DNA from: Psychrobacter sp. JCM 18901
GTDB taxonomy: Bacteria; Pseudomonadota; Gammaproteobacteria; Pseudomonadales; Moraxellaceae
Direction: 5' to 3'
DNA length: 64,000 bases
Assembly: GCF_000586435.1 (NCBI RefSeq)
Contig: NZ_BAWH01000001.1
Coordinates: 186,001-250,000 of the forward strand
Below the pieces are notes generated by a model. It saw only the letters and a program-made list of their open reading frames with translations. It was not told the DNA's origin and made no database searches. Positions 1 to 64,000 of the stretch are shown in pieces (position 1 is the stretch's first letter; every line of letters starts with the position of its first letter). The position numbers and the translations under genes are program-made.

Positions 1-624
1 CAGCATCCATCTTACCCGTCAAGGCTTTAAACTGGGCCGCACTGATATCTGAGGTGCGACATTCGATACTATCGGCATTGGTAAGTTTGCCTTTAGCATC
101 TACTATTGGCGGTACAGTGCATTGGTTGGCGAGCGGCGTGGCTAATATATTAGTAGTGGTGTGCAAATCATTTTGGGCATGACGACAGACAAGCTCACCG
201 TCATTGGTAAAAGCGACATCACATTCCAAGATGCCAGCACCCATTTGTGCTGACGCCACGTAGCTATCATAAGTATGTTCAGGCAGCTGTAATGGCGCAC
301 CTCGATGTGCAATAGAGAAGTCTGTCTTACTTGGCAGTTGCCTCTGCATGCCTGTAGCTCTTCTTTTAGTGGTCCCTCATCCATATCATTTATCAAATAA
401 AACGGACGCACTCCATAGGTATATGCGACAGGTGAAGACGATTGTGATTGCGGTTGCGCTGTCGATAAAGAGGCTTTTGATGTGAGCATTGAGCGGCTGT
501 CAGTAGTGCAGCCTACTATCAATAATGAGCTGATCAGCGTTAAAGGTAAGGCGAGATTCATCTTATTAACCTTAGCCGGCGTCTGCTTACTCAGCTCAAG
601 CGCTGATTTATTAGAAATTGTCAT
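1..624 (-). CDS. Glycerophosphodiester phosphodiesterase, lipoprotein, cut by window edge, one frameshift
   Basis: Hydrolyses glycerophosphodiesters to glycerol-3-phosphate and an alcohol. The start at 624 has AGGAA about 8 nt upstream. The N-terminus holds a lipoprotein signal ending in the lipobox LIVGC, so the protein is probably membrane-anchored on the periplasmic side. A one-base loss near 318-330 (AA for AAA) breaks the frame. After repair the sequence reads [16 protein letters not shown], the GDPD catalytic core with its His-Arg and Glu, and continues in frame to the window start. The C-terminal part lies outside the window, so length cannot be judged. The family call rests on the HRGA...PEHT motif. 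Confidence 0.8.
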
Positions 625-660
625 GTAAAATGTTCCTGCAAAATTATAAAAAAATCCCAT

Positions 661-1054
661 CGGACGTATGGATAGGAATTGAAAAATTAACGTTTGACTA
701 TTGGTTGCTACTTGCCAAAAGAAGCTAAGGGTCGTGCATTCTTATAAAAGCTTAGCCTTGTAAGAACTTGGTCTTGTAAGAACTTAGCATTAATGCGGAT
801 ACAATTGTAGGCACATGTACTAAAGAATAGACAGCTGACAGTATTTACACTTGATAGTATTGAGCTTATCGGTCGTAAAATCATACGTGTCTTCTTATAC
901 TGTTCTCATTTTTGCTATTGTTCGTTTAGTACCTCACTATTGACCATACTCTCAAACTAACAGATGATATTGACCATATAATGACACACACATTATTTCG
1001 GCAAAAAATATAGAAATGCTTAAGGCATCTCTCACTACATTATTAAGGATAACT
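661..1054. other. Intergenic region between divergent genes
   Basis: No gene recognised. It must hold the promoters of the phosphodiesterase (leftward) and the hydrolase (rightward). A 13-base direct repeat CTTGTAAGAACTT occurs at 757-769 and 773-785. No clear promoter boxes could be assigned. Confidence 0.4.
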
Positions 1055-1724
1055 ATGAATAACTATTTAGACGCCGTCGTCGTTGAGCACAATCCCTCTC
1101 AAAAAAAGATAGATCGCGCGGTGATTTGGCTGCACGGTTTAGGTGCTAGCGGTCATGATTTTGAGCCAGTGGTACCGCAGCTTGGCTTGGCTAATGATAT
1201 GGCAGTACGTTTTATCTTCCCCCATGCACCTAAACGCCCAGTCACGGTAAATGGCGGCATGGTGATGCCAGCATGGTACGACATCATAGAGATGAGTCTG
1301 GAGCGTAAAGTAGATGTGGCTCAGATTGAAGAGTCTGCTCAGCAGATACAAGATTTGATCAGTCGTGAGATAGAGCGCGGCGTGTTACCAGAGCATATCG
1401 TTATCGCAGGGTTTTCACAGGGCGGGGCAGTTGCGTATCATGTGCACTTGGCTATCCAAAACGTTTGGCTGGCTTGATGACGCTCTCTACGTACTTAGCA
1501 ACCAATGACAATATTGAGTATAGTGCTGCCAATAAAGACATGCCGATTTTGATTGAACATGGTTCTCATGACCAGTCGTGCCTGTTATCCTAGGTGAGCA
1601 AGCCCAGCAGTTATTGTCGGCAAAGGACTATAATGTGTCTTATAATACGTATCCGATGGCACATCAAGTCTGTATGCCGCAGATTCAAAATATCGGCAAA
1701 TGGTTAAACATTGTTTTGGCGTAA
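1055..1724 (+). CDS. Carboxylesterase/phospholipase family alpha/beta hydrolase, two frameshifts
   Basis: Cytosolic serine hydrolase acting on short-chain carboxyl esters or lysophospholipids. The start at 1055 has AAGGAT upstream. Visible: oxyanion-region motif HGLGASGHDF, nucleophile elbow GFSQGG and, after repair, the Asp segment GSHDP and the His in PMAHQVC near the end, which completes the Ser-Asp-His triad. The frame breaks near 1445 (GTGCA where GTGGCA is needed) and near 1575 (GACCA where GACCCA is needed). With both restored the protein is about 223 aa, the usual size for this family. The stop is TAA at 1722. It reads toward ssrA as a separate unit. Confidence 0.85.
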
Positions 1725-1766
1725 ATTATTAAGCTGTAACGTAATGTAATGCAGGCTACTTATAGG

Positions 1767-1796
1767 TTGAAACCTAACCGATATCTCCTATATAAT
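1767..1796 (+). promoter_or_regulatory. ssrA sigma70-type promoter
   Basis: A -35 box TTGAAA (1767-1772) and a perfect -10 box TATAAT (1791-1796) are separated by 18 bp. They lie 14 nt before the mature tmRNA 5' end, leaving room for a short leader removed by RNase P. Confidence 0.75.
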
Positions 1797-1809
1797 AGCC
1801 AGTCTTATT

Positions 1810-2167
1810 GGGGATGTTCTGGCTTCGACGCTGGTGATGAAACTCAATGATGCATGTCGAGAGTGTATGTCCTCTCGTTAATCAAACATATATTGTTATA
1901 GTCGCAAACGACGAAACTTACGCTCTAGCAGCTTAAACCCTGCTTACTTAGTTGCTGATCACCTACAGTTGGTTAACTAAGTTGAAGCGTCCGCATGTAG
2001 GCTCGCCACAAGGGATTGTCTCAATCGCTTGGGTTCAAAAGTAGAGAATCGTCCAATCCATCCTGACTGTCGGATCGGTGCGGATTAAATTTAAAGACAG
2101 AAACTAAACATGTAGATTCATGAGCGTAATGCTGGCGGACGCGGTTCAACTCCCGCCATCTCCACCA
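1810..2167 (+). ncRNA. ssrA: tmRNA (ssrA)
   Basis: Rescues stalled ribosomes and tags their products. The 5' end GGGGATGTTCTGGCTTCGAC and the 3' end CATCTCCACCA form the tRNA-Ala-like acceptor stem (GGGGATG pairs with CATCTCC), with an encoded CCA at 2165-2167. The resume codon GCA at 1904 starts the tag ANDETYALAA, ending at TAA 1934-1936. About 358 nt is normal for one-piece tmRNA. The T-arm (GGTTCAACTCC) and 3' end form the attachment site of the element that follows, and the tRNA-like domain is left intact. Confidence 0.97.
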
Positions 2168-2171
2168 AACA
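2153..2171 (+). repeat. attL: ssrA 3'-end attachment site
   Basis: CCGCCATCTCCACCAAACA, the last 15 nt of ssrA plus 4 nt, recurs exactly at 12452-12470. Flanking bases differ on both sides, so the core is 19 bp. Tyrosine integrases commonly use the 3' end of ssrA as target, and one lies immediately downstream. The copy here completes the functional tmRNA. Confidence 0.92.
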
Positions 2172-2176
2172 CTGAT

Positions 2177-2214
2177 AAAGGGCTGACCGTCATAGACTGT
2201 CAGCCCTTTATTTT
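2177..2214 (+). terminator. Rho-independent terminator serving ssrA, on the element side of attL
   Basis: A perfect 11-bp stem (AAAGGGCTGAC / GTCAGCCCTTT) is followed by ATTTT. It begins 6 nt beyond the core, so it belongs to the element and replaces the chromosomal ssrA terminator displaced to about 12476. Confidence 0.85.
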
Positions 2215-2268
2215 GGGCGTTTTTTGGGTTTTCACTACCTCGTAGGGGTATGGCGAACCATATAGAAT

Positions 2269-2288
2269 GTTGGTATTATTGTTGGTAT
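2269..2288 (+). repeat. Left copy of a paired GTTGGTAT motif, possible integrase arm site
   Basis: GTTGGTATTATTGTTGGTAT contains two GTTGGTAT units 12 bp apart. A copy with 19 of 20 identical bases lies near the right end at 12371-12390, in the same orientation. Paired direct repeats inside both ends are typical of arm-type integrase sites. The role is an inference. Confidence 0.5.
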
Positions 2289-2329
2289 TAGAGTTTATAC
2301 ACACTCTCAATACAACAAAGGATAGCCCA

Positions 2330-3571
2330 ATGCCCTTAACTCATACCGTCATCAATAAGCTACAGCCTAGTAGCACCTCGATTGATACAAAGCGACCTGA
2401 CAAGCATAGTGACGGTAACGGGCTGCAATTATGGGTGCGTTATACGGGCGTCAAGTCATGGATCAGCGCATACCGTTGGCAAGGTAAACAGCAAACCCTC
2501 ACTATTGGCACTTATCCAGTTATGAGCTTGCAGAACGCAAGACAGCGCAATATTGAGATCAAACGCTTAATAGCTGATGGTGTGAACCCTAAAGATCATA
2601 AAAAAGAGCAGCAAGCCAGCCAAGACGGTTTAAATATTTTCGATAATATAGCCCAGTCATGGTATGCAGAACGTAAAACCTACCTAGCAGAAAGCACCTT
2701 TACCCGTAACTATTCCGCCTACATGCGCGATGTTAAGCCCTCCATCGGTCAAAAGAACATCAACGATATAACCGCGCCTGATATATTAGCCATTGGCAAA
2801 GCAGTAGAAAGCCGCGGAGCTAATGAAATGGCAAGGCGTACCATTAGAGAAGTAGGGCAGATATTTAAACACGCCATACGCAATGGACTAGCTACACATA
2901 ACCCAGCCACTGACCTAGCCGAAGCAATCAAACCACACAAAACAACCAACCATCACCGCATTACTAGCCAGCAACTGCCAAAGCTACTAACAGACATCAA
3001 TGCTTATCAAGGTGATGTACTGGTGAAGCTAGGCTTATGGTTTTTATGCTATACGTTTGTGCGTACCAATGAATTACGCTTCATGGAATGGTCAGAGATT
3101 GACTACAAACACGGTTTATGGCGAATACCAGCCGATAAGATGAAAGCCAAGCGTTTGCACATTGTGCCACTAGCACCACAAGCAATGGCGATACTGGAGC
3201 AGATCAAAGAGCTAGGTTTTTCGGATCAGTACGTTTTCTTTAATACCTCAACTCGTAAGCCATACAGTCAAAGCGCATTTATCAATGCCCTATGGAATAT
3301 GGGTTATAAAGGCAAAATGACGGGGCACGGTTTCCGTGGGCTTGCCAGTACCACACTGCATGAAAAAGAGTTTATGCACGAAGCGATAGAGCTACAGCTG
3401 GCACATGACAGAGAAAACAAGATCAGCGCAGCATACAACGGAGCGCAGCACCTACCATACAGAATAGATATGATGCACCAGTGGGCAAAATTCATTGACG
3501 ATGCTTACGCTGGCAAACTGGATAACGTGATCCGTGCAGACTTTAAAGGACAAAAACAAAAGCTAGGCTAA
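2330..3571 (+). CDS. int: Tyrosine integrase, P4-type with DUF4102 N-terminal domain
   Basis: Catalyses site-specific recombination between attP and the ssrA 3' end. ATG at 2330 is preferred because AAAGGA precedes it; an upstream in-frame ATG at 2267 lies in the putative arm repeat. The N-terminal 90 residues match the arm-binding DUF4102 fold (DGNGLQLWV, IGTYPVMSL), followed by a core-binding domain (about 100-200) and the catalytic domain. Catalytic residues visible: R245 (VRTNELR), H333 and R336 (HGFR), H359 (LAH) and Y369 (AAYN). The 413 aa length is normal and the frame is intact. It lies about 160 bp from attL, transcribed away from it. Confidence 0.95.
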   Translation: MPLTHTVINKLQPSSTSIDTKRPDKHSDGNGLQLWVRYTGVKSWISAYRWQGKQQTLTIGTYPVMSLQNARQRNIEIKRLIADGVNPKDHKKEQQASQDGLNIFDNIAQSWYAERKTYLAESTFTRNYSAYMRDVKPSIGQKNINDITAPDILAIGKAVESRGANEMARRTIREVGQIFKHAIRNGLATHNPATDLAEAIKPHKTTNHHRITSQQLPKLLTDINAYQGDVLVKLGLWFLCYTFVRTNELRFMEWSEIDYKHGLWRIPADKMKAKRLHIVPLAPQAMAILEQIKELGFSDQYVFFNTSTRKPYSQSAFINALWNMGYKGKMTGHGFRGLASTTLHEKEFMHEAIELQLAHDRENKISAAYNGAQHLPYRIDMMHQWAKFIDDAYAGKLDNVIRADFKGQKQKLG

Positions 3572-3624
3572 CACTTAGCACCAACTATGCAAGGCTAGGA
3601 CTAATTACCCGAACGACAGCTATT

Positions 3625-3686
3625 TACACACCCTTATGCTGTCACTGCCTTGCGCCTATTTTGATAAAAGGGTGTAGGGGTGTGTA
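3625..3686 (+). promoter_or_regulatory. Inverted repeat overlapping the start of the next gene
   Basis: TACACACCC (3625-3633) and its exact complement GGGTGTGTA (3678-3686) flank 44 nt. An extra AGGGTGT lies at 3669-3675. The right arm covers the Shine-Dalgarno area of the gene starting at 3689, so it could be an operator. This is inferred from position only. Confidence 0.35.
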
Positions 3687-3688
3687 TT

Positions 3689-5106
3689 GTGAGTACTTTA
3701 ATTGATGAACTAGAAGCGCGTAAAAATGACTATGTTTTAGTAGCAGATGTCATAACTTTGATGGAAAATGCGACCAATAGCACACCTCATGAGGTAGTAA
3801 AATACCTTGACGCACATAATATCGATGAGCAGATATCTATATTCTATATGGACGAGAGCTATAATTTTGAGCCTTATAATGGTCACTTAATAGGTCTAGG
3901 AAATGATGCAAACCGTACTTATTTCCACAAGTCTGATGTGATGGCGTTTGAACCAATCACAAAGCATAATGTTTTTAAAGAAAGTCTATACACGAATAAT
4001 ATAGTCGCTGATGTTTACGGGCGAACTCATGATGTTAATCAATATAAGAAAAATCGCGAGGAAACCTACTTAACACTAAGTGAAACAATTGATTTAATTA
4101 ATACCAATATCAACCCTAGCAACCAGTATGGACTATCTGTTGATAACACTAAATTAAGAGACCTAGCTAGGAAAAAGAATTTTACACCTTGTTTTTATTA
4201 TCATGGCTATGTTGGTGAAATAGATTATCAAGGCATTTTGCACACAGAAATTATCGCTGGTTACTTCACTTATAGGTTATTAACTGAGGAAATTTGTGGT
4301 TTCGATAATTACATGGAACTACCCAGTGATGGAGTGAAGATTTACAGAATTATCGAAAGGAAGTCCGCAAGGTTTGCAGATTATGATGATGGATTATTTT
4401 TATTCTATAAAACCCTAATGGACTGACCAATGCTGAAGCAGATAGGCAAACGCATGTTGAAGCGGACGAAATTAGGTTTGTAAAACGAGAAGTAGATAGC
4501 TACATAGCATCGCTCGCGAATAACAGTATGAGCCGAGACGACACACCAGCACAGAATGATAGTAAATTACTCGCAAAGCTGAAAAAGTTACAATCTGAAA
4601 ATGACGACCTTAATGCTAGGCTGAGCACTGCTAGAAACACTTACAAGCAACACCGAAATGAGATAAAAGCACTCACAGAAAAGAACGAAAAAGCGGACAG
4701 TGAAAAAGCGGAACTTATCGAGCAGCTGAATAGCGTCCAAGCAAAGTTGGCAGACAAACAGACTGATAGCGCTACACTTTCAAACACTGATATTCAAAAC
4801 ATAAAGAAAGCAGCTATCAAGCAGTTCAATAGAAGCCTAGCGATGGCTTTGATTGACCTAGATTACCAAAGTAACCTAAGAAAGGGTGACATAGTCAATT
4901 TCATAATACCTTATATGAAAGAGTTGGCATATGTACTTGCTGATGAGCAGGCAGATAAAGCTAAAGTTTTGACGGTAAAAAGTAAGACAATTTATGATAC
5001 TCACTTACAAGGATTAAAGTTTAAGCAGGGGACACAGACTAAAAAAGAAAGAGAACGAGTAAATATTGAACTTTTATTCAAAAAACAATTACCCGTCACG
5101 GAATAA
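3689..5106 (+). CDS. Unrecognised element protein with repeated N-terminal units and C-terminal coiled coil, one frameshift
   Basis: Function unknown. The frame breaks at 4406-4413 (AAAA where AAAAA restores it) and then continues uninterrupted to 5106, about 470 aa. GTG at 3689 is chosen because AGGGG lies about 8 nt upstream; GTG at 3680 is an alternative. The N-terminal half shows two similar stretches (YVLVADVITLM about 15-25; YLTLSETIDLI about 130-140), each followed by aromatic, acidic segments such as PCFYYHGYVGEID. Residues about 285-360 are Lys/Glu/Leu heptads with strong coiled-coil character. The C-terminal 90 residues are basic. The position directly after int suggests element control or accessory cargo. 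No known family was recognised. Confidence 0.6.
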
Positions 5107-5139
5107 ATACCCCGTTAAATACCTTTCACAGCCCGTAAG

Positions 5140-5161
5140 CCCTCTATTTAGAGGGTTTTTT
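5140..5161 (+). terminator. Rho-independent terminator
   Basis: CCCTC-TATTTA-GAGGG followed by TTTTTT. It ends the integrase-side transcript before the alpA-like operon. Confidence 0.8.
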
Positions 5162-5175
5162 GTTATCTAAGCTAT

Positions 5176-5218
5176 CCATATCGCAGAACACCGCTGCGAT
5201 GCCACTTACACGATATGG
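5176..5218 (+). promoter_or_regulatory. Two mutually exclusive hairpins covering the alpA ribosome binding site
   Basis: Outer pair: CCATATCG (5176-5183) with CGATATGG (5211-5218). Inner pair: ATCGCAG (5180-5186) with CTGCGAT (5194-5200). The pairs share bases 5180-5183, so only one can form fully. The outer right arm includes part of the GGAG that serves the ATG at 5229. A translational switch or protein operator are both possible. Confidence 0.4.
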
Positions 5219-5228
5219 AGTAGTTAGA

Positions 5229-5519
5229 ATGACATACCCAACCCAAAACACCTCAGTTATCCCTTTGACTGGTAACACTTCTCACGATACCGAACTAACC
5301 ACTGCAAACAGTCCAGTTATTCAACTGCCTACTACAGGTATGGGTAGAGCAAAGGACATTTTGCCGTTCCTACCTTTTAGCAAAACCACCTTGTTTGAAT
5401 GGTCAAAAGATGGGCGTTTTCCAGCTGGCAGAAAGTTATCACCAACGATGACCGCATGGAGCTATGCAGACGTTCACGAATGGCTTAATTCTCACACCTC
5501 AACCACTAGCGAGGTGTAA
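5229..5519 (+). CDS. AlpA-family (MerR-like HTH) regulator/excisionase
   Basis: Small DNA-binding protein of 96 aa. The start at 5229 has GGAG 9 nt upstream. The second half carries the AlpA-type winged helix: GMGRAKDILPFLPFSKTTL, then FEWSKDGRFPAGRKL and WSYADVHEWL, the usual order of recognition helix, basic wing and C-terminal helix. In P4-like elements AlpA proteins activate or assist excision. It is first in a tightly packed operon with the next gene 3 nt downstream. The N-terminal 40 residues are Thr/Ser-rich and probably disordered. Confidence 0.8.
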   Translation: MTYPTQNTSVIPLTGNTSHDTELTTANSPVIQLPTTGMGRAKDILPFLPFSKTTLFEWSKDGRFPAGRKLSPTMTAWSYADVHEWLNSHTSTTSEV

Positions 5520-5522
5520 GCC

Positions 5523-5765
5523 ATGAATACACGGCAACCAAAGCAGACCTATAGCCAAATCATTATGGCGCACCTAATGGCAGGTAAGACTATAACCAAT
5601 ATGCAAGCCTATGACGAATACGCCATCACTTGTTTGGCTCAGCGCATTAGTGAGATACGAGCCGATGGCGTGATTATTCAAGATGAAATGATTAAGCAGA
5701 ACGGCAAACGCTTTAAGCGGTACTGGATAGATCAGCCGACACCGCAAACTATAGAGGAGGTGTAA
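5523..5765 (+). CDS. Small helix-turn-helix protein
   Basis: 80 aa. The segment TITNMQAYDEYAITCLAQRI followed by SEIRADGVII resembles short HTH proteins found after AlpA or Cro genes in prophages (the Helix-turn-helix domain PF14090 is my best guess). The C-terminus (KRFKRYWI) is basic. It starts 3 nt after the AlpA stop and ends 2 nt before the next ATG, so the three are surely co-translated. The exact role is unknown. Confidence 0.65.
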   Translation: MNTRQPKQTYSQIIMAHLMAGKTITNMQAYDEYAITCLAQRISEIRADGVIIQDEMIKQNGKRFKRYWIDQPTPQTIEEV

Positions 5766-5767
5766 TC

Positions 5768-6289
5768 ATGCTTACTATCTCAAACAGTAACATAGGTATG
5801 AAAGACGGGCTTTACTCACTCAATGACCTACATAAAGCTAGTGGCAGTAAAAAGAAGCACCAAGCCAGTAACTTCATGCGATTAGAAGCCACAAAGGGCT
5901 TAATTGCTGAAATAGACCGTTCCTCAGATATGAGTAACGGAACAAATTCAACAGCTTACAAGATTATTCAAGGTGGTGACTCAGAGCAGCAAGGCACATT
6001 TGTATGCCGTGAGCTTGTCTATAGTTATGCAATGTGGATCAGCCCACGCTTTCAACTACTGGTTATACGTGCCTTTGACTCAATAGCTAATCAGCAAAAT
6101 CAGCTTAGCCAGCGACTCAATGAGCTATGCCATGATCTTAATATTGTTGATGCTGGACTCACTAGCGCAGGTCGTTTCCTTTGCAAGGTTGGTAAGCAGA
6201 TCAAGCCGCAAATCCAGCACGATATTGATAGTACCCTAAAACAGATGCAACCCAGCCTTTTAGACGTGGAGGACATGCAAGATGAGTAA
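5768..6289 (+). CDS. KilA-N domain protein
   Basis: 173 aa. The N-terminal 105 residues match the KilA-N DNA-binding domain: DGLYSLNDLHKASGSKKKHQ, NFMRLEAT and ELVYSYAMWISPRFQLLVI. The remaining C-terminal part is helical. KilA-N proteins occur in phages and their satellites and act in regulation or anti-repression; the partner of this one is unknown. AGGAGG lies just upstream of the ATG. It overlaps the next gene by 8 nt, which suggests translational coupling. Confidence 0.85.
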   Translation: MLTISNSNIGMKDGLYSLNDLHKASGSKKKHQASNFMRLEATKGLIAEIDRSSDMSNGTNSTAYKIIQGGDSEQQGTFVCRELVYSYAMWISPRFQLLVIRAFDSIANQQNQLSQRLNELCHDLNIVDAGLTSAGRFLCKVGKQIKPQIQHDIDSTLKQMQPSLLDVEDMQDE

Positions 6290-6818
6290 TGATGACAAAA
6301 CCAATCTAAAAGCGCATCACGGGCAGCACAGCGACAGCCAGCCACATAAGCGTGGCTTACTACTTAGCTTTGTCATCTTTATGGCATGGGTGGCAGGTAT
6401 TGGCTTGCTACTCTCACTAATCGCGTGCCAACCAGTACAACCAAAACCGATTGCAACCAATGATAGCAGCGGTTACTATATAGACCTCTCAAAAAAACAC
6501 GCAAGCGGACAGCCAATCCGTAAACCTTTGGCTTTTTTTGTGCCTGTCATTGGTATGGACTCTCAATCCTCAACCAAACAGACAGACACCGCCCTAAGAG
6601 CGCATTTAAGCGCATCAAGGGGGCAAACCATCATATCTATAGCAAATCACTTGCTAACCGACTATGACGGGTTGACGCTGCAAAATAAAATAGCCTTTGG
6701 GCGAATATGCAGGGCGGTTGCTTGCGTGACCGAGAGTAAGACCCGTCACCCTATACTTTTACCGTATAGCGTGGCACATACTCAAAAAACGACGCAAGGA
6801 GGGCATTATCATGCCTAA
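6282..6818 (+). CDS. Unknown protein with one membrane segment
   Basis: 178 aa, not recognised. A polar N-terminus rich in His, Ser and Gln (1-24) is followed by a hydrophobic segment LLLSFVIFMAWVAGIGLLLS (about 26-46) and IACQP, which could be a lipobox-like site after an unusually long leader. The rest is soluble and probably outside the cytoplasm. It overlaps both neighbours by 8 nt in the same operon. The operon context suggests an element maintenance or surface function, without direct support. Confidence 0.65.
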   Translation: MSNDDKTNLKAHHGQHSDSQPHKRGLLLSFVIFMAWVAGIGLLLSLIACQPVQPKPIATNDSSGYYIDLSKKHASGQPIRKPLAFFVPVIGMDSQSSTKQTDTALRAHLSASRGQTIISIANHLLTDYDGLTLQNKIAFGRICRAVACVTESKTRHPILLPYSVAHTQKTTQGGHYHA

Positions 6819-7527
6819 TTCAATCCGTACGACCTCAAACACCCAAACCACTACTAACAGCACACCAGCCACATTCAAGGCAGGTGATAGCGTTCTGTGC
6901 CCGTCATTGAGCCTTAACCCGTTTGTACTTCACAATGACCCATACGGCAAGCGCAAACTATTGGCATTTACTCACGATGACAGCCACTTGTACTATGACA
7001 AGCAAGGCTATTTTGTCCCAGCTTGTGACAAACAGACAGGCGATTATCAGCCGTCACTATTCCACGACACGCCAGCAAACCGCCAAGCGATAGCCACGCT
7101 ATACAATGGCAGCCAATCAAGCCAGCGCACAGTAATAGACATAACCGAACCGAACGACAACGAAGTTATCATCATGTCGTCGCATGAGTTATCAGATATT
7201 GCTTGTGACCTTGAAAGCGCAGCCGTTGTTATAAGTGACATTGGCAAGCTATTAGCCCTTATTCACTATGAGAAAATAAAACCTGATGTTGCTATATCAA
7301 TGGCACGTTTAACGCATGACACTACTGAAACATGGCACGAACTGCTACAAAGCCAGTTAGGTTCAATCAAGAAAACCCTAGCAATGACTCGTTACGCTTT
7401 GTTGGAGGCAGCCAGTGAAAACTACCCTCCAAAACAAAGCCGTAAGCACGCCAAGCGCAAAAGCTACTACAAGAAGTACATAGCCATGCGCCAGCCTAAA
7501 CAGTCACATGCAAGGGGGAACAGATGA
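6811..7527 (+). CDS. Unknown element protein with basic C-terminus
   Basis: 238 aa, not recognised. The first 30 residues are Thr/Asn/Ser-rich. The middle contains a beta-rich stretch with many Asp and Tyr (DDSHLYYDKQGYFVP), and a helical region at about 120-195 suggests dimerisation. The last 35 residues are strongly basic (KHAKRKSYYKKY), consistent with nucleic-acid binding. Its TGA overlaps the ATG of the primase-helicase gene (ATGA at 7524-7527), so a role beside replication is plausible. Confidence 0.65.
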   Translation: MPNSIRTTSNTQTTTNSTPATFKAGDSVLCPSLSLNPFVLHNDPYGKRKLLAFTHDDSHLYYDKQGYFVPACDKQTGDYQPSLFHDTPANRQAIATLYNGSQSSQRTVIDITEPNDNEVIIMSSHELSDIACDLESAAVVISDIGKLLALIHYEKIKPDVAISMARLTHDTTETWHELLQSQLGSIKKTLAMTRYALLEAASENYPPKQSRKHAKRKSYYKKYIAMRQPKQSHARGNR

Positions 7528-10075
7528 CCACCACACCACAAACGATAGACAATAAAAAAAGCCCATGCGGACAACATGGGCGCTCATACTCTCTTACAGG
7601 ATTGCAAGCCACCTACAGAGGAACAGCTGGCAAACAATCCGTTTTTAATCAAACTCAATGACATGCTAGAACCTGAACGGCTGCTATTCGTTACAGGTGA
7701 CACCACTATATATTATGGTGAACAAATTGGCAAAACTGAACCAACAGCCAACACCATAGGCTTAGCATTGACCGACAAACAAGGCGATACAGTAGGCGCG
7801 GTATTCTACACACCAAACAGCAAATCAAAGCCCATTGTCATTGATCCTACAGGTTATGGCGCTATTGTCATTGGTGAGCCAAACAAAGCCAATGAAATGA
7901 TAGCGTTTAATGACCTTGATAGCGGTATTGATGTTTACAGCTACCTGATGGGCAGCGATAAAACAATCATTGTTAGCCCTCACAAAACCAAGCAGTGCCT
8001 TAAAAAGATGGTGCAGCACTGGAGCAGTGGATCACAAGTAATTGTACCTATGACACTTGATGACAAGGGCTTGATAAACCTATTGGCAGGTGTGAGAGCG
8101 CAAGCATTGGTTACTGTGGCTCATATCGTCACTATGCTACAAAATGACAGCTACGAAGCGATACTGGCAGACAGTGACACCCAGCTAATCAACTTACAAG
8201 ATACTGCCTATTATCCTGAATGGCGCGATGATCCCCAGCTGAATGAACCGATGATCTACAGTGATGGGCGTTTTGAGCTTTACCACGATGGACTGTTTTT
8301 CGTGAAGTATAACGATGATGACCCAGCAAACATTACGTTCAAGTTTAAGGCGTTTGTTTGTTCACCGATAGAGGTTATCGCCAAAACAAGGGACACAAGC
8401 AGCGTACATGGGGACGGTTACTGCAGTGGCGCGATGATGACAGCGTATTGCATACATGGTCAATACCGTTATCACTACTGCAAGGTGATGCAAGGGAATA
8501 CCGCCGTGAGCTTGCCAGTCAAGGCTTGAACATTACCACCAACCCCAAACAGCGCAGCTACTTAGACACCTACATTCAAAACTACCCTATTCACAAACGG
8601 GCGTTATGCGTGGATAAGTTAGGCTGGCACGATAAGCAATATATATTACCTGACAGGGCCATAGGCAGCGATGGTAAACAGCTTATTGTCTATCAGTCTG
8701 CAAATAGCATTAACAGCACCTTAACCCAGCAGGGAGAGCTAGCCCAGTGGCGCGATAACTTATGCAAACCACTAGCAGAGCAAAGCCGTTTTGTTTTCTC
8801 TATTGCTTGCGCGTTTGCAGGTCAATTACTGGAGTTATTAGAGTATGACGGGGGCGGTTTTCATCTCTTAGGATCATCAAGCATGGGCAAGTCATTATCG
8901 CTTAAATTGGCTGCTAGTGTATGGGGCAACCCTAACAAGTATGTTAAGACATGGCGCAGCACTGATAACGCACTAGAGAGCACAGCAAGCGAGCACAACG
9001 ACAGTTTTTACCACTTGATGAGATCAGCGAATGTGATCCCAAAATAGTAGGTAAGACCGTTTACATGCTGGCTAATGGTCAAGGTAAAGGACGTAGTACC
9101 ACCACTGGACACAATCGCATAGCCAAAACATGGCGCATTATCTTTTTGTCTAATGGTGAGGAGTCGCTACAAAATTTCATGGCGCAAGCAGGACAGAAAA
9201 CGAATGCAGGTATTGAGGTTCGAGTCGCGCATATTGATGCTGATGCTGGCAAAGGGTTAAAGACCTTTGATAGTTTGGTACTGGCAAAAACAAGCGAAGC
9301 ACAAGCCGATAGGATCAAAGAGCTGTCACACGCTTACTATGGATCAGCTGGCATAGCATGGCTAGAACATATCACCAGTGATAAGGCAGCGACCACCGCC
9401 AACGCTGGGCAGCTTGTCAGTGACTTTATGAACCAGTACAGCGACCTGACAGCACAAGCGCATAGAGTGGCTAAACGGTTCGCTATCGTGAGCGCAGCTG
9501 GTGAGATAGCAACACAGGCAGGTATAACGGGGTGGCAAGCAGGACAAGCAACGACAGCCGTCATGACATGCTTAGATAATTGGCTTGATAACTATGGGCG
9601 TGATGGTGAGCATGAGCAGCGCCAAATTATAGATCATATCAAAGCGTTTATTGAACAGCACGGATCAAGTCGTTTTCAGCCTTGCCACATTCACACATAC
9701 CAAGACTTTGAACCCAAGATAACCAACCGCGCTGGCTATCACAATTACGACACAGGGGAATACTATTTCTCTACCAGTACCTTTGATGAAGTCTGTTCAC
9801 CATTTAACAAAAGCAAAGTCTTACAAGTGTTAGATGAAGCTGGATTGTTGAATGTGACTGAGAATGACCGTAAGACTTGCAAAGTGCCTTTACCATTCAA
9901 AAAGAACCGCCAGCGTGTTTATGCGGTCAAAAGTGAGATATTAAGTTGTGAAACTAAAAAAAGCACTGGGACAACTGGGACAACTGGGACAACCTATACA
10001 CCACAAGGGCTAGAACCTGTCCCAAGTATTAAAACACCACTGGGACAGCTGGGACAAAATAGCTCAATTTGTTAA
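7524..10075 (+). CDS. DUF927-type primase-helicase of the element, three frameshifts
   Basis: Putative replication protein of about 850 aa. ATG 7524 follows a strong GGGGGAA; removing one A from the A7 run at 7554-7560 joins it to the long frame from 7576. Further breaks lie near 8409-8412 (GGGG for GGGGG) and near 9003-9009 (T5 for T6). The N-terminal part (7600-8200) may hold a toprim or primase-like region. The DUF927 part has Walker A GSSSMGKS (8871-8894), an acidic LDEISECD after the third repair (Walker B-like) and IIFLSNGE (sensor-like). The C-terminus is a low-complexity Gly-Thr stretch encoded by the TGGGACA cluster. Such proteins unwind and initiate replication of satellites and islands. 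Confidence 0.8.
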
Positions 10076-10165
10076 TCTGTCCCAAGTGTCCCAAAGGCTA
10101 AAAAAGGGCTGGGACAGCTGAAAGCCAGTAAGTACGGGCGCTGTCCCGTTGTCCCAAGTGTCCCA
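9967..10165 (+). repeat. Cluster of 12 TGGGACA/TGTCCCR motifs, candidate origin or binding array
   Basis: Six GGGACA copies on the + strand and six in the opposite orientation lie within 199 bp. The first three are in tandem with a 9-nt period, and three TGTCCC copies lie within 10142-10165. Eleven of the twelve are TGGGACA or its complement and one is TGTCCCG. The array spans the 3' end of the primase-helicase gene and the DNA after its stop. Dense repeats beside an initiator gene resemble iterons or the P4 crr region. The function is inferred. Confidence 0.7.
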
Positions 10166-10285
10166 AGCAAAAAAGCAGATGCAGACAAAAATAATCTAAG
10201 GTGGGCGTTTATCGTTTGCCTTTTTTTGTGCCTGATGTTTATAAATGTTTATCGTGAGATCAGGTTAATGACTAACCTGTATTAA
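10076..10285 (+). other. Open frame continuing past the primase-helicase stop, encoding a membrane segment
   Basis: After the TAA at 10073-10075 the same frame stays open for 69 codons. It encodes VPSVPKAKKG, then GRCPVVPSVPSKK, then a hydrophobic segment (WAFIVCLFLCLMFINVY) and a short tail ending at TAA 10283. No ATG precedes the membrane part, so it would need readthrough, a repaired indel or a non-standard start. It may be a decayed separate gene. Confidence 0.35.
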
Positions 10286-10343
10286 GTACTCCATGCTAAC
10301 GTGAGCAGCTCAAATAGGAAGTACTAAAGATATCGAAGTCAGT
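10286..10343. other. Short non-coding gap inside the element
   Basis: 58 bp between the post-helicase open frame and the opposite-strand exported-protein gene. Nothing recognised. Confidence 0.3.
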
Positions 10344-10658
10344 TTAATTCATTGAATTAAGTTCTTTATAGCATGCTAGGTAATTCATTGAAGTAAACTC
10401 TTCTACCGCTTGTTGCTTATCGTCTTCACTACTGTAACGAGGCTCATTGAAGCTAAGCTAATTAATTCAATTGCGAGGGCATCTTCATCTCCGAATGCCT
10501 TTTCTGCTGCATTTATTAAAGTCGATGCAGCCATACCATTTTGTCTTGCAGCCATTATAAAACCTGCACTTTCTGAAACAGTTTCACAAATATCATCTTC
10601 AGCTTGTGCAAAAATAGAAACAACTGATAAGCCAATCGTTAAAAGTATTTTTTTTCAA
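10344..10658 (-). CDS. Small periplasmic protein with two conserved Cys, frameshifts
   Basis: About 104 aa when repaired. A hydrophobic signal (ILLTIGLSVVSIFAQA) is followed by EDDICETVSESAGFIM and, after restoring one A near 10430, EPRYSSEDDKQQAVEEF and YLACYKELN. The pattern DIC...A..R..G, a Pro-Arg-Tyr segment and a second Cys near the end is common in small secreted proteins carried by proteobacteria and prophages; I know no function. TTG at 10658 with GGGAG upstream is the likely start, assuming A9 rather than A8 after it. The gene is opposite to the replication operon, so it is probably independent cargo. Confidence 0.55.
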
Positions 10659-10803
10659 AGTTTATTCTCCCTAATAAAAAAGAAATATAGCTGACAAATA
10701 ATTTAATATAATCAATAGCGGATTATAGATAAAATCAGTTTTGAGACTATCACTTGCTAAAAACAGTCTTAGACACGTTAGGCGATTACTGCCAAGCCTT
10801 TTT

Positions 10804-10850
10804 TTATAATGTAAAAAAACTAAGGTTTCCCTAATTTTCTTACATTATAA
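10804..10850. repeat. 11-bp perfect inverted repeat with 25-nt spacer
   Basis: TTATAATGTAA (10804-10814) and TTACATTATAA (10840-10850) lie between two opposite-strand small genes. The AT-rich arms and wide spacing suggest a protein-binding site more than a terminator. Confidence 0.4.
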
Positions 10851-10861
10851 AAATATAGAAA

Positions 10862-10892
10862 AGTCGCAAGGTTCTTAAAAGACCTTTGCGAC
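10862..10892 (-). terminator. Hairpin terminator after the YHYH-like gene
   Basis: GTCGCAAGGT and ACCTTTGCGAC pair with one bulged A. On the minus strand the hairpin is followed by a T-rich run. It sits 28 nt past the stop of the small gene. Confidence 0.55.
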
Positions 10893-10919
10893 TCAAAAAT
10901 ACTAAATTAAACTTCTTAC

Positions 10920-11045
10920 TTAATGACAGTGATAAGTACCTCGTTTGGTGTCATTGTGGCAACCTGATGCATCAGTTCCACCACCATGAGCGAAAGCAGC
11001 TGAAGCGAATGTTACTGTGAAAAGTACTACTAGTAGCTTTTTCAT
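10920..11045 (-). CDS. Tiny secreted YHYH-like protein
   Basis: 41 aa. A signal peptide (MKKLLVVLFTVTFASAAFA) leaves a 22-residue mature peptide HGGGTDASGCHNDTKRGTYH ending CH. The HGGG...GCH...K.G.YHCH pattern is the short YHYH motif seen in small exported proteins; the two Cys and several His could bind metal. GGGA lies 8 nt before the ATG and a hairpin follows the stop, supporting a real gene. The role is unknown; it is probably cargo of the element. Confidence 0.7.
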   Translation of the reverse strand: MKKLLVVLFTVTFASAAFAHGGGTDASGCHNDTKRGTYHCH

Positions 11046-11788
11046 AAAATTATCCCACTATAGTTGATTAATATAGATTCTACTATATGTAAAAATACGA
11101 AGTATTGATACTTAATAAACCATTACAATATTGGTTTTATCATTAGTTTTTCTAAACTTTGAGCTGATATTATCTCAATATGAGAATTGTTATGTCTGAA
11201 TCAGTATTGGCACGCATCGTAGCAATGAGATATGTATAATTTTCGAACTCGTTAAAACCTGACAAAACCTTACATTCAAAACCAATTTGCATGTTGTCAT
11301 TTGTTAACATTGGCAGACAGTACCGACTTAATAAAACTTAACATTGAAAACCAAAGCACACACCGCTAAACGCTGGAATAGATGCCCCCAAGTTTGGGGT
11401 TATTTAGTTTTCGGAGTCCATAAAAGGGACAATTTACGGACATCATAAGCAGGGTCAAAAATGAGTTTATGGAACAGTACGCACACGCGCGAAGCAAGCA
11501 CCAATGACGGGGGTTCTTGGAGTCCATAAAAAGGGGACTTTTCGGACAGGTATCGAGGGGGGTATTGTTTTGAGTGTTGAGCGTATCGACAGAGGACACC
11601 GCCACCATTCACACGCACAAAATAAAAACCATTTCAAAAAGAGGTTAAAGGGACTTTCGCGACAAGTATCGTAAGAGTAGGGCTTACAGCGATCAGCAGT
11701 AGGTTAAAGCCGTGTTAAAAGTTAAAGCACACTGTTTGTCAGTCATGCTAAGGTATAGTGTATTGAATGGACACCAGTGGACGAATAG
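11046..11788. other. 743-bp non-coding stretch of the element, rich in imperfect repeats
   Basis: No convincing gene. It holds a 22-bp imperfect direct repeat (11264-11285 and 11333-11354, 19 of 22 identical) and the GGAGTCCATAAAA repeats listed separately. The left end must carry the promoter of the small YHYH-like gene and the right end that of the lipoprotein gene. Confidence 0.45.
11413..11665 (+). repeat. Two 30-bp imperfect repeats plus a partial third
   Basis: GGAGTCCATAAAA...CGGACA occurs at 11413-11442 and 11519-11548 (106 bp apart). A partial copy at about 11649-11665 shares GGACTTTCG and GACAAGTATCG with the DNA of the second copy. They may be binding sites or relics of a duplicated gene segment. 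Confidence 0.45.
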
Positions 11789-12190
11789 ATGAACAAGTTA
11801 ATCCCTATAATCTTATTATCACTGACAGCTTGCCAGCCCAGTAAAAATACGATTGATAATGTTGATGATGCTATAACTGTTCATGATTTATATTGGTCAG
11901 GTTATGGCAATGTTCAGCCATACCCGTTTACTACTGAGTATGGTCATATTGCTTGCAGTTTAAACGAAGTAACATATTATCCTGATGATACGATCAATGA
12001 TGAGTCGCAAGTAGGCTTGCCATTAAACAAGCTAGCTCAACAAAGACAAGATGAAAGCGGTATAACAGCAACCGTACCAAACGCCATAAAGCCTAATGCT
12101 GATTTGTCCGAAGCTATTAGAATGGGGCTAGATAGGTGCAAGCAGGTACAACAGCAATTAGATAAACTTAGATCAGAAAGTGGTATGTAA
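11789..12190 (+). CDS. Small lipoprotein, DUF2511 (YebY)-like
   Basis: 133 aa. A short lipoprotein signal ends in LTAC (Cys at about residue 15). The mature part has WSGYGNVQPYPFTTEYGHIA followed by CSLNEVTYY and GLPLNKLA, resembling the DUF2511 pattern of a Trp/Pro-Phe segment, a Cys and a terminal small-protein motif. A second Cys sits in the helical C-terminus (DRCKQVQQQ). It is the last gene before attR and reads outward to the right junction, a usual place for cargo. The family assignment is tentative. Confidence 0.6.
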   Translation: MNKLIPIILLSLTACQPSKNTIDNVDDAITVHDLYWSGYGNVQPYPFTTEYGHIACSLNEVTYYPDDTINDESQVGLPLNKLAQQRQDESGITATVPNAIKPNADLSEAIRMGLDRCKQVQQQLDKLRSESGM

Positions 12191-12451
12191 AAAAATCAAT
12201 GAGCTAAACTTTTAATTTCGCTTATGTGAAAATATGCATATGTCAGCGGTCACCGCTTGTGAAGCCCTGAACAATTACACCACCCTAGTATGTTAAAGCA
12301 GTAAATAATTACAAAATAATATTTAGTTGATAGGGTTGGCATTGAATAACAGCAAAATAAAAAAACGATTGTTGGTATTATGGTTGGTATCGTCTATTTT
12401 TAAATTGTTAATAATGTTTATTATCAGTTACTTATAGCTATGGTTTGGTTT
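12191..12451. other. Right-end non-coding DNA of the element
   Basis: Holds a 6-1-6 palindrome AGCGGTCACCGCT (12245-12257), the right paired GTTGGTAT motif (12371-12390) and AT-rich DNA before attR. No gene seen. Confidence 0.5.
12371..12390 (+). repeat. Right copy of the paired GTTGGTAT motif
   Basis: GTTGGTATTATGGTTGGTAT differs by one base from 2269-2288. It lies 61 bp inside attR, in the same orientation as the left copy. Confidence 0.5.
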
Positions 12452-12470
12452 CCGCCATCTCCACCAAACA
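12452..12470 (+). repeat. attR
   Basis: Exact 19-bp copy of 2153-2171. The sequence just before it (GGTTTGGTTT) does not match ssrA, so this is only the truncated end created by integration. Confidence 0.92.
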
Positions 12471-12475
12471 TTAAA

Positions 12476-12508
12476 AATCCGATCACTTAGGTGGTCGGAT
12501 TTTTTTTG
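12476..12508 (+). terminator. Displaced chromosomal ssrA terminator
   Basis: AATCCGATCAC-TTAG-GTGGTCGGATT followed by seven T. It starts just after attR, where the terminator of uninterrupted ssrA would lie. Confidence 0.8.
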
Positions 12509-12758
12509 TCTAAATTTTATGGTTAATTAAAGAAACAATGATACCAATAAACTTTTGATGAGAAAGTAAAAACTATTTATATAGAGTAATCATCAAGTCT
12601 TTGAAGTTGAATCACAGTTTTTCGTCGCCTATGGAGAACATAATATTAACTTGTCTTAAAGAATAATTCTGATTATTCTTAGTTGAGGCCTATTCTTCGC
12701 ATCAGGCAATGCAGTAGCAAGAATAAGCGGACTTTCAAATAACTACAGGGAATGTATT
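12509..12758. promoter_or_regulatory. Upstream region of the acyl-CoA synthetase with an 8-bp palindrome
   Basis: AAGAATAA-TTCTGA-TTATTCTT (12659-12680) is a perfect inverted repeat about 80 bp before the start codon and may be an operator. CAGGGA precedes the ATG at 12759. Confidence 0.4.
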
Positions 12759-14387
12759 ATGTTAGGAAAAATGATGTATCAGCCATTGCTGATCAGTGGT
12801 CTAATCGAACACGCTGCCCGTTATCATGGCGATACGGCGGTTTTGTCCAAAGAAGTCGATGGACAGATGACTCATACCAATTGGCGTACTGTCTCAGATA
12901 ACTCAAAACGATTGGCCAATGCGTTGGCTACACTGGGACTTCAATCATCAGAACGCATAGCGACCTTGGCTTGGAATAATCGTCGTCATTTAGAAGCTTG
13001 GTATGCGATTTCAGGTAGTGGCATGGTTTGCCATACTATCAATCCACGTTTGTTCCCTGAGCAGCTTAGCTACATTATCAATGACGCTGATGATCGAGTA
13101 CTGTTTTTGATACTACTTTCCTACCGTTAATTATGGCAATCAAAGAGCATATCAAAGGTGTTGAACACTTCATTTGTCTAAGTGATCGAGATGATAGTAT
13201 CGTAGAAAAACTGCCTAATGTATTGTTCTTTGATGAGCTATTAGCAGAAAATTCTACTGACTTTGACTGGCCTCAATTCGATGAAGCAACAGCCAGCTCT
13301 TTATGCTACACATCAGGAACTACTGGTAACCCTAAAGGGATTTTATATACGCATCGCTCTTCTGTGCTACATGCGATGGCGTTATGCATGCCTGATGTCT
13401 CCGCGCTCTCTGCACAAGACGTTTTGTTACCCGTGGTACCGATGTTCCATGTCAATGCGTGGGGCACGCCTTATGCAGCTGCCTTGACTGGTTGCTCTCT
13501 CATACTTCCTGGTCCAAATCTCGATGGTGATAGTCTGGTATCTCTTATTGATGATTGTCATGTCACGGTTGCTTTGGGTGTTCCAACGATTTGGCAAAGT
13601 CTATTGACCGCTGCCAAAGCCCGAGGTAGCAAGCTTGATAGTATGACGCGTACCATTGTCGGAGGGGCGGCATGTCCACCATCGGTAATCAAAACGTTTA
13701 GAGAAGACTTTAACTGCGATGCGGTGCATGGTTGGGGCATGACAGAAACTAGCCACTTGGAACGATGAATCAAATAAAAGCCAAGCATAAATCGCTGAGT
13801 AAAGATGAGATTAATGAGTTGCGTAACTCTCAAGGTCGTCCGCCCTACGGCGTTCAGCTACGTCTCATAGATACTGATGAACCGCTACAGCGAGTCGAAG
13901 AAGATGGTATGTCTCAAGGTCGTTTACAGATCAAAGGTCATTGGATCATCAATGACTATTACACAGAAAATCCTGATGCGATAACTGAAGATGGTTGGTT
14001 CGACACAGGCGATATTGCAACCATTGATGCCGATGGCTATATGAATATTCGGGATCGCTCAAAAGATTTGATCAAATCTGGTGGAGAGTGGATATCGTCA
14101 GTAGAGCTTGAAAACATCGCAGTCGCCCATCCGCAGATAAGAATGGCGGCCGCTATTGCTGCAAAGCATAAAAAAATGGAGCGAGCGCCCAGTATTGATT
14201 GTGGTGAAAGAACCAGATTCAGAAATCGATGAGTCGCAAGTGCTGAGCTTTTACGAAGGTAAAATCGCCAGCTGGCAAATACCCGATAAAGTCATATTTG
14301 TAGATAATATCGTCCTAAATGGCGCTGGGAAAATGGTCAAAAAAAGATCTGCGTGATGACTATGGCAATGTGTTATTAGGTAGCTGA
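12759..14387 (+). CDS. Medium/long-chain fatty-acyl-CoA synthetase, four frameshifts
   Basis: Activates a fatty acid with ATP and CoA via an acyl-adenylate, in the cytosol. Motifs in order: P-loop YTSGTTGNPKG, gate/adenine region GWGMTETS, GWFDTGDIATID and the hinge DRSKDLIKSGGEWIS, with the C-terminal GKMVKKDLRD after repair. Frame breaks lie near 13105 (T5 for T6), 13752 (GCCAC for GCCCAC), 14170-14176 (A7 for A6) and 14339-14345 (A7 for A6). Repaired it is about 542 aa, normal for this family. The substrate is likely medium or long-chain fatty acids by resemblance to AlkK-type enzymes. It is a single-gene unit between the element and tRNA-Leu. Confidence 0.88.
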
Positions 14388-14671
14388 TTTGGCTGTTAAG
14401 AGCATAAATTGATAATGCTACTTGCCAAACCAAGTGTGTAATCTAGATAGGTTTTTTTAAGAATAGTGGTATAGGTGAGTAGGGCGTTTGAGATGCTCGT
14501 CATCTATATCGCTTGTCATGATCATTATTTCAAATGAGCACTGACAGGTTAAGGTACATCAGATGCACGGATTGGGCTAGATAAGACAGGACAGTATAGA
14601 ACGCCAGATACAGCAAAGCCCCTGATATCAGGGGCTTTGGATGTTCTATAAGATAGTATAGGACTATGTAA
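14388..14671. other. Gap between acyl-CoA synthetase and tRNA-Leu
   Basis: Contains the perfect 24-bp palindrome AAAGCCCCTGAT/ATCAGGGGCTTT (14615-14638), probably a terminator or processing hairpin just downstream of the leftward tRNA-Leu. Nothing else recognised. Confidence 0.55.
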
Positions 14672-14757
14672 TGGTACCCGGAGCGGACTTGAACCGGCAC
14701 GCTATTGCTAGCGAGGGATTTTAAATCCCTTGTGTCTACCAATTTCACCACCCGGGC
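14672..14757 (-). tRNA. tRNA-Leu (UAA)
   Basis: Reads GCCCGGGTGGTGAAATTGGT at the 5' end, anticodon loop TTTAAAA within stem AGGGA/TCCCT (anticodon TAA), a long variable arm, GGTTCAAGTCC T-loop and encoded ACCA. 86 nt, as expected for a class II tRNA. Confidence 0.96.
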
Positions 14758-14881
14758 AAAACTTGTTTTATCTAAGATGTAAACTAGCTGATAGACCATC
14801 TAGTTACTAGATAAGTGGTCGCTATTATAATCGGTTGTGATAATAATGCAAGCCAAAATTAACGTAAAGTTAATAAATAAT

Positions 14882-14955
14882 TGGAGGCTGGAGTCGGAAT
14901 CGAACCGGCGTTAACGGAGTTGCAGTCCGCTGCATGACCACTCTGCCATCCAGCC
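14882..14955 (-). tRNA. tRNA-Cys (GCA)
   Basis: Reads GGCTGGATGGCAGAGTGGTC at the 5' end, anticodon loop CTGCAAC in stem GCGGA/TCCGT (anticodon GCA), GGTTCGATTCC T-loop and encoded TCCA. 74 nt. Confidence 0.96.
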
Positions 14956-15137
14956 AATCAAGGTCGCCTATATTAGCAAAAATATAGTAAATTACAAGTC
15001 CTTTTTTTCATTAAAAACAGCTTATTTATTATCTTATCTATATTTAGCCCCAATTTAGAAGCGTTTATACTGTTAATAGGCTTTTTCAAACTATTAGTAA
15101 ACCAGTGTTTGATGATGATGGTTTAAAATATAGTGCG

Positions 15138-15272
15138 CTAAACTATATCTCTATTGTTACGTTTGGCACTTTTCACATCACGATAAGTGGCCGTGCAAAT
15201 TAATACGAGTACGCCAAGAGTAATGGCGGGCCAAATTAAGATATATAAGCCGTAGATAAAGACGTTGTCCAT
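15138..15272 (-). CDS. Small membrane subunit associated with the sodium:solute symporter
   Basis: 44 aa, too short for most gene finders. One membrane segment (LYILIWPAITLGVLVLICTA) is followed by a basic tail (YRDVKSAKRNNRDIV). AAGGAGATATC lies directly before the ATG at 15272. Such 40-45 aa proteins are often annotated as putative transporter small subunits and sit beside SSS-family symporters, as here (symporter stop at 15392, same strand). It may stabilise the transporter; the function is inferred. Confidence 0.75.
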   Translation of the reverse strand: MDNVFIYGLYILIWPAITLGVLVLICTATYRDVKSAKRNNRDIV

Positions 15273-15353
15273 GATATCTCCTTATAATATTGCTAAGTAA
15301 GTAGCGATTAGCCAAATACTTCTGGCCAATCGGCACTTGGATAAAGCGACTTT

Positions 15354-15402
15354 GATTTAAGATTTAAGATTTAAGATTTAAGATTTAAGATTTAAGATTT
15401 AA
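15354..15402 (+). repeat. Seven tandem copies of GATTTAA at the symporter 3' end
   Basis: Perfect 7-bp unit repeated seven times. The symporter stop codon lies inside it. On the minus strand the unit reads TTAAATC; it offers TAA periodically, so copy-number change would change the C-terminus by only a few residues. Confidence 0.9.
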
Positions 15403-17057
15403 GTGACGATGGGATTTCCGACTTTTTATCGTAATTGCCCACGCGCTGCTTAATTAAATCGAAGTCGAAGTGTTCATCCCCCATCAGGCTGATAATCACA
15501 CAGACGACAGTACTAGCGCCGTAAGCTGTTAGAGAAGCTAGCAGGACCATATATTGACGTAAGAAGCCAGTAGCGAAGATAAGCATCAGCACAAGCGTGA
15601 TAGCTGCGGCGACCATGCCAATCTTACGACCTAAGAATCCAAAGACCATTAGCCCAATAACAACCGCTGCACCGACACTGGCCAGTATTTCAAAGAATAG
15701 GGCGGTGACACCAGTGATTGGGAGTAATTCGAAACGGGCAACGCAAAATAAGAGTAGTCCGACGATAACTGCTGAGGTAAAGGCAGTATTGGTGACGCGA
15801 TTCCAAAACACACTGGCGATAACAGGGAAGACAATAGCCCCCCATAGTGCACCAACAAATACTAGCATGACGAGAATATCAAGCTTAAAGCTCGCAAAAA
15901 TTAGTCCAGCTGCTGTCGCAACAATCATCGTGCCGCGACCAATTAGCATCATTGTTTTAGGTTTAACATGGCCTTTTTTTGGCGATATTTTTACCGTAGA
16001 CATCAGCCATCATAATGGTTGATAGCGCTGATAAATCTGAGTCAGCGGTCGAGGACAACGACCCAATCACTAAGATAAAGAATAAGGCGATAAAGACAGG
16101 ATGCAGATAAGTACTGACCATTTGAGGAATGAGGTTATTCATATTGCCATCGAGTGGCTCCACGCCAATCGTCACAGCCATTAGTCCAATCATTCCAAGA
16201 CCAATAACGATACCAGCATAGCCGACTGTAGCAGTGATAAACGTCGCTTTAATCTTAGTTTTATCAATCGCAAATAGGCGCTGAGTGATGGTTTGATTAC
16301 CGATAGCATATGCTAATACAGCGACGAAGTAAGGCGCACCTTGTTGAAAGAATGCCTCAGAGGAGAAAAAAGTTCTGCTGCTCTAACGTCAGGTTCGACA
16401 GCCCGCTGACCATAACCTCAGGGCCACCCATGCCAAATAACACGGCGGGAATAATGACAATGCCAATGGCCATTAGAGCGACCAACTGGGCGAAATCCGT
16501 AAAGACAGATGCTCGAAACCCTGATGTCAATGTATAACTCAGGACACCGATACCTGCGATCATTACCCCTGTTTGGAACGATAATGGCGACAGGACTGAC
16601 ACCAATGCCCCAGCAGCGGTAAAGTTGACCATCAAGCTAATTAAACTGCCCATAATATTGGATATGGCTAAGATTAATTGGCTTGATGAACCGTGGCGGG
16701 CATGAATCAGTTCACCTAGTGTATGGCCATCTGGTGCCAATTCACGAAAGCGCATACCAAAAGTAGATGAATAAAATCATCAATGCACCCCAAAAGCCAT
16801 AATGTATCGGCCCTGATACGCCGTACTTATAGCCAGAGGTGGCCGCAGCGTAAAATGAGGCTGCCCAAATCCAAGTGGCGGTCATGCTGGCTGCACCCAT
16901 ACCAAAGCCAACACCGTGACCTGCGACCATAAATCCAGAAGTTGTCTCTTTATCTTTTTTTGATTAATAAGGACAGTAAATAGGTGCCGCCATAAAATGC
17001 TAATAATAATAAAATAATCGTTAATGATGAAAATTGGAACAATGACTCAGTTTTCAA
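15392..17057 (-). CDS. Sodium:solute symporter (SSS family), several frameshifts
   Basis: Imports an unidentified solute with Na+. Repaired it is about 555 aa with about 13 membrane segments. N-terminal segment SLTIILLLLAFYGGTYLLS, then SGFMVAGHGVGFGMGAASMT with ATWIWAASFY, typical of the family. Later parts include SSTADSDLSALSTIMMADVY, matching the conserved Na+-site region. Frame breaks: 16954-16961 (A7 for A6), about 16750, about 16370 and about 15970. TTG at 17057 with GAGG 7 nt upstream is the best start. It overlaps a small membrane-protein frame upstream and is followed by a 44-aa partner. The substrate cannot be told from sequence. Confidence 0.82.
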
Positions 17058-17229
17058 ACTCAGACCTCGCAATTGTTAGTTGATGAATAAAGTTCAGCAA
17101 AAATGAAAGATACCAAACCATTAGGAATACAGCATAGCCTACACAGTCCTCATACCGAACGTATGTGGCTAATATAAATAGCGAAAATACCAACTGCAGT
17201 GGTAAGCAAATGCTAAGTGTTACGCCCAA
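17047..17229 (-). CDS. Possible small membrane protein preceding the symporter
   Basis: 60 codons with two hydrophobic stretches (LPLQLVFSLFILATYV and GYAVFLMVWYLSFLLNFI). It overlaps the symporter start by 11 nt. Two-helix partner proteins upstream of SSS symporters are known (DUF485, DUF997 or DUF4212 types), and this one resembles them in layout only. The TTG start lacks a good ribosome site, so the true start may lie upstream behind an indel. Confidence 0.4.
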   Translation of the reverse strand: MGVTLSICLPLQLVFSLFILATYVRYEDCVGYAVFLMVWYLSFLLNFIHQLTIARSEFEN

Positions 17230-17827
17230 ATCTTAATGAGACAGATACTGTCAAATCAAAAAGACAGGGACTACTTTCAATAGGCGTCAGTTAATGGGTA
17301 AACCATCACGCTATTAATAGGCATACACAAAGGTAGCTACATGCTAAAGAAAACTCATGTGATGAGTGTCTATAGCGGAATTACGAATAAGCACTAAGCC
17401 ATGATAAAATGACCCGAACTCGATTTAGACAGCCTTATCAGCTGTAATAAACAATAGCTGAGAAATCTCTACTCATCTATTGCGATTGATGTGTTACTAA
17501 GCGGCATTAATAAATAAAACTACATACTTGTTAAGTGCCTGTAACATATTTGCGCGATAAGAGTAACCTATTATGTCACTAACCTCAAACATTATCCGAT
17601 ATTTACCAGACAATGACCGCAGATGACATATAAGTATTTGTTTAAAGAGATTCAATGATATTTTTAATAAGCCATTGAAAAAATAGGGCTTTATTATGAG
17701 CAGCATCAAGTGATATATCATTATGAGCAAAATTTCACCTATGAATGATTAGCTGAAGTTTTCATTAGAAAGAAATAGATGATGGGCGATAGATGGGTGC
17801 TCTCAATGAACAAGTAGACGTGAATTT
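17230..17827. other. 598-bp region without a recognised gene
   Basis: AT-rich; only short frames without family resemblance (for example 17497-17730 minus). It probably contains the promoter of the symporter group. A vanished gene cannot be excluded. Confidence 0.4.
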
Positions 17828-18910
17828 TTATATATTATCTTGTTTGGTATAGTAAGTGACTCGGTTATCACGTAAAAATCCAGCCAATCCAAGGCCATAA
17901 CGCTCAGCCACGCGCACTGCTGTACTGGTAGGCGCTGACATGCCAACTAGCCACGGGATTTGACTTCGAATAGACTTTTGAACCAGTTCAATAGAGAGAC
18001 GCGAAGTCATAAGCACACAGCTAACGTCTGCTTTTTGGCGTAATTGCCAACCGATGAGTTTATCAAGTGCATTATGGCGGCCTACATCCTCAAATAAATA
18101 CAGCTGCTGATTATGTATCGTTGCTGCGGCATGTACCGCACCTGTCAGCTGATGTGTATGCTGCGCGGCATCCACTTGTTGACGCAGTGCCAATAGGGAG
18201 TCAAGACTTGGTGCGACCGTTTGAATGTCATTTATACCTTTTTGTCGGTTATGTTCATAGTGTAAATGGTCTGGTGAGTAAGCGCTTAAATCAGGCAAAG
18301 CTTGTGTTAGTCCAGTAATACCGCACATACCGCAGCCCGTACGCCCTGCTAGCTGACGTTTTTGTGCTTGGATACGTTGATGGCAGCGTTGGCTTAATAC
18401 TAGTTCCACGACATATATATCGTAATCTTGAAATTGTTCTAAGCTTTGCTCAATTGATACTGAGTCAAGGCTTTCATCATTCGAATCTTGAGCAAACTTC
18501 TGGTAGCTAGCGATATCTGCAAGGTGAGTCACTTCCCAGTCGAGTAACTCGTGACTGTATTGAATTAATCCTTCGCTAAATAAAAACCCAACCGCTAAAT
18601 ATTCTAGCTGATGAGGACTGGCCATCAACACAGCATAGTGAATCCCATTAATGATGATAGAGACCGCAGCTTCGACTGCTAAGCTGGTGCTCTGAGATTC
18701 AATTTGAAGGTGAGAGTCATGATTAGGATTATTGTTAATTGACGGATAATGATGCTTGTGTGCAAAATGACCACGAGCGAGTGGTGTCTCTGACAACCTA
18801 TCATCGTTAGACAGCTCAGGTGTAACTATCTTAGTGCTAGTTGAATTATCTATCATAGTAGGGTCAATAAAAGCATCACTTTGCTCAGCGTTATCTTCAA
18901 TGGTTATCAC
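17828..18910 (-). CDS. fdhD: Formate dehydrogenase sulfurtransferase FdhD
   Basis: Transfers sulfur from IscS-type desulfurase to the bis-MGD molybdenum cofactor of formate dehydrogenase-like enzymes. Visible: LAVGFLFSEGLI, the catalytic TGCGMCG (CxxC), EDVGRHNALDKLIG and SRLSIELVQKS. At 360 aa it is longer than typical FdhD (260-280) because of about 75 polar N-terminal residues. The start used is a GTG at 18910 with no clear ribosome site; an ATG at 18853 is an alternative. It lies 94 bp downstream of the molybdoenzyme on the same strand, which suggests that enzyme is its client. Confidence 0.92.
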   Translation of the reverse strand: MITIEDNAEQSDAFIDPTMIDNSTSTKIVTPELSNDDRLSETPLARGHFAHKHHYPSINNNPNHDSHLQIESQSTSLAVEAAVSIIINGIHYAVLMASPHQLEYLAVGFLFSEGLIQYSHELLDWEVTHLADIASYQKFAQDSNDESLDSVSIEQSLEQFQDYDIYVVELVLSQRCHQRIQAQKRQLAGRTGCGMCGITGLTQALPDLSAYSPDHLHYEHNRQKGINDIQTVAPSLDSLLALRQQVDAAQHTHQLTGAVHAAATIHNQQLYLFEDVGRHNALDKLIGWQLRQKADVSCVLMTSRLSIELVQKSIRSQIPWLVGMSAPTSTAVRVAERYGLGLAGFLRDNRVTYYTKQDNI

Positions 18911-19004
18911 GATTTATTATGGCCTAAAATTATGAGCATGCTTATGGTCATATAGAGGTAGAGCCAATGAAATTTTCATTCTCATTGGCTCTTCGCAGTA
19001 TGAT

Positions 19005-21325
19005 TTACGCAGGCGTAGCGATCGACGTATTTGCCTCTACGCGCTTTAAAATGACAGTGGTCGATTTGTACGCTGGGATATGAGAATCTGGCGCATGTGT
19101 CTCTAAATCAAAGAGGTCGTTGCACTCAGGATAGTAAGCAGCGACAGCGTTAGAGGCAATATCCATCTCGCTCAATACCAATGGGCCTAATACGCGCGGT
19201 TGCTCTAGGCTGTCTTTGGCACGCTGGCGAGTGACCATAACACGGTCACCTTTTTGCCAACCTAAACGACTTATTTCATCAGGGTGCATGAATAGCACAT
19301 CACGGCGATCCGTCTGACGATAGCGGTCTTTAAACCCAAAAATCATAGTGTTGAACTGGTCATGGCTACGGACACTGGTCAACTGCCAAACTTTTTGTGC
19401 TGTATCTGCATGCTCATCGATATCGTTTGCGGCTGCCATTTGTGCTGCGACAAAAGTAATCGGATATTGTGGTACTTCAAACTGAGCTTTGCCGCTTTCG
19501 GTATTCCATACACGATGACGCGCCGCATGATACAAATGAAAGCCACGCTCAGAGGTGCGAATACGTTGATTGAAGTCTTCAAATCCATTAATCGCTTGAG
19601 CGATATAGTCTCGAATAATATCGAAATCTTCACTCATCGCCAGCCAAGGAATAGACGTGTCGGCGCCGAGTACATGGGTCGCAATATCCGCCACGATTTG
19701 TGCTTCAGATTTTAAAGTATCACTAACAGGTTTGAGCTTACCTTGAGTTGGTACGATCTGACACATAGAGTCTTCGATAGTGGCAAACTGCTCACCCTTT
19801 GTGGTGACAATACGTTCGGTACGGCCTAGGCATGGCAAGATCAAATTATTAGCACCGGGGTATAGCATAGTCTCATTGAGCTTAGTACCGACAAATATAT
19901 TAAGCTGAGTAGTGGTTAGTGCTTGTTCAATGGCGCTGGTATCAGGGGCAGCCACTGCGTAGTTACCACCCATGCCCATAAAGACTTTTAATTTACCTGC
20001 GATAAGAGCCTTGGCACCTGTGACGACATCGTAGCCATGCTCTTGCGGCATAGGGTGCTCAAATACACGCTCTAAACTGTCTAGTAAGCTTTTGCTAGGA
20101 CGCTCGTGGATACCCATTGTGCGATCGCCCTGTACGTTGGAGTGCCCACGTACTGGAGATGCACCAGCGCCATCAATACCGATCATGCCCATCAGCAGTA
20201 GCAAGTTGGTAATCATCGCGACATTGTCATCACCCTGCACGTGCTGAGTAATGCCCATGCCCCAAGTGCAAATCGTTGCTGGACTATCAGCCACGAGCTC
20301 AGCGAGATTAATAATATCTGTCTGAGAAATACCGCAGCCAAGTGTGATATCTGACCATGATTGCTCTGTTAGCCACTGTTTTAGAGGTTCAAAGCCTGAA
20401 GTATGAGTGGTAATAAACTCATAATTTATTTTATCGTTTTCGATTAACCACTTGGCAATGCCCGTCAATAAGGCTGCATCACCGCCGATTTGAATTTGAA
20501 TAACATCATCAACCATGTCAGCACTTTGACCGGCTGCCATGTGTGTTGGTTTTTGTGGATTTCTGAACTTGCTTAAACCTTGTTCACGCATGGGGTTGAT
20601 TGAGATGATTCGACAGCCTTGCTCATGCGCATGGGCGAGCATCTCTAGCATACGTGGATGGTTAGTCGCTGGGTTTTGCCCAAACATCAATATCAGATTG
20701 GCTTGCTCAAAATCTTCTAACATCACGGTCGCTTTACCAATACCTAGCTGTCTGCTTAGCATTACTGAGGTTGGCTCGTGACACATATTTGAGCAATCAG
20801 GCAAATTATTGGTACCAAAGCAGCGTACGAATAACTGAAATAAGAAGGCAGGCTCATTAGTCACACGGCCTGATGTATAAAATAATGCCTCATCCGGTGA
20901 ATCTAGCTGTCCTAACTGCTCAGCGATCAGTCTATAAGCAGCTTCCCAAGGGATAGGAACATAGCGATCTTGCGCCGCATCGTAATACATTGGCTCTGAT
21001 AAACGACCACTATGCTCAAGCTCGTAACCAGTCCAGCCTGTAGTTCAGTGACAGTATATCTTGCAAAAAACTCGGCATCTGCTTTGTGGGTCATGGTCTC
21101 ACTGGCAATGACTTTAATGCCGTTCTCACAGACATCGATGGCTTTGTGTGACTTATGGTCAGGCCATGCACAGCCTGGGCAGTCAAATCCGCCTTGCGGC
21201 TGATTGCTTTTGAATACACTTATACCACCGCGCAAAAATGTCTTATAGTCCATTAGCTTTTGGGTAGAGGAGATCAGCGCAGGCCAACCAGCAGCAGGGT
21301 GGGAGTAGATAGGAATTTTGCGCAT
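19005..21325 (-). CDS. FdhF/YdeP-family molybdopterin oxidoreductase, one frameshift
   Basis: Molybdenum bis-MGD enzyme of the formate dehydrogenase-like alpha-subunit group (the TIGR01701/YdeP type). The start at 21325 has GAGG upstream. The N-terminal part has GGFDCPGCAWPD, the domain centre has SNMCHEPTSVML, MFGQNPATNHPRMLEM and GVSPVRGH-type cofactor contacts (GASPVRGHSNVQGDRTMG), and the C-terminal domain has HPDEISRLGWQKGDRVMV. The frame breaks near 21035. Repaired it is about 770 aa, the family norm. No iron-sulfur or cytochrome partner is adjacent, so its electron acceptor and substrate are unknown. It shares an operon with fdhD. Confidence 0.87.
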
Positions 21326-21423
21326 GACAGACCTCATATAGTAAGTGACAACGGCGAAGCTTTGATAGACAACAACTATATAATGGTCAGTGAAAAGTTA
21401 ATATAATCATTAACTATAGATAA

Positions 21424-21460
21424 CAAAAAACCTCCAAGAAAAATCAATTCTCTTGGAGGT
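21424..21460 (-). terminator. Terminator of the ABC importer operon
   Basis: ACCTCCAAGA / TCTTGGAGGT stem (10 bp) followed on the minus strand by TTTTTTG. Confidence 0.85.
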
Positions 21461-21540
21461 CTTAGAAGTTGTCGAACATGGTTATATTCGACAGGTACAA
21501 ATTTATAAGTCGTAAGTTATTGGCAGTATTAGCTCAAAAC

Positions 21541-22336
21541 TTAGCTTAAAATCAGGCTATCGTCTTCAACTTTTTCACCACGTGTTTGCTCAAACATATC
21601 GAGTAGATCATGTACAGTCATGCCTTTGCGAATGTCACCAGCCACATCTAGCACTACTTGACCTTGGTGCAGCATAACGGTGCGTGTACCATGTGCCAAT
21701 GCTTGTTGCATTGAGTGGGTGACCATCATGGTAGTGAGTTTGTTGTCAGTGACGATTTTATCTGTCAACTCTAAGACAAAAGCGGCAGTTTTTGGATCGA
21801 GAGCAGCAGTATGCTCATCAAGTAGCAAAATCTTAGAGGGCTGCAATGATGCCATCAGCAGACTTACTGCCTGGCGTTGGCCGCCAGAGAGCAGACCCAT
21901 ACGATCGGTCAAACGATTTTCTAAACCTAATTTTAAAACGGATAGTTTTTCTCGAAACAAATCACGGTTGTTCTGGTTCAATGCAAACTTCAAACCGCGA
22001 TTACCGCCGCGTTTGTAGCCAAAGCCATATTTTCTTCAATCGTTAGCGCTTCACAAGTGCCCGCCATCGGATCCTGAAAGACACGAGCAACCCAATGCGC
22101 ACGTTGATGAGCAGATTTCTTAGTTACATCAATGCCATTTAGCAAGATTGAGCCACTATCGACGCGCGTCGTACCGCTTACTGCGTTCAAAAAAAAGTAG
22201 ATTTACCTGCACCATTGGTACCAATGACAGTGACAAATTCACCATCAGCAATATTTAAGCTGATACCACGTAGGGCAGGGTTTTCGATAGGCGTGCCTGG
22301 GTTAAAGGTCAACCGTAAATCGGTGGCTTGCATCAT
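21541..22336 (-). CDS. ABC importer ATP-binding protein, frameshifts
   Basis: Energises uptake with the permease just upstream. Repaired it is about 264 aa. Walker A GTNGAGKST, Q-loop region FQDPMAGTCEALTIEENMAL, signature LLSGGQRQAVSLLMA, Walker B ILLLDEHTAALDPKTA and switch His in MMVTHSMQQAL. Breaks: near 22189-22196 (T8 on the coding strand where T9 or T6 is needed) and near 22005. The start at 22336 has AAGGA upstream. This ATPase type pairs with BPD_transp_2 permeases and PF04392 binding proteins, as found here. Confidence 0.88.
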
Positions 22337-22400
22337 AATCGTTATTCCTTATTATCTCTTCAAGCATCGCAAGTGTTATAAATACCTGCTTTGACTGTCA

Positions 22401-23300
22401 TTAGGCGCGAACTTTGCGCGATAAAAACTTGGTTTTCGCTTTTGGCAATACCAAGGCTAGTACCACGAGCAATGCGGTAATCAAGTTCAAATCCTGTGGT
22501 CCAAAGCCGATGCTACGTAGCGTATCGCTTGATAGTGCAACCTGAATAAACAGTTTGTACAATACCGCGCCGACAACAACGGCAAAGGTGATCAGCCAAA
22601 TACGCTTGGCAGGAATGATTGTCTCACCGATGATGACTGCTGCTAGACCGATAACGATCGTACCGATACCAATCGAGATATCTGCACCACCCTGAGTCTG
22701 CACAAACAGCGCTCCCGCTAAGGCAATCAAACCGTTAGAAATCGCCATACCGATGATTGTCATCCACGAGGTATTGATACCTTGCGCCTGTGCCATTCTT
22801 AGGTTTGAGCCAGTAGCACGCATCGACAGACCTGTCTCAGTGCTATAGAACCAGTTCAAAAATAACATGGCGGCTGCGACAACGACACCAATAATCAGGC
22901 AGCGCATCCAATAACCATTACCATCGGTCACCAAGGTGCTAAACACTGTGGTTTCGCCAAGCAAGGGTAGGTTTGGCGCGCCCATGATGCGTAGGTTGAC
23001 AGAATATAAAGCAACCATGACCAAAATACTGGCAAGCAGCTGCAAGATGCCAAGTTTGACATGTAGCCATGCCGTGACGATACCAGCGACTGAACCTGCT
23101 AACATCCCAAAAGCACAGGCCAACCATGGGTTGATACCAGCGATGATAGAAATACCAGCGACTGCACCACCTAACGGGAAACTACCGTCAGCGGTCAAAT
23201 CTGGAAAGTCGAGCGTACGAAATGAGATAAGCACACCGAGTGCTACTAGGCCATAAATCAGACCACTTTCAAGCGCACCAAAAAAAGCAATTAAAGACAT
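22401..23300 (-). CDS. ABC importer permease (BPD_transp_2 family)
   Basis: 299 aa, intact, with about 8-9 membrane segments. The family hallmark near the N-terminus is GLIYGLVALGVLISFRTLDF followed by PDLTADGSFPLGGA. The central MRATGSNLRMAQAQGI is the probable coupling helix contacting the ATPase. It lies between the binding-protein genes and the ATPase gene on the same strand. Its relatives carry amino acids or unidentified small molecules (the TrpXYZ-like group), so the substrate remains open. Confidence 0.9.
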   Translation of the reverse strand: MSLIAFFGALESGLIYGLVALGVLISFRTLDFPDLTADGSFPLGGAVAGISIIAGINPWLACAFGMLAGSVAGIVTAWLHVKLGILQLLASILVMVALYSVNLRIMGAPNLPLLGETTVFSTLVTDGNGYWMRCLIIGVVVAAAMLFLNWFYSTETGLSMRATGSNLRMAQAQGINTSWMTIIGMAISNGLIALAGALFVQTQGGADISIGIGTIVIGLAAVIIGETIIPAKRIWLITFAVVVGAVLYKLFIQVALSSDTLRSIGFGPQDLNLITALLVVLALVLPKAKTKFLSRKVRA

Positions 23301-23743
23301 AAGAGATCAGTAAGTCATAACCAAGTGTCTAGCGTATGGTACCAAGATAAGTAAATGGCAATTGCCAAAATCATCTATCTGCTAAACAGCTAAGCGGTGA
23401 ATTTAACAGATTAAGCAATCTGCGGTTAGGGTAAACCAAAACATATCACGATTAACAGCGATCATAAGCTACCTTCGTTTGAAGCGATGGTTTAAGGAAC
23501 TGCAATGTAATCAATCAACATATCATCTACTTAACAAGTATCAGATAAATTGTCAGACAAATACAGCACTATCAAACACGCTTGCAAAAAAAGACTCTGT
23601 TTAGACAAGAAGCCCAGCCTAATGACTCATAGCTGGGTTTCTTATTTAATCAGTAGCCGTATACTTTAAGGTATGCAACACAGTATTAAGTAGTGTCGCT
23701 ATCTTATTTATACCTGCTATTGTGAGCCAAATACAAAGGTGCG
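23301..23743. other. 443-bp gap inside the importer gene group, with a hairpin
   Basis: AAGAAGCCCAGC (23607-23618) pairs with GCTGGGTTTCTT (23632-23643) with one wobble. It lies about 100 bp after the second binding-protein gene and could reduce transcription into permease and ATPase. The rest is featureless. Confidence 0.55.
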
Positions 23744-24784
23744 TTATTCTACCACTTCTTTAGCTTTATCGATAACCGCTTGTGGCAACGTGATGCCTTC
23801 TTCTTTAGCGTGTTTTGGACTGACGTATAGATCAAGCGCTTGTGGAGTGTAAACAGGGATAGCGCCTGCTTTTTCACCGTTTAAGATACGTACGACAATT
23901 TTACCAGTTTCGCGGCCAAGCTCATAGTAGTTCACACCTAGAGCAGCAACGGCACCGCGCTCAACTGAGCTAGTATCTGAGGCAATTAGAGGAATCTTGC
24001 TTTGTTTGGCGATTTGATAAAGTGATTCGTACGCTGATACTACGTTGTTGTCAGTTGAAGTATAGATCATATCGACCTTACCTTCGAGACTACGGGCTGC
24101 CATCGCGATGTCGTTACTACGCTGTGCAGGTGCTTCAAGTACATTGATACCGAGTGGTGTTAGCTTCTCTTTTAGATTTTTTAAGATAATCGTTGAGTTG
24201 ACTTCACCTGGGCTATAGACATAACCGACGTTCTTTAATGATGGAATGATTTGACGCATCAAATCAATCTGTGGCTCATACGGTAGGGCATCTGATGCGC
24301 CTGTAACGTTGGTGCCAGATCCATCTAACTTAGGTACCAGTTTGGCTGCTACTGGATCAGTAACTGCTGAGAATACCAATGGAATGCTGCTAGTAGAAGC
24401 GGCAACAGACTGCGCAGAGGGTGTTGCGATAGCGACGATAACGTCTGGCGCATCAGCGACAAATTGTTTGGCAATCTGACCAGCAGTAGCAGTGTTTCCT
24501 TGCGCGCTTTGGAAGTTAACGGTTAAGTTTTCACCGTCCTTGAAGCCTGCTTCGTTTAGCTCGTCGATGACACCTTTACGTACATCATCAAGCGCTGGAT
24601 GTTCGACGATAGCGGTAATAGCAACGGTTTTCATAGCTGTCGCTGCATCACCAGTAGCGGCGGCATCCGTGGAGCCATCATCTTGTGCTGATTGGTTACA
24701 ACCAGTCAAGATAGCAGTACATACACCGCCTAATAATAAAGCCTTACCGAAATTAAAACGACCAAAACGATTTTGAGACAACAT
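23744..24784 (-). CDS. ABC substrate-binding lipoprotein, copy 2
   Basis: 346 aa, intact. ATG at 24784 has AGGAG 8 nt upstream and is preferred over an in-frame start at 24820. The lipoprotein signal ends in ILTGC. The mature part matches the PF04392 fold: VEHPALDDVRKGVIDEL, FQSAQGNTATAGQIAKQF, IGVNYYELG-like end region (LGVNYYELGRETGKIV) and SPKHAKEEGITLP. It binds an unidentified solute outside the inner membrane. Copy 1 lies 77 bp upstream and is clearly paralogous along the whole length. Confidence 0.9.
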   Translation of the reverse strand: MLSQNRFGRFNFGKALLLGGVCTAILTGCNQSAQDDGSTDAAATGDAATAMKTVAITAIVEHPALDDVRKGVIDELNEAGFKDGENLTVNFQSAQGNTATAGQIAKQFVADAPDVIVAIATPSAQSVAASTSSIPLVFSAVTDPVAAKLVPKLDGSGTNVTGASDALPYEPQIDLMRQIIPSLKNVGYVYSPGEVNSTIILKNLKEKLTPLGINVLEAPAQRSNDIAMAARSLEGKVDMIYTSTDNNVVSAYESLYQIAKQSKIPLIASDTSSVERGAVAALGVNYYELGRETGKIVVRILNGEKAGAIPVYTPQALDLYVSPKHAKEEGITLPQAVIDKAKEVVE

Positions 24785-24861
24785 GGGTCTTACTCCTAAA
24801 ATAATAGTGTGTCCGTACACTATATAAATAATTGACGAGCTAATAGATAGCTTACTACTTT

Positions 24862-25911
24862 TTATTTGGTTTCGGCATCAATATCAACATTGATGGCGTT
24901 TTTTTAGTAATTCTGCTGGCAAGCTGACACCTTGTGTTTTGGCGTGCTTAGGACTGACATATAGGGTCAGATCATTCATGACTTCAGGTTTGATAGTATT
25001 GACCGCTTCGCCATTTAATACGCGATATACCATCTTGCCAGTAGTACGACCAAAATCATAGTCATTAACACCAAGCGCAGCAGTGGCACCGCGTTTTACA
25101 CTGAATTCATCAGACGCGATAATTGGTAACTTTAGCTCATTTGCTGCTTGGGTCATGGCCTCAAAGGCAGACGCAACATTGTTGTCAAATGAGGTATAAA
25201 TGATATCTGCACGTCCTTGCAAGCTGCGCGTCGCCATACCGATATCTGTTGGACGATTGGCAGGAATGTCTAATAGTGACAGACCTCGTGCTGGTAGAGC
25301 TTGTTTTAGGTTCTCACGCAATGACACTGAGTTTGCCTCACCTGGCTATAGACATAACCAATGGTCTTTAAGTCGGGTTTTATCTGCTGTAATAAATCCA
25401 ATTGCGGCTCTAGTGGCAACTGGCTTGAGAGTCCAGTCAAATTGCTTTGAAAAGGCTTGCCATCTGCCGTGATGAGTTTGGCACCCAATGGATCTGACAC
25501 AGCAGTGTAGATAATAGGGATAGTGGTGGTCGCGGCTACCACTGACTGCGCAGAAGGCGTTGAGATTGCTACGATTGCATCAGGGTTGTCTCCTGCAAAT
25601 TGCTTGGCAATCTGTCCTGCAGTCGCTGTATTTCCTTGCGCACTTTGAAAGTTAACAGTTAGGTTTTGACCTTCGACATAACCGTTATCTGCCAACTCAT
25701 CAATAATACCGCGGCGCATATCATCTAATGATGGATGCTCAACGATTTGAGTAATGGCAATAGATTTGGCAGGTTTGTCTGTAGCCGTACTATTTTCAGC
25801 AGTCGCTGTGGTCTCGGTAGAGGAGTTTGAGCAGCCGATTAGTCCCAGTGTGCTAATGGCGCTAAGAGCAACGCCATATAGGCTTAAGCGTAGAGTAGAA
25901 GCGATAGTCAT
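24862..25911 (-). CDS. ABC substrate-binding lipoprotein, copy 1, two frameshifts
   Basis: About 349 aa when repaired. Lipobox LIGC near residue 27. Same motifs as copy 2 (VEHPSLDDMRRGIIDEL, FQSAQGNTATAGQIAKQF, SPKHAKTQGVSLP). Breaks: near 25325 (inside YVYSPGE) and 24899-24905 (A7 for A6 near the C-terminus), after which it ends at TAA 24862. It is first in the operon. Two tandem receptors feeding one permease often widen substrate range; sequence divergence suggests this, but it is not proven. Confidence 0.87.
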
Positions 25912-26514
25912 TATTAGGTTAACTCATAGGTTATATCAATCGCAAAAACCAAGTAGATACGGCCAGACTGACTGAGCTACTAACTTATATAGTAGTCATT
26001 TTGCTCATCTGTTTGGTGTACTTTGGTTTTTTACCATGATATTGAAGAATGCAGATTAGCCAAGTCAATGCTATGTTGATGCTGAGATAGCAGGCTAACA
26101 ATTAAATAAAGTAATCGTTCCATCGATTATTATGTTCATATTATGACAGTAATGTAAGTTATCGCAATAAGAAATTAATCTGTAGCGGTCATGGTGATGG
26201 ATAATAAAAAAATCATCACTTCTTTTTATCTTATTAAGACGCGTGATGCATTGAAGCTCTTATGTAGATCTGAATATAACGGATGCCGCTAGGGTACTTT
26301 TGTTTGCTCAAACCATATGCAAAACGCTTACATCCTAGCAACGCATCTATTACGTACTCACTTCATAATTAACGTAAGCTAATTTTCATACGAGAAACAT
26401 GATAATTTTAAAGATAATCCAGTCATTTTGTTGACATTGTACTGCCATAGTGGATATGAAGTAGTCCTTATAACTTATCTAACTTTTTCGAATGACCATT
26501 TTAAGGATAATATT
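25912..26514. other. 603-bp divergent intergenic region
   Basis: Separates the importer operon (leftward) from the His/Gly-rich protein (rightward). Both promoters must be here. No riboswitch or gene recognised. Confidence 0.45.
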
Positions 26515-26915
26515 ATGAACACTGCTAATCTTAAATTATTAACCATCGCCGGTATAACAGCCACTTCTTTGATTGGATTGCCTGCTATGGCAAAAGATGG
26601 TCATGGAAACGGGCACGGTAATGGACATGGTAACAGCAAAGGTAACTCTGCCCATGTTAGTAAAAACTATAAGCATAATGCAATGCCCACCCAAGTATTA
26701 ACGCTTATCGTAATGCTAGCCCAAATGCTTCATTTAAGCGTGATCTTGATAGATACGGTTATAGAGTAGTCGGCAAGATTGATAGAAGGGATTATGATCG
26801 CTCTGTCGTTTTAGACCGTTATGATGACCGTTACGTTCGTATTCGTACGCCAGAAAATAATATTGTGACGGTGATTAATGATACGTTGCAGATTATCGAT
26901 ATTTTGAGTAGATAG
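26515..26915 (+). CDS. His/Gly/Asn-rich exported protein, RcnB-like layout, one frameshift
   Basis: About 133 aa after repair. ATG 26515 follows AAGGATA. The signal peptide ends around LPAMA-KDG. The mature N-terminus has GHGNGHGNGHGN, a possible metal-binding tract. After a break near 26682 (one A missing) the C-terminal domain reads YRVVGKIDRRDYDRSVVLDR and VRIRTPENNIVTVINDTLQI. A low-complexity N-terminus plus a basic-acidic C-terminal repeat domain is like RcnB-type periplasmic proteins, but homology is uncertain. Confidence 0.65.
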
Positions 26916-26954
26916 GTATCAGGCTTGGTTTTTAGTCATTTGCTAAATCAACCA

Positions 26955-26988
26955 TAAAAAAGATGCCGCTTAGGGCATCTTTTTTATT
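26955..26988. terminator. Bidirectional terminator between convergent genes
   Basis: AAAAAGATGCC / GGCATCTTTTT with T-runs on both strands. It serves the exported protein (+) and metG (-). Confidence 0.85.
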
Positions 26989-27009
26989 TCTTAATCCTAA
27001 AAATAACAG

Positions 27010-29103
27010 CTAAGCCAATACATCACCAACAACACAAGCATCCGGTAAGGTAACGACAGTTAAGCCTGTCTTTGGCTCGCCAGTTGACAATACCATACCT
27101 TCTGATACGCCAAATTTCATCTTACGTGGGGCAAGGTTGGTCACGCAAATAACCTTTTTATTAATCAATTGCTCAGGCTCATAGAACTTACGAATACCGC
27201 TAAACACATTGCGTGGCTTGTCTTCACCAACGTCTAGTGTGAACTGTAGTAACTTATCAGCACCTTCTACATGGTTACAGGCTAAAACGTGTGCAACTTT
27301 CATCTCGACTTTGGCAAAGTCTTCGATACCAATATAGTCAGTTTGCTCAGCATCTGCATTTGTTGCAGGTGCTTTTTCGTTTGCGGCAGGCTTACTACTT
27401 TCAGTCGCAGCAGGAGCGTCTGCTTGAGTTAAGGATGCTTTAGAATCTTCTACCATTGCTTCAATATCTTTTTCTTCGATACGCTGCATTAGTGGTTTGA
27501 ACTTATTGATTTTATGTCCTAGTAACCACTCATTACGACTGGCAAAACTTAAGTCATCAAGGTTCAAAAACTCTTTGGCATTATTAGTCAGTTCAGGTAA
27601 TACTGGCGCGAGATAAACCATCAATTGTCGGAAGATATTGATAGCGACCGAGCAGACGTCTTGAACTTCTTGCTCAGTACCTTCCAACTTCGCTAATGAC
27701 CATGGTTTTTTGGCATCGATATATTCGTTGGCTTTGTCCGCACATTGCATGATTAGGCGCATGGCACGTGAGAATTCACGGTTCTCATAAGCAGCAGCAA
27801 TCTCATCGCCCGTTTTGGTGATGTCTTCTAACAGCTCTGATTCGACGCAAACTTCTGACAGTATACCGTCGTACTTCTTAACCAAGAATCCTGCACTACG
27901 ACTGGCGATGTTAACGACTTTACCAACCAAGTCAGAGTTGACCTTTTGCATAAAGTCTTCTAAATCTAAGTTGATGTCTTCAACTTTATCAGACAGTTTG
28001 CTGGCGAAATAATAACGCAGGTATTCAGGATGTAAGTGCTCAGCATACGTCTCGGCTTTGATAAAAGTACCGCGTGACTTACTCATTTTTTCGCCATTGA
28101 CCATCAAGAAACCATGGGCAAAGACGCCAGTCGGCGTACGCAGTTCACTACCTGCTAGCATCGCTGGCCAAAACAAGGCATGGAAGTAAACGATGTCTTT
28201 ACCGATGAAGTGATAAACTTCAGTTTTGTGCTCGTTTTCTTGTGCCCAGTAGCGGTCAAAATCAAGCGCTTGGTCTGTTCCTGCACGCTTATCACAGAGG
28301 TTTTTAAAGCTTGCCATGTAGCCAACTGGCGCATCTAGCCACACATAAAAGTATTTGTCTGGCTCATCGCTTGGGGTATCTGGGATTTGGAAACCGAAGT
28401 AGGGTGCATCGCGTGAGATATCCCAGCTGGCAAGTCCTGCCTCAAACCATTCTTGAAGTTTGTTGGCGACTGACGTTTGCAAACGGTTGTCACTGCGCGT
28501 CCAGTCTTTTAGGAACTGTTCAAACTCTGGCAAGTCAAAGAAATAATGCTTAGAGGTTTTGAGCACAGGCGTTGCATTAGACAGTGTCGAATGTGGGTCT
28601 TTTAGATCCGTTGCATCATAAGTGGTGCCACATACTTCACAGTTATCGCCGTACTGGTCTGGTGAATCACACTCTGGACAAGTACCTTTGACAAAGCGAT
28701 CAGCTAGAAATAATTGCTTTTCAGGATCAAATAGTTGCTCGACATCCTTTGTGCTGATATGACCAGCATCATTGAGACGACGATAAATCAGCTCAGAGAA
28801 CTGTTTGTTTTCTTCTGAATGCGTGCTGTGGTAGTTATCAAAGTTGATAAGGAACTTTGAAAAATCCGCTTCATGTGAGGCTTTAACTGAGGCAATTTGT
28901 TCCTCTGGCGTTACGCCATTGGCCTCTGCTTTGAGCATGATTGCCGTACCGTGTGCATCATCCGCGCAGACATAGGTGACCTGATGGCCTTGCGCTTTCA
29001 TCGCACGTACCCAAATGTCAGTCTGAATATATTCTACAAGATGCCCCAAATGGATATAGCCATTGGCGTAGGGCAGCGCACTGGTTACTAGAATCTCACG
29101 CAC
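27010..29103 (-). CDS. metG: Methionyl-tRNA synthetase
   Basis: Charges tRNA-Met in the cytosol. 697 aa, intact. Class I signature [10 protein letters not shown] at about 12-21, zinc knuckle [18 protein letters not shown] at about 141-159 and KMSKS at about residue 338. A Glu/Ala-rich linker leads to the C-terminal EMAP-like tRNA-binding and dimerisation domain ([24 protein letters not shown]). This is the long, zinc-containing form also found in E. coli. The start is GTG with AGGTGA upstream. It has no operon partner on its strand. Confidence 0.97.
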
Positions 29104-29462
29104 AAAATCACCTATATTTTTATATAAACGGGTTAGTTATCGAACATCTTAAGCGGCTCATCGCTCATAGATGCGACATCGTTAATGCTAAAAACTTCTA
29201 AAAATAATAAAAATTCAAAAAGTGTGCCTATGATACCGTAAATCAAATAAATTTGTGATATTCCTTGGTAATTACTTCTCATTTGGCAAGCACTTATTAA
29301 CCATAAACAATAGCCTTGCATCGTATTTGATAGTTATAGAATAGTTATCAATCAGCCATGAAAAAACCCACCAAGCAGTATGCCGAGTGGGTTTTTATTT
29401 ATCCATTATTCACCTAGATACCAATAGTTAGTCACAATAAATAGCTAAGTTACTAAGCTAGC
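29104..29462. other. Gap with terminator between metG and the GntP-like gene
   Basis: The hairpin AAAAACCCAC / GTGGGTTTTT at 29362-29396 has T-runs on both strands and ends the GntP-like transcript (leftward). The rest is the metG upstream region; a short leftward frame at 29133-29321 shows no family features. Confidence 0.6.
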
Positions 29463-30879
29463 TTAGAATGAACCGAACATGGTACCTAAGATAATCACAG
29501 CGACTACAGCAACCAATGGAATGACCATCGTAACCATCGCCAAATTTAAATAAGATTGCTTATGGGTCAGACCACAAATCGCTAGCAAGGTGATGACCGC
29601 GCCACTGTGCGGAAGCGTATCAAGACCACCTGCCGCCATAACGGCTACGCGGTGCATCAGCTCAGGGTCGATACCCGCATTGACGGCCATTCTTAGATAG
29701 TCTTCACCTAATGTCGACAGCGCAATACTCAAACCGCCAGACGATGAGCCTGTGATACCAGCAAGCGTGGTCATCGCGACGGCTTCTGAGATCAGAGGGT
29801 TGTCAGGGGTAAGGTTTAAAATGCTATCACGAATGATAAGGAAGCCTGCGAGCGACGCGATAACTGCACCGTAACCCACTTCTGATGCCGTGTTAAAAAT
29901 AGGCAACATCGAATCATAAGTACCACGGTTGATGGTTTTTTGTAGATTATTCCAGTGTCCAATACGTAGCAGAATTAACACCACACAAGCCACGACCAAC
30001 GAGATAATAATTGACCATAACCCAAGTGAGCCTGCGACATTCAAGTCTGGGAACTGAGTTTGTAGACTACTGAAATCTATCGACGGGAATACCACATAGG
30101 TCAATATAGCGTTTAAGCCAATGACCAATACCAGCGGAATCATCGCAATGGTAAAAGAAGTGTGATGAGTGTTTAATACCTCAGCTTCTTTTGCCGCCGC
30201 ACCAATGCTACCTGTATCCTCTTCATCATGCTGACCATAGCCTTCGCCCGCTGCATTGGCTTTTCTGGCACGTGATTGCAGCCACATCCAACCACAAATA
30301 AACATGATCGTACCGCCGATGATACCTAGGATAGGCGCGGCAAAGACGTTGGTATTATAATAAGGAATTGGAATGGCATTCTGAATGGCTGGCGTGCCCG
30401 GCAATGCCGTCATCGTAAACGTAAATGATCCTAGAGCAATCGCTGCTGGAATCAAACGTTTTGGGATATCGGCTGCTCTAAACAAGTCTTTGGCGATTGG
30501 ATAAATAGCAAAAGCCACAACGAATAACGAGACGCACCATAAGTCAAAATGGTACAGACCAAAATCACTGCAAGTATGGCTTTGCTGGCACCGAGCTTTT
30601 CGACGACGGTATTGGCAATGGCAGTTGCTGCACCAGAGTCGGCCATCAAACGCCCAAACAATGCCCCTAGCAAGAATATAGGAAAAAAAACTTGAGTAAG
30701 AATCCACTTAACGCGCCCATAAAGACATCGGTATAAGCGGGGATGGTGCTTAAGAAGTCACCTGATAGTAAGACTGCTAGCGTCGCCATAATCGGTGCTA
30801 GGATCAGCACAGAGTAACCGCGATAAGCAAAAAACATGAGTAATAATAGGGTGATGACAATCGCAAATGTACTAAACAT
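29463..30879 (-). CDS. GntP-family permease, frameshifts
   Basis: H+-coupled importer for gluconate-like or hydroxy-acid substrates. Repaired it is about 470 aa with 12 or so membrane segments. ATG 30879 follows GGAGGG. Family features: PIFLLGALFGRLMADSGAA, ALPGTPAIQNAIPIPYY, TLAGITGSSSGGLSIAL and AAGGLDTLPHSGAVITLLAI. Breaks at 30692-30699 (T8 on the coding strand) and near 30545 (GGTGC for GGTGGC). It is divergent from the atoE-sco-bdhA genes. With that context a 3-hydroxybutyrate or related acid substrate is likely (inference). Confidence 0.88.
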
Positions 30880-31290
30880 GATAGCCCTCCTTGGCAAAAA
30901 AAATAAGGCAGCGAGTATGCCGTGCTTATCCATATAGGTCAATAAAATTAATCAAAACAGGTCTATTTCGTCTGTTTTATCAAACATAAATCTAGACTCA
31001 TGCGCTATCCATCATTAATATCTTACCGATCTATATACTGCACAGCGTTGACTCACATGCGCTGATGGTTATTTTCTAGTCGCTACGAAAATAATATGTT
31101 AAGTTAGCACAAGTGTTTCATGCATGATATAGCGATATAAAATGTATTGTTATGAGTGACAATATAAAATACAATGTTTTCCATTTATTAGGTGCAGTAA
31201 ACAGTAATTGCTCTCAAATATGATAATCGTTCAACATAGCTCTAACTATAATTTTTAAAACCAAACATTAAATTTACAAGGAATGTGAAT
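30880..31290. promoter_or_regulatory. Divergent promoter region of the 3-hydroxybutyrate module
   Basis: 411 bp between the leftward GntP-like gene and rightward atoE. AT-rich, and no sharp operator was found. AAGGA precedes atoE and GGAGGG precedes the GntP-like gene. Confidence 0.4.
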
Positions 31291-32632
31291 ATGTTTAGTG
31301 CCATCACCAATATAAGCGTGCAGTTAGTTAACCGCTATCTACCATCCCCATTCGTATTTTCGATCGTTTTAACCCTTATCGCGTTTGCGGTGGGACTGGC
31401 TATTACTGGCCAAGATATGATTGCTATGGCAGGGCACTGGGGCAATGGGCTATGGTCATTACATAGCTTTGCCATGCAAATGGCATTAGTCCTAGTGACA
31501 GGCTACGCATTTGCCAGCGCTCCATTTATCCAACGCTTATTGGACAATCTCGCTAGTAGAGTTCACTCTCCTACGACCGCCATTATCGTATCAACCTTGG
31601 TTGGACTGGTTGGTTCATGGATAAACTGGGGGTTTGGTTTAATCATCGGGGCAATCTTTGCAAAGGCACTGGCTAGAAAAGTGGCTAATGTCGATTATCC
31701 ACTATTGGTCGCTGCTGCTTACTCAGGCTTTGTAATTTGGCATGGTGGTTTTTCAGGTTCGATACCTCTGACACTCAGCTCTGGTGGTGATACGTTACTG
31801 ACGTTGTCAGGCAATACTATGACAGAAGCAGTGCCTTTATCTCAAACGGTATTTGCAGGCTACAACATGCTGCTAGTAGGTTTGCTTATCGTTATTTTGC
31901 CACTCGTCAATCGCTTTATGCATCCTAAAAACCCTACGGTTATTGATCCTAAACTGATCAAAGAAGAGATCTACGTCGCACCCCAAAGAGACACGCCTGC
32001 ACAAAAGCTAGATGATAGCCGTATTATCGCTGTCATCTTATTGGCCTTAGCACTGATGTACTATATCAGCGAGTTTGGTAGTAACGGTTTTAACCTAGGG
32101 CTAAACATCGTCATTGGGCTATTCTTATTCATAGGTTTGCTATCGCATGGCACGTTAGAGCGTTATTATCGTGCTGTACACTCAGGTATCGGTGGCATCA
32201 CAGGTATTGTGTTATTGTTCCCATTCTACGGCGGCATCATGGGCATCATGACGGGAGCAAATGCGGATGGTATCTCTATCAGTACGCAAGTGACCGAGTT
32301 TTTTTGTCAATTCCGCTTCCGCAGACAGCTTTCCGATTTTTGCATTTTTAAGTGCTGGCTTGGTCAACGTCTTTGTACCATCGGGCGGTGGACAGTTTGC
32401 GGTACAAGGCCCTGTTATGATTCCTGCTGGTATCGAACTGGGTGTTAGTCCAGCCATTACTGCAATGGCGATTGCATGGGGTGACGCATGGACCAACATG
32501 ATTCAGCCGTTTTGGGCTTTGCCATTATTGGGTATCGCAGGTTTGGATGCACGCGCTATCATGGGCTACTGCCTAATAGTATTGGCAGTATCGGGTGCTA
32601 TTATCATGAGCGTGTTTTGGCTATTGGTATAG
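31291..32632 (+). CDS. atoE: Short-chain fatty acid transporter AtoE, one frameshift
   Basis: Imports short-chain acids such as acetoacetate or butyrate. ATG 31291 follows AAGGA. Features: RYLPSPFVFSIVLTLIAFAV, GSWINWGFGLIIGAIFAKAL and VFVPSGGGQFAVQGPVMIPA, then AWGDAWTNMIQPFWALPLLG, all typical of the AtoE family. The break is in the T-run at 32299-32305 (T7 for T6). Repaired length is about 446 aa with about 11 membrane segments. scoAB and bdhA follow on the same strand, so it supplies their substrate. Confidence 0.92.
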
Positions 32633-32887
32633 TCATTTCACTATAAAAGTATTACTGCGTTCACCTCGCTTGAAGTATTTAATATACATCTACACTCGGT
32701 TGCCTTGTACTATTCTTAAATTGAATTGACTATACAAGGTTATAACGCTCAAAAGAAAAATTAGCGTGGTTCATTTTCGCTTTTAGTTTTTAATTTTCAT
32801 AACAATCAAACGGATAATTGAGACACTTAATTCAGCATTAGTTTATGCACGGATTAAAAATATAAATAACAGTCATAGGAGACAAGC

Positions 32888-33601
32888 ATGAGTCAGTCAA
32901 AAGTATATAACAGTGCCGAAGAAGCGCTAAAAGGCGTCGTCAGTGATGGGCAAACGCTCGCGATCGGTGGCTTCGGACTATGCGGTATTCCAGAAGCATT
33001 AATTGCAGCGCTGCGTGATAGCAAAGTTAAAGAGCTGACTTGTATCAGTAACAACGCTGGTGTCGATGACTTCGGTCTTGGTCTGTTGCTACAGACACGC
33101 CAAATCAAAAAAATGATTTCATCATACGTTGGTGAAAACAAAGAATTTGAGCGTCAATATTTGGCTGGCGAGCTAGAGGTTGAGCTGACCCCACAAGGCA
33201 CATTGGCTGAGAAATTACGCTCAGGCGGTGCTGGTATCCCTGCATTTTATACCGCAACGGGCGTAGGCACATTAGTCGCTGAAGGCAAAGAGACTCGCGA
33301 CTTTGATGGGCGTACTTATGTGTTAGAGCACTCATTACGTGCTGATGTTGCTCTAATCAAAGCGCAAAAAGCTGATAAAGCGGGCAATTTAATCTTTAAC
33401 AAAACCGCTCGTAACTTTAATCCAGATTGTGCAATGGCCGGTAAAATCACAATTGTTGAAGTCGAAGAAATCGTCGAAACAGGTACGTTTGATCCAGACG
33501 AAGTGCATCTACCAGGTATCTTCGTTCAGCGTATTGTATTGAATGCTAGCCCTGAAAAACGTATCGAAAAGACCACGACTAAAGCTGTAGAAGGCGCGTA
33601 A
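32888..33601 (+). CDS. scoA: Succinyl-CoA:3-ketoacid CoA-transferase subunit A
   Basis: With ScoB moves CoA from succinyl-CoA to acetoacetate. 237 aa, intact. ATAGGAG lies 5-6 nt upstream. Family motif [13 protein letters not shown], the CoA-site run [17 protein letters not shown] and [13 protein letters not shown]. The stop is followed by 141 bp to scoB, a wider gap than usual for this pair, holding a strong hairpin. Confidence 0.95.
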
Positions 33602-33665
33602 ATAGAAACGTGGTCGACGCTTGATCGTACGTGAAATCAATAGTTAACTTTAGATTGATAATAGT

Positions 33666-33701
33666 TTAGACAGCCAATTGATTAAATAATTGGCTGTCTA
33701 A
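33666..33701 (+). promoter_or_regulatory. 14-bp perfect inverted repeat between scoA and scoB
   Basis: TTAGACAGCCAATT and AATTGGCTGTCTAA flank an 8-nt loop. No T-run follows, so it is more likely an RNA stability or processing hairpin or an operator than a terminator. Confidence 0.6.
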
Positions 33702-33742
33702 ATGAATAAAAATAGAATATCGCAAAAAATAAGGAAATCAGC

Positions 33743-34372
33743 ATGGCATGGACAAGAGAGCAAATGGCGCAACGCGCTGCAAAAGAGCTACAAGATGGCT
33801 ACTATGTGAACCTAGGCATCGGTCTCCCAACGTTGGTCGCCAACTACATTCCTGAAGGCGTGGACGTATGGCTACAATCAGAGAATGGCTTGCTAGGTAT
33901 CGGTGAGTTCCCTACAGCAGAAAACGTCGATGCGGACTTGATTAATGCGGGCAAGCAAACGGTGACTGCAGAAGCTGGTGCTAGCTATTTCAGTAGCTCA
34001 GAGTCTTTCTCTATGATTCGTGGTGGTCATGTCAACTTGGCCATATTGGGTGCAATGGAAGTCTCAGAGAAAGGTGATCTTGCTAACTGGATGATTCCCA
34101 AAAAGATGGTCAAAGGCATGGGCGGCGCGATGGATTTGGTTGCAGGCGTACAGCGTGTGATTGTATTGATGGAGCAAGTTAATAAACACGGTGACCCAAA
34201 AATTTTGGCAAACTGTGAGCTACCATTGACGGGTAAAGGCGTGGTTGATCGTATCATTACTGAGCTTGCTGTATTAGACGTTACGGATGAAGGTCTCAAA
34301 CTGGTTGAATTAGCAGATGGTGTAAGCTTTGATGAGCTACAAGAAAAAACACCAGTAAGTATTATTCAGTAA
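33743..34372 (+). CDS. scoB: Succinyl-CoA:3-ketoacid CoA-transferase subunit B
   Basis: Catalytic subunit. 209 aa, intact. The active Glu lies in SENGLLGIG, which forms the gamma-glutamyl-CoA thioester. Also [13 protein letters not shown] near the N-terminus and [21 protein letters not shown] lies upstream of the ATG. Works as an A2B2 complex with ScoA. Confidence 0.95.
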
Positions 34373-34425
34373 ACTTTGTGAAATAAAGTGACTGTCGTAA
34401 GATTAATATGTTTTCTCCCGCAAAT

Positions 34426-34457
34426 AAATACGCCACTATGACTATAGTGGCGTATTT
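34426..34457 (+). terminator. Hairpin terminator after scoB
   Basis: AAATACGCCACTA / TAGTGGCGTATTT, a 13-bp perfect stem with 6-nt loop. The T-run is short, so some read-through into bdhA is possible. Confidence 0.7.
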
Positions 34458-34513
34458 GTTCAGTTCAATTTTATAAAAACTAATAATATTTTAGACCATG
34501 ATAAGGAATATGT

Positions 34514-35313
<800 letters not shown>

Positions 35314-35333
35314 TATATATGCCATTTGCATAT

Positions 35334-35369
35334 ACCACAGCGTCAGACCTACTGGCGTTGTGGTTTTTT
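35334..35369 (+). terminator. Terminator after bdhA
   Basis: ACCACAGCGTC / GGCGTTGTGGT stem with two wobble pairs followed by TTTTTT. Confidence 0.8.
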
Positions 35370-35508
35370 ATGCGTCCAATTCAGCTACACTGTCACGATA
35401 GAAGGTTTGGCTAATATACTCATTAACGTTATCGGTTGTAATATGCGCAACGAGACGACTTGAGCGATTTGTCAGATCTACCCACTTGTATAGGCCATAA
35501 TAGTAGCT

Positions 35509-36733
35509 ATGTTTAACTTTATGAAGAAAAAAAACCACAAAAACCGAAACGCCTCAGCAGCAGGCAGAGCGTGATAGTGCCGTCGACAAAGTCCTACTTG
35601 GATATGAGATAGGTGCCGTCAGTATTGCCACGATGGTCACAGGACTTGAGCGTGATGGCGAAGCACTTACGTTAGACCTGCGTTTGCCAAAAGATAGCAA
35701 TCCTGAAGTTATCCAGCAGGAGCTCGGGCAGTTGCTACACCCGCATGGTATTACCACGATTCATATGAATGTGCGTCTGCCTGCGCCAGAAAAGGGTTCA
35801 GGTTCAAGCTTACCAAAGCAGATGCCAAAGACAACCAATGCGATGGAATCTCAGCCTTCATCTGGCGCTAATAACAATGCTAATAGCACTAACGCTGAGC
35901 CACCGATTACGAAAGCTGCACCTACCCAAGCATCGTTGGCAGCGCATCCTCGTATCCGTCATATTATTGTCGTGGCATCAGGTAAGGGCGGTGTTGGTAA
36001 ATCGACAACGACGGTCAACATCGCACTAGCACTACAGAAGCTTGGTAATCGCGTTGGTGTGCTAGATGCAGATATCTATGGTCCTAGTATGCCAACGATG
36101 CTAGGCGTTGCTGATGTGAAACCGCAACTAGAAAACGAGCAGTTCGTGCCAGTTGATGCGCATGGTATGGCAATGCTCTCTATCGGTAGTTTGCTTGATG
36201 GAGATAATACCCCGGTCGCATGGCGTGGACCGAAGGCAACGGGTGCATTGATGCAGCTATATAATCAAACCAACTGGCCGCAGCTAGACTATCTAGTGAT
36301 TGATATGCCGCCTGGTACGGGTGATATACAGTTGACATTGGCGCAGCGTATTCCAGTCACAGGTGCTGTCATTGTCACGACACCGCAGCATGTTGCCTTG
36401 CTCGATGCGCAAAAAGGCGTTGAGATGTTTAACAAGACCAATATTCCTGTGCTTGGCGTGGTTGAAAACATGGCGCTACACACGTGTAGCAACTGTAATC
36501 ACACCGAAGCAATCTTTGGTACGGGTGGTGGTGAGTTTATCGCTGAGCAGTATCATGTACCACTATTGGGTCAGTTACCACTTGCCAGTGGCATTCGTGC
36601 ACAAGTTGATAAAGGCATACCGAGTGTCTTGGCTGATGATGAGTTTGCACAATATTACCTAGATATTGCCAAAAATATTGAAACCAATATCAATAAATTT
36701 GCAAAGCCTGTCGATGATAAGCGGATTTTTTGA
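35509..36733 (+). CDS. apbC: Iron-sulfur cluster carrier Mrp/ApbC, one frameshift
   Basis: P-loop ATPase that carries 4Fe-4S clusters to apo-proteins. Repaired it is about 408 aa. The N-terminal MIP18-like domain (GYEIGAVSIATMV, LDLRLPKDSNPEV) is followed by a Pro/Ala/Asn-rich linker, then Walker A SGKGGVGKST, DIYGPSMPTMLG, DMPPGTGDIQLT and the cluster-binding CSNC in ENMALHTCSNCNH. The break is in the A-run at 35527-35534 (A8 for A7), giving the start at 35509. No clear ribosome site precedes it, so ATG 35521 is an alternative. Confidence 0.92.
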
Positions 36734-36797
36734 TAATGGAGAAGTAGCCTAAGCTGGCGACTTTTAAAGTGAATGTATTGTCTAAAAAGAGGATATT

Positions 36798-37236
36798 TTG
36801 AACTTATCTATTTATCAAAGCCATTTAGACAATACTCCCAAGCAGTATAGAGTCTTACGATTATTTCGACCGCCGATATACATCATTGAACTCTCAAACA
36901 ATCAGTTGATTGCCGTTTGCTACTATAAAGATGGCAGTAGCAAACGCTATCAGATTAATGCTGACTTTAGCAATCGCCGAATGGTAATTGCCGATTTTAA
37001 CAAATTCACAAAGGCTCTCGCTGAGCTGTTAAAAAAAGTTTCCAAGACACTTTTTATGGGTGAGTGCGCTTGCATCAATCAATGTTACAGAAACACTAGC
37101 AGATGGATTAACCAATATTGAAGTTAAGGTGATAACTGAAGCATTTTTTGTGGGTGCTGTACAGGCAAAAAGAAGGATTTCACATAGCACCGTGAGCTAT
37201 CAAGGACAGATAGTACCTTTAGAAAAATTTGGCTAG
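36798..37236 (+). CDS. Unknown protein, one frameshift
   Basis: About 145 aa after adding one T near 37050. TTG start with AGAGGA upstream. The N-terminal part is beta-rich with basic residues (RVLRLFRPPIYIIEL), then KALAELLKKVSK, then INVTETLADGLTNIEVKVIT and a C-terminal KRRISHSTVSYQG. No family recognised and no signal peptide. It is 12 nt upstream of the DUF2804 gene and presumably co-transcribed with it. Confidence 0.55.
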
Positions 37237-37248
37237 GATGCCGATATC

Positions 37249-38414
37249 ATGAATAAAAGCCACGACAAACCGTATACTGCCGCCAACTTGAAACTGGCAA
37301 ATCTCGAATATCTTATCCAAAATGGTCAGCCTGTTTTTGGTGTTTTCTCCCAAGTCAAAAGTATCAACTACTTAGACTATTATAGTCATCTCATTTCACA
37401 AAAATCCTTACCTAACTGGCGTAAAGAACTAAAAGCCAACCAATTCTGTTTCATTCAGATACTCCAGCCCCCGTATCGATGTGCCTCGCGCTCGCAACGA
37501 TTAAGCTTGCGACCAGTGCTTTCGTTTACATTTATAATGAGGATACTCAGCAGCTAGAAGTCTGTGAGCGCTACAGCCTTTGACGCATCATACGCACTTA
37601 GGCGGTGATGGTTATCAAGGGCAGATGGCATTTACACATACAAAGCTCAGCGTCACCTTAGATTTTAGTCCTGCTCAGATGAATATTGCGCTTAACAGTC
37701 AGTATGTTGCAATAACGGCAGCGTTAGCACGAAGCGCACAACCGTTAGCCATATGTACGCCGACTGCTAGGCGTGGCTGGACGTTTACGCAAAAAGAGCC
37801 GTTGACCGCACTATCTGGCATTTGCTCATTAAAGCCAAGTCGAAATTTCATACTGATGCTCCTGATGCTCCTGATGCTCAACCTCAAAAAATAACCTTCA
37901 CCGATGCTACTATTGCCAATCTAGATTGGACGCTCGGCTATATGCGTCATGAGACCAATTGGTTTTGGAGCTGTATCACTAGCTATTTGTCAGATGGTCG
38001 ACACTTTTTGCTCAATCTGTCTATGGGTGTCAATGAGACAGGAGCCAGTGAAAATGCTTGCTGGCTTGATGGGCAAATATTTTATTTACCACCCGTTATG
38101 TTTGCTCGTGAGGATTCCAATATTCGATCAAGTCAGCCAGACAGTCTTGAGCCAAGTATAGAAAATGTAGAAACTGACGCTAGCATCTCAAAGCCATGGC
38201 GTATCTATCATCAAAATCTAGGGTGGAGCAATGTCGATATTGATTTGAGCTTCACACCGATTACCGTCTATAAAAAGACCGATAATTTTGGTGTGATAGC
38301 CAGTATCTTTGAGCAGTGGATAGTTTTTATAGTGGTGAAATTCGAATAAGAGATGAAGTTATTAGGCTTGATAATGTCATGGGGCTCGCAGAAGATCATT
38401 TTGCCAAGTGGTAG
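37249..38414 (+). CDS. DUF2804 family protein, several frameshifts
   Basis: Function unknown; the family has a lipocalin or svf1-like beta-rich fold. Repaired it is about 385 aa. Recognisable parts: NGQPVFGVFS near the N-terminus, the tract LALATIKLATSAFVYIYNED (frame repaired), WTLGYMRHETNWFWSC and the terminal FEQWIGFYSGEIRI with VMGLAEDHFAKW, which matches the DUF2804 end. Breaks near 37465, 37575, 37825 and 38322. A short 9-bp tandem repeat at 37851-37876 encodes DAPDAPDA. Confidence 0.7.
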
Positions 38415-38542
38415 CTTCTAAGACATAACATGGGAATAAATGAGATTAATGGCTGTATTCAGTTTTAAGTAGCCGCTCCTCTATAAATTCAGCCGTCAAT
38501 TCCGTATAATCGTCGCTATTAAATATTTGCTAAGGAACAACA

Positions 38543-39118
38543 ATGTCTATTAAGTCTGACCGCTGGATTCGTAAAATGGCCGAAGAGCACGGCATGATTG
38601 AACCGTACGAGCCAGGTCAAGTGCGCTTTAATGATGCAGGCGAGCGTTTGGTTAGCTACGGCACCTCAAGCTATGGTTATGATGTGCGCTGTGCTCCTGA
38701 ATTTAAAGTTTTTACCAACGTACATTCAGTGGTCGTTGATCCTAAAAACTTCGATGATAAAAGCTTTATCGATATCGTTGGTGACGAGTGTATCATTCCA
38801 CCTAATTCGTTTGCTTTAGCTCGTACTATGGAGTATTTCCGTATTCCGCGTGATGTATTGACTATTTGCCTAGGTAAATCAACGTATGCGCGTTGCGGTA
38901 TCATCGTCAACGTGACGCCACTTGAGCCAGAGTGGGAAGGGCACGTTACTTTAGAGTTTAGTAATACCACCAATCTGCCAGCCCGTATCTATGCTGGCGA
39001 AGGCGTTGCGCAAATGCTGTTCTTCCAAAGCGATGCTGATGATGTCTGTGAGACCAGTTATAAGGATCGTGGTGGTAAATACCAAGGTCAGCGCGGCGTG
39101 ACACTGCCAAGAACCTAA
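38543..39118 (+). CDS. dcd: dCTP deaminase
   Basis: Deaminates dCTP to dUTP in thymidylate synthesis. 191 aa, intact. Core motif [20 protein letters not shown] with the catalytic Glu region and [13 protein letters not shown]-terminal [11 protein letters not shown] closes the trimer active site. AAGGA lies 8 nt before the ATG. It is followed by a strong terminator. Confidence 0.97.
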
Positions 39119-39182
39119 TCAGTAGGTGTCCGTTTAAAAGCTTATCAGTTATAGAAAGTTAATAAGCCTTTAAATAGTTAAT

Positions 39183-39220
39183 AAAAAAGCTAGTCATATT
39201 AAATATGGCTAGCTTTTTTT
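39183..39220. terminator. Bidirectional terminator between dcd and sspB
   Basis: AAAAAAGCTAGTCATATT / AAATATGGCTAGCTTTTTT forms a long stem with T-runs on both strands, placed between convergent genes. Confidence 0.88.
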
Positions 39221-39268
39221 ATTGGGTTAAATAGAATTGGTCTAAGGTTCTATTTATTTCAAGATTTT

Positions 39269-39707
39269 CTACTTTAAGACCTTTAAACCTGCTTTATTAT
39301 CGCGCTTTGGTTTAGGGGTTTTAATAGCGCTGTTGTTAGACATTGGCGCTGAGTCGTCTTCTGGCTGATAGTTATCATATTCTTTTGGATCAAAAAAACA
39401 TTCCTTGCGAGTTTTCTTTAGCGTAGATACCCATCACCGCAGTAAGTGGTACCCATATTTCTTGTGATACACCGCCGAAGCGCGCACTAAAATGAATATA
39501 GTCATTTTCCATACTCATGTTACCAGTAGCACGGCTGGCGATATTCAATACAATACGACCGTCTTGCACATGTTCGGTTGGTATTTGCACATTGTCAGCA
39601 GTGGCATCGACCATCAAGTATGGTGTCAGAGCGTTGTCTTCTATCCATTGATATAGTGCACGTACCATATAAGGGCGGGTAGGTGTAATAGAGGTGGTTT
39701 CGCTCAT
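39269..39707 (-). CDS. sspB: ClpXP adaptor SspB, one frameshift
   Basis: Delivers tmRNA-tagged proteins to ClpXP. Repaired it is about 145 aa. Family pattern SITPTRPYMVRALYQWIEDN, LNIASRATGNM, ISFSARFGG-like (IHFSARFGGVSQEIWVPL) and MGIYAKENSQGMFF. The break is at T7 for T6 on the coding strand near 39390-39397, after which the acidic and basic flexible tail ends in a ClpX-binding-like GLKVLK. Its substrate tag is encoded by ssrA in this window. Adjacent to sspA in the usual order. Confidence 0.93.
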
Positions 39708-39835
39708 CTAATGATTTCCTATACTAATAATTTTTAATAATGAAAAATATCTCGTTTAGCAATTTATCAAATGACAGATGCTAATTAACGTCTATCTTAT
39801 TTATACTTTATTTTAGGACAGCTTTTGATACTTGT

Positions 39836-40456
39836 CTAATCAACGCACGCTTTTTTTTGGAAGCTACTACGCTCAAACACTCTCGTTTGGTATTCAAACA
39901 ATGGACGGCTAATGGCACGTGGCAGCTCAATACCCATCTCATCTAATCGCCATAATAATGGTGCTAATAATATATCACACCAACCAAATTCATCAGCCAT
40001 AAAATAAGGCTTGTGGGCGAACAGCGGAGATAAGGTAATTAACGAATCACTGAGCTGTTTTTTGGCCAACGCTGCCTGTGCTTTGTTAAAGCTGTCTGGA
40101 TGGATAAGCAGGCGCTTACCGAGCGAAAGCCAATCACGTTGTATGCGCCAAGCTAATTGACGAAACTGTGCACGTTCCTGCGGTGTCTCAGGGAGCAATT
40201 TGTTTGTGTGATAACGCTCTTCAAGATATTCAAAAATGACGTTAACCTCATAAAGCGCAATCTCACGCTGCTGTAATACAGGCAAGGTGTGATAAGGGTT
40301 TAGCTCAGTCAAATCTTCAGGGCGCTCAGAATGTAAGCGAGACAAATAGTAAGCGAGCTTTTTTTCTTCAAGTAATAGGCGTACCACATGACTGTCGTAG
40401 CCGTCATCAGCATACAAAATTAGCTGACTACTTGGAATGTCATTCGCATCAATCAT
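39836..40456 (-). CDS. sspA: Stringent starvation protein A
   Basis: RNA polymerase-associated GST-fold regulator. 206 aa. LYADDGYDSHVVRLLLEEK begins the thioredoxin-like domain, with NPYHTLPVL and ALYEVNVIFEYLEERY; the all-alpha domain follows, with the conserved MADEFGWCDILLAPLLWRL. No catalytic Cys or Ser at the usual GST site, as normal for SspA. The last residues (FQKKACVD) may be altered by an indel in the A/T-run near 39850. It lies between the bc1 operon and sspB. Confidence 0.93.
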   Translation of the reverse strand: MIDANDIPSSQLILYADDGYDSHVVRLLLEEKKLAYYLSRLHSERPEDLTELNPYHTLPVLQQREIALYEVNVIFEYLEERYHTNKLLPETPQERAQFRQLAWRIQRDWLSLGKRLLIHPDSFNKAQAALAKKQLSDSLITLSPLFAHKPYFMADEFGWCDILLAPLLWRLDEMGIELPRAISRPLFEYQTRVFERSSFQKKACVD

Positions 40457-40591
40457 GAAAGCCTAATGTTAATAGTGAAGGTTGTCATCGTAAACAAACT
40501 CGCAACGTTTATCAAGGTAGAGTACGTAAACATTAGCGCTGAGCGACTTATTTTCCGGATTATCTAGTATTTACACTCTATATCAAGGCAC

Positions 40592-40622
40592 AAAAAGGCA
40601 CTACCGAAGTAGTGCCTTTTTT
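40592..40622 (-). terminator. Terminator of the bc1 operon
   Basis: AAAAAGGCACTA / TAGTGCCTTTTT, a 12-bp stem with U-runs on both strands, 30 bp past the petC stop. Confidence 0.88.
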
Positions 40623-40651
40623 ATTTCTAAAAACTAACTGCTGACTATGAC

Positions 40652-41365
40652 TTATTTGACATCTTTCCAGAATTCTTTATTCAATAAGTAAACTGGGATG
40701 AGCAGTACTAATAAGAATAGAATTACGAAGAAACCAATGACTTGACGGTCGTGACGAGCAGGTTCACCCATCCACGCCATAAAGTTAACCAAGTCACCAA
40801 CTTCAGATTCAAACTCTTCTTGGCTCAACTCTTCTTGCATGTTATGCAATACGTGAGGCATCGCTGCATTGGCCAGTACTAAGTTATTCGCGCCCCAAGG
40901 ACGGCTTGGATCTTCATAGAACGATAGTAGGTAAGTATATACCCAGTCGTCGCCACGCAGACGTGTCTCAAGTGATAGATCAGGAGGCGCTGCGCCAAAC
41001 CAAGACGCTTGAATCTCAGGATCTATCTCAGCAGTAATGTGGTCACCGATTTGATCGGTAGTAACCATCAAATACTTTTCAACCAACTCAGGCGGTATCT
41101 CTAAATCTTTGGCAATGCGCGAATGACGAACGTACTTGGCTGAGTGACACCCAGCACAGTAGTTCATAAAGATCTTCGCGCCGTTTTGTAGTGAGCCCTT
41201 ATTGGTAAAATCAATAGGAGCTGTACTACAAGCCAGGTGTTCATCAACGCCATCTGCATTGGTGAATGTACCGCAGCCACTGCCTGAAGCCATTGCCGTA
41301 CCAGCAGTCAAGGTTAATGCCGCGCCTAAGCCTAGACCAGCTAGGGATTTAATTAGCGTGTTCAT
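40652..41365 (-). CDS. petC: Cytochrome c1 subunit of bc1 complex
   Basis: Passes electrons from the Rieske protein to soluble cytochrome c. 237 aa, intact. Signal peptide of about 26 residues, heme-binding CAGCH in NYCAGCHSAKYV and the axial Met in ANAAMPHVL. The C-terminal anchor is VIGFFVILFLLVLLIPVYLL. The start overlaps the petB stop by one base (TAATG), so the two are translationally coupled. Confidence 0.97.
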   Translation of the reverse strand: MNTLIKSLAGLGLGAALTLTAGTAMASGSGCGTFTNADGVDEHLACSTAPIDFTNKGSLQNGAKIFMNYCAGCHSAKYVRHSRIAKDLEIPPELVEKYLMVTTDQIGDHITAEIDPEIQASWFGAAPPDLSLETRLRGDDWVYTYLLSFYEDPSRPWGANNLVLANAAMPHVLHNMQEELSQEEFESEVGDLVNFMAWMGEPARHDRQVIGFFVILFLLVLLIPVYLLNKEFWKDVK

Positions 41366-42591
41366 TAGTGACCTCCGGTAACGCGTTCTGGTGGCTGTTT
41401 ACACTTCTCAATCGCAGTGTAGAAAGGCATCAGTAAGAAGAACAAGAAATATAGAATCGTGAATACACGAGCCATGATGGTTGCCGTTGGTGTAGCAGGC
41501 GTCGCACCCAAGTAGCCCAATACAACAAAGCTAATAGCAAAGACGGTCAGCGCAATCTTAGATAATATACCTTTGTAACGTATAGAGCGCACAGGAGACC
41601 TATCAAGCCATGGAATCAAGAACAATACGGCAATCGCACCACCCATCGCAATCACGCCACCAAGCTTATCAGGAACCGCACGCAAGATAGCGTAGAAAGG
41701 CGTGTAGTACCATACTGGTGCAATATGCGCTGGTGTTTTCAGTGAGTTCGCTGTCTCAAAGTTTGGTGGCTCAAGGAAGAAACCGCCGCCTTCTGGGAAG
41801 AAGAATACCACTGCAAAGAAACAGATAAAGAACACTACGATACCAACCATGTCATGCACGGTGTAGTACGGATGGAATTCGATACCGTCTAATGGTACAC
41901 CATTTTTATCTTTTAGCTTTTTGATGTCGATGCCATCAGGGTTGTTCGAACCCACATGGTGCAACGCCACAATATGCATAAATACTAGGCCCACGAGTAC
42001 TAATGGAATAGCAACAACGTGTAGAGCAAAGAAACGGTTTAGGGTAATACCAGAGATGATATAGTCACCACGTACCCATTCAGCAAGGCCATCACCAATA
42101 ACAGGTAGTGCTGCAGGTAAGTTCAAGATAACCTGTGCACCCCAGAATGACATGTTGCCCCAAGGTAGTAGGTAACCGAAGAAACCTTCTGCCATAAGTG
42201 CTAGGTAGATACCCATACCGATGAGCCAGATAAGCTCACGAGGTTTTTGGTATGAACCGTATAGCAAAGCTCTAAACATATGCAGGTATACAACGACGAA
42301 AAACGCAGATGCGCCGGTTGAGTGCATATAGCGAATGAGCCAACCACCTTTTACGTCACGCATGATGTATTCAACAGACGCAAATGCCCCTTCGGCACTT
42401 GGGTTGTACATCATCGTAAGCCATATACCAGTCACCAATTGGTTGACCAGTACAATCATTGATAGCACGCCAAAGAAGTACCAAAAGTTAAAGTTCTTTG
42501 GTGCGTAGTACTTTGACATATGGTATTCATAGGTTTCGGTCGCTGGAAAACGCGCGTCCACCCAATGCATTAACTTTTTACCCATACTCAT
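41365..42591 (-). CDS. petB: Cytochrome b subunit of bc1 complex
   Basis: Membrane core holding hemes bL and bH and both quinone sites. About 408 aa. ATG at 42591 is preferred over 42606 since GGGGAGG lies 6 nt upstream. Heme His residues in RYMHSTGASAFFVVVYLHMF and in ALHVVAIPLVLVGLVFMH. The Qo loop motif is PVWY rather than the common PEWY. Eight membrane segments expected. Second gene of petABC. Confidence 0.97.
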   Translation of the reverse strand: MSMGKKLMHWVDARFPATETYEYHMSKYYAPKNFNFWYFFGVLSMIVLVNQLVTGIWLTMMYNPSAEGAFASVEYIMRDVKGGWLIRYMHSTGASAFFVVVYLHMFRALLYGSYQKPRELIWLIGMGIYLALMAEGFFGYLLPWGNMSFWGAQVILNLPAALPVIGDGLAEWVRGDYIISGITLNRFFALHVVAIPLVLVGLVFMHIVALHHVGSNNPDGIDIKKLKDKNGVPLDGIEFHPYYTVHDMVGIVVFFICFFAVVFFFPEGGGFFLEPPNFETANSLKTPAHIAPVWYYTPFYAILRAVPDKLGGVIAMGGAIAVLFLIPWLDRSPVRSIRYKGILSKIALTVFAISFVVLGYLGATPATPTATIMARVFTILYFLFFLLMPFYTAIEKCKQPPERVTGGH

Positions 42592-42592
42592 A

Positions 42593-43177
42593 TTAAGCCT
42601 CCCCAACCGTCAAGATGGTACCATCCATACCATATTCTGGAACGGGTAAATTAAGTGGTGCAGGGACGCCGCTATACACGCGACCTGCTAAGTCATATTT
42701 TGACCCGTGACACGGACAGAAAAATCCGCCGTACCAATCATTACCACCTAAATCCACCGCGCCCACATCAGGACGGTAGTTTGGTGCACAGCCCAAATGT
42801 GTGCAAACGCCTTCGACCACCAATACGGTTGGATCTAAAGAGCGAGTAGGATTTTTGCAATATTCAGGTTGTAGAGACGCATCAGACTCAGGATCAGATA
42901 ATAGAGGTTTGACTGACTCTAGTCCTGCAACCATGTCTTCGGTGCGCTTAACCACATAAATAGGTTTACCACGGTATTTGACGACGATCATTTGTCCATC
43001 TTCGATAGAACCAATATCTTGGGTCACTGCAGCCCCTGCAGCCTCAGCTTTAGCGCTTGGGTACCAAGAACGGACAAAAGGTGTCGCCACGGCAGCTACC
43101 CCAGCTGCACCAATCGCGGCAGTTGAGGCAATAAGAACTCTACGGCGTTGTACATTAACGCCTTCGGCTTGGCTCAT
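42593..43177 (-). CDS. petA: Rieske iron-sulfur subunit of bc1 complex
   Basis: 194 aa, intact. A Tat-like N-terminus ([20 protein letters not shown]) anchors it. The 2Fe-2S ligands are in CTHLGC and CPCHGSKYD, separated as in other Rieske proteins. GGAGGAAG precedes the ATG. Its stop is 1 nt before the petB start, completing the petABC order. Confidence 0.97.
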
Positions 43178-43698
43178 TAATACTTCCTCCAGGTGAATGA
43201 AATGGGATTATCCCACACTGGGTTTGTGGCTTAGAAAATATACAATATCAAGCCACTTTAGCTGTGCCTAATTTTGCTAATTGTTGCTATTCTAAGCTAT
43301 TTCGGTGATAAAATAAATTATTGCGTTAAAAATAAAGCAACCTCAATAGGACATATTAGAAGGTTGAATATGATAATCAAACCAAAACAGTTGGATTATC
43401 AACGCTTAACGCTAACTTTGCTTTAACAAGGATTATGATGTGATGACCTTATAAATAATAAGGATTTTCAGCAATAGCGAATGATACTTGAAATTAAGGT
43501 AATGTTCACTAACTTTCACCATCTAACTACTTTGTAAGTTGCTGTAAAACAAATATCACCACTCTATATAATAAAGTGGTGATGTCTTCATAATGATTAA
43601 TAATGTTTTGTCAAACTATCAGGAACTTATTTATCGAAATACGCAATGCAAAGTACATATGCGATATTCCAATAAACTCAGCTAGAGAGTTGCCAATA
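43178..43698. other. 521-bp gap before petA, with a hairpin
   Basis: ATCACCACT / AGTGGTGAT (43555-43563, 43575-43583) is a 9-bp stem that may end uup transcription. The right part (43200-43500) is the expected bc1 promoter region. No gene seen. Confidence 0.5.
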
Positions 43699-45642
43699 CT
43701 AGCCTTCAAGCTCGCTCCAGCGTTCAAGCTTGTGCATCATCTCATCTTCAATGGTTAAGAGACGCTCACTAGCAGCTGTCGCCGCATCAAAGTCAGTATT
43801 AAACCAAGAGCCATCGGCCAGCTTTTCTTGCAATTGAGCTTGTTCGGCTTCGAGTGCAGCGATTTCTTTTGGCAAGTTATCCAGTTCGCGTTGATCATTA
43901 TAATTTAGCTTTTTGGCTGCCTTATTTGGTTTCGCTGCTGTGCCAGACTTGTTTGTCGCTTTATTGCTTGCTGCATTGTTGGCAGGTGCTTTGGCAGCAC
44001 GAGATGCTTCTTCGCGGTTCTTTTGTACGAGGTACTCTTGATAACCACCTACATACTCATTAACCACTCCTTTGCCATCTTCATCTTCGCCAAACACCCA
44101 CGTAGAGGTGACGACGTTGTCCATGAATGAACGATCATGACTGATCAGCAAAATCGTACCACCAAAGCTGGCGACTGACTCTTCTAATAGCTCAAGTGTT
44201 GCCATATCCAAATCGTTGGTCGGCTCATCGAGTACCAAAATATTGGCAGGTTTCAATAACTGTTTGGCCAGTAGTACTCGGTTACGCTCACCACCAGACA
44301 GTGCTTTAACAGGTGTGCGTGCGCGCTCTGGAGCAAATAAGAAATCTTGCAAGTAGCTCATGATGTGCGTCTTACGGCCACCAACTTCGACAAAGTCAGA
44401 ACCTTCCGAAACGTTTTGCGCAACGCTCGCTTCAAGATCTAACTGATCACGCAACTGATCGAAGAATGCGATTTTCAGATTAGTACCTAATTCGACACTA
44501 CCAGACTTAGTCACTTCATCATCAGACATATCGAGTAGGGCTTTAATAAGCGTAGTTTTACCAGCACCGTTAGGGCCGACAATACCAATCTTATCGCCAC
44601 GCATAATAGTGGTCGTAAAATCATCTACCAAGACATTGCCATCATACTCAAGATGTAAGTTTTTAACTTTACAGACAAGCTTACCGCTTTTCTCGCCTTG
44701 GCCCATGGTGATGTTTACATTGCCCACTTGCTCACGGCGATCGCTACGCTCTTCACGTAAGGCTTTTAGTTCACGTACACGGCCTCATTACGGGTGCGAC
44801 GTGCTTTGATACCTTGGCGAATCCAAACTTCTTCTTGTGCCAGTTTTTTTATCAAAGTTGGCATTGTTCTTTTCTTCAGCCTGCAACTGTAGCTCTTTTA
44901 GCTCTTGATAGCGCGCGTAACCACCTTCGCCTTGTGTTACGTCATAGCTGGTCAATTGGCCACGGTCAAGCTCAATAATGCGAGTCGATAGCTTATTTAC
45001 GAATGCTCTATCATGAGTCACGAACAACAACGTCAAACCTTGCCAGTCAAGCAAAAAGCGCTCTAACCATTCTATACTTTCAACATCTAAATGGTTGGTT
45101 GGCTCATCTAGTAGTAGTACATCAGGCTTGGTAACTAGCGCACGAGCAAGTAACACGCGGCGCTTACGACCACCAGATAGAGATGATAAGTCGTCTTCTG
45201 GATTAAGGCCCATGGTCGTAATTAGACGCATGGCATCGCGTTCTAAGTCCCAGCCATGTACTGCATCGATATCATGTTGTAGGGTCGCCATATGCTCACA
45301 GGCATCCATATCGCCATTCGCACACATATCGACTTGCTTATTATAGTTAATGAGCAAATCAGCCGTGCGACGACTACCGCCCATAACGATGTCTAATATG
45401 CGACCACTGGTCTCGGGAACATCTTGCTCTAGCATCGCTACACGCATGCTACTGTTGGTAATAATCTCGCCACTGTCAGGCTGCAATGAGCCATTGATCA
45501 GTTTAAACAAAGTAGATTTACCTTCGCCGTTGCGGCCAATCAAGCACACACGCTCGCCTGTATTGATAGAAAAATCAATACCATCAAGAACAGGCGCGAC
45601 GCCAAAGGCTAAGTGAATGTCTTTTAAATGAATCAGTGCCAT
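43699..45642 (-). CDS. uup: ABC-F ATPase Uup, frameshifts
   Basis: Duplicated ATPase without membrane domain, implicated in ribosome function and precise transposon excision. Repaired it is about 648 aa. First domain: GRNGEGKSTLFKL, SSLSGGRKRRVLLARAL, LLLDEPTNHLDVE; second: GPNGAGKTTLIKAL, ALSGGERNRVLLAKQL, LVLDEPTNDLDMATLE. The C-terminal coiled-coil DNA-binding tail (LPKEIAALEAEQAQLQEKL) marks Uup. Breaks near 44850 and 44785, in the linker. The start at 45642 is MALIHLKDI. It is divergent from slyX. Confidence 0.95.
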
Positions 45643-45873
45643 AGAGTATCTTAAGCTTATATAATAGTGAGGTAGGGGTTGTTGCAAAATTGCCTGCAGT
45701 ATAACATGCCACCGCGTCACTGTAGTGCGAGTAAATAGTTTTATCAGTACTATTTATTGCTTTTACTAACGGCTGCTAGTCAATGGCTATTATTATAGAT
45801 TTATCGCTAATCTACAGCACCCCTTAATAATCCGTTCTTTCAATTTAATACTTACTACAATGTAGAGAAAAAT

Positions 45874-46131
45874 ATGAACCAATCTAAAACTACAACCGAT
45901 ACTTCTACAGTGCAAGATGATCTGCAAGCCCAAGTAATCGATTTGCAAATGAGCCTCGCGCACCTTGAAGTTACCGTCGAACGACTGGATGACGTAATCA
46001 CGCGACAAGACAAAGATATTCATACGCTGCAACGTCAACTACAGCTGATTTATAAACAGATTGAGGGTCAAGATACGGAAAGTGGCATTGCACCATTCGA
46101 TGTAATGGCAGACAGACCGCCACATTATTGA
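45874..46131 (+). CDS. slyX: SlyX family protein
   Basis: 85 aa. Almost all coiled coil (LQAQVIDLQMSLAHLEVTVE, then LDDVITRQDKDIHTLQRQL) ending in the diagnostic DRPPHY. The cellular role of SlyX is unknown. Intact. Confidence 0.93.
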   Translation: MNQSKTTTDTSTVQDDLQAQVIDLQMSLAHLEVTVERLDDVITRQDKDIHTLQRQLQLIYKQIEGQDTESGIAPFDVMADRPPHY

Positions 46132-46351
46132 TAAGTAAGATTTGGAAAGAAAATCTTTTAATAACGGAAAATATATACGTATTTTTATATATAGATACTG
46201 TTTAATGACTATGTGGTCATAACATGGGAATAATGTGTTTTTGTAGTTGTTTTAGTGTTAAAAAAATCTTTACTATCTTCCACCTCGGATACTGATTACC
46301 TATTAATACTGGGTAAAACAGTAAAACAATGCGGATGTTTGGAGATATAAA

Positions 46352-47552
46352 ATGCGCCACACCTTTCATTTAAAAACTCTTGCAGTAGCTATTGCTACTC
46401 TTTCTGTTGCTAGCGTCGCTAGTGCTGCTGGCCTTGATCGCTCAGGCCAAGATATCACCGCATTCCTACAAGACGGCACTTATGCAGAAGCTGTCTACAC
46501 TTATATCGATGCTGACGTTACCGGTAAAGATACCTCAGGTAATAAGATCGATGACATCGCAGAGTCTTATGACTTTTTCCGTTATGGCGTAAAAACAGAT
46601 ATCAACGATACATTCAGTGTTGGTATTTTATATGATGAGCCTTTCGGTGCAGCAGCCGATTATAGTGGTGATAATAACTTTGTAGATGCAAACGGTGAAG
46701 GTACTAATGTAGAAGTACGTACTGAAAGCATTACAGGTATCCTAGGCGCTAAATTTGGCGAAAATAAGAATTTCCAAGTATATGGCGGCCCAGTCGCTCA
46801 GCGCGTTGAAGCTGATGTAAAGCTACGTGGTCCAGCTTATAGTATTGCTAATGGTTATACCGCTCACATCAGTGCTGATCAAGAGTATGGTTACCTCGCT
46901 GGTATTGCATATAGCAAGCCTGAAATCGCATTGAAAGCTGCTTTAACTTATCGCTCAGAAATTGAACATAATGCGCAATCAGCTGAAGTTTATCCAACGC
47001 TGTTCTTTTTGGACTTCCAACAAATAGCGGTGAAAGTATTGAGATTAAGACACCAAAATCAGTAAACTTCGATTTCCAGACAGGTATCAACTCAACAACC
47101 TTAGCGACTGCCAAAGTACGTTGGGTACCATGGAGTGATTTTGCGATTACTCCATCATCGTACAATAACGTTAGTCAAGTATTGGCAACAATACCTCAAG
47201 GCGCGGGTATCCTGCTGAAGGCTTAGATTTGGTTAGCTATGATGATGACCAGTGGCAAGTAGAGCTAGGTCTTGCTAAGCGCCTAGCGCCAGCACTAGCA
47301 GTAAGTGGAACTGTTGGTTGGGATAGTGGTGCTGGTAACCCTGTTACCTCACTTGGGCCTACAGAAGGTTACTACAGTGCAGGCTTAGGCGCTAAATATA
47401 ACGTTACTGAAAACTGGGCAATCTCAGCTGGTGGTAAATACTTATGGCTTGGTGATGCTGAAGGACAGATTCCAAGTAAAACAGTTGTGAGTGACTTTGA
47501 AAGCAACGACGGATTTGTACTTGGCGTGAAGGTTTCTTACCAAGCTCAGTAA
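46352..47552 (+). CDS. FadL/OmpP1-type outer membrane porin, copy 1, two frameshifts
   Basis: Outer membrane beta-barrel for hydrophobic substrates such as long-chain fatty acids. Signal peptide ends SVASA-AGLDRSG. Conserved stretches LYDEPFGAAADYSGDN, GGPVAQRVEAD and AKYNVTENWAISAGGKYLW; ends in a beta-strand (VLGVKVSYQAQ). Breaks near 47005 (in the T-run after YPTLFF) and near 47207 (GGG for GGGG). Repaired it is about 400 aa. Compared with copy 2 it lacks about 40 residues in two loops. TTGGAGATATA before the ATG is shared with copy 2. Confidence 0.88.
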
Positions 47553-47930
47553 TTCACAACTTAGCTATATAGCAATTTTTTTTAAATGTTATTGATAAAA
47601 GAGCGATCCTTTATGGGTCGCTTTTTTTATAGGCAGTATTACAGTCATAGTGAACCCGTTTTATCCTGAGGAAAAACTCTCCTATGAACAAATACTTTTT
47701 TTAGAAAATTCACATTTAAAAGTAGAAGTAAACGACATTGTTTAATTTATATCTTATTTGTACTGTTCAGTCATAATCGAGAAATAAAGCACTTTAATTG
47801 TTGTTTTAGTGTCAAAAAGGCATTAGTATTCAACTTAGGACACGACTTTGATAACTTCAATGTTAAGCGCAGCAATGCTATATATTGGTTATCAAAGTAG
47901 TAATACAACAAGGACCGTTGGAGATATACA
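47553..47930. other. Gap between the two porin genes, with terminator
   Basis: A hairpin AGCGATCC / GGGTCGCT followed by T7 lies at 47598-47628 and ends copy 1 transcription. The remainder should hold a separate promoter for copy 2. Confidence 0.65.
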
Positions 47931-49259
47931 ATGCGCACTACCTTTCACTTGAAAACCCTTGCAGTAGCAATCGCTACTCTCTCTGTCGCTAGCATGACTA
48001 ATGCTGCTGGTCTTGATCGTTCAGGTCAAGATGTCACCGCCTTTTTTCAAGACGGTACTTACGCTGAAGCCGTTTATACCTATATCGATGCTGATGTTAG
48101 TGGCTATGATAGTTCCAATAACAACCCATTCGATAATACCTATGTACGCGGTAACAAAACGGGCGATATTGCTGAGTCTTATGACTTTTTCCGTTATGGT
48201 GTAAAAACGGACATCAATGATACATTTAGTATTGGCTTACTATACGATGAGCCTTTCGGTGCTGCGGCGGAATATAGCGGTGATAATAATTTTGTCGCAA
48301 ATACAAATCCAGTTGACTCAGTTGGTGAGTTTGCTAATGATCCAGCACCTAGCGGGCCACTAGGTAATGCGATAGTTGGAGCTGAAGCTGGAACTGCTGG
48401 TGAAAACACTAATGTAGAGGTTCGTAGCCAGAGCTTAACAGGTATTCTTGGTATGAAGTTTGGTGCTAATAAAAACTTCCAAGTATATGGTGGTCCAGTA
48501 GCACAACGCATTGAATCTACAACGAAACTACGTGGTCTTGCTTATGGTCCAGCCACTGGTTATACTTCAAACAGTAACCCTGATATGGATTATGGTTATA
48601 TCGCTGGTGTGGCGTTTAGTAAACCTGAAATTGCGTTAAAAGCAGCTTTGACTTATCGTTCCGAAATTGACCACGATATGCAAATCAATGAGAATTATCC
48701 ATTAGCTACAATCATTGGCGGAAGTGGTACACCGCCACGCGCAATTCCAACTAATCGAGGTGGCAACATTGGTATTACAACTCCTAAATCAGTCAACTTT
48801 GACTTCCAGACAGGCATTAACCCTACAACGCTAGCCACCGCAAAAGTACGCTGGGTACCATGGAGCGACTTTGTCATCACGCCACCACTGTATAATGAAG
48901 TAAGCACTAACGCAGCACGCCCTGATGGTTTGAACTTGGTTGAATACGATGATGACCAATGGCAAGTAGAGTTGGGTCTGGCCAAGCGTGTCGCACCAGC
49001 ACTTGCGATCAGCGGTACGGTTGGTTGGGACAGTGGTGCTGGTGATCCGACAACATCTTTAGGTCCTGTTGACGGTTACTATAGTGTTGGTCTTGGGGCC
49101 AAGTACAACGTGACTGAAAACTGGGCAGTGTCTGCCGGTGGCAAATACTTATGGTTCGGTGACGCACAAGGTCAGCTACCTAGTGGAAAAATCGTTGCTG
49201 ATTTTGAAGACAATGATGGCTTCATCGCTGGTGTAAAACTGTCTTATCAAGGAAAATAA
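47931..49259 (+). CDS. FadL/OmpP1-type outer membrane porin, copy 2
   Basis: 442 aa, intact. Signal peptide MRTTFHLKTLAVAIATLSVA cut before AGLDRSGQ. The same barrel motifs as copy 1 over the whole length, including FFRYGVKTDINDTFSIG, WDSGAGDPTTSLGPVDGYYS and the final strand FIAGVKLSYQGK. Two loops are longer: about 14 residues near 60-75 and about 28 near 115-155 (Gly/Pro/Ala-rich). FadL-type channels move long-chain fatty acids or aromatics; the acyl-CoA synthetase at 12759 could act on such a substrate. Confidence 0.92.
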   Translation: MRTTFHLKTLAVAIATLSVASMTNAAGLDRSGQDVTAFFQDGTYAEAVYTYIDADVSGYDSSNNNPFDNTYVRGNKTGDIAESYDFFRYGVKTDINDTFSIGLLYDEPFGAAAEYSGDNNFVANTNPVDSVGEFANDPAPSGPLGNAIVGAEAGTAGENTNVEVRSQSLTGILGMKFGANKNFQVYGGPVAQRIESTTKLRGLAYGPATGYTSNSNPDMDYGYIAGVAFSKPEIALKAALTYRSEIDHDMQINENYPLATIIGGSGTPPRAIPTNRGGNIGITTPKSVNFDFQTGINPTTLATAKVRWVPWSDFVITPPLYNEVSTNAARPDGLNLVEYDDDQWQVELGLAKRVAPALAISGTVGWDSGAGDPTTSLGPVDGYYSVGLGAKYNVTENWAVSAGGKYLWFGDAQGQLPSGKIVADFEDNDGFIAGVKLSYQGK

Positions 49260-49820
49260 TCTTTCTATATAATTGTTAAATAATAAAAAAAGCGACCTGT
49301 GACGGGTTGCTTTTTTTTATGGGCTTTCTATTAAGTATTTGACTGTTAGTTCTCAAGTATAGGTAGAACAGCAAATATAATCTTTATAGTATTAATTCAT
49401 ATAGCACGACTACATTTTATTTGCCTAGTTTAGCTTAGTGTCCATATACAGCAAATACCCTTGCATTTAAGAACCTATACGCACTCGTACCTTACCGAAT
49501 GAGTTGTTAATAACGTAGCATACTTGAGGTACACAAGGAAAAGATCTAAATAGATAATCAAATGTGATATTAAGAAAAGAAGTATTGTTGATAAAGGCTT
49601 ACTTCGTAAAAGTGAGCAGCAGTTGGAATGCCAAATAGGCTAGGACAATCTGGCTTAGTATATCCATCACAGAGCTATCCATACTACTGTCTCATTGATC
49701 ATAAGTTCTCTTTGTTTAATACTGTAGTAGGTTAAATATACTAAATCGTTACTCATAAAAAAACCTCGCCAATAATGACGAGGTTTTTCTATAACAATAA
49801 TCTTAAGATATTACGTAAAC
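49260..49820. other. 561-bp gap with two terminators
   Basis: 49285-49318: AAAAAAGCGACC / GGGTTGCTTTTTT, terminator of porin copy 2. 49757-49789: AAAAACCTCG / CGAGGTTTTT, terminator of putP (leftward). Between them no gene is recognised. Confidence 0.65.
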
Positions 49821-51341
49821 TTATTTGTTTAAGTTTAACTCCATCTCTTTGTACTTAGCAGAAACTGAAGGTCTTGGGCCACCAGTCATAATACTAACGG
49901 CAAAGATAGCGATAGTACTTAAGATAAAGCCTGGAACGATAGCATATAACCAGCTATTTAGTGCCATACCATCTACTTGGAAAGGACCATAAATCCATAG
50001 GATAACAGTCAACGCACCAACAACCATACCAGCAACAGCACCATTACGGTTCATACCACGCCATGTAAGGCTGAAGATAACCAATGGACCAAACGCAGCA
50101 CCAAATCCTGCCCATGCGTTAGAAACTAGGTTCAATACTGAGCTATCTGGGTTAGACGCTAGCATAATGGCAACAATAGCAACGATGATAACTGAGATAC
50201 GACCAACCAATACTTGGCGAGCTTCTGGTGCGTCTTTATCAAAGAATAGTTTGTATACATCTTTGGTTAGAGAGCTAGATACAACCAATAGCTGTGATGA
50301 GATAGTACTCATAATTGCCGCTAAAATAGCTGCTAATAGGAAACCTGAAACCAATGGATGGAACAAGAACTGAGTGAATACTAAGAAGATAGTCTCAGGA
50401 TCGTCTAGCGTCATCGCAGTTTTTTTGTACGTAGCACGACCAGCAAAACCAGTCATTAGTGAACCAACCAGACTCACAACCATCCAGCTCATACCGATAT
50501 TACGTGCGGTTGGCACATCTCTCACTGAACGAATCGCCATAAAACGTACGATAATATGCGGTTGGCCAAAGTAACCTAAACCCCATGCCATGAGTGAGAT
50601 AATACCGATGACACTCATACCGCTAGTAACGTCTAAAAGGGTTGGATCAATGTTTCTCACCGCTTCTGTAGTGGCTGAAATACCACCAAGATCAGTAAAG
50701 GCAACGACAGGTACGATTACCATGGCAAACAGCATGATGACGCCCTGTACGAAATCGGTCATAGATACCGCTAAGAAACCACCGAATAGCGTATAAGCCA
50801 CAACCACACCAGCGGTAACCCATAGGCCAGTACTATACGATAGGTTAAGTGAGCTTTCGAAGAGTTTACCACCACCTACAAGACTTGCAGCGGTATAGAC
50901 GGTAAAGAATAGAATGATGACCACTGCTGAGATGACGCGTAGCATGTGCGACTTGTCTTCAAAGCGGTTGGCGAAATAATCGGGTAGGGTGATAGCGTTG
51001 TCAGCCACTTCGGTATAAACACGAAGGCGAGGTGCTACGATGAGATAGTTTAGTAATGCACCTAATGTCAAACCAAGCGCGATCCAAATACTGACCACAC
51101 CATCGGCAAACATATAACCAGGTAAGCCAAGTAGTAACCAACCTGACATATCTGATGCACCTGCAGAAAGTGCGGTTACTGCTGGGCCTAAGTTACGACC
51201 CCCTAACATATACCCTTCAGTATCATTGGCTTGCTTAAAATAAGCGTAAACACCAATCCCAATCATCACTAAGAAATAGGCGCCGAGTGATATCAGCACG
51301 CCACTAGAACTCCGTTCATATAAATTGTCCTTAACCAACAT
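49821..51341 (-). CDS. putP: Sodium/proline symporter PutP
   Basis: Imports proline with Na+. 506 aa, intact, 12-13 membrane segments. Family signature GGRNLGPAVTALSAGASDMS and GWLLLGLPGYMFADG, with LPDYFANRFED and AAIMSTISSQLLVVSSSLTK (Na+ site Ser-Thr). Very close to the PutP pattern. No classical ribosome site before the ATG. No putA is adjacent. Confidence 0.93.
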   Translation of the reverse strand: MLVKDNLYERSSSGVLISLGAYFLVMIGIGVYAYFKQANDTEGYMLGGRNLGPAVTALSAGASDMSGWLLLGLPGYMFADGVVSIWIALGLTLGALLNYLIVAPRLRVYTEVADNAITLPDYFANRFEDKSHMLRVISAVVIILFFTVYTAASLVGGGKLFESSLNLSYSTGLWVTAGVVVAYTLFGGFLAVSMTDFVQGVIMLFAMVIVPVVAFTDLGGISATTEAVRNIDPTLLDVTSGMSVIGIISLMAWGLGYFGQPHIIVRFMAIRSVRDVPTARNIGMSWMVVSLVGSLMTGFAGRATYKKTAMTLDDPETIFLVFTQFLFHPLVSGFLLAAILAAIMSTISSQLLVVSSSLTKDVYKLFFDKDAPEARQVLVGRISVIIVAIVAIMLASNPDSSVLNLVSNAWAGFGAAFGPLVIFSLTWRGMNRNGAVAGMVVGALTVILWIYGPFQVDGMALNSWLYAIVPGFILSTIAIFAVSIMTGGPRPSVSAKYKEMELNLNK

Positions 51342-51777
51342 GGTTGGCTGTAATTATTTTTTTAACTATAAAAGTTCTGTCCTACAAGGCGATGTCCAAA
51401 ACAATATTTAAAGACAAAAAAGCCATTAATTAAGACATAATGGCTTTTTTTCAGTATCTTCTGTAGTTATATATGATTGATGTCGTTCTATGGCTAGCAC
51501 TCATATAGAGATAGAGAACAATGGGAACATCGCATTCCACTTATCTATTGTTATTGCTCGCATCTGCTATTTATATATGAGTATTAGCAACCTACATCAT
51601 CAATCTAAACCATTAAACCTACTGTTAACCATCATATCTTACTAGAAGTATTCAATATATGACTATCAGTGTCCTTGTGGTAAATTTTTGTTATAAAAAC
51701 AACGTCAAGCGTATTATAACGCATGAGAGTCACAAATGCGAATAGCTTAATGGTTAGACTGTTATAGCGAGCTCTTT
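51342..51777. other. Gap between putP and lysR gene with a hairpin
   Basis: AAAAAGCCATTA / TAATGGCTTTTT at 51415-51451 with T-runs on both strands separates lysR from putP. The rest of the gap is AT-rich. Confidence 0.6.
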
Positions 51778-52650
51778 TTATTCAATAGGCGCAAGTAAGT
51801 CTAGTAGAGCGGTCACGCTGCTAGATTGAGTTAATTTTGGATTGATGACCACACCTAGATAACGCTGTAGCTCAATATTGTCAGCCATATCGATACGTTC
51901 CAAGTCTTGACTGACCATCGTTTGTGGTAGTACTGACCAACCAAGACCAACAGATACCAGCATACGGATAGACTCAAGAGGGTTGGTGCTCATCGTGGCA
52001 TAAGGCTTCAGATTGTGCTTGGCAAACTCAGCCAAGGTAATCTGACTGGTAAAGGTATTGGCAGAAGGCAAAATGGCAGGATAGCGCGCTAACTGCTCCA
52101 ACGTCACATTAGATTTAGTAGCCAAAGGTGATAGCGTACCCGTCATAAAATAAAGAGGGTCTGACCAGAGCGTGTGATAGGTTAGCCGCTTATCGTAGAC
52201 AGGTGGAAGCGTAACAAAGGCTAAAGACAAATCACCATCTAGTACTGCTTTATGAGCTTTTTCAGAATCTACGAAGTGTACTTCTAACTGAACAGCTGGA
52301 TAAGCTTGAATAAAGTGTTTAAGGACAGGTGCTAAATGATGTAGGCCAATATGATGGCTAGTACCAATGACTAACTTGCCAGAGACGATATGCTGAGAAT
52401 GCTGCAAGTTGATTTTAAAGTTCTCATAATCTTCTAGCCAACGCTTGGCATGAGGTAGCATTTCGCTAGCCGCCTGAGTAGGCACAATCCCGCGTCCTAC
52501 CGTATCAAACAAGGTAATGTTAAACTCGTCTTCTAAGTTCTTGATGCGTTTACTAACAGCAGGCTGCGTGATAAATAGCTTTTCTGCGGCGCCTGAGATA
52601 CTGCCAGTGTGCATAACGGTAACGAATGTCGTCAAGTTTGTGGTGTTCAA
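51778..52650 (-). CDS. LysR-type transcriptional regulator
   Basis: 290 aa, intact. The N-terminal winged HTH reads LTTFVTVMHTGSISGAAEKL then FITQPAVSKRIKNLE. The effector domain contains the usual LVIGTSHHIGLHHLAPVL and SVGLGWSVLPQ. It is transcribed away from leuC with 375 bp between, so it is a good candidate regulator of leucine synthesis or its own gene. The effector is unknown. Confidence 0.9.
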   Translation of the reverse strand: MNTTNLTTFVTVMHTGSISGAAEKLFITQPAVSKRIKNLEDEFNITLFDTVGRGIVPTQAASEMLPHAKRWLEDYENFKINLQHSQHIVSGKLVIGTSHHIGLHHLAPVLKHFIQAYPAVQLEVHFVDSEKAHKAVLDGDLSLAFVTLPPVYDKRLTYHTLWSDPLYFMTGTLSPLATKSNVTLEQLARYPAILPSANTFTSQITLAEFAKHNLKPYATMSTNPLESIRMLVSVGLGWSVLPQTMVSQDLERIDMADNIELQRYLGVVINPKLTQSSSVTALLDLLAPIE

Positions 52651-53025
52651 ACGAATGTCCTTAGCTACTTTACGAGCTATAAATAAAAGTTGGCTGACCC
52701 AATCACAACGTATTAGAAATAAAAGTTTGCGTCTGGTTAAAAATCATCAATTATTATTATAGGATTTGCCTGCTATAATCACAAGACATCGAGGCGTATT
52801 GTGACATATTTATTCTAAAAAAATTGGCTATTTGCCATTTAAAACGTATTTCAAGCGTTAATTTTAGTCATATGTCGGGTCTCATAAAGAAATAATATTT
52901 AAATCTTAGATACGACAGTAATTATTAAACATTATAGATAGACAGAGCATTTACATAGAATCTTAGCTTGGCAATGTGCAAGTAAGTAAAAATTCAGTAA
53001 TTAGTAACCTATAAAGGATAGCAAC
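52651..53025. promoter_or_regulatory. Divergent lysR-leuC promoter region
   Basis: 375 bp, AT-rich. AAAGGATAG precedes leuC. A LysR binding site (T-N11-A) is expected but could not be singled out by eye. No leucine leader peptide (run of Leu codons) was seen. Confidence 0.45.
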
Positions 53026-54446
53026 ATGGCTGGTCAAACGTTATATGACAAACTTTGGAACGCTCACGAAGTCACTAAGCGCGACGATGGTTCGAGCCTG
53101 ATTTATATCGACCGCCACCTGTTGCACGAAGTGACGAGTCCACAAGCATTTGAAGGGTTGGAATTGGCAAATAGAGCGCCATGGCGTTTATCGGCTAACA
53201 TTGCCAGTCCAGATCATAATGTGCCGACCGTCACTAAAGAGCGCCTAGAAGGGGTGCCTGGGATTAAAGACAAGGTATCACGCTTGCAGGTTGTCACTTT
53301 GGACGATAATTGCACCAAGTTTGATATTGCTGAATTTACTATCAATGATGCCCGTCAAGGAATTTTGCACGTGGTCGGTCCTGAGCAAGGTTTGGTTTTG
53401 CCAGGTATGACGGTTGTTTGCGGTGACTCGCATACAGCGACTCATGGGGCGCTTGGCTGTTTGGCTCATGGTATCGGAACCTCCGAAGTTGAGCATGTAT
53501 TGGCAACGCAGTGTTTGATTCAAAAGAAATCAAAAAAAATATGCAAATCCGTGTCACTGGTCAACTTGGTGCTGGCGTCACTTCAAAAGATGTGGTATTA
53601 GCTATTATTGCGAAGATTGGTACAGCAGGTGGAACAGGACACGCGATTGAATTTGCAGGTCAAGTGTTCGAAGACATGAGTATGGAAGGTCGTATGACCG
53701 TCTGTAATATGGCGATTGAGGCAGGCGCGCGTGTCGGTATGGTTGCAGTCGATGACACGACAATTGACTATGTCAAAGGTCGTCCATATGCGCCAAGCGA
53801 AGCACAATGGGAACAAGCGGAAGCCTACTGGCGTACACTATATTCAGACGATGACGCGGTATTTGATACTGTAGTGGAAATCGACGGTAGTCAGATTGCA
53901 CCGCAAGTATCTTGGGGTACATCGCCTGAGATGGTGGTAGATATCACGCAATCTGTACCGACACCAGATCAAGCTATTGATGAAGCTCAAGAAGAAGGCT
54001 GGTTACGCGCTTATACTTATATGGGGCTAGAAGCTGGTCAGAAAATTACGGATATCCAACTTGATCGTATATTTATCGGTTCATGTACCAATTCACGTAT
54101 CGAAGATTTACGTGATGCGGCAGCGGTAATCAAAGGTCGCAAAGTTGCTGATAACGTAAAAGAAGCGATCGTTGTTGCAGGCTCTGGACAAGTTAAACTG
54201 CAAGCAGAGGCTGAAGGCTTGGATACGTTATTTACTGAAGCTGGTTTTGAATGGCGTGAGCCGGGCTGCTCGATGTGTCTTGCGATGAATGCAGACAAGC
54301 TTGAGCCGCAAGAGCACTGCGCTTCAACGTCTAATCGTAATTTTGAAGGTCGTCAGGGTAATGGTGGTCGTACGCATTTGGTAAGCCCAGCAATGGCAGC
54401 TGCCGCCGCGTTGGCAGGTCATTTTGTAGACGTTCGTACGTTTTAA
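53026..54446 (+). CDS. leuC: 3-isopropylmalate dehydratase large subunit, one frameshift
   Basis: With LeuD isomerises 2- to 3-isopropylmalate. Repaired it is about 473 aa. Family motifs [20 protein letters not shown], the 4Fe-4S cysteines in [11 protein letters not shown] and [10 protein letters not shown], and [19 protein letters not shown]. The break is in the A-run at 53530-53537 (A8 for A7). First gene of the leuC-leuD-leuB group. Confidence 0.95.
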
Positions 54447-54588
54447 GTCTGATAGTAAGTAGCTGACATCATGCTTGTATGAACGATAAATATATGAGCA
54501 TGCTGTCAAAGATGGTAAAAACTTATTTACTATTTAACATGCTTATCAAGATCATCAGCCAGCAAAAATATAATTGATAGGAAATTTT

Positions 54589-55239
54589 ATGCAAGCTTAT
54601 AACACCCAAACAGGTATCGTTTGCCCGTTAGATCGCGCAAACGTCGATACCGACCAAATTATCGCAAAACAGTTTTTAAAGTCTATTAAACGTACAGGTT
54701 TTGGCGTAAATCTATTTGACGATTGGCGCTATCTTGACGAAGGCTATCCTGGTCAAGACAACAGCACACGAGTCATCAATCCAGATTTTGTATTAAACAA
54801 ACCACGTTATCAAGGTGCTACTATCTTACTAGCACGTAGAAACTTTGGTTGTGGCTCTAGTCGTGAGCATGCACCTTGGGCACTTTCAGAGTATGGTTTC
54901 CGTACGGTAATTGCGCCTAGTTTTGCAGATATTTTTTACAATAACTGTTTCAAAAATGGCATGTTGCCGATTGTGTTGGATGAAGCGATTGTAGATACGT
55001 TAATGAAGGCGACTTTTGAAAACGAAGGCTATGAGTTGACCGCGGATCTTGAACGTCAGGTCGTTATCACACCAACAGGTGAAGAGTATGCCTTTGAAGT
55101 AGATGCTTTTCGCAAACATTGCCTATTAAACGGACTGGATGATATTGGTCTAACCTTGCAGCAAAGTGATGCTATCAAAGATTATGAGCAACAAATGATG
55201 CAAAAAACACCGTGGATATTTAACGACGTACGAGCGTAG
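54589..55239 (+). CDS. leuD: 3-isopropylmalate dehydratase small subunit
   Basis: 216 aa, intact. ATG 54589 has AGGAA 6 nt upstream. Features: [20 protein letters not shown], the swivelling-domain core [15 protein letters not shown] and [17 protein letters not shown]. Forms the heterodimer with LeuC. Confidence 0.97.
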
Positions 55240-55375
55240 AAGGTCATTCTATAATCTACTGCTAATAAAATATGAGTAGTCGCAACGCAGCGTTGAGTTA
55301 TGGCGGTGAACTGTCTAAAATGAAGAATAGTTTTTCACTACATTTTATTATCTCTCTTGAATAGTAGCCGCCATT

Positions 55376-56136
55376 ATGAATACAAAACGTTATGCTCTAT
55401 GGACAAGTACAATTGTTGCTGCAAGCTTATTATTGTCAGGCTGTCAGCTATTGACGGGCTATCAAAAATAAATGAAGCAGAGAGTGCCGAGGCATGGGTA
55501 GGTAAAATTAAACCTATCGCTGGTGAAGTAAATATTGCATGTGTGGGTACATATCATTGCGAAATTGTGCGAATAGATAAAACACTCGTTATCGCGCCCA
55601 ACAGTCACGAGCCAATCAATCCTCAGATTATGACAACCTTACCACGTCAAGAAGGTATGGCAAAAACATCGATGAATATGGATATGACACCACTCGTCAA
55701 TAAAAGTGCCATAAAAGTTGTGCCGTTAGCGCCTTCGAGTATGCCAGGATTGACCAACTACTATGCACGGGTTATGCCTGCCAAGCACGAGGTTCATGTT
55801 AATTTTTATCCAGAAAATAACATGGGCTATGTTGAGCGTTTTGCGATGATTCATGATTTCACTGAAGCAGGTACTTATCAGTTGCGCGCTTATCAAAAAA
55901 AGAACACCGAAAAATCAGGCAGTCTATTAGACACAGCATCACCTGAGCCTTTATGTATTGAGCTATTGCAAGGTACGAAAGTACAGCGCCGATTCTGTAA
56001 GCAACTAGACGCTGAGCATCAAGGCGAGTTTGTAGAGACTGGTATGGCCAAAGCAGTAATATCGGCACCCAAAGCCAAAAAAAATGGCAGCATAAAATAT
56101 GAGTATAAAAAGCTCAAAAATATAATTAACCAATAA
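55376..56136 (+). CDS. Unknown lipoprotein inside the leu gene group, one frameshift
   Basis: About 253 aa after adding one base near 55460. The lipoprotein signal has LLLSGC. The mature part includes [34 protein letters not shown] (two Cys), [20 protein letters not shown] and a very basic C-terminus ([16 protein letters not shown]). Not recognised. It lies between leuD and leuB in the same direction (137 and 22 bp gaps), so it is probably co-transcribed with leuB. A link to leucine synthesis is not evident. Confidence 0.75.
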
Positions 56137-56158
56137 AAATATTTCCAAAAGGATCAGT

Positions 56159-57261
56159 ATGGCAACGATTTTAACATTAGCGGGTGATGGTATTGGCCCT
56201 GAAATTATGACCCAAGCCATTGACGTACTCAAAGCTGTCAATGATAAGTTTTCACTTGATTTAACGCTTGAGTCTGGATTGATTGGCGGTGTGGCTATTG
56301 ATGCAACTGGTGAGCCTTTACCAGATGAGACATTGGCCCGTGCTCGAGCTGCAGATGCCGTATTGCTAGGTGCGGTCGGTGGTCCTAAATGGGATGCAAT
56401 CGAGCGTAGTAAACGCCCTGAGCGTGGTTTATTGAAAATCCGCGGTGAGCTTGGTTTATTTGCCAACTTACGCGTAGCCAAGCTCTATTCACAGTTGCTA
56501 ACGCCTCTAGTATCAAACCTGAAATTATCTCAGGTTTAGATCTATTGATCGTTCGTGAACTGACAGGCGGTATCTATTTCGGTGAGCCTCGTGGTATCCG
56601 CACACTAGAAAACGGCGAGCAACAAGGCTATAATACGATGGTGTATAGCACAAGTGAGATTCAGCGTATTGGTAAAGTTGCCTTTGAGTTAGCAAAAACG
56701 CGTGCGCAAGCAGCAGGCACAGCAGCTAAGGTATGTTCAGTTGATAAAGCCAATGTGTTAGAAGTCACCGAGCTGTGGAAACAGACGATGATCGAGATGC
56801 AACAAGCTGAGTATAGCGATGTGGCGTTATCACATATGTATGCTGACAACGCTTGCATGCAGTTGATTAAAGATCCTAAGCAATTCGATGTCATGGTGAC
56901 GGGAAACATGTTTGGCGATATCCTATCTGATGAAGCTGCGATGTTGACAGGCTCTATTGGTATGTTGCCATCAGCGAGCTTAGATGAGTCAGGTAAGGGT
57001 ATGTATGAGCCGTGTCATGGTTCTGCGCCTGACATCGCAGGACAAGATAAAGCCAACCCATTAGCGACTATCTTATCTGTTGCTATGATGCTGCGTTATA
57101 CCTTTAAACAGGAAGATGCGGCACAAGCAATTGAACAGGCAGTTAGTGATGTGCTTGATGACGGTCTACGTACGCTAGATATTTTAGATAGCAGTGAAGC
57201 TGGACTTAAGCAGGTAGGCTGTAAGGAAATGGGTCAGGCGGTCTTGGCCAAACTGATATAA
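56159..57261 (+). CDS. leuB: 3-isopropylmalate dehydrogenase, one frameshift
   Basis: NAD-dependent oxidative decarboxylation in leucine synthesis. Repaired it is about 368 aa. Motifs: [41 protein letters not shown], the Tyr in QGYNTMVYS, Lys in [11 protein letters not shown] and [24 protein letters not shown]. The break is near 56500, where [15 protein letters not shown] is restored. AAAAGGATCAGT precedes the ATG. Ends the leu group; a strong terminator follows. Confidence 0.95.
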
Positions 57262-57326
57262 GTTAACTTGCGTTTAAAGGCTATTCCTATATAGCATTTT
57301 CCACAGTCTCATTTTGCGTGTTATAT

Positions 57327-57361
57327 ACCCATAAGCTACCAAGTGGCTTATGGGTTTTTTA
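57327..57361 (+). terminator. Terminator after leuB
   Basis: ACCCATAAGC / GCTTATGGGT stem (extended by TAC/GTG) followed by TTTTTT. Confidence 0.88.
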
Positions 57362-57504
57362 TCGTTTATCTGTTAGCCAAGCTTATTCATAAGCGCCTTA
57401 TTAACAGAGACGCTGTACAACGAAGCGCCTTTTAACACAAAGCTGTTATATGCTCACAAGGTAATATGACAATATTGATGACTCGTAAAAGACTTAAAAT
57501 CTTT

Positions 57505-58315
57505 GGTGGTGTATCAAAAAGTATGCTGGGGTAATAAAGGAAGAGTGACAGCCGAAGCAAGATGATATATTTGAGGTTATGAAGATACAAATACAGATCA
57601 ATTGCCCCGACTGTCATAGTCCCAGTTTAAAGAAAAATGGCATAAAAAGCTATGGCAAGCAGAACTACCAATGTAAGGACTGCAAACGTCAGTTTATTGG
57701 CGATCATGCGGTAACCTATAACGGCTGTCACTCTAGAATAGAAGATCTCATACGACTGATGACTGTTAGAGCTGCGGTGTTAGAGACATAGCCGTTATAG
57801 CCAAGGTTAGCATTGGTAAAGTACTTGGCACCATAGGCTCATCTGTTTATAAGATCGCGCCTAAGAAGCGATATTATGAACGCTTAGAGGTTGATGAGTT
57901 CTGGACTTACGTGTATCGCAAGAAGCGTAAAGTCTGGCTCATCTACGCTTATGACCGGGCTACTAATGAGATTGTCGCTTATGTCTGGGGCAAACGTGAC
58001 TTAAAAACAGCTAAGAAGCTAAGAAGCTAAGAGTACGTCTTAAGCAACTTACAGTCAGCTATGACTCGATTAGCATGGATAACTGGGACAGTTTTATAAC
58101 CGCCTTTAAAAGTGATAACAAACGAATTGGCAAACAGCATACGATAGGGATTGAAGGCAATAACTGTCGTCTTAGACACCGATTGCGTCGGGCGGTTAGA
58201 AAGACTTGTTGCTTCTCAAAAAAGCTTGATAATCACTTTAAAGTATTCGATCTGGTGTTCTTTTATGTCAATTATGGCTACGTCTGATGCCAGCATACTT
58301 TATTAGAACACCACC
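57505..58315 (+). mobile_element. IS1-family insertion sequence
   Basis: 811 bp. Ends: GGTGGTGTATCAAAAAGTAT at the left, and the complement of the right end reads GGTGGTGTTCTAATAAAGTA; both continue to GCTGG, giving about 25-bp terminal repeats. Flanked by AAATCTTT at 57497-57504 and 58316-58323, an 8-bp target duplication, the IS1-family size. It contains one IS1-type transposase frame. The exact duplication suggests a recent insertion, in the gap between leuB and the L,D-transpeptidase gene. Confidence 0.92.
57579..58287 (+). pseudogene. IS1-family transposase, frameshifted
   Basis: Repaired it is about 230 aa. InsA-like zinc-finger half: CPDCHSPSLKKNGIKSYGKQ and CKDCKRQF. InsB-like DDE half: LEVDEFWTYVYRKKRKVWLI, DRATNEIVAYVWG, and the highly typical GIEGNNCRLRHRLRRAVRKT with CCFSKKLDNHFK. 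One break near 57770 (G for GG). A second near 58012-58030 is an 8-bp tandem duplication of AAGAAGCT, not a homopolymer slip, and may be a true inactivating mutation. Confidence 0.88.
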
Positions 58316-58446
58316 AAATCTTTTACTTTTGGCAAAAATATAATAGTAAAAAACTAGATGACAGAGGTAAGTTCTAAAAATACAAAAAAACTGTAGTATT
58401 TGAAAACTGAAAATAATAATAGAATTTATTAAATGAGGAGTGTTAC

Positions 58447-59570
58447 ATGTATCAACTAACAAGAATCAGTAAAGCATTAACAGTGATTAGTATCTCTAGC
58501 TTACTATTCATGGGGCAAAGCATTGCAGCAGAGACAACGGATAGTGTGAACACAAATAATAGCGTCAAGGCTCCGGCAGAAGTCAGTCCAGTGACTAATG
58601 GCGTAAGTCAAAAATTAACAGGAGATAGTAAAGCTGCGACTTCATTGAATAAGCTACTGCCTACTATTAAATACACAACTGAGAACTTATCTGACAATGC
58701 AAAAAAAGATAAACAATGTCACTTGGACGGCGGATGCAGAGATCGATCGTAATATAGGAACAAAGCTGCAGGCTCTATTAAACTGGCATCATAACGGAGT
58801 AGGGCCTGTCGATGGCTACTGGGGCAAAAATACTCGCAAAGCCATGCAGGCGTTTCAAAAAGCGAATGGTTTAGACGTAACCGATACGTTAAACGCTGAG
58901 ACGTGGCAAGCGCTGACCAAAAATGAGAAGCTCACGACTCAACCAGTACTAGTCAGTTATCAGCTTACTGAAGCAGATGTGAATGTCAAAACCACAACCA
59001 TACCTGCTGATTCTGTTGCCAAATCCAAGCTTGAGGGAATGTACTACGAAAGTCTTACTGAGGCGTTGGCAGAGAAGTTTCATATTAGTGAAAAATATTT
59101 AAAATCGCTTAATCCTGATGCCAGTTTTACTGCGGGTGAAATCATCACGGTATATAACCCTGGTAATCCTAATACCAAGCCTGTGCATCGCGTCGTTGCT
59201 GATAAGGCCACTGAGACACTCTACGCTTATGATGAGAACAACAATTTGATCGCTAGCTATCCGACGACAGTGGGCAGTACAGCGACCCCATCACCAACAG
59301 GTACTCATACTGTCAAAGTAAAGGTGCACGAGCCCAACTATACTTATACGGCCAATGACGGTAGCAAGTCTATCATTCCACCAGGTCCTAACAATCCAGT
59401 AGGCTCAGTATGGATTGGGCTTAGTAAACCAACTTATGGCATCCATGGATCACCAGATCCTGCTCGTATCAGTCGTCAAGCATCAGCAGGTTGTGTGCGT
59501 TTGACCAATTGGGACGCGCTTAGTTTGCTCGGAGTCATAAAAAAATGGTGCAACTGTTGAATTTAGTTAA
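58447..59570 (+). CDS. L,D-transpeptidase with peptidoglycan-binding domain, frameshifts
   Basis: Forms 3-3 crosslinks or attaches proteins to peptidoglycan in the periplasm. Repaired it is about 373 aa. Signal peptide (LTVISISSLLFMGQSIAA), a PG-binding helix bundle (GPVDGYWGKNTRKAMQAFQK), a LysM-like stretch (ALAEKFHISEKYLKSLNPDA) and the YkuD catalytic end HGSPDPARISRQASAGCVRL with catalytic His and Cys. Breaks near 58705 (A6 run) and 59539-59545 (A7 for A6), the latter restoring a terminal IKNGATVEFS. GAGGAG precedes the ATG. Confidence 0.92.
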
Positions 59571-59606
59571 ATGCGATAGTACTAAGTCATAAAAAAAATA
59601 GACGAA

Positions 59607-59638
59607 AAAAATACCGCTAAAATCTAGCGGTATTTTAT
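59607..59638. terminator. Terminator after the L,D-transpeptidase gene
   Basis: AAAATACCGCTA / TAGCGGTATTTT, a 12-bp perfect stem with T-runs on both strands; also usable by infA on the other strand. Confidence 0.85.
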
Positions 59639-59832
59639 GGTAAGTAGAAACAGTCAATTACTAAATAACTAAAATATTGATAGGCAATAATGAGCAGATT
59701 AGCATTTTCATTATTATTATCAGTTTCACTACCCAAGCGTCATATCAGCTATCAGCGATAACGTAGCTATTCGGCTATTGACTGTATCTTACCAATGCTA
59801 ACACTTTCATAACCATATTGGTCAGTCAGTAT

Positions 59833-60054
59833 TTAGTTTTTACCACGGTAGGTGATACGGCCTTTAGATAGGTCATAAGGTGTCATTTCAACTTTAACCT
59901 TATCACCTGTCAAGATACGAATATAATGCTTACGCATCTTACCAGAGATATGCGCGATGATTTCGTGCCCGTTTTCTAAACGAACTTTGAACAAAGTATT
60001 AGGAAGGGTATCAATGACTTCGCCTTCAAATTCAATAATATCGTCTTTTGCCAT
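59833..60054 (-). CDS. infA: Translation initiation factor IF-1
   Basis: 73 aa OB-fold protein binding the ribosomal A site. Start at 60054 ([13 protein letters not shown]). Typical run [20 protein letters not shown] then [20 protein letters not shown]. Intact. Monocistronic. Confidence 0.97.
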
Positions 60055-60174
60055 AATTTGTATCAATCAATTAAAAAATAAGCCCATATTATACGTAAGT
60101 TAGTGGATTAAAGCAATACGAACCTGCTTTTGACTTGACAGCATGTAAGTGATATGTATGCCAAACTATAACGC

Positions 60175-61009
60175 TTAATCAGGCAAATTTAACCAGACAG
60201 GCGTTAACGGTGCATTTGGCAATAAGCTTTGAAAACGTTCAGGATAATAAGCATTGATAAAATACAATCCATCACCTGAAGCGGTTGGCGGTGCAATCGT
60301 TCGATCTTTTTTTCTGCAAAATATTCAAAAAGTCTGCTGGCTCTAGCTCATGTCTACCAATGGCATACAATGTACCCATCAAATTGCGAACCATATGATG
60401 TAAAAACCCATCTGCTTGTATATCGAAAACGATAAATTGACCATGAGCAAAAAGGTTGGCATGGCTAATCGTACGCACTGGTTGATTGGATTGACAGGCT
60501 GCAGCACGGTAACTGCTAAAATCGTGTGTACCGACGATATCAGCTGCTGCTTGCTGCATGGCTTTCAAATCAAGCGGCTCATAGATATGAGTTACTTGAT
60601 GATTTAGTATGGCAGGGCGCTGTGCTTGATTGAGTGTAATATAACGATAGCGACGAGCAATGGCACCAAAGCGCGCATGAAAGTCAGCTGGCATGGGTTG
60701 TATCCAGCGTAGAGCAATATCATCGGGAAGTAGGCTGTTTACACCGCGCAACCAGTTATGAGTTGGGCGATACGCATGAGTTGTAAAATGGGCAATCATA
60801 TTGCTAGCATGGACGCTGGCATCAGTACGCCCAGCTGCGATGACTTCTACAGGCTCATTAGCCACTTTGCCGATAGCTGTCTCTAAAGCTTCTTGTACAC
60901 CCAAAACCTCTCGTTGCCGTTGCCAGCCATGATAATGAGTTCCTAAGAACTCAATAGCAATCGCTAAAGTGTAGGTTGGTTCAGTTTCAATAATTTCAGT
61001 CTCAGACAT
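60175..61009 (-). CDS. truA: tRNA pseudouridine synthase TruA, one frameshift
   Basis: Makes pseudouridine at positions 38-40 of tRNA. Repaired it is about 277 aa. Catalytic Asp in AAGRTDASVHA, with FLGTHYHGWQRQ near the N-terminus, FHARFGAIARRYRY and DGFLHHMVRNLMGTL. The break lies in the coding-strand A-run near 60304-60310; after it the protein ends with PLTPVWLNLPD at 60175. Confidence 0.95.
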
Positions 61010-61052
61010 TAGGGTTTCTAAACTTATAAAATGGGAATTAATTAAAAGTCAC

Positions 61053-62151
61053 TTATCGCTTTTTGATGCTAGTACCAGTTTGATTGACATTATTCAACCA
61101 ACGCTGTCTGCGTCTTGCAGGACTATCATAGCGAAGTAGCAACCATAGTAATCGGGCATAAATAGCAGGTATGGTCAAACGTCCACCAGCAATGACATGA
61201 TGCTCGTACTGCCAACTGCCTGCTGCATAGCTATCGCTGACGCCACCAAATGGACATTGACTGGCTGATATCACCATATGTCCACGTTCATGAGCAAGGG
61301 ACAGTGTCTCTGCTAATGCAGCTGAATAAGGGATGTTACCGGCGCCAAATCCTAATAGAATAATGCCACATGGTGGCTGCGACAATAAAGCTTGTAGCTG
61401 GTTGTTTATCATCGAACATCGTTAGGTAGGCAATATAGCGCATGAACACTTGCGTTTTCAGCACGTGTTTTAATACTGGACAGCAAGTCTTGTTGGTCAT
61501 CGAGCCAATGTTGCCTACGCGTGTCAGGTAGATTTTTTATATAGCTATTGGCTGGATAAGCGGCGCGGGAATGACCAGTAAATGCCATCAGATCATGGCT
61601 GTGAATTTTTTGTACCGTTTGAGCAGGCCATGATTCGCCGCTAAAACTAATTTTCACGCCTGATTCACCCGCAGCGGCTAGTTTTAATGAGTCGTTGAGA
61701 TTGCCCCAAGCATCGCTATGTTCATCGATGTTATAGGAATGCAATATCTCACTGTCTAATAATGGACGCATACTTGCGGTCAAAACAATACAGATATCAC
61801 TACCTGCAAACGCTTCTGCTAAAAATGCGCCTAAGTAACTCAACGTATCCGTGCCAGTGATGAGTACAAAGCGTCTATCACCTTTGGCATAGGCATTCAG
61901 GAGTAGTTGATAGAAATGGGTAAAATCGACAGGGGTAAGCTGGCTGCTGTCTTTGATCAGGGCGTTTTCCAACCATGAGACGGTCGGTAAGTTATTCGTA
62001 CTGTCTTGCGCGGACAAAAGTTTTTGTAGAGTAGGCAAAAACACTTCTGCTGATAATGGCGCCAATGGTCTGCCATAGCTACCAAAGGTACCGCCAGCAT
62101 AAATCAGTTGAATAGGATCGGATAGTTTTTGAGCATAACAGAAGATGGCAT
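61053..62151 (-). CDS. L-asparaginase, frameshifts
   Basis: Hydrolyses asparagine to aspartate and ammonia. Repaired it is about 366 aa. The N-terminal nucleophile Thr is in AGGTFGSYG and the second Thr-Asp in ITGTDTLSYL; the C-terminal domain has LLGFGAGNIPYS and SQCPFGGVSDSYAAGSW. Breaks near 62122 (A5 for A6) and near 61410. ATG 62151 is the first possible start; ATG 62136 is an alternative, both without a clear ribosome site. No signal peptide is evident, favouring the cytosolic form. Confidence 0.88.
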
Positions 62152-62251
62152 AGTATCAACACAGTAAACAATTATGGAAGAAAAGAGGCGCTAGAGGATT
62201 GAGCAACGATGGCTGAAGGGTTCAATAATAGATAGTATTAGAGTTAAATGC

Positions 62252-62295
62252 AAAAAAATCAGCAAGCATCCCGTGATTAGGAAGTACTTGCTGAT
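62252..62295 (-). terminator. Terminator after the FimV-like gene
   Basis: ATCAGCAAG / CTTGCTGAT pair and are followed on the minus strand by TTTTTTT. Confidence 0.75.
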
Positions 62296-62313
62296 AAGAG
62301 ACTAGACTATTGA

Positions 62314-63975
62314 CTACGCAGTACGTTCAAGTAGTAACTGTGCTTGCTGTTTCTGTTCACTATTACCTTGAGCTATCACCTCATTGAGTAGACGCTTTGC
62401 ACTGTCATATTCACCCAGTTGCAGATATTGATCTGCCAAGTCTAAAGTCACTTGATTACTGTCTAGTGACTTTACGAAATCAAAATCTGCTGCGAACCGT
62501 GATGAGAAATCTTCTGCTGACTCAGTCTCTTGAGGCGTAATAGGAGTGTCACTCTCAACTGGTGCAGCTGTAGAGACTGGGGTAGTGGTCGACGGAGTGT
62601 CAAATAGAGAATCAGCATCGTCAATATTAAAATCATCGTCTATCAGTGTATTGTCATCAAATCTCAATGGTGCAGCAGGTGCGATATTCGATTCTTCAAC
62701 AACGCTAACATCATTAACCTCGATATCATCATTGAGTAATGGTTCCTCAAGATTAATATTTGCAAAGCTCTCTTCTTCAAGGGTCATACTCTCAGAAGCA
62801 TTACTTCCAAAATCAGTATTTTCCAGAATGAAATTGTCAAAATCACTGTCGTTTTCAGTCGTAGATAGGTCGTCATTGGAGACAGTACTGATATCATCTG
62901 ATGCATCTAGACTGCCCAAAGATAAAGCAAAGTCATCTTCACCGTTTTGGATAGTATCAATAGAGTGTGGTTCTGAATTCGTAGATATGTCATTAGTGAC
63001 GACGTCGTCTTTGTCTGCATCGGCTGCTAAATCATCGAAGTCTAATATAAAGTCTTCTTCTAGTACTGCTTTCTCATTGTCATCATGTGAGAGGTTAGTG
63101 TCTATAGATGATTCATTCGAAGTATCATCAAATGAATCAAAGTCAAACTCAAAGTCACTAAGATCGTTAGCTTCGTTATTACTAACATTATCGTTAGCAG
63201 AGCTCTCTAAAACGTCGTTATTTACATTGTCCAATGGTGTGACAGGCATTTCACTTGTCGTATTAGGCGCATCGAAATCGTTCTCTAAATCGCTGAGAGT
63301 CAGATCAAAGCTATCATTCGGATTTTCGGTAATAGAACTAACATTATCGACTTTGTCTGATAACTCTAAGCTGTCGATAGGTTCATTTATTGCAGTATCG
63401 TTATTACTTTCTTCAATTGACTGGTGATCTACTGTATTAGTACTATCATTCTGACTAATAGGCAAATCGAAGTCGATAGCGTCAAAATCATCTTTGGCAT
63501 TGTCCGTTGCCAGTGTTTGCGCAGCGGCAGGTTCTAATTCATCAAACGATAGATTTCTTATCTCGTCTGCTTGAGCGATAGTCTGACTGTCGTTATGATT
63601 TCTTATAGACTCATAAATATTATTAAAATCTTCTGGCTGATTTATCGTCGCGTATATGCTGAGTAGTTTAAGAGACAATACACTGTTATGAGGTTTTTCA
63701 CTTAGACCACGTTTAATGGTTTCGATCGCCTTGTCATAGCGCTGCTGATCCACAAAACGCTGAGCAATAGTGATATGGTCAAATTTATGGCTATTGCTGA
63801 CATTAGTGTGGGTAGGAGTATCATAGTCTACTTTTGGTGATGGAGTAGGCGTATCTTTTCTTGCATTAATAGGCGAAGGTGATGACGATTTCTGCGCCTT
63901 ATTTTTGCGCAAGAATAAAGCAGCCACTAACAGAATAAGCGCCAATCCGGCGATGATATATAGCATATTGTCCAT
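62314..63975 (-). CDS. FimV-like membrane-anchored TPR protein
   Basis: About 553 aa. Start at 63975 (AGGA upstream) rather than the window-edge ATG. One N-terminal membrane helix (MLYIIAGLALILLVAALFL), a first TPR-like unit (AQRFVDQQRYDKAIETIKRG), then about 350 residues extremely rich in Asp, Asn, Ser and Glu, and a C-terminal FimV-type TPR (LADQYLQLGEYDSAKRLLNE). FimV proteins organise cell poles, type IV pili and peptidoglycan contacts. No LysM domain is visible, so it is a shortened form. Intact. Confidence 0.8.
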   Translation of the reverse strand: MDNMLYIIAGLALILLVAALFLRKNKAQKSSSPSPINARKDTPTPSPKVDYDTPTHTNVSNSHKFDHITIAQRFVDQQRYDKAIETIKRGLSEKPHNSVLSLKLLSIYATINQPEDFNNIYESIRNHNDSQTIAQADEIRNLSFDELEPAAAQTLATDNAKDDFDAIDFDLPISQNDSTNTVDHQSIEESNNDTAINEPIDSLELSDKVDNVSSITENPNDSFDLTLSDLENDFDAPNTTSEMPVTPLDNVNNDVLESSANDNVSNNEANDLSDFEFDFDSFDDTSNESSIDTNLSHDDNEKAVLEEDFILDFDDLAADADKDDVVTNDISTNSEPHSIDTIQNGEDDFALSLGSLDASDDISTVSNDDLSTTENDSDFDNFILENTDFGSNASESMTLEEESFANINLEEPLLNDDIEVNDVSVVEESNIAPAAPLRFDDNTLIDDDFNIDDADSLFDTPSTTTPVSTAAPVESDTPITPQETESAEDFSSRFAADFDFVKSLDSNQVTLDLADQYLQLGEYDSAKRLLNEVIAQGNSEQKQQAQLLLERTA

Positions 63976-64000
63976 AGTTATTCCTACGCCTGTGATCACA

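Follow-up and report, generated by a model that had tools for sequence, protein, structure and literature searches.

The 10-kilobase element inserted in ssrA, the tmRNA gene, of Psychrobacter sp. JCM 18901 is, with high probability, a phage satellite. It has its own integrase, a replication gene and a copy of what resembles a packaging signal, and it therefore most likely spreads by way of phage particles. The element lies in a stretch of 64,000 nucleotides (the window, to which all positions refer). A preliminary description had taken it to be a replicating satellite in need of a helper, and this is supported by empty insertion sites, a candidate cos site and a SaPI-like Rep with iterons.

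The element in ssrA and its genes

The attachment gene, ssrA, occupies 1810–2167 on the forward strand (Rfam RF00023, 178.9 bits); it was missed by ARAGORN, and the T-arm of its product falls one base short of that in each of the 11 relatives examined. The 3′ end of the gene is preserved despite the insertion. The exact 19-bp repeats of this end that had been reported at both edges are borne out: attL (2153–2171) and attR (12452–12470), each a copy of the core CCGCCATCTCCACCAAACA, enclose 10.3 kb and are the only matches to the core in the window at up to three mismatches (0.01 expected). Directly after attL is an element-borne, terminator-like inverted repeat (2175–2211, 17-nt arms, 94%; this and the att cores are assigned no strand), and the native terminator-like repeat sits past attR (12471–12509). 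An empty site, for which the preliminary description proposed searching other genomes, was found as an uninterrupted ssrA in all 11 of the relatives' loci examined, which were chosen as adjacent; the overlap is exactly 19 bp in eight of these.

All annotated genes of the element are on the forward strand, with int and alpA at its left end. The tyrosine integrase (2330–3571; 413 aa, with its start as in relatives) contains the Pfam families Arm-DNA-bind_3, Phage_int_M and Phage_integrase, and the catalytic residues previously listed (R245, H333, R336, H359 and Y369) are correct in the 413-aa numbering from the ATG at 2330. It adjoins a variable gene (3680–5106) with no Pfam family over the cut-off, which is a single ORF of 475 aa in the sister element L042 and two frames in the window. 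There follow an AlpA-type regulator (5160–5519; PF05930, 2.4e-7), a winged-helix HTH_39 protein (5523–5765; PF14090, 2.8e-8) and a KilA-N protein (5768–6289; PF04383, 1.6e-20) with an ORF11CD3-like end, a Bro-like zone in which PF10549 scores 22.7 bits, just under the cut-off of 25. Next are orf7 (6282–6818) and orf8 (6811–7527), both of which recur in the satellite family; orf8 has no match among 50,697 phage records. Rep (7576–10075; PF06048, 3.3e-63) combines a DUF927 helicase with a C-terminal winged helix. The last annotated gene (11789–12190) is small and lipoprotein-like; other ssrA elements, and prophages, have distant homologues of it (35–39%) close to their right end. An 80-aa ORF on the reverse strand (11366–11608) recurs in six loci (cluster cl9). 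The cargo that follows rep varies among relatives, where it includes restriction-modification, BREX and acyltransferases, and is sparse in the window's copy; PADLOC gave weak or fragment matches only, for eight window proteins.

The AlpA, KilA-N and DUF927 genes named in the preliminary description were confirmed over Pfam cut-offs, as was HTH_39. Its claim that structural and transfer genes are missing also stands in scans of 14 element ORFs with Pfam and ten with PHROGs, the smallest ORFs being left out, in which no such family gave a convincing score. The DUF927 helicase gene is present as described, but not as a single reading frame; in the assembly it is spread over three (7576–8529, 8358–9047 and 9065–10075). 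The breaks in rep and in the gene at 3680–5106 look like assembly noise, because host ORFs alongside are also broken (7/10 beside the element, against 2/8 of its own) and most relatives have an unbroken rep ORF of 630–930 aa. As proof of decay the breaks were rejected, since neighbouring host genes are broken at least as often; if they are real, the window's copy would be dead.

Within orf7 is a structured RNA resembling sRNA-Xcc1 (6666–6755, forward strand), which scores 39.4 bits against RF02221, under the gathering threshold of 53, and shows covariation across 31 aligned copies. A small-RNA family may thereby gain a home.

Candidate origin and packaging site

The Rep family profile matches the SaPI Rep 8tch at 5.2e-18. 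Foldseek was queried with the C-terminal domain of Rep only (pLDDT 76.9), the whole-Rep model, with a mean pLDDT of 35, being unused; the winged helix matched 8tch (E 1.1e-3, probability 1.00) and was nearly as close to 5vfx, a conjugative (pCW3) relaxosome accessory protein (E 2.1e-3). Across the rep stop codon lies an array of 11 TGGGACA iterons (9967–10165, no strand), which is a candidate replication origin. The 11 copies fall within 251 bp, where 2000 shuffles gave a mean of 0.05 and a maximum of 2; they flank the stop codon, with no clear peak of AT content between. Across 24 loci, identity in the winged helix tracks the spelling of the iterons (partial r 0.69, 0 of 5000 permutations), which does not track the helicase core. 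The permutation test left out L059 and L065–L067, which have no clear iteron type, and L068 was excluded from the Rep alignment. A 17-nt exact inverted match between orf8 (7007–7023) and an iteron (10047–10063) was considered as a second site like the crr of P4 and set aside; only the ssrA members L041 and L042 again have a single iteron roughly that far away.

The candidate cos site is a 44-bp motif on the reverse strand (12210–12253), GTGACCGC-N24-GCGAAATTAAAA, a sequence that in HK97-type phages immediately precedes terS; all eight of its IMG/VR matches are in this position. In the window's element it lies near attR, and 6 of 21 att-bounded satellites have it, with no matches in 444 kb of reversed sequence. 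A relaxed pattern searched in the last 1.5 kb gave the same six at four and at five mismatches, with one control match each; the pattern at six mismatches (8/21 against eight control matches) was not used. Across the genus, 21 of 105 Psychrobacter genomes have the motif, against four control matches, and these comprise six phage terS regions, 12 satellites, two satellite-like ends and one unassigned match; at the level of the family the count is 26/299, with no control matches. The remaining 15 of the 21 bounded satellites are without it, as are the fetched stretches of 16 further loci whose right ends are unbounded, and such members would need other packaging signals. TerL of the G065 kind was not found in the window's own genome, which is 84.7% complete and was searched without a positive control.

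Relatives, proposed life cycle and alternative explanations

Rep is present in 30 of 105 Psychrobacter genomes, in elements at ssrA, tRNA-Pro, tRNA-Arg and tRNA-Met. The integrase goes with the insertion site and Rep does not: pairs at the same site average 0.85 for int and 0.75 for Rep, and pairs at different sites 0.48 and 0.73 (L048 and L068, with no whole integrase, were not compared, and L063, with no tRNA called, is outside the site means). Prophages with structural genes at ssrA (G085 and G067) use an integrase of the same clade, and ssrA also houses prophage DNA in G065. Structural genes in the same unit, which the preliminary description regarded as fatal to a satellite, are not found in the ssrA unit; elsewhere this is approached, in that an integrase of the same clade serves the ssrA prophages. 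A cos site shared between the element and the G085 and G067 prophages was rejected, the best matches having E 0.5 or worse, and these prophages are therefore integrase relatives rather than shown helpers. A scan of IMG/VR for close relatives of Rep gave one contig only, in which the element lies beside a prophage-like unit and not alone; in the IMG/VR contig G105, a satellite and a prophage-like unit are both at tRNA-Pro.

In the proposed life cycle, a helper phage would act through AlpA to set off excision by Int. The winged helix of Rep would bind the iterons, and Rep would open the origin and produce concatemers. These would be cut at 12210–12253 by the helper's TerS–TerL, with HNH, the DNA being packed into helper capsids, and Int would re-insert the satellite at ssrA of the next cell.

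An alternative, which we consider very unlikely, is a passive island of the tmRNA/tRNA type that encodes an integrase of its own but no dedicated packaging signal and travels by generalised or jumbo-phage transduction, like the Pseudomonas islands I23, I44 and I55. These share with the element insertion at the tmRNA end (intY at tmRNA, in the I55 type), short direct repeats, a tyrosine integrase, AlpA and the defence cargo of relatives, and the lack of the cos-like motif in most bounded satellites would also fit. In the part of the source available, they are 23–55 kb with AlpA at the far end, I55 relying on a jumbo phage for its mobilisation (PMC12595487); the word 'primase' is absent from the main text of that paper. 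The SaPI-like Rep with iterons and the candidate cos argue against such an island, as does the finding that the I55-type core genes YqaJ, RadC and inovirus Gp2-like are not among the Pfam and PHROG matches of the element.

It is less probable still that the element is a prophage of the G085/G067 kind that has lost its structural half. It has two frame-broken genes and shares with these prophages int (91%), AlpA (53–54%), orf8 (39–40%), the lipoprotein (38–39%) and the right end, but the replication initiator of G085 is O-like, whereas the element has a DUF927 Rep and iterons. Moreover, Rep ORFs, most of them intact, are found repeatedly at various kinds of site, and the 13 att-bounded elements measured are all of 8.8–12.2 kb. 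Mobilisation by a conjugative element, as for the DUF927-bearing MGIVchHai6, is the least probable explanation. DUF927 genes do occur in such islands, being dispensable there for mobilisation according to the accessible text (PMC7449626), DUF927 matches are found in 66 plasmid records, and the likeness of the winged helix to the pCW3 protein points the same way; however, neither a relaxase nor a transfer family was found among the element ORFs scanned with Pfam and PHROGs, and the phage terS-proximal motif would be left unexplained.

Wider meaning and comparison with known systems

Gene content is usually all that a satellite is recognised by. In the present case the sequence itself yields a candidate packaging site, a candidate origin and the specificity domain of Rep, which can be matched to a type of helper, so that the pairing of satellite and helper becomes directly testable in environmental cold-loving bacteria. 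What appears to be new is the array of iterons over the rep stop codon, with spelling matched to the winged helix of Rep; the HK97-type terS-proximal motif carried by the satellite; the covarying, sRNA-Xcc1-like RNA inside orf7; and the use at ssrA of one integrase clade by both satellites and prophages with structural genes. A broader suggestion, which we make tentatively and rather doubt, is of a Psychrobacter satellite–helper network in which unrelated satellites (with DUF927 and DUF3987-related Reps, and integrases about 30% alike) may have arrived by convergence at a single helper cos sequence and may exchange integrases and att sites with complete prophages. In such a network, the matching of winged helix to iterons would decide which origin is used, and the orf7 RNA would serve as an immunity or copy-control switch that the prophages also have.

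Among known systems, P4-like satellites have an integrase, AlpA and a replication protein in common with the element. Membership of the P4 family was rejected; Rep belongs to the DUF927/SaPI-Rep type, and no P4 late genes were seen, homologues of Psu, Sid and Delta being absent from the element scans with Pfam and PHROGs at the sensitivity of hmmscan. The PICMI satellites of Vibrionaceae share int, AlpA and a primase, but are described, in the text available, as using the fis site, being about 6–7 kb and having neither a cos nor a pac that their authors could identify (PMC10803314); the present element has ssrA and a DUF927 Rep in place of fis and a DUF3987/DUF5906 primase. Several Psychrobacter satellites with the 44-bp motif have a primase related to a DUF3987 protein and are PICMI-like in this respect. 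With SaPIbov1, a Gram-positive PICI of which Rep alone was compared, the helicase core is alike by sequence and the winged helix by fold; SaPIs have Gram-positive hosts, and their divergent Stl layout is not seen in the element.

Among relatives that have been induced, Pseudomonas phiAH14b (KU708005) stands closest. It has the same order of int, unknown gene, AlpA, Rha-like gene, small genes, primase, DUF927-type helicase and lipoprotein, and 33% identity over 63% of the window's Rep. It is a satellite of phiAH14a that has been induced and found packaged in another phage's capsids, and no cos site is named for it in the part of the paper available (PMC4936722). It differs in its size (16.8 kb), a separate Toprim primase gene, its Pseudomonas host and an 18-bp att of other sequence.

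The ssrA satellite would work like a Gram-negative PICI. These islands are described, in the sections available, as having cos packaging and a primase/Rep with an iteron origin 3′ of the gene (PMC6092414, PMC10111431); the main text of PMC6092414 makes no mention of Psychrobacter. Other marks of the class are two sets of iterons around an AT-rich stretch, genes that all run the same way, induction and packaging that depend on a phage, and reliance on the helper's cos or on a TerS of the island. With EcCICFT073 the element shares int, AlpA, a Bro-like zone, Rep with a candidate 3′ iteron origin and no structural genes, and the left-end position of int and alpA, the iteron candidate origin and the cos-like candidate site also agree with this class. 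It differs in that its Rep is of the DUF927 type and its iterons extend into the 3′ end of the gene. It also departs from the rule that PICI att sites are never used by prophages, which holds neither at ssrA nor at tRNA-Pro (G105), and satellites and prophages that share an integrase and a site run counter to a rule used in defining PICIs.

Boundaries and integrity of the ssrA element

The element lies in a 3.15-Mb assembly of 58 contigs (84.7% complete), and its attachment gene, ssrA (tmRNA), occupies 1810–2167. The preliminary description placed exact 19-bp repeats at both edges, and these are present at 2153–2171 and 12452–12470; no third copy of this core occurs in the window at ≤3 mismatches (0.01 expected), and a genome-wide search with the first 15 bp of the core gave two perfect matches and one with a single mismatch. 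The empty sites to which that description looked as a check also exist: ssrA is uninterrupted in all 11 relatives' loci, chosen for having the tmRNA and the right flank side by side, and when these are aligned the flanks overlap by exactly 19 bp in eight, by 17 bp in two and incompletely aligned in one. A terminator-like repeat directly after attL (2175–2211) is brought by the element, the native one being found beyond attR.

From its left end the element carries, in order, the integrase, a variable gene (in two frames), AlpA, HTH_39, KilA-N, orf7 (6282–6818), orf8 (6811–7527) and the DUF927 helicase Rep (7576–10075, in three frames); a largely non-coding stretch follows, and then a small lipoprotein-like gene. 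On this anatomy, we hold with high confidence that the element is a satellite. An 80-aa minus-strand ORF (11366–11608) belongs to a cluster, cl9, with members in six loci, and is either a gene or conserved non-coding DNA.

The simplest reading of the frame breaks is assembly error. Frames are broken in seven of ten host ORFs close to the element (reference, locus L155) versus two of eight within it (reference, L042), and the T-arm of the tmRNA is one base shorter than in all 11 relatives. Many host genes in window 1–30000 are frame-broken against a relative, as with indel errors in assembly.

The Rep family, its candidate origin and the orf7 RNA

Rep, searched by its C-terminal part, occurs in 30 of 105 genomes of the genus, the window's own included, and 28 regions around it were fetched, making 29 with the window. 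The gene order sought in other Psychrobacter recurs throughout these, with occasional losses: integrase, variable gene, AlpA, HTH_39 or small genes, (orf7, orf8), Rep and a variable region. Insertion sites are ssrA, tRNA-Pro(ggg), tRNA-Arg(ccg), tRNA-Arg(cct) and tRNA-Met. Exact repeats of 17–74 bp bound 13 of the 29 regions, at 8.8–12.2 kb; for the other 16, the right end was not found in the stretch fetched or no tRNA was called. Downstream of Rep, within family regions or next to them, genes were seen for type I restriction, BREX PglZ/PglX, a type IIG-like system and acyltransferases. A Rep profile matches 81 of 299 genomes of the whole family, in eight of 16 genera, part of these matches covering only the N-terminal part common to DUF3987-type primases. 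The window's own genome has another DUF927 element belonging to this family, inserted at tRNA-Arg(cct) (L068, C54:15000–34000), with genes that cluster with the relatives' PglZ/PglX; as assembled, its integrase, Rep and PglZ/PglX-like genes are broken up among several ORFs. A further integrase match in this genome, on contig C32 (locus L009, ~12600–13460; 67% DNA identity) adjoins tRNA-Pro(ggg) and has the same kind of terminator repeat.

Judged by sequence likeness, the integrase tracks the insertion site and Rep does not. Among 26 of the 29 loci, the two tRNA-Arg genes being taken as one site, values for the integrase and Rep are 0.85 and 0.75 in same-site pairs (n = 98) and 0.48 and 0.73 in different-site pairs (n = 227). 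Thus L062, at ssrA, has an integrase 98% and a Rep 72% like those of the window, and L043, at tRNA-Pro, 79% and 93%.

The stretch 9967–10165, which spans the rep stop codon, contains 11 TGGGACA iterons, some in each orientation; 2000 shuffles of it that preserved dinucleotides gave a mean of 0.05 and a maximum of two. Iterons stand at nearly identical offsets in loci L041–L048; in other loci they are shifted, or the repeat found in this region reads CGGGAC or GCGGAC. Both common spellings are found at more than one kind of insertion site. Of the 28 aligned loci, 24 could be given an iteron type; among these, with segment borders set by us, likeness of the winged-helix segment is 0.756 within types versus 0.536 between them (partial correlation 0.69, reached by none of 5000 label permutations). 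Shared ancestry, which permutation removes only in part, might produce the same match; it is argued against because the AAA+ segment is flat, at 0.856 within types and 0.865 between. When ten Reps were combined into a profile, it matched 8tch, a SaPI ‘pathogenicity island protein’ (5.2e-18), and 5dgk, the SCC helicase (6.9e-13). With a model of the Rep C-terminal domain (pLDDT 76.9), Foldseek gave no match at E ≤ 0.001; its top match was again 8tch, the SaPIbov1 initiator (E 1.1e-3, probability 1.00), followed by a pCW3 relaxosome accessory protein (E 2.1e-3).

Inside orf7, 6666–6755 resembles sRNA-Xcc1 (Rfam, 39.4 bits, below the gathering score of 53), and each of six other elements has a match at the same gene; the seven together hold nine copies, of which one exceeds the gathering score. 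An HMM built from eight copies found 31, spread over 29 of 50 sources; many of these are satellites, and two, L180 and L184, are ssrA prophages. Locus L230 has three copies. On 25 distinct rows, with the structure predicted from that same alignment, 11 of 21 pairs show double changes versus 2.8 in shuffles (0 of 500 reach it), and slid controls gave at most four pairs; coding for the orf7 protein alone would not easily explain this covariation. That this may be an immunity RNA, like that of P4-type elements, is only an idea, drawn by analogy.

A candidate packaging site

When satellites were compared with prophages, the right ends of satellites were matched by the stretch of prophage G065 that separates its HNH gene from terS. 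The motif GTGACCGC-N24-GCGAAATTAAAA is matched exactly at 12210–12253 on the minus strand, between the lipoprotein gene and attR and 217 bp from the element's end. From its position and conservation, it is likely to be a cos packaging site. At ≤3 mismatches it occurs in six of 21 att-bounded satellites, a set made up of the 13 bounded family regions, seven further satellites at ssrA and one from an IMG/VR contig. The fetched stretches of the 16 unbounded loci gave no match, and neither did 444 kb of reversed sequence. An exact scan of IMG/VR gave eight contigs, some near-duplicates; terS begins 51–312 bp after the motif start in all eight, and an HNH gene precedes the motif in seven.

Within the genus (≤2 mismatches), 21 of 105 genomes carry the motif, against four matches of the backward pattern. 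Six matches are in HNH–terS–terL phage regions. Twelve are in satellites, on the minus strand downstream of integrase and primase; four of the primases are of DUF927 and eight are relatives of a DUF3987 protein, Pfam having typed one protein as DUF3987 and the rest being assigned by likeness to it. Two are in ends where the same small genes are present but no primase was seen, one of them lying at the edge of a contig; the last, in G086, is unassigned. Across the family (≤1 mismatch), the counts are 26 of 299 genomes and no control matches; ten matches are outside Psychrobacter, eight of them HNH–terS and two lacking terS within 1.5 kb. Carriers include elements with integrases only ~30% identical to the window's, so the cos-like site is common to different lineages. 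The flanks are also alike in most copies (TTCAG before, TTAG after). The nearest named terminases are those of Moraxella phages Mcat (68%), and a search, run without a positive control, found no TerL of the motif-phage type in the window's own genome (84.7% complete). In seven loci (L222–L227 and L229), a recurrent 162–171-aa gene (MPALATTHSLNDYLKLPISRYREQL...) and 80–88-aa genes lie just before the cos-like site.

Prophages at the same site and relation to known systems

By our count, this integrase clade lies 100–162 bp after the tmRNA in 23 of 105 genomes, one instance being partial. Among the loci read are satellites whose Rep is of the DUF927 or DUF3987 type, elements of ~20–22 kb with tail tape-measure genes (G070 and, with the gene broken, G051), a remnant (G011), and prophages of ~30 and 33 kb (G085 and G067). 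Terminase, portal, capsid and tape measure were verified by Pfam/PHROGs in G085, and G067 was identified by likeness; both have the integrase (91%), AlpA, orf8 and lipoprotein in common with the window. A right end of ~100–170 bp is common to 19 of 21 satellites and G085, G067 or G051. The ~20–22-kb ssrA elements at loci L170 and L173 have the tail tape-measure gene near the integrase (7517–11353 and, broken, 4295–6384), with DnaB (typed in L173), orf7 and orf8, and are perhaps tail-hijacking satellites or partial prophages. G065 is another ssrA-bounded prophage, with TerL by Pfam, and its first gene (384 aa) does not match the window's integrase. In the 46.9-kb contig L149 (IMGVR_UViG_3300028498_000028), the tRNA-Pro(ggg) core recurs at 37, 34842 and 46800, with a DUF927 satellite and a prophage-like unit, the latter judged without HMM annotation from the adjoining 5 kb and short end pieces, arranged in tandem at the end of a single tRNA-Pro(ggg).

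Among the titles listed in one open-access library, none concerned a Psychrobacter ‘phage satellite’, and the same library coupled DUF927 with satellites only in PMC10111431. GN-PICIs agree with the window's element in general layout and cos strategy (PMC6092414, PMC10111431); in contrast to the element, whose site prophages also use, they are described in the former as inserting at sites never used by prophages. The tmRNA islands I23/I44/I55 (PMC12595487) have the site and AlpA in common with it, but not Rep. PICMIs (PMC10803314) share the integrase and AlpA and, for the DUF3987-type Psychrobacter members, also the primase type. The closest known system is Pseudomonas phiAH14b, whose DNA was found in particles of phiAH14a proteins, and which its authors proposed as a satellite (PMC4936722).
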